Shown: piece after piece, positions 1-10,447 of the stretch
How the letters are laid out: each line of letters begins with the position of its first letter
How positions within the stretch are numbered: position 1 is the stretch's first letter
The notes under the pieces: model-generated
Database searches by the model: none
Told to the model about the DNA's origin: nothing
Seen by the model: the letters and a program-made list of their open reading frames with translations, nothing else
Position numbers and translations under genes: made by a program
Assembly (NCBI GenBank): GCA_903838095.1
Contig: CAILXE010000139.1
Location: 1 to 10,447, forward strand
DNA length: 10,447 nt
Source: an uncultured Chlorobiaceae bacterium
GTDB taxonomy: Bacteria > Bacteroidota > Chlorobiia > Chlorobiales > Chlorobiaceae
Reading direction: 5' to 3'

Positions 1-48
1 ACGGTTCCACTGACTCTCTCCATGCCGCAATAAGACAAGTTTTATCAT
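1..48 (-). CDS. gpmA: 2,3-bisphosphoglycerate-dependent phosphoglycerate mutase, N-terminal fragment (runs off left edge)
   Basis: Reading the minus strand from the ATG at 48-46 gives 16 codons up to the window edge: MIKLVLLRHGESQWNR. This is the start of the cofactor-dependent phosphoglycerate mutase family, which interconverts 3- and 2-phosphoglycerate in glycolysis and gluconeogenesis in the cytoplasm. The RHGES motif (residues 8-12) carries the histidine that is phosphorylated during catalysis, and the following QWN is typical of GpmA rather than of more distant histidine phosphatases. A GAGGAG ribosome-binding site lies 7 bases upstream (56-61), and a good promoter lies beyond it. The gene is cut only by the window, not visibly broken. 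Other RHG phosphatases (for example cobalamin or fructose-bisphosphatase types) cannot be fully excluded from 16 residues. Confidence 0.85.
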   Translation of the reverse strand, partial: MIKLVLLRHGESQWNR

Positions 49-55
49 TGTGTCG

Positions 56-61
56 CTCCTC
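56..61 (-). promoter_or_regulatory. Ribosome-binding site of gpmA
   Basis: GAGGAG on the minus strand, 7 bases before the ATG at 48. It decides the start of the gpmA fragment and is one of the few strong Shine-Dalgarno sites in the window. Confidence 0.75.
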
Positions 62-72
62 TTTTCAGGATG

Positions 73-100
73 TTTATAATTCCTTAAATTTTCTTTTCAA
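73..100 (-). promoter_or_regulatory. Sigma-70-type promoter for gpmA
   Basis: On the minus strand TTGAAA (100-95, 5 of 6 to the -35 consensus) is followed after 16 bases by TATAAA (78-73, 5 of 6 to the -10 consensus). Transcription would begin near 66, giving a leader of about 18 bases that contains the GAGGAG site and then the ATG. The spacing of promoter, ribosome-binding site and start agrees well. Confidence 0.55.
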
Positions 101-223
101 ACCGCTGTTCGGCACCTAATTTAATATTCTCTTAACCTTTTCTCAAACTTCATCCACTTCATGACACAAAAGTTTATTTCTGAAAGAGAGAGAATAGTTG
201 AAAAGCAGGAAATTTTCCGGGAA

Positions 224-254
224 TTGTCTGTAGATTTATAAACCGAAATATGAT
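224..254 (+). promoter_or_regulatory. Weak promoter candidate for the nitronate monooxygenase-like gene
   Basis: TTGTCT (224-229, 4 of 6 to -35) and TATGAT (249-254, 5 of 6 to -10) are separated by 19 bases, longer than the preferred 17. If used, transcription would start near 261 and the transcript would begin with the stem-loop at 278-316. In such AT-rich sequence, matches of this quality occur by chance. Confidence 0.25.
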
Positions 255-277
255 ATCTTAAGTAATTTTTGGCACGG

Positions 278-316
278 GTTGCGGGTTTTCAGCCATTTTC
301 TCTGGCTCCCCGCAAC
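278..316 (+). promoter_or_regulatory. Stem-loop in the leader of the nitronate monooxygenase-like gene
   Basis: GTTGCGGG (278-285) pairs perfectly with CCCGCAAC (309-316). Inside it, AGCCA (291-295) pairs with TGGCT (303-307) around a 7-base loop, with an internal bulge between the two stems. No T-run follows on either strand, so it is not an ordinary intrinsic terminator. It sits between the candidate promoter and the gene, which suggests a structured mRNA leader or a protein-binding site. No known riboswitch family was recognised. Confidence 0.45.
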
Positions 317-377
317 GAAGGAAATGATGATCTGTAAATGTTTAATGCTTTATACCTCTTATAGATAAATAACAAAA

Positions 378-1634
378 ATGAACGTAGACAATTTCAGGTT
401 ACAATTAGGTGGAAAAGAATATGTCCCCATTATTATTGGTGGTATGGGCGTGAATATTTCAACCACCGAACTTGCTCTTGCAGCCGAAAAACTCGGCGGA
501 ATCGGTCATATTTCCGATGCATTGGTCACCTATGTCTGCGACAGAATCTTCAACACCACGTTTGTAAGCCAGAAAAGAAAAAAATACACCCAATACAGCA
601 GCACTCCCGACAAGTCCGCCGTACTGTTTGACCTTGAAGAGCTTGCAAAAGCACAAAAAAAATATATCGAGTACACTATCTCCCAAAAAACGGGAAACGG
701 TGCCATTTTCCTGAACTGTATGGAAAAGCTGACGATGAACAGCGGTATAGAAACGCTGAAAATCAGGCTTTGTGCTGCCATGGATGCGGGTATTGATGGT
801 TTGACTCTTGCGGCTGGCCTTAATCTTCGAACCCTTGATCTTATTCAGGATCACCCGCGCTTCAGGGATGTGAAAATCGGCATTATCATCTCTTCGGTCA
901 GAGCGCTTTCCATTTTTCTGAAACGGGCAATCCGGCTCAACAGATTGCCTGATTATATTATTGTTGAGGGGCCGCTTGCAGGAGGCCATCTTGGATTTGG
1001 ACCTGACGACTGGCGCACCTTTGATCTCAAAACAATCTTTACTGAAGTTCTTGCTTTTCTGAAAAAAGAGAGCCTGAACATTCCTGTCATACCGGCAGGA
1101 GGCATTTTCACTGGTACGGATGCTCTGGACTATCTTAACATGGGTGCATCAGGGGTGCAGGTCGCCACTCGTTTTGCCATCAGCAAAGAGGCCGGACTGC
1201 CAGCAGACGTCAAACAGCACTATATTAATGCCAAAGAAGAAGATATCGTTGTTAATATGGCTTCGACCACAGGTTATCCGATGCGTATGCTTACCTCGTC
1301 GCCTACCCTGCGCTACGCCATAAAACCCAACTGCGAGGGACTCGGCTATCTTCTTGAAAACGGTGGAAAGTGCACCTATATCGATGCCTATTACGCCGCA
1401 CTTTCAGAAAGAAAACCCGGACAACCACTTGCCGTCAAGGAAAAAACCTGTCTTTGTACCGGTATGGCAAATTATGACTGCTGGACATGCGGCCATACCA
1501 CCTTCCGCCTCAAGGAGACAACAAACCTTTTGGCAAACGGAAAATGGCAGCTTCCAAAAGCCGAGGATATTTTCCGTGACTATCAATTCAGCGTCGACCA
1601 CTCCATCAGGCTTCCGGAACCAGAAGTGACATGA
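378..1634 (+). CDS. Nitronate monooxygenase / 2-nitropropane dioxygenase-like FMN-dependent enzyme with C-terminal cysteine cluster
   Basis: A 418-residue TIM-barrel flavoprotein of the nitronate monooxygenase/FabK superfamily. Visible signatures are PIIIGGMGV (17-25) at the first FMN-contact strand, EGPLAGGHLGFG (197-208) with the His204 that corresponds to the family's active-site histidine, and IPAGGIFTGTDAL (238-250) plus GASGVQVATRF (256-266), which bind the FMN phosphate. The family oxidises alkyl nitronates or, in FabK, reduces enoyl-ACP; the substrate here cannot be read from sequence. An unusual tail after residue 350 carries Cys358, Cys360, Cys368 and Cys371 (CxC-x7-CxxC), which looks metal-binding. 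The ATG at 378 has no Shine-Dalgarno sequence, but it places the FMN motif at the usual distance from the N-terminus. Its stop overlaps the next gene's start as ATGA (1631-1634), so the two are probably co-translated. Confidence 0.85.
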   Translation: MNVDNFRLQLGGKEYVPIIIGGMGVNISTTELALAAEKLGGIGHISDALVTYVCDRIFNTTFVSQKRKKYTQYSSTPDKSAVLFDLEELAKAQKKYIEYTISQKTGNGAIFLNCMEKLTMNSGIETLKIRLCAAMDAGIDGLTLAAGLNLRTLDLIQDHPRFRDVKIGIIISSVRALSIFLKRAIRLNRLPDYIIVEGPLAGGHLGFGPDDWRTFDLKTIFTEVLAFLKKESLNIPVIPAGGIFTGTDALDYLNMGASGVQVATRFAISKEAGLPADVKQHYINAKEEDIVVNMASTTGYPMRMLTSSPTLRYAIKPNCEGLGYLLENGGKCTYIDAYYAALSERKPGQPLAVKEKTCLCTGMANYDCWTCGHTTFRLKETTNLLANGKWQLPKAEDIFRDYQFSVDHSIRLPEPEVT

Positions 1635-2632
1635 AACGCAAAGCAACCCGGTTTTTTTATACCGCACTTGCAGCCCTCATTCTTCTTGTTGTGGTTTTTA
1701 CCGTTAACCAGCTTGCAATGGTCGTTGCTGTTTGCCGTTCTTTGCACCCTTACGCTGGCACTCTCTTTCTGCTGGTCAGTTCAGCCATCATACTTGCGGC
1801 AATCTCCGCAGCTCTCCATTTTTTTTCTGTTCCAAAAAAGCCGGCAATGCCGAAGGACGAAAACTCGAAACAGATGGCTTCCTATGTCGGCTATATGGCC
1901 AGACGACAGCCGGTGCACCCCATGCATCCTGATCCGTCAAAAACTTCAAAAGACCAGCGCTGGTTGCGTGCCAATCTTAAGCTCCTTGATACTGAGTCGC
2001 TCAACATGACCCGGCAAATCGCGACAAAAAACTTTTTTGTGGGTGCTTTTGCCCAAAACACATCTTATGGAACAACGACGTCGCTCCTCAATAACATCAA
2101 GGTCTTATGGCATGTTTACGCCATACACAACCGCGAGCAGCATTTCAGAGAGTTCATCGATCTTGTGCGCGCCGTTTACGAATGCCTGCCACTGTCGGAC
2201 TTTAAAAAGGAGGACATTCCTGAGCATATCAAACCGATTATTCAGTCTTCGTTCAGCAATACTCTCTCGTCACTGCTCCCGGGCGGAAACCTGCTGACCC
2301 CGTTTTTTCTCAACCTTTTTCTGGCAGGAGCCACAAACACATACCTCACCTGCCTGGCCGGTATTATTGCGACCCGTCACTGCCAGGCCACAACTGAAGA
2401 GGAGAAAAAAGAGATTATTCAGCAAAGCATGTTTGAAGCCTCATTCATGCTGAAAGAGATCATCAGGGAATGCAACCCGATTTTGTCAGTAACCATCAGC
2501 AAGGCTGTAAAAAAAGCGGGTATGGAAAGTCTTGACACCATCCAGCCCCCTTCGACCGGAAGCGGCATGGCGCAGGATATTGTGTCGCATCTGGCAAGTT
2601 CACTGAAAAATATGCTCAAGGAGAATGGCTGA
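1631..2632 (+). CDS. DUF697-like integral membrane protein
   Basis: A 333-residue protein of unknown function. The basic start (MKRK) leads into two membrane helices at about residues 9-34 and 41-66, followed by a long soluble part. A third hydrophobic stretch at about 215-247 includes FLAGATNTYLT (230-240) and ends at ATRHCQA. This Gly/Asn-Thr-rich segment before an arginine and cysteine resembles the core of DUF697 (YcjF-type) proteins, which are membrane proteins often linked to stress or GTPase modules. No GTPase motif is present. The gene overlaps the upstream flavoenzyme by 4 bases, so translation is likely coupled; whether the two work together is not known. It converges on tadA 19 bases downstream. 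Confidence 0.6.
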   Translation: MKRKATRFFYTALAALILLVVVFTVNQLAMVVAVCRSLHPYAGTLFLLVSSAIILAAISAALHFFSVPKKPAMPKDENSKQMASYVGYMARRQPVHPMHPDPSKTSKDQRWLRANLKLLDTESLNMTRQIATKNFFVGAFAQNTSYGTTTSLLNNIKVLWHVYAIHNREQHFREFIDLVRAVYECLPLSDFKKEDIPEHIKPIIQSSFSNTLSSLLPGGNLLTPFFLNLFLAGATNTYLTCLAGIIATRHCQATTEEEKKEIIQQSMFEASFMLKEIIRECNPILSVTISKAVKKAGMESLDTIQPPSTGSGMAQDIVSHLASSLKNMLKENG

Positions 2633-2633
2633 T

Positions 2634-2662
2634 TCAATGAACCATTGACCATTATCCATTAT
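2634..2662. repeat. Heptamer tandem repeat and small palindrome between convergent genes
   Basis: Three units of a 7-base repeat, CCATTga, CCATTat and CCATTat, run from 2642 to 2662 and cover the tadA stop codon (2652-2654). The first unit is also the right arm of a perfect 6-bp hairpin, TCAATG (2634-2639) / CATTGA (2643-2648), with a 3-base loop. There is no adjoining T-run, so a terminator role is weak. Confidence 0.5.
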
Positions 2663-3113
2663 TCTGACGAAGCTCCCGAAAAAAATCCTTCAGCAATGCC
2701 TGGCATTTATGCTCCATGATGCCACCAAAAACTTCAGGCTGATGGTTGAGCTGTTGACAACCGGTCACATTCATCACTGTCCCTGAAGCCCCCATTTTTG
2801 GATCATACGCTCCGAAAATAACTCTTCCGATTTTGGCGTTGACGATTGCGCCGGCGCACATCGGACACGGCTCAAGAGTAACGGCAAGGGTACAATCAGT
2901 AAGATATTTACTGCCAATGGTCGCCATTGCTGAAGTCAACGCAATCATTTCAGCATGGGCAGTTGCATCACAGAGTGATTCCACCTGATTATACCCCCTG
3001 CCAACAACATGACCACTACTATCAAGCACAACCGCTCCTACAGGCACCTCCTTACGCTCAAACGCCTTGAGAGCCTCCCGGAAAGCCAATTCCATGTAAT
3101 AGGTAAAATCCAT
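2652..3113 (-). CDS. tadA: tRNA-specific adenosine deaminase TadA
   Basis: A 153-residue cytidine/deoxycytidylate deaminase-fold protein. HAEM (53-56) supplies the zinc-binding histidine and the proton-shuttling glutamate, and PCPMC (82-86) supplies the two zinc-binding cysteines. VPVGAVV (23-29) and the C-terminal FFREL stretch are typical of bacterial TadA, which converts the wobble adenosine A34 of tRNA-Arg(ACG) to inosine so that it reads CGU, CGC and CGA. Length matches the family. The start at 3113 is supported by a perfect AGGAGG at 3117-3122, only 3 bases before the ATG. A guanine deaminase is less likely given the overall match to TadA. The gene is transcribed away from csmB and converges on the DUF697-like gene. 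Confidence 0.93.
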   Translation of the reverse strand: MDFTYYMELAFREALKAFERKEVPVGAVVLDSSGHVVGRGYNQVESLCDATAHAEMIALTSAMATIGSKYLTDCTLAVTLEPCPMCAGAIVNAKIGRVIFGAYDPKMGASGTVMNVTGCQQLNHQPEVFGGIMEHKCQALLKDFFRELRQNNG

Positions 3114-3116
3114 TAT

Positions 3117-3122
3117 CCTCCT
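3117..3122 (-). promoter_or_regulatory. Ribosome-binding site of tadA
   Basis: A perfect AGGAGG on the minus strand with a 3-base spacer to the ATG at 3113. The spacer is shorter than usual but the match fixes the start. Confidence 0.7.
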
Positions 3123-3143
3123 GGTAAGCAGGCTTGAAATAAT

Positions 3144-3171
3144 TTGATAACACTTTATTTCGTATTAAAAT
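3144..3171 (+). promoter_or_regulatory. Promoter candidate for csmB with a long leader
   Basis: TTGATA (3144-3149, 5 of 6 to -35), a 16-base spacer, then TAAAAT (3166-3171, 5 of 6 to -10). It is the best rightward match in the tadA-csmB gap. It would give a csmB leader of about 215 bases holding the complementary segments at 3227-3258. A weaker alternative lies closer, TTGTTC (3284-3289) with TAAATT (3307-3312) after 17 bases. Confidence 0.35.
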
Positions 3172-3226
3172 AAGGTAATTAATCATATATTGGGCACTGA
3201 AACAAATCGGAAATTGTAAAAAAATT

Positions 3227-3258
3227 AAGCCAGCCCGGGTTGACTTCAGGCTTGCTGG
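3227..3258 (+). promoter_or_regulatory. Two mutually exclusive short stems in the csmB leader
   Basis: AAGCC (3227-3231) can pair with GGCTT (3249-3253), while CCAGC (3230-3234) can pair with GCTGG (3254-3258). The two stems share two bases and cannot both form. It is the only GC-rich patch in the 280-base gap between tadA and csmB. Each stem is only 5 bp, so the structure is uncertain. Confidence 0.25.
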
Positions 3259-3393
3259 ATGAGTTCTACTCCTATTTTTCTATTTGTTCTGAGCATGAAA
3301 ATGTTTTAAATTGAATTAAATAAAAGGAAAACGCTCCGAACAGGGCAAAATTTTCTAACAAAATCTTTTTCTAAAACCAAAACCATAAAAACC

Positions 3394-3621
3394 ATGTCAA
3401 ACGGAACAAGCAACGACGTATCAGGCGCCATCAACAACCTGATTGATACACTTGGCAAACTTGCTCAGCAGCAGGTTGAATTTCTGAACAGCGGTATCAA
3501 AACTGCAGCTCAGCTTGCCGAGCCTCTTGGAAAAACAGCTACCGAGCTTGTGGGCAACGTTATCAACACCCTCAACCAGGTGTTGCAGAACATCTCTGCT
3601 GCTTTAGCTCCTAAAAAGTAA
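3394..3621 (+). CDS. csmB: Chlorosome envelope protein B
   Basis: A 75-residue protein matching the CsmB/CsmF family of chlorosome envelope proteins: it starts MSNGT, has the central AEPLGKTATELVGN (42-55) and ends in APKK. CsmB lies in the lipid monolayer around the bacteriochlorophyll aggregates of green sulfur bacteria and shapes the antenna organelle. Two amphipathic helices are visible (about 12-39 and 49-70), and they resemble each other: INNLIDTLGKLAQ versus VINTLNQVLQNIS. There are no cysteines, aromatics are nearly absent and no signal peptide is visible, as expected. The start lacks a Shine-Dalgarno sequence and sits in an A-rich stretch, odd for a presumably abundant protein. A strong terminator follows 18 bases after the stop, so it is probably monocistronic. 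CsmF is the alternative within the same family. Confidence 0.85.
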   Translation: MSNGTSNDVSGAINNLIDTLGKLAQQQVEFLNSGIKTAAQLAEPLGKTATELVGNVINTLNQVLQNISAALAPKK

Positions 3622-3639
3622 GTGTTGATCTTGTAAGAC

Positions 3640-3680
3640 AAAGCACCTTATACCTTTGCTGTATGAGGTGCTTTTTTTTT
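3640..3680 (+). terminator. Intrinsic terminator of csmB
   Basis: A 14-bp stem, 3640-3653 with 3661-3674 (AAAGCACCTTATAC against GTATGAGGTGCTTT, one T-G wobble), closes a 7-base loop and runs into a tract of T (3672-3680). This is a textbook Rho-independent terminator and separates csmB from the downstream kinase operon. Confidence 0.92.
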
Positions 3681-3699
3681 GCTTTTTATAAATGATAGT

Positions 3700-4755
3700 A
3701 TGAGATGCGGTTTTGCGTTCATCAGAATGAGACCGACAGAAAACTCTCCCATGGTCATCCATAATAATATTACCGCACTGTATACCTCCTCTTGCGGCGC
3801 CCCTCATTCGATGACAAAAATACAGGGTGACGCTTCAAGTCGTCAGTATTTCAGGGTTAATGGTGAGCACACGTCCTGTATTGCCTGTTATGACCCTGCA
3901 TTTGAAGCATCAACCGCAGGCAATTACCCGTTTCTTGTTGTGCACGAACTGTTATCACGTCATGCCATTCCCGTTCCGGCAGTTCTGGCTCTTGATACTC
4001 ATCATGGAATCCTGCTTCTTGAAGATTGCGGGGATCTGCTGCTGCAGAACATTTTCGGGTCGCCAGCAGAAGAGACCGTTCCTGAACTGTATCGTAAGAT
4101 CATTGATATCCTGATTCGCCTTCAGGCTATTGGCGGCAACAAGAACGACCTGCCATTCTGCAACAGCTTCGATCAGGAAAAACTCATGTTTGAGTTTGAT
4201 TTTTTTATTGAACATGGTTTACTCGACTACTTTGCGCCTCATTTTAACCAGCATTCGATCAGCAGATTACGTCGTGAATTTGAAGCCATAGCGGCGCTTC
4301 TGGTAACACCACGCCACTTTGTTCTTAACCACAGAGATTTTCACAGCCGCAATATTCTTGTTTACCATGACAAGCCGGTGATCATCGACTTTCAGGATGC
4401 ACGTATGGGCTTGCCACAATATGATGCGGTATCATTGATAAAAGACTCTTATGTCAAGCTTGATCCCGTTGTGACCGAAGAGTTGAAGGCATATCACTAT
4501 AATGCTCTGCGCAGTCACGAACTGAGTACCATGAGTTTTGACGAATACCTCTTCTATTTTGATATGATGGCTTTTCAGCGCAATATCAAGGCAATAGGTA
4601 CCTTCTGTTACCAAACCAGAGTAAAAAAGAACAACGCTTTCGAACATTCAATTGCGCCAACGCTGGCCTATCTCCCTGATTATATTGAAGCAAGAAACGA
4701 ATTGAAGGGAGCTGGAGAGATTCTTCGGCCTCTGTTGGAGAGAGCCTCATCATGA
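3700..4755 (+). CDS. amgK: AmgK-type sugar kinase (N-acetylmuramate / N-acetylglucosamine 1-kinase), aminoglycoside phosphotransferase fold
   Basis: A phosphotransferase of about 350 residues. Counting from the ATG at 3700, GDASSRQYFRV (43-53) matches the nucleotide-loop motif of AmgK, LLLEDCGD (105-112) the hinge, HRDFHSRN (211-218) the catalytic loop and IDFQDARMGLPQYD (229-242) the metal-binding segment followed by the characteristic VSLIKDSY. The later FQRNIKAIG is also AmgK-like. In Pseudomonas, AmgK phosphorylates MurNAc or GlcNAc at the anomeric carbon with ATP in the peptidoglycan-recycling shortcut. The next gene, overlapping by ATGA (4752-4755), is a MurU-type nucleotidyltransferase, the known partner, which strongly supports the call. 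The start is uncertain: a TTG at 3679 falls inside the csmB terminator, and ATGs at 3700, 3727 and 3751 are all possible and all lack a Shine-Dalgarno sequence. Confidence 0.8.
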   Translation: MRCGFAFIRMRPTENSPMVIHNNITALYTSSCGAPHSMTKIQGDASSRQYFRVNGEHTSCIACYDPAFEASTAGNYPFLVVHELLSRHAIPVPAVLALDTHHGILLLEDCGDLLLQNIFGSPAEETVPELYRKIIDILIRLQAIGGNKNDLPFCNSFDQEKLMFEFDFFIEHGLLDYFAPHFNQHSISRLRREFEAIAALLVTPRHFVLNHRDFHSRNILVYHDKPVIIDFQDARMGLPQYDAVSLIKDSYVKLDPVVTEELKAYHYNALRSHELSTMSFDEYLFYFDMMAFQRNIKAIGTFCYQTRVKKNNAFEHSIAPTLAYLPDYIEARNELKGAGEILRPLLERASS

Positions 4756-5711
4756 AAGCATTTATCCTTGCCGCAGGGCTTGGTACCCGTCTTCACCCCC
4801 TGACCAATCACATTCCAAAACCGCTGATTCCTGTTCTCAATATCCCCGCCCTTTTCTACACCATTGTGCAGTTGAAGCAGGCCGGAATCAGCGAAATTGT
4901 CTGTAACATCCACCATCACGCAGGGATGGTCAGAGACGTAATGGCATCACACGTTTTTCCCGGGATGCATATCATTTTTTCAGAAGAGCCAGTCATTCTC
5001 GGCACAGGCGGAGGATTAAAAAAATGTGAAAAGCTGCTTGGTGATAACGATTTTATTCTGGTCAACAGCGATATAATTGCCGATATTGATTTCAGGGCGT
5101 TGATGCTTCATCATCAACAATCTGGTTTTCCCGGGACGCTGACTCTTTTTGAAACTCCGGCGGCTCAAACAATCGGGTTTGTCGGGGTCGAAAACGCTCT
5201 GGTCAAAGACTTCAGAAACCAGCGGCATACGGGACTTGTATCATCGCTCATCTATACAGGGACATCCGTTCTCAGTCCCCAAATTTTCCGTTTTTTGAAA
5301 ACAGAGTATTCGAGTATTGTCGATACCGGATTTACAGGACTTATTGATAACGGCGGACTTGGCTTCTACCAGCATAAAGGATTATGGATGGATATTGGCA
5401 CCATGCAGAGCTACTGGCAGGCCAACCTGGATACCGAAGCTCTTCTCCGAAAACTCTCCACACGAATGAGTTTTGCAACCGAAATGCTGCCTCACGCCAT
5501 TTCACCGGATGCGTTCATCAGTCCCGAGGCCAGGGTCTCCGGCTCTGTCATCGGAAAAGATTGCCATATTGGAGCACACTGCAGCATCAGCAATTCAGTC
5601 CTGCTCCCTGGAGTTAAGGTTAAACCGGGATCATCCATTATCAATGCTGTTGTCGATCCGTACAGCATAACCATAATAGAAGAACCGAAACAAGAGAGAG
5701 GATACTTATGA
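4752..5711 (+). CDS. murU: MurU-type nucleotidyltransferase (N-acetylmuramate-1-phosphate uridylyltransferase-like) with C-terminal left-handed beta-helix
   Basis: A 319-residue sugar-1-phosphate nucleotidyltransferase. LAAGLGTRL (6-14) with IPKPLIP (21-27) is the nucleotide-binding signature, LGTGGGLK (83-90) binds the base/sugar, VNSD (104-107) holds the metal-binding aspartate, and WMDIGT (212-217) closes the domain. IYTGTSVLSPQIF (167-179) also resembles MurU. MurU makes UDP-MurNAc from MurNAc-1-phosphate and UTP, letting cells bypass MurA and MurB. Unlike the roughly 220-residue Pseudomonas enzyme, this protein continues with an imperfect hexapeptide-repeat beta-helix (about 250-308: FISPEA, GSVIGKD, CHIGAH, SVLLPG), as in GlmU or GDP-mannose pyrophosphorylase-like enzymes. 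GAGAGAG at 4738-4744 may be the ribosome-binding site. ATGA overlaps join it to the kinase upstream and the NamZ-like gene downstream. Heptose- or mannose-1-phosphate transferases are alternatives. Confidence 0.75.
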   Translation: MKAFILAAGLGTRLHPLTNHIPKPLIPVLNIPALFYTIVQLKQAGISEIVCNIHHHAGMVRDVMASHVFPGMHIIFSEEPVILGTGGGLKKCEKLLGDNDFILVNSDIIADIDFRALMLHHQQSGFPGTLTLFETPAAQTIGFVGVENALVKDFRNQRHTGLVSSLIYTGTSVLSPQIFRFLKTEYSSIVDTGFTGLIDNGGLGFYQHKGLWMDIGTMQSYWQANLDTEALLRKLSTRMSFATEMLPHAISPDAFISPEARVSGSVIGKDCHIGAHCSISNSVLLPGVKVKPGSSIINAVVDPYSITIIEEPKQERGYL

Positions 5712-6874
5712 CAGCAACCGGGCTCGACATACTGCTCAGAAATACAGAGTGCCTGCACAACAGAAGCATCGGACTGATTGTCAACCAGACTTCCCTTACT
5801 CATGACCTGAGATATTCCTGGAATGTGCTGAAAGAGAAGGGGGTACACATCAAAAGAATATTTTCCCCTGAACATGGACTTTTTGCGACGGAGCAGGATC
5901 AGATTGCCGTCAGTTACCAGCCTGAGCTGGGCTGTGAGGTGGTCAGCCTCTATGGAGACTCTGCTGAAACGCTGATTCCAGACACCGCGCTGCTTGACAA
6001 CATCGACCTTATCCTCTTTGACATTCAGGATGTCGGCTCCCGTTACTACACCTATATCAATACGCTGGCGCTGTTTATGGAGGCGGTTTCAGGCAGGGAT
6101 ATCGAGATCAGGGTGCTTGACCGACCGAACCCGCTCGGTGGTGAAATTGTTGAGGGGCCAGCGCTCGAACCGGAATTCGGTTCATTTGTTGGTGTCTTGC
6201 CCGTACCAGTCCGCCACGGTATGACTGTCGGTGAACTTGCACTGTATTATCGTGAGGTCAAGAAGCTTGATGTGAACCTCAGTGTCGTTACCATGGAAGG
6301 GTGGCGCCGCTCCATGCTGTTCCCGGAAACGGGCCTTCCCTGGATTCCTCCATCCCCGAACATGCCCACATTTGCTACCGCCGAAGTTTACCCCGGCATG
6401 TGCCTCTTTGAGGGGCTTAACGTTTCAGAAGGAAGAGGATCGACCACTCCATTCCAGCTTTCGGGCGCTCCGTTTGTTCATCCGTTTGAGCTTGCTGAAC
6501 GCTGTGCTGCTTATGGGCTTGAGGGCGTCCTGTTTCGACCAGTATGGTTCAAGCCAACATTTCACAAGTTCAGCGGCGAGGTTATTGGGGGCATCTGGCA
6601 GCAGGTGACAGACCATACACGTTATCGCTCGTTTGCCACAGGGGTTGCCATGACCGCAGCACTCAATGAGCTTTATCCCGGAAAGGTGCAGTTTCTCTCC
6701 GGAGTGTATGAATTCAACGATACCATTCCGGCATTTGACCTTCTTGCCGGAAACAGCCATATCCGCTCTGCCATAGAGAATGGCTGCGATGTTGCAACCA
6801 TCCTCTCTTCATGGCAAAAAGAGGAATCTGCTTTTTCGGCCATGAAGCCTGAGTTCCATCTGTACATGTCATAA
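5708..6874 (+). CDS. namZ: DUF1343 protein, NamZ-type exo-beta-N-acetylmuramidase, no signal peptide
   Basis: A 388-residue member of the DUF1343/YbbC family. Family blocks appear in order: GLIVNQTS (22-29), FSPEHGLF (52-59), FDIQDVGSRYYTYI (104-117), LDRPNPLGG (137-145), RHGMTVGELA (169-178), WIPPSPNMPT (212-221) and EGLNVSEGRGSTTPF (235-249). Members studied in Bacillus (NamZ) and Tannerella remove MurNAc from the non-reducing end of peptidoglycan fragments. Those proteins are exported. This one starts directly at the mature domain (MTATGLDILLRNTEC) with no basic-hydrophobic leader, so it should be cytoplasmic. GAGAGAGG at 5694-5701 is a good ribosome-binding site, and the start overlaps the murU-like stop by 4 bases. 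Context (kinase, uridylyltransferase, symporter) fits MurNAc salvage. Confidence 0.85.
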   Translation: MTATGLDILLRNTECLHNRSIGLIVNQTSLTHDLRYSWNVLKEKGVHIKRIFSPEHGLFATEQDQIAVSYQPELGCEVVSLYGDSAETLIPDTALLDNIDLILFDIQDVGSRYYTYINTLALFMEAVSGRDIEIRVLDRPNPLGGEIVEGPALEPEFGSFVGVLPVPVRHGMTVGELALYYREVKKLDVNLSVVTMEGWRRSMLFPETGLPWIPPSPNMPTFATAEVYPGMCLFEGLNVSEGRGSTTPFQLSGAPFVHPFELAERCAAYGLEGVLFRPVWFKPTFHKFSGEVIGGIWQQVTDHTRYRSFATGVAMTAALNELYPGKVQFLSGVYEFNDTIPAFDLLAGNSHIRSAIENGCDVATILSSWQKEESAFSAMKPEFHLYMS

Positions 6875-6887
6875 ATTATTCGCCTTT

Positions 6888-8306
6888 ATGCAGCCCATCG
6901 ATCTTGCCATCATTATTCTTTTTCTGGTTGGAAACACTCTTTTCGGCCTCTGGCATGGAAAAAGCAACAAAAGCAGCCACGACTATTTTCTCGGCAATCA
7001 CAATCTGCCCTGGATCGCATCGATGCTCTCGATCGTTGCCTCAGAAACATCCGTACTGACATTTGTCAGTGTTCCCGGTCTTGCTTACAGGGGCGACTGG
7101 AGTTTCCTGCAACTTGCCATGGGTTACATTATCGGCAGAATTCTGGTGAGCGCCATTCTTCTGCCGATGTACTTCAAGCAAGGCGTCAGCTCGATTTATG
7201 AGATTATCGGGCTCCGATTTGGGCAAGGAATGCAGAAAGTAGCTGCTGTAGTTTTTCTTGTCACCCGGACACTTGGCGATGCTATCCGCTTTCTTGCTGC
7301 GGGCGTTGTGGTGCAGGTGGTCACCGGATGGTCGCTCCCACTCTCTGTGATGATTATCGGCGCCGTCACCCTTGTCTATACGCTGTCAGGTGGAATCAAG
7401 GCGGTTGTCTGGCTCGAAAGTTTCCAGTTCAGCCTTTACCTTCTCGGCGGAGTCCTCTCGGTAGTTTTTCTTCTGAACAGCATTGATCAGGAAGTTCCTG
7501 CACTCTTGACATCGCTTTTAAACGCAGGCAAACTGAATATTATCAATACAGATCCCCATTTTTTAACCAAGCCATTAACCTTTTTCAGCGCCTTTATCGG
7601 TGGCATCCTGCTTTCACTCTCTTCCCACGGTGTTGATTACATGATGGTGCAGCGGGTGCTCGGCTGCAAAGATCTGCGGTCGGCAAGAAAGGCGATGATT
7701 GGCAGCGGTTTTTTTGTCTTTTTCCAGTTTTCTGTCTTTCTGCTTGCAGGCTCACTGATCTCCGTGTTCATGCATGGCGCACCAATGGAAAAAGACCGGG
7801 AATTTGCCTTTTTTATCGTCCACTACCTTCCTGCTGGTCTGAAAGGCCTGCTGATTGCAGGCGTCCTGTCAGCCGCGATGTCAACCCACAGCTCGGCAAT
7901 CAATTCACTTGCCTCTTCAACGGTCAACGATATTCTTGGAGGAAACTCGTCGCTCGGAAAGTCAAGGCTGATCAGCTTGTTCTGGGCTGTTCTGCTGATT
8001 ATTATTGCACTCATGTTTGATGCCGGCAGCAATGCGATTGTCATGGTTGGTCTTGAAATCGCCTCCTTCACCTATGGCGGTCTGCTGGGGCTCTTTCTGC
8101 TTTCCAAAAGCAAACGCAATTTTCACTGGATAAGTCTCGCCACCGGCCTCATCGCAAGCATGGCTATTGTTTTTGTGCTGAAACACTTTGGTCTGGCATG
8201 GACCTGGTATATACTCGTGTCAGTGACGCTTAATATCATTGTCGCGTTCATGACGGATATTATCATCAAGACCTTGAGCTCTGAACAGAAAAACCCTGGT
8301 CAGTGA
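6888..8306 (+). CDS. Sodium:solute symporter (SSS family), candidate amino-sugar or muropeptide-sugar importer
   Basis: A 472-residue polytopic membrane protein with roughly 12-13 hydrophobic helices. Family landmarks are the short first helix followed by HDYFLGNHNLPW (31-42), the SETSVLTFVSVPGLAY loop (52-67), YTLSGGIKAVVWLE (164-177) and LSAAMSTHSSAINS (327-340), the Na2-site region of SSS carriers. Such proteins couple uptake of a small solute to sodium. It starts 13 bases after the NamZ-like stop, so it is the last gene of the kinase-nucleotidyltransferase-NamZ operon. This suggests uptake of MurNAc or a MurNAc-GlcNAc sugar, but SSS substrates cannot be read from sequence (sugars, sialic acid, pantothenate and proline are all known). 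No Shine-Dalgarno is evident before the ATG. The stop codon lies in a hairpin shared with the convergent gene. Confidence 0.85.
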   Translation: MQPIDLAIIILFLVGNTLFGLWHGKSNKSSHDYFLGNHNLPWIASMLSIVASETSVLTFVSVPGLAYRGDWSFLQLAMGYIIGRILVSAILLPMYFKQGVSSIYEIIGLRFGQGMQKVAAVVFLVTRTLGDAIRFLAAGVVVQVVTGWSLPLSVMIIGAVTLVYTLSGGIKAVVWLESFQFSLYLLGGVLSVVFLLNSIDQEVPALLTSLLNAGKLNIINTDPHFLTKPLTFFSAFIGGILLSLSSHGVDYMMVQRVLGCKDLRSARKAMIGSGFFVFFQFSVFLLAGSLISVFMHGAPMEKDREFAFFIVHYLPAGLKGLLIAGVLSAAMSTHSSAINSLASSTVNDILGGNSSLGKSRLISLFWAVLLIIIALMFDAGSNAIVMVGLEIASFTYGGLLGLFLLSKSKRNFHWISLATGLIASMAIVFVLKHFGLAWTWYILVSVTLNIIVAFMTDIIIKTLSSEQKNPGQ

Positions 8307-8321
8307 ACCAATTGATCAGGG
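8289..8321 (-). terminator. Hairpin across both stop codons of convergent genes; intrinsic terminator for the minus-strand gene
   Basis: CCCTGGTCA (8294-8302) pairs with TGATCAGGG (8313-8321), 9 bp with one wobble, around a 10-base loop. On the minus strand the stem is followed by five T (8293-8289), which makes a compact terminator for the SDR gene. On the plus strand no T-run follows, although the stem could still block decay of the symporter mRNA. The symporter stop (8304-8306) is in the loop and the SDR stop (8316-8318) is in the right arm. Confidence 0.6.
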
Positions 8322-9014
8322 CAGCGCATCGTAGTATTTGACAAGATCCGCTTGAGGTTCCTCAACATCACTGACCACTTCAAAGGTCTTGTTTTTAGCC
8401 TTTTCAAGCCACAGTGAAATCACAAGCAGCTCAGCCACATCAGCGCGATTGATAAACCCGTTCCACAACCTGTCACCGGTATCAACATGGAGCTTGTGGA
8501 GCAATGGTTCTCCATCTTTCAAACCACCAGGCCTGACGATGGTGTACGATCGGCCTTCCGATGCAAATAACGCGCGGATATGCTCTTCCGCTTCCCATTT
8601 TTTCGTCAGCACGCCGCCGAAAAGGTTAAGGGGATGATACCATTTCGTCACTGCCAGAGAGCTGATAATCGCAAAATGTTTAACTTCTGCCCTCTTCGCC
8701 TCATCGACAAGCCTGATCACTCCATCCCGATCCACTTCACCCGGTGACGATTCGCCGGTAACAGCACTCGAACCAAGCGCCGATATCACCGCACTACAGC
8801 CAGAAACTGCCCGTTCAATATCAGCGCTACTCTGAATTTTACCGGTAACAATTTCAACGCCCTCACCGAAAAGCTCCAGCGCCTTTTCCCGATCCCTCGA
8901 AAAAACCCTGACCGGCACTCCATAATGCAAAAGGCGCTTTACCACCCACTGCCCACTCTTGCCTGTCGCCCCAACCACAAGAACTTTGCCCTTGTACACA
9001 CCTGCTGTATTCAT
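8316..9014 (-). CDS. NAD(P)-binding Rossmann-fold protein, atypical SDR (NmrA/ycf39-like)
   Basis: A 232-residue single-domain protein. VLVVGATGKSGQWV (11-24) is the glycine-rich dinucleotide loop (GxxGxxG), and FSRDREKA (38-45) puts an arginine after the second strand, favouring NADPH. AVISALG (75-81), AIISSL (115-120), TIVRPGGL (158-165) and INRADVAELL (188-197) are the usual landmarks of the atypical SDR group with plant At5g02240-type and cyanobacterial relatives. The classical YxxxK pair is not evident, so it may be a dinucleotide-binding regulator or a reductase with altered chemistry. Its substrate is unknown. It converges on the symporter gene with 3 coding ends interlocked in a shared hairpin. 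The start at 9014 has only a weak GGTG upstream. Confidence 0.8.
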   Translation of the reverse strand: MNTAGVYKGKVLVVGATGKSGQWVVKRLLHYGVPVRVFSRDREKALELFGEGVEIVTGKIQSSADIERAVSGCSAVISALGSSAVTGESSPGEVDRDGVIRLVDEAKRAEVKHFAIISSLAVTKWYHPLNLFGGVLTKKWEAEEHIRALFASEGRSYTIVRPGGLKDGEPLLHKLHVDTGDRLWNGFINRADVAELLVISLWLEKAKNKTFEVVSDVEEPQADLVKYYDALP

Positions 9015-9071
9015 TATTCACCATTTAAACTATTACAATCCCAAACATTTTTTTTATCATGTATTACAATA

Positions 9072-9101
9072 AGAAACACTCATAAGCACAAGAGAGTTTC
9101 T
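9072..9101. promoter_or_regulatory. Inverted repeat in the divergent SDR / pentapeptide-gene intergenic region
   Basis: AGAAACACTC (9072-9081) and GAGAGTTTCT (9092-9101) form 10-base arms with one mismatch, separated by 10 bases. It lies midway between two divergent starts (9014 and 9192), where an operator for either gene would be expected. No protein family can be assigned to it. The rest of this 177-base gap is AT-rich and shows no clear promoter. Confidence 0.35.
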
Positions 9102-9191
9102 CAATCAGGAAGTAATTTGCCTTATTTCTTATTTATACAGTGGCCATAGCTGACTGGCACCTGAATGATGTAACAATAATCATGACCTGTT

Positions 9192-10277
9192 ATGAAACAA
9201 AAATGGTGTCTGGCGAAAATTTTTGCGGCCGGAATAGCGCTTTCAATGTACCAAACCGCATTTGCATACGACCAGGAGACTCTGAACTTGCTGAAACAGA
9301 ATATCACTGAATGGAATACCCGGTGCCTTGCAACTCCTCGACATGCTGCTGACCTTTCCAGAGCACCACTTGAAAATGCCGACCTCTCTTCGGCTTTTCT
9401 TGTCAAGGCAAATCTCAGGGGGGCATTTATGAAAGGCGCCAGGCTTATCAAAGCAAACATGCAGGGCGCGAACCTCAGATGGAGCATGCTGGAAAACGCA
9501 GACTTAACTGGAGCCAACATGACCAAGGCCAATCTTTTTGAGGCAAATCTTGAAGGCGCAAATCTTGATGGGGCTAACCTTAAAGGCACAATATCACTTG
9601 AGCTGGCAAATCTTGCCGGTGCCATCCTGTCGAACAACACCATACTTCCTTCCGGTGAGCGAGCTTCTTTGCAATGGAGCAGAATGCACAACGCTCAATT
9701 TGTGACTGAAACTGAACTCCCCTTGCCTGCCAGCACCCCTTCACCATCTGTCGAGCGTTCATCGCACTCCCTTACAACGGTCTCTCCTGAGACCCGCATT
9801 GCCCAAAAAACAGAACCCAATAAAAGCTTAATACCACAGGAACCTCTTTCCAATGCAGATCTGGAGACTGATGCGCCGGAACACGCTGACATGGAAAATG
9901 CAAACCTGGTCAATGCCGATTTTCACAGGGCAGATCTGGGCTCAGCAAAAATGCATGGCGCCAATCTACAGGGTGCTAATCTGGACAGAGCATTTCTCAA
10001 AGATGCCGATCTCAGCAAAAGCAACCTTTCGAAAGCAATTCTTTTCGGAGCAAACCTGAACGGAGCAAACCTGAGTGGAGCAAACCTTGAGGGAGCGTCT
10101 CTGTTTGATGCCAATCTGGAAGGAGCAAAGCTGGAAGGCGCAAACCTGAAAGACGCAAATATCATTGATGCTAATTTCAACAACGCAACACTGTCAGAGC
10201 TGACAATTTTGCCGTCGGGCCAGCATGCAACGGCAAAATGGGCCCTCATGAAACAGGCGATATTTGCAAAACCTTAA
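9192..10277 (+). CDS. Exported pentapeptide-repeat protein with two duplicated repeat domains
   Basis: A 361-residue protein. Residues 1-25 form a signal peptide (MKQK, hydrophobic core, cleavage after AFA at 25), so the product should be exported to the periplasm. Two blocks of pentapeptide repeats, pattern A(N/D)Lxx, follow at about 53-145 and 219-338; they should fold as right-handed quadrilateral beta-helices. Each block ends in the same tail: TILPSGERASLQWSRM (150-165) and TILPSGQHATAKWALM (338-353). The whole domain therefore looks duplicated. A Ser/Thr/Pro-rich linker (171-218) joins the copies. Function is unknown; cytoplasmic relatives can mimic DNA, which an exported protein would not do. 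The start has no Shine-Dalgarno sequence but is fixed by the signal peptide. The stop overlaps that of the convergent gene (10274-10277). Confidence 0.85.
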   Translation: MKQKWCLAKIFAAGIALSMYQTAFAYDQETLNLLKQNITEWNTRCLATPRHAADLSRAPLENADLSSAFLVKANLRGAFMKGARLIKANMQGANLRWSMLENADLTGANMTKANLFEANLEGANLDGANLKGTISLELANLAGAILSNNTILPSGERASLQWSRMHNAQFVTETELPLPASTPSPSVERSSHSLTTVSPETRIAQKTEPNKSLIPQEPLSNADLETDAPEHADMENANLVNADFHRADLGSAKMHGANLQGANLDRAFLKDADLSKSNLSKAILFGANLNGANLSGANLEGASLFDANLEGAKLEGANLKDANIIDANFNNATLSELTILPSGQHATAKWALMKQAIFAKP

Positions 10278-10447
10278 TTCAGATCAGGAAAGCGCTTGCG
10301 ATACAAAAACTGCTGAAACAGACGAACTTTGCTGATATTCGGATCAGTCGCCTGAAGTTTGTTTGTTTTTCCGGTTCTGGTAACGACATCAAGAGTTCCG
10401 TCATCATTGACCTTGTGAACTTTCCAGAACTTGTCTACCACATAATG
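10274..10447 (-). CDS. Hypothetical protein, C-terminal fragment (runs off right edge)
   Basis: The minus strand is open from the window edge to a TAA at 10276-10274, giving the last 57 residues of a protein whose start lies outside. The fragment reads HYVVDKFWKVHKVNDDG at its beginning and ends FLYRKRFPDLN. It is basic, with a possible beta-hairpin (FWKVHKV, LDVVTRTGKTNKL), and has no membrane segment or recognisable catalytic motif. The only support for coding is an uninterrupted frame with plausible composition and a stop butting against the neighbouring gene. I do not recognise the family. Confidence 0.55.
   Translation of the reverse strand, partial: HYVVDKFWKVHKVNDDGTLDVVTRTGKTNKLQATDPNISKVRLFQQFLYRKRFPDLN

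Follow-up and report, generated by a model that had tools for sequence, protein, structure and literature searches.

What might four closely packed genes, coding by family for a sugar kinase, a nucleotidyltransferase, an exo-muramidase and a sodium symporter, do for a green sulfur bacterium? The genes lie in a contig from an uncultured Chlorobiaceae bacterium, of which we analyzed a stretch of 10,447 nucleotides (the window). The best explanation, and in our judgment a very probable one, is a compact MurNAc salvage operon, and MurNAc is well supported as the predicted substrate of its enzymes. The features concerned are:

3394..3621, + strand: csmB, chlorosome envelope protein gene, a conserved neighbour probably outside the operon (open frame; neighbourhood)
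3640..3674, + strand: terminator-like hairpin with a T-run between csmB and amgK (fold scan of the window)
3751..4755, + strand: amgK-like kinase for the anomeric position of amino sugars, 334 aa, with an APH fold and the motifs HRDFHSRNI and IDFQDAR
4752..5711, + strand: murU-like sugar-1-phosphate nucleotidyltransferase, 319 aa, with the loop ILGTGGGLKKC and a left-handed beta-helix at its C-terminus
5708..6874, + strand: namZ, exo-beta-N-acetylmuramidase that lacks a signal peptide and is predicted to be cytoplasmic (Pfam domains, 4k05 match, tree)
6888..8306, + strand: sodium:solute symporter (SSF), probable MurNAc or MurNAc-GlcNAc importer (Pfam, gene order, 5nv9 match)

The open reading frames bear out a preliminary description of four genes joined by two ATGA overlaps (4752-4755 for amgK/murU and 5708-5711 for murU/namZ) and a gap of 13 bases between namZ and the symporter gene. 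The span given there, 3700..8306, stands in its other coordinates, but the amgK frame has several in-frame starts including 3700, and orthologues start at the ATG at 3751, which is most likely the start here as well. We considered the frame at 3394..3621, which we take to be csmB, as a further member of the operon and rejected it because a hairpin and T-run separate it from amgK in 52 of 52 loci tested, the interval in each folding below -8 kcal ahead of at least five T; csmB is therefore probably a transcription unit apart, although the scan of the window for promoter-like and terminator-like elements overall barely exceeded shuffles.

Of 55 genomes from the window's family, 54 carry a MurU orthologue, and the one that does not (G056) is 99% complete. 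The order csmB-amgK-murU-namZ-ssf is kept at 51 of 54 Chlorobiaceae loci, counting one (L037) in which the contig end leaves only the start of ssf, and the remaining three hit sequence ends, so that the gene order survives the conservation check proposed for it earlier. All five genes are present in 70 of 78 green-sulfur records, which overlap the genomes behind the previous count and do not form an independent one; seven others are cut by contig ends, and a single metagenome-assembled record (L204) has a different gene behind murU, with namZ and ssf missing at the site. The four-gene arrangement is not due to chance. The operon nonetheless looks dispensable, because G056 is without the nucleotidyltransferase and L204 without namZ and ssf at the site.

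All four proteins exceed their Pfam cut-offs (APH, 87.6 bits; NTP_transferase, 93.3; NamZ_N, 254.7, and NamZ_C, 162.6; SSF, 92.4 against a cut-off of 22.8), and among NCBIfam families the kinase scores highest with AmgK and the nucleotidyltransferase with MurU. Both enzymes score far below the equivalog cut-offs, at 108.6 bits against 550 for the kinase (NF045759) and 138.7 against 250 for the nucleotidyltransferase (NF045761), and for this reason we treat their specificities as predictions. AmgK models match all 15 kinases tested, with the best non-AmgK model no better than 2.5e-5, and the window kinase combines the APH fold with the HxDxxxxN and DF motifs expected of AmgK. MurU models match 16 of 16 nucleotidyltransferases, although a mannose-1-phosphate guanylyltransferase model (man1P_GTase_Rv) gives the best single E-value of the set (4.1e-43 versus 7.3e-41). 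Renner-Schneck in 2015 is said to have described MurU as a minimal single-domain enzyme; the window protein carries an extra beta-helix at its C-terminus. Of five models made for MurU proteins, four were poor. The genome's other NTP-transferase (C356) was considered as the true MurU and set aside on account of its GTIGPL loop and apparent surface-polysaccharide neighbours; it was the own-genome match that we read, four further weak matches being counted only. Such low scores are not out of the ordinary for these enzymes, as Caulobacter AmgK and MurU have 30.1% and 36.6% identity to their P. aeruginosa counterparts in a passage of PMC13046382.

The operon NamZ has both family domains above cut-off (PF07075 and PF20732), keeps the family residues and matches structure 4k05 with an E-value of 1.8e-58. 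Most NamZ proteins examined appear to be exported, and in this the operon copy differs: a hydrophobic N-terminus was found in none of 65 cassette-type NamZ (16 without a methionine in the scanned stretch and three with one 14 or 33 residues away) compared to at least 43 of 63 others, a floor, given that the N-terminal anchor failed for some of the 20 rows outside the cassette type that fell below threshold and that the 63 include a cut-off cassette NamZ (L313). Spirochaete N-termini in this comparison were read by eye. The signal is missing in all 54 Chlorobiaceae loci, and the operon NamZ is by prediction cytoplasmic. Two or three NamZ genes are present in 54 of 55 family genomes, and all five non-operon Chlorobiaceae copies that we read bear a signal. 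In the NamZ tree (24 cassette-type and 25 other sequences), the operon protein clusters with spirochaete cassette NamZ, and the second, exported Chlorobiaceae NamZ with sister families. The preliminary description had passed over this grouping, as well as the missing signal peptide and the extra domain of MurU.

The symporter matches structure 5nv9 (E 1.3e-25) and, in 10 aligned cassette-type symporters from both Chlorobiaceae and spirochaetes, R127 and R134 are retained, with three shorter frames missing these columns. The two positions are not cassette-specific, since two SSF proteins found near namZ in Bacteroidota have R/R and K/R there. No equivalent of the carboxylate-binding arginine of SiaT, presumably R135, was found at the same column of the cassette symporters in this alignment. 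For the Tannerella forsythia MurNAc transporter (MurT), one passage of PMC5790795 names the sodium symporter superfamily and another the major facilitators.

We then looked for the genes of established recycling pathways in 61 Chlorobiaceae genomes. MurQ, which belongs to the E. coli-type MurNAc pathway, was above cut-off in none (control 5 of 14 genomes), which ties NamZ to the anabolic side, as had been proposed. Of the Pseudomonas-type pathway, AnmK was likewise found in 0 of 61 (control 5 of 14), and AmpG exceeded its cut-off in 0 of 61, the best weak match reaching 24.3 bits against 350, a strict threshold that only two of 14 control genomes passed. The route called complete from the window is thus complete by a different parts list, in which AnmK and MupP would be unnecessary because NamZ would release reducing MurNAc. 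MurA is above cut-off in 59 of 61 genomes, and the suggested tolerance to fosfomycin would therefore be partial at most.

Outside the Chlorobiaceae, high-scoring kinases occur at 27 spirochaete loci, 21 of which lie behind a murC-ftsQ-ftsA-ftsZ run, with the kinase after ftsZ and murC upstream. Within the fetched stretches, murU is present at 22 of the 27 and missing from five, and namZ is present at 11; all four genes are complete at one locus, and a second set is split across two contigs. MurQ was above cut-off in 0 of 47 Spirochaetota, whether or not the kinase was present.

From these data we infer substrates, a direction of transport and a flux as follows. Glycan ends would be trimmed on the outer side of the membrane by the second NamZ and by two exported NagZ-type enzymes of family GH3 (both proteins read have signal-like N-termini). 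The symporter would import either MurNAc or the disaccharide MurNAc-GlcNAc; the predicted cytoplasmic location of NamZ makes the disaccharide more likely, and NamZ would cleave it inside the cell to free MurNAc. AmgK would add a phosphate at C1 of MurNAc, and MurU would convert MurNAc-1-phosphate and UTP to UDP-MurNAc, entering wall synthesis at MurC. Taken jointly with its history, namely that this AmpG-, AnmK- and MurQ-free route from disaccharide symport through cytoplasmic NamZ, AmgK and a beta-helix MurU is a distinct form of recycling that arose outside the Chlorobiaceae, was wired behind ftsZ in part of the Spirochaetota and reached the Chlorobiaceae ancestor laterally, the reading is one that we put forward tentatively, as a serious possibility.

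The missed equivalog cut-offs would also suit a kinase and nucleotidyltransferase that activate another sugar (mannose, heptose or GlcNAc) for surface glycans, with NamZ and the symporter separate and merely adjacent, and so would the whole-length matches, in which GDP-mannose pyrophosphorylases rank above MurU, partly because the beta-helix is shared. We regard this as very improbable. The sugar loop is TGGG, as in the solved MurU 4y7t, in all 16 aligned nucleotidyltransferases and in at least 98% of 54, and not the GTAGP type (four GDP-mannose pyrophosphorylases of solved structure read GTAGPL); the catalytic domain aligns to 4y7u, 4y7t and 4y7v at 31-32% identity (TMt 0.82-0.84), and the highest identity among the 50 matches listed is to solved MurU. 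Kinase, nucleotidyltransferase and NamZ are, moreover, adjacent in two bacterial groups, and the murC/ftsZ linkage of most spirochaete copies argues in the same direction.

If MurNAc is salvaged, its form at import may still differ: the symporter could take up free MurNAc released by the exported NamZ, leaving the cytoplasmic copy minor or scavenged disaccharides. The additional, signal-bearing NamZ copies favour this, as does the T. forsythia transporter, described in a passage of PMC5790795 as taking up MurNAc, and a spirochaete symporter frame lies directly behind murU without namZ there (L289). This last locus counters another (L287) at which cassette-type NamZ and symporter are paired with no kinase in the fetched stretch, an arrangement that favours disaccharide import, as does the signal-less operon NamZ throughout the Chlorobiaceae; we hold import of free MurNAc to be possible if rather doubtful. 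A dedicated importer, exported hydrolases and the T. forsythia precedent would also be compatible with an operon that mainly scavenges foreign peptidoglycan instead of recycling the cell's own wall, which we think unlikely: csmB neighbours mark the hosts as green sulfur bacteria, and the spirochaete linkage points to an own-wall cycle. Green sulfur bacteria are known phototrophs.

The AmgK-MurU shunt of Pseudomonas and Caulobacter resembles the salvage operon in having the same two activities by family, leading from MurNAc to UDP-MurNAc past MurA/MurB and alongside MurA. There, anhydro-MurNAc enters by AmpG and is processed via NagZ, AnmK and MupP, whereas the Chlorobiaceae, without AnmK and AmpG, would use a cytoplasmic NamZ and a symporter instead, and their MurU has the added beta-helix. 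Bacillus subtilis NamZ is secreted and linked to the MurQ pathway, NamZ and NagZ being exo-enzymes; the operon copy, of the same family, is predicted to stay in the cytoplasm and is linked to AmgK/MurU. Gram-positive NagZ and NamZ are termed extracellular in a review passage (PMC13204101), and the Caulobacter recycling genes listed in part of PMC13046382 include NagZ, AnmK and MupP. T. forsythia unites in one organism NamZ exo-muramidases (NamZ1/NamZ2, cited in PMC10465942), a MurNAc transporter of the sodium-symporter type (PMC5790795) and, as a proposal, a route through AmgK/MurU (PMC7670621); the link of NamZ to the anabolic branch thus applies here but is not new. T. forsythia is without MurA/MurB, has MurK and MurQ and carries the transporter gene beside murK/murQ, whereas in the Chlorobiaceae MurA is present, MurQ is absent and the four genes form one operon. 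NamZ, AmgK and MurU are named together in a review passage, and our literature search found nothing joining Chlorobium with 'peptidoglycan recycling'. What is new here are the four-gene cassette, the NamZ location and the gene set, and we regard the operon as a compact version of the AmgK-MurU shunt, already known, in which NamZ is cytoplasmic by prediction. It would offer a plausible wall-recycling route to green sulfur bacteria and some spirochaetes missing the textbook genes, place an exo-muramidase inside the cell and tie sugar salvage to a division cluster whose MurC would use recycled UDP-MurNAc; sensitivity to MurA inhibitors in both groups is predicted to depend partly on salvage.

As to origin, the operon was probably spread laterally, judging from trees and gene layouts that cover Chlorobiaceae, Spirochaetota and some other Bacteroidota, with the best 80 of 183 MurU relatives retained. 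Chlorobiaceae are nested among Spirochaetota in the kinase tree (built from 15 of the 54 loci in Chlorobiaceae, 28 of the 39 in spirochaetes and three Bacteroidota) and in the NamZ tree, the MurU tree (15, 23 and three, respectively) being indecisive on this point. Vertical inheritance is not favoured, given this nesting and the layouts of two order-level relatives (G005 and G087), in which a short MurU adjoins a longer kinase (a RapZ_C fusion, as shown for G005) and the symporter faces namZ at a separate locus. In 40 stretches of other Bacteroidota, neither AmgK nor MurU was found near NamZ, and an SSF gene was near in one. Three Bacteroidota loci (L088, L091 and L092) resemble the operon in that an APH kinase adjoins a short MurU with a TGG loop; unlike the operon enzyme, these kinases are 480-510 aa fusions to RapZ_C (the domain confirmed in L088 and L092) that form a separate clade and do not lie beside namZ in the fetched stretches.

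The window is an entire contig of a genome that is 82.5% complete, and its nearest record among the matches listed is Chlorobium sp. L227-S-6D, with 94% identity across the nucleotidyltransferase. Frame analysis re-found the four genes of the preliminary description together with their two ATGA overlaps and 13-base gap, and this extent stands except at the kinase start, which had been placed at 3700 but most likely lies at 3751, the site where orthologues begin. Each of the four proteins received Pfam assignments above the respective cut-off, given here in brackets.

3751-4755, plus strand: amgK, kinase (APH)
4752-5711, plus strand: murU, beta-helix-bearing nucleotidyltransferase (NTP_transferase)
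5708-6874, plus strand: namZ (NamZ_N and NamZ_C)
6888-8306, plus strand: ssf, symporter (SSF)

Conservation of gene order in relatives, a check proposed in the preliminary description, is borne out: 51 of 54 Chlorobiaceae loci, drawn from 53 genomes, keep the order csmB-amgK-murU-namZ-ssf (one of them, L037, with ssf cut short), and the other three end at sequence ends before the order is complete. An orthologue of the nucleotidyltransferase was present in 54 of 55 family genomes. A named collection that overlaps with this set placed 78 green sulfur bacteria among the best 80 of 183 MurU relatives, including Chlorobium ferrooxidans, Chlorobium phaeovibrioides and Chlorobaculum thiosulfatiphilum; all five genes occur in 70 of these 78 loci, seven are cut by contig ends, and the exception (L204) carries a different gene behind murU. 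We treat csmB as a neighbour only, because a hairpin and T-run lie between it and amgK, both in the window and in 52 of 52 loci.

The sole genome of those 55 lacking the orthologue, G056 of the Chlorobium group, is 99% complete and holds a single NamZ, which is signal-bearing (L120); this state is perhaps a natural loss. At L204, a locus in a MAG of Chlorobium chlorochromatii, the expected place of namZ is taken by a 493-aa gene (9364-10845), DUF262-like by eye, and the murU ahead of it has a longer and different tail. Elsewhere in the window lies a pentapeptide-repeat protein (9192-10277), its N-terminus signal-like by eye; of the 54 Chlorobiaceae loci, whose fetched stretches are unequal in length, 17 have a homologue of it downstream of the operon. 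A 333-aa protein with a hydrophobic N-terminus (1631-2632) gave no match in Pfam and NCBIfam searches and was seen in 4 of 54 loci, few of which extend that far.

Since the window's own genome is incomplete, we argued absences from the whole family, surveying 61 family genomes alongside 14 control genomes. The proposed search for murQ and ampG homologues returned neither MurQ (5 of 14 controls) nor AmpG (2 of 14) above cut-off in any of the 61, and AnmK was found in none (above cut-off in 5 of 14 controls). Partial SIS-domain matches in the MurQ search (60 of 61 genomes) are, in our reading from frame length, GlmS, KpsF and GmhA, and 14 of 61 gave partial AmpG matches that are weak, reaching no more than 24.3 bits. 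MurA was above cut-off in 59 of 61 genomes (10 of 14 controls), the misses being G251, which is 77% complete, and G252, which has a partial match. GH3 was above cut-off in all 61 (10 of 14 controls), with two matches in 58, and both GH3 proteins read bear signal-like N-terminal sequences.

Forty-two NamZ residues, the PEHG motif among them, show conservation of at least 95% across 54 operon copies and 93% across 64 other NamZ. In none of 65 cassette-type NamZ scoring above 430 bits (54 Chlorobiaceae and 11 spirochaete loci) does the N-terminus reach the hydrophobicity threshold used, and 46 of them have a methionine no more than five residues from the core. Of 63 other NamZ, at least 43 have a hydrophobic N-terminus. 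In a 49-row NamZ tree, Chlorobiaceae and spirochaete cassette copies form a single group (100/99), within which the Chlorobiaceae copies nest next to spirochaete locus L291 (93/88, unstarred), and exported Chlorobiaceae NamZ cluster with those of sister families (100/99). From these groupings, the operon copy seems to have been acquired and the exported one inherited. In other Bacteroidota, 40 stretches around NamZ, each of about 13 kb, held no AmgK or MurU near it and in one case an SSF gene; in smaller stretches from other relatives, an SSF gene adjoins namZ in L112, L116 and L121 (facing) and L125 (tandem).

An AmgK profile matched 60 of 247 Spirochaetota genomes sampled, and of 39 stretches fetched, 27 score above 300 bits and 12 lower. 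Among the 27, ftsZ lies directly upstream of amgK, inside a murC-ftsQ-ftsA-ftsZ run, in 21; murU is within the fetched stretch in 22 (once at 5.7 kb distance) and in none of the other five, one of which is at a contig end; and namZ is present in 11. The scan of the 12 lower-scoring loci gave no ftsZ linkage. L291 alone of the 27 has all four genes in order, with no ftsZ seen nearby. At L289 murU is followed by a symporter frame and namZ is missing; in G253 a contig end breaks off namZ, and a separate contig carries a namZ-ssf piece. In the kinase tree, the Chlorobiaceae (100/99) fall within a starred group that also holds 19 spirochaetes and is separate from Bacteroidota kinases; the MurU tree likewise sets them apart from Bacteroidota and does not settle the Chlorobiaceae nesting. 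At L294 and L290, an opposite-strand gene, an alpha/beta hydrolase by eye, lies between amgK and murU; the interrupted pair stands behind ftsZ in L294, and the L290 stretch begins at amgK.

We propose that MurNAc or MurNAc-GlcNAc would be taken up, cleaved by the predicted cytoplasmic NamZ, phosphorylated at C1 and coupled with UTP, the product passing to MurC. The genetic steps of this route are observed, and its chemical steps are read from protein families. PMC7012605 reports that P. putida AmgK and MurU, moved into another bacterium, enable it to use external MurNAc. Least certain in this scheme is what the symporter carries; the best precedent is the T. forsythia MurNAc transporter, described in one part of PMC5790795 as a sodium-symporter-superfamily protein and termed elsewhere in it a major-facilitator protein.

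For T. forsythia, the MurNAc transporter, NamZ (cited as NamZ1/NamZ2) and a proposed AmgK/MurU route are all already on record in PMC7670621, PMC5790795 and PMC10465942. As far as the literature searched goes, what is new is a single four-gene operon nearly universal among the Chlorobiaceae sampled, a clade of predicted cytoplasmic NamZ, a MurU with a beta-helix and, in some Spirochaetota, linkage to ftsZ and murC.

Outside Chlorobiaceae, relatives have frames of 480-510 aa that hold an AmgK-like kinase (L088, 6312-7841, minus strand; L092, 4214-5647, plus strand; also L091), each adjoined by a short MurU-like gene. The kinase is fused to a RapZ C-terminal domain in both loci tested (L088 and L092), possibly a sensor-kinase fusion for wall-sugar recycling.
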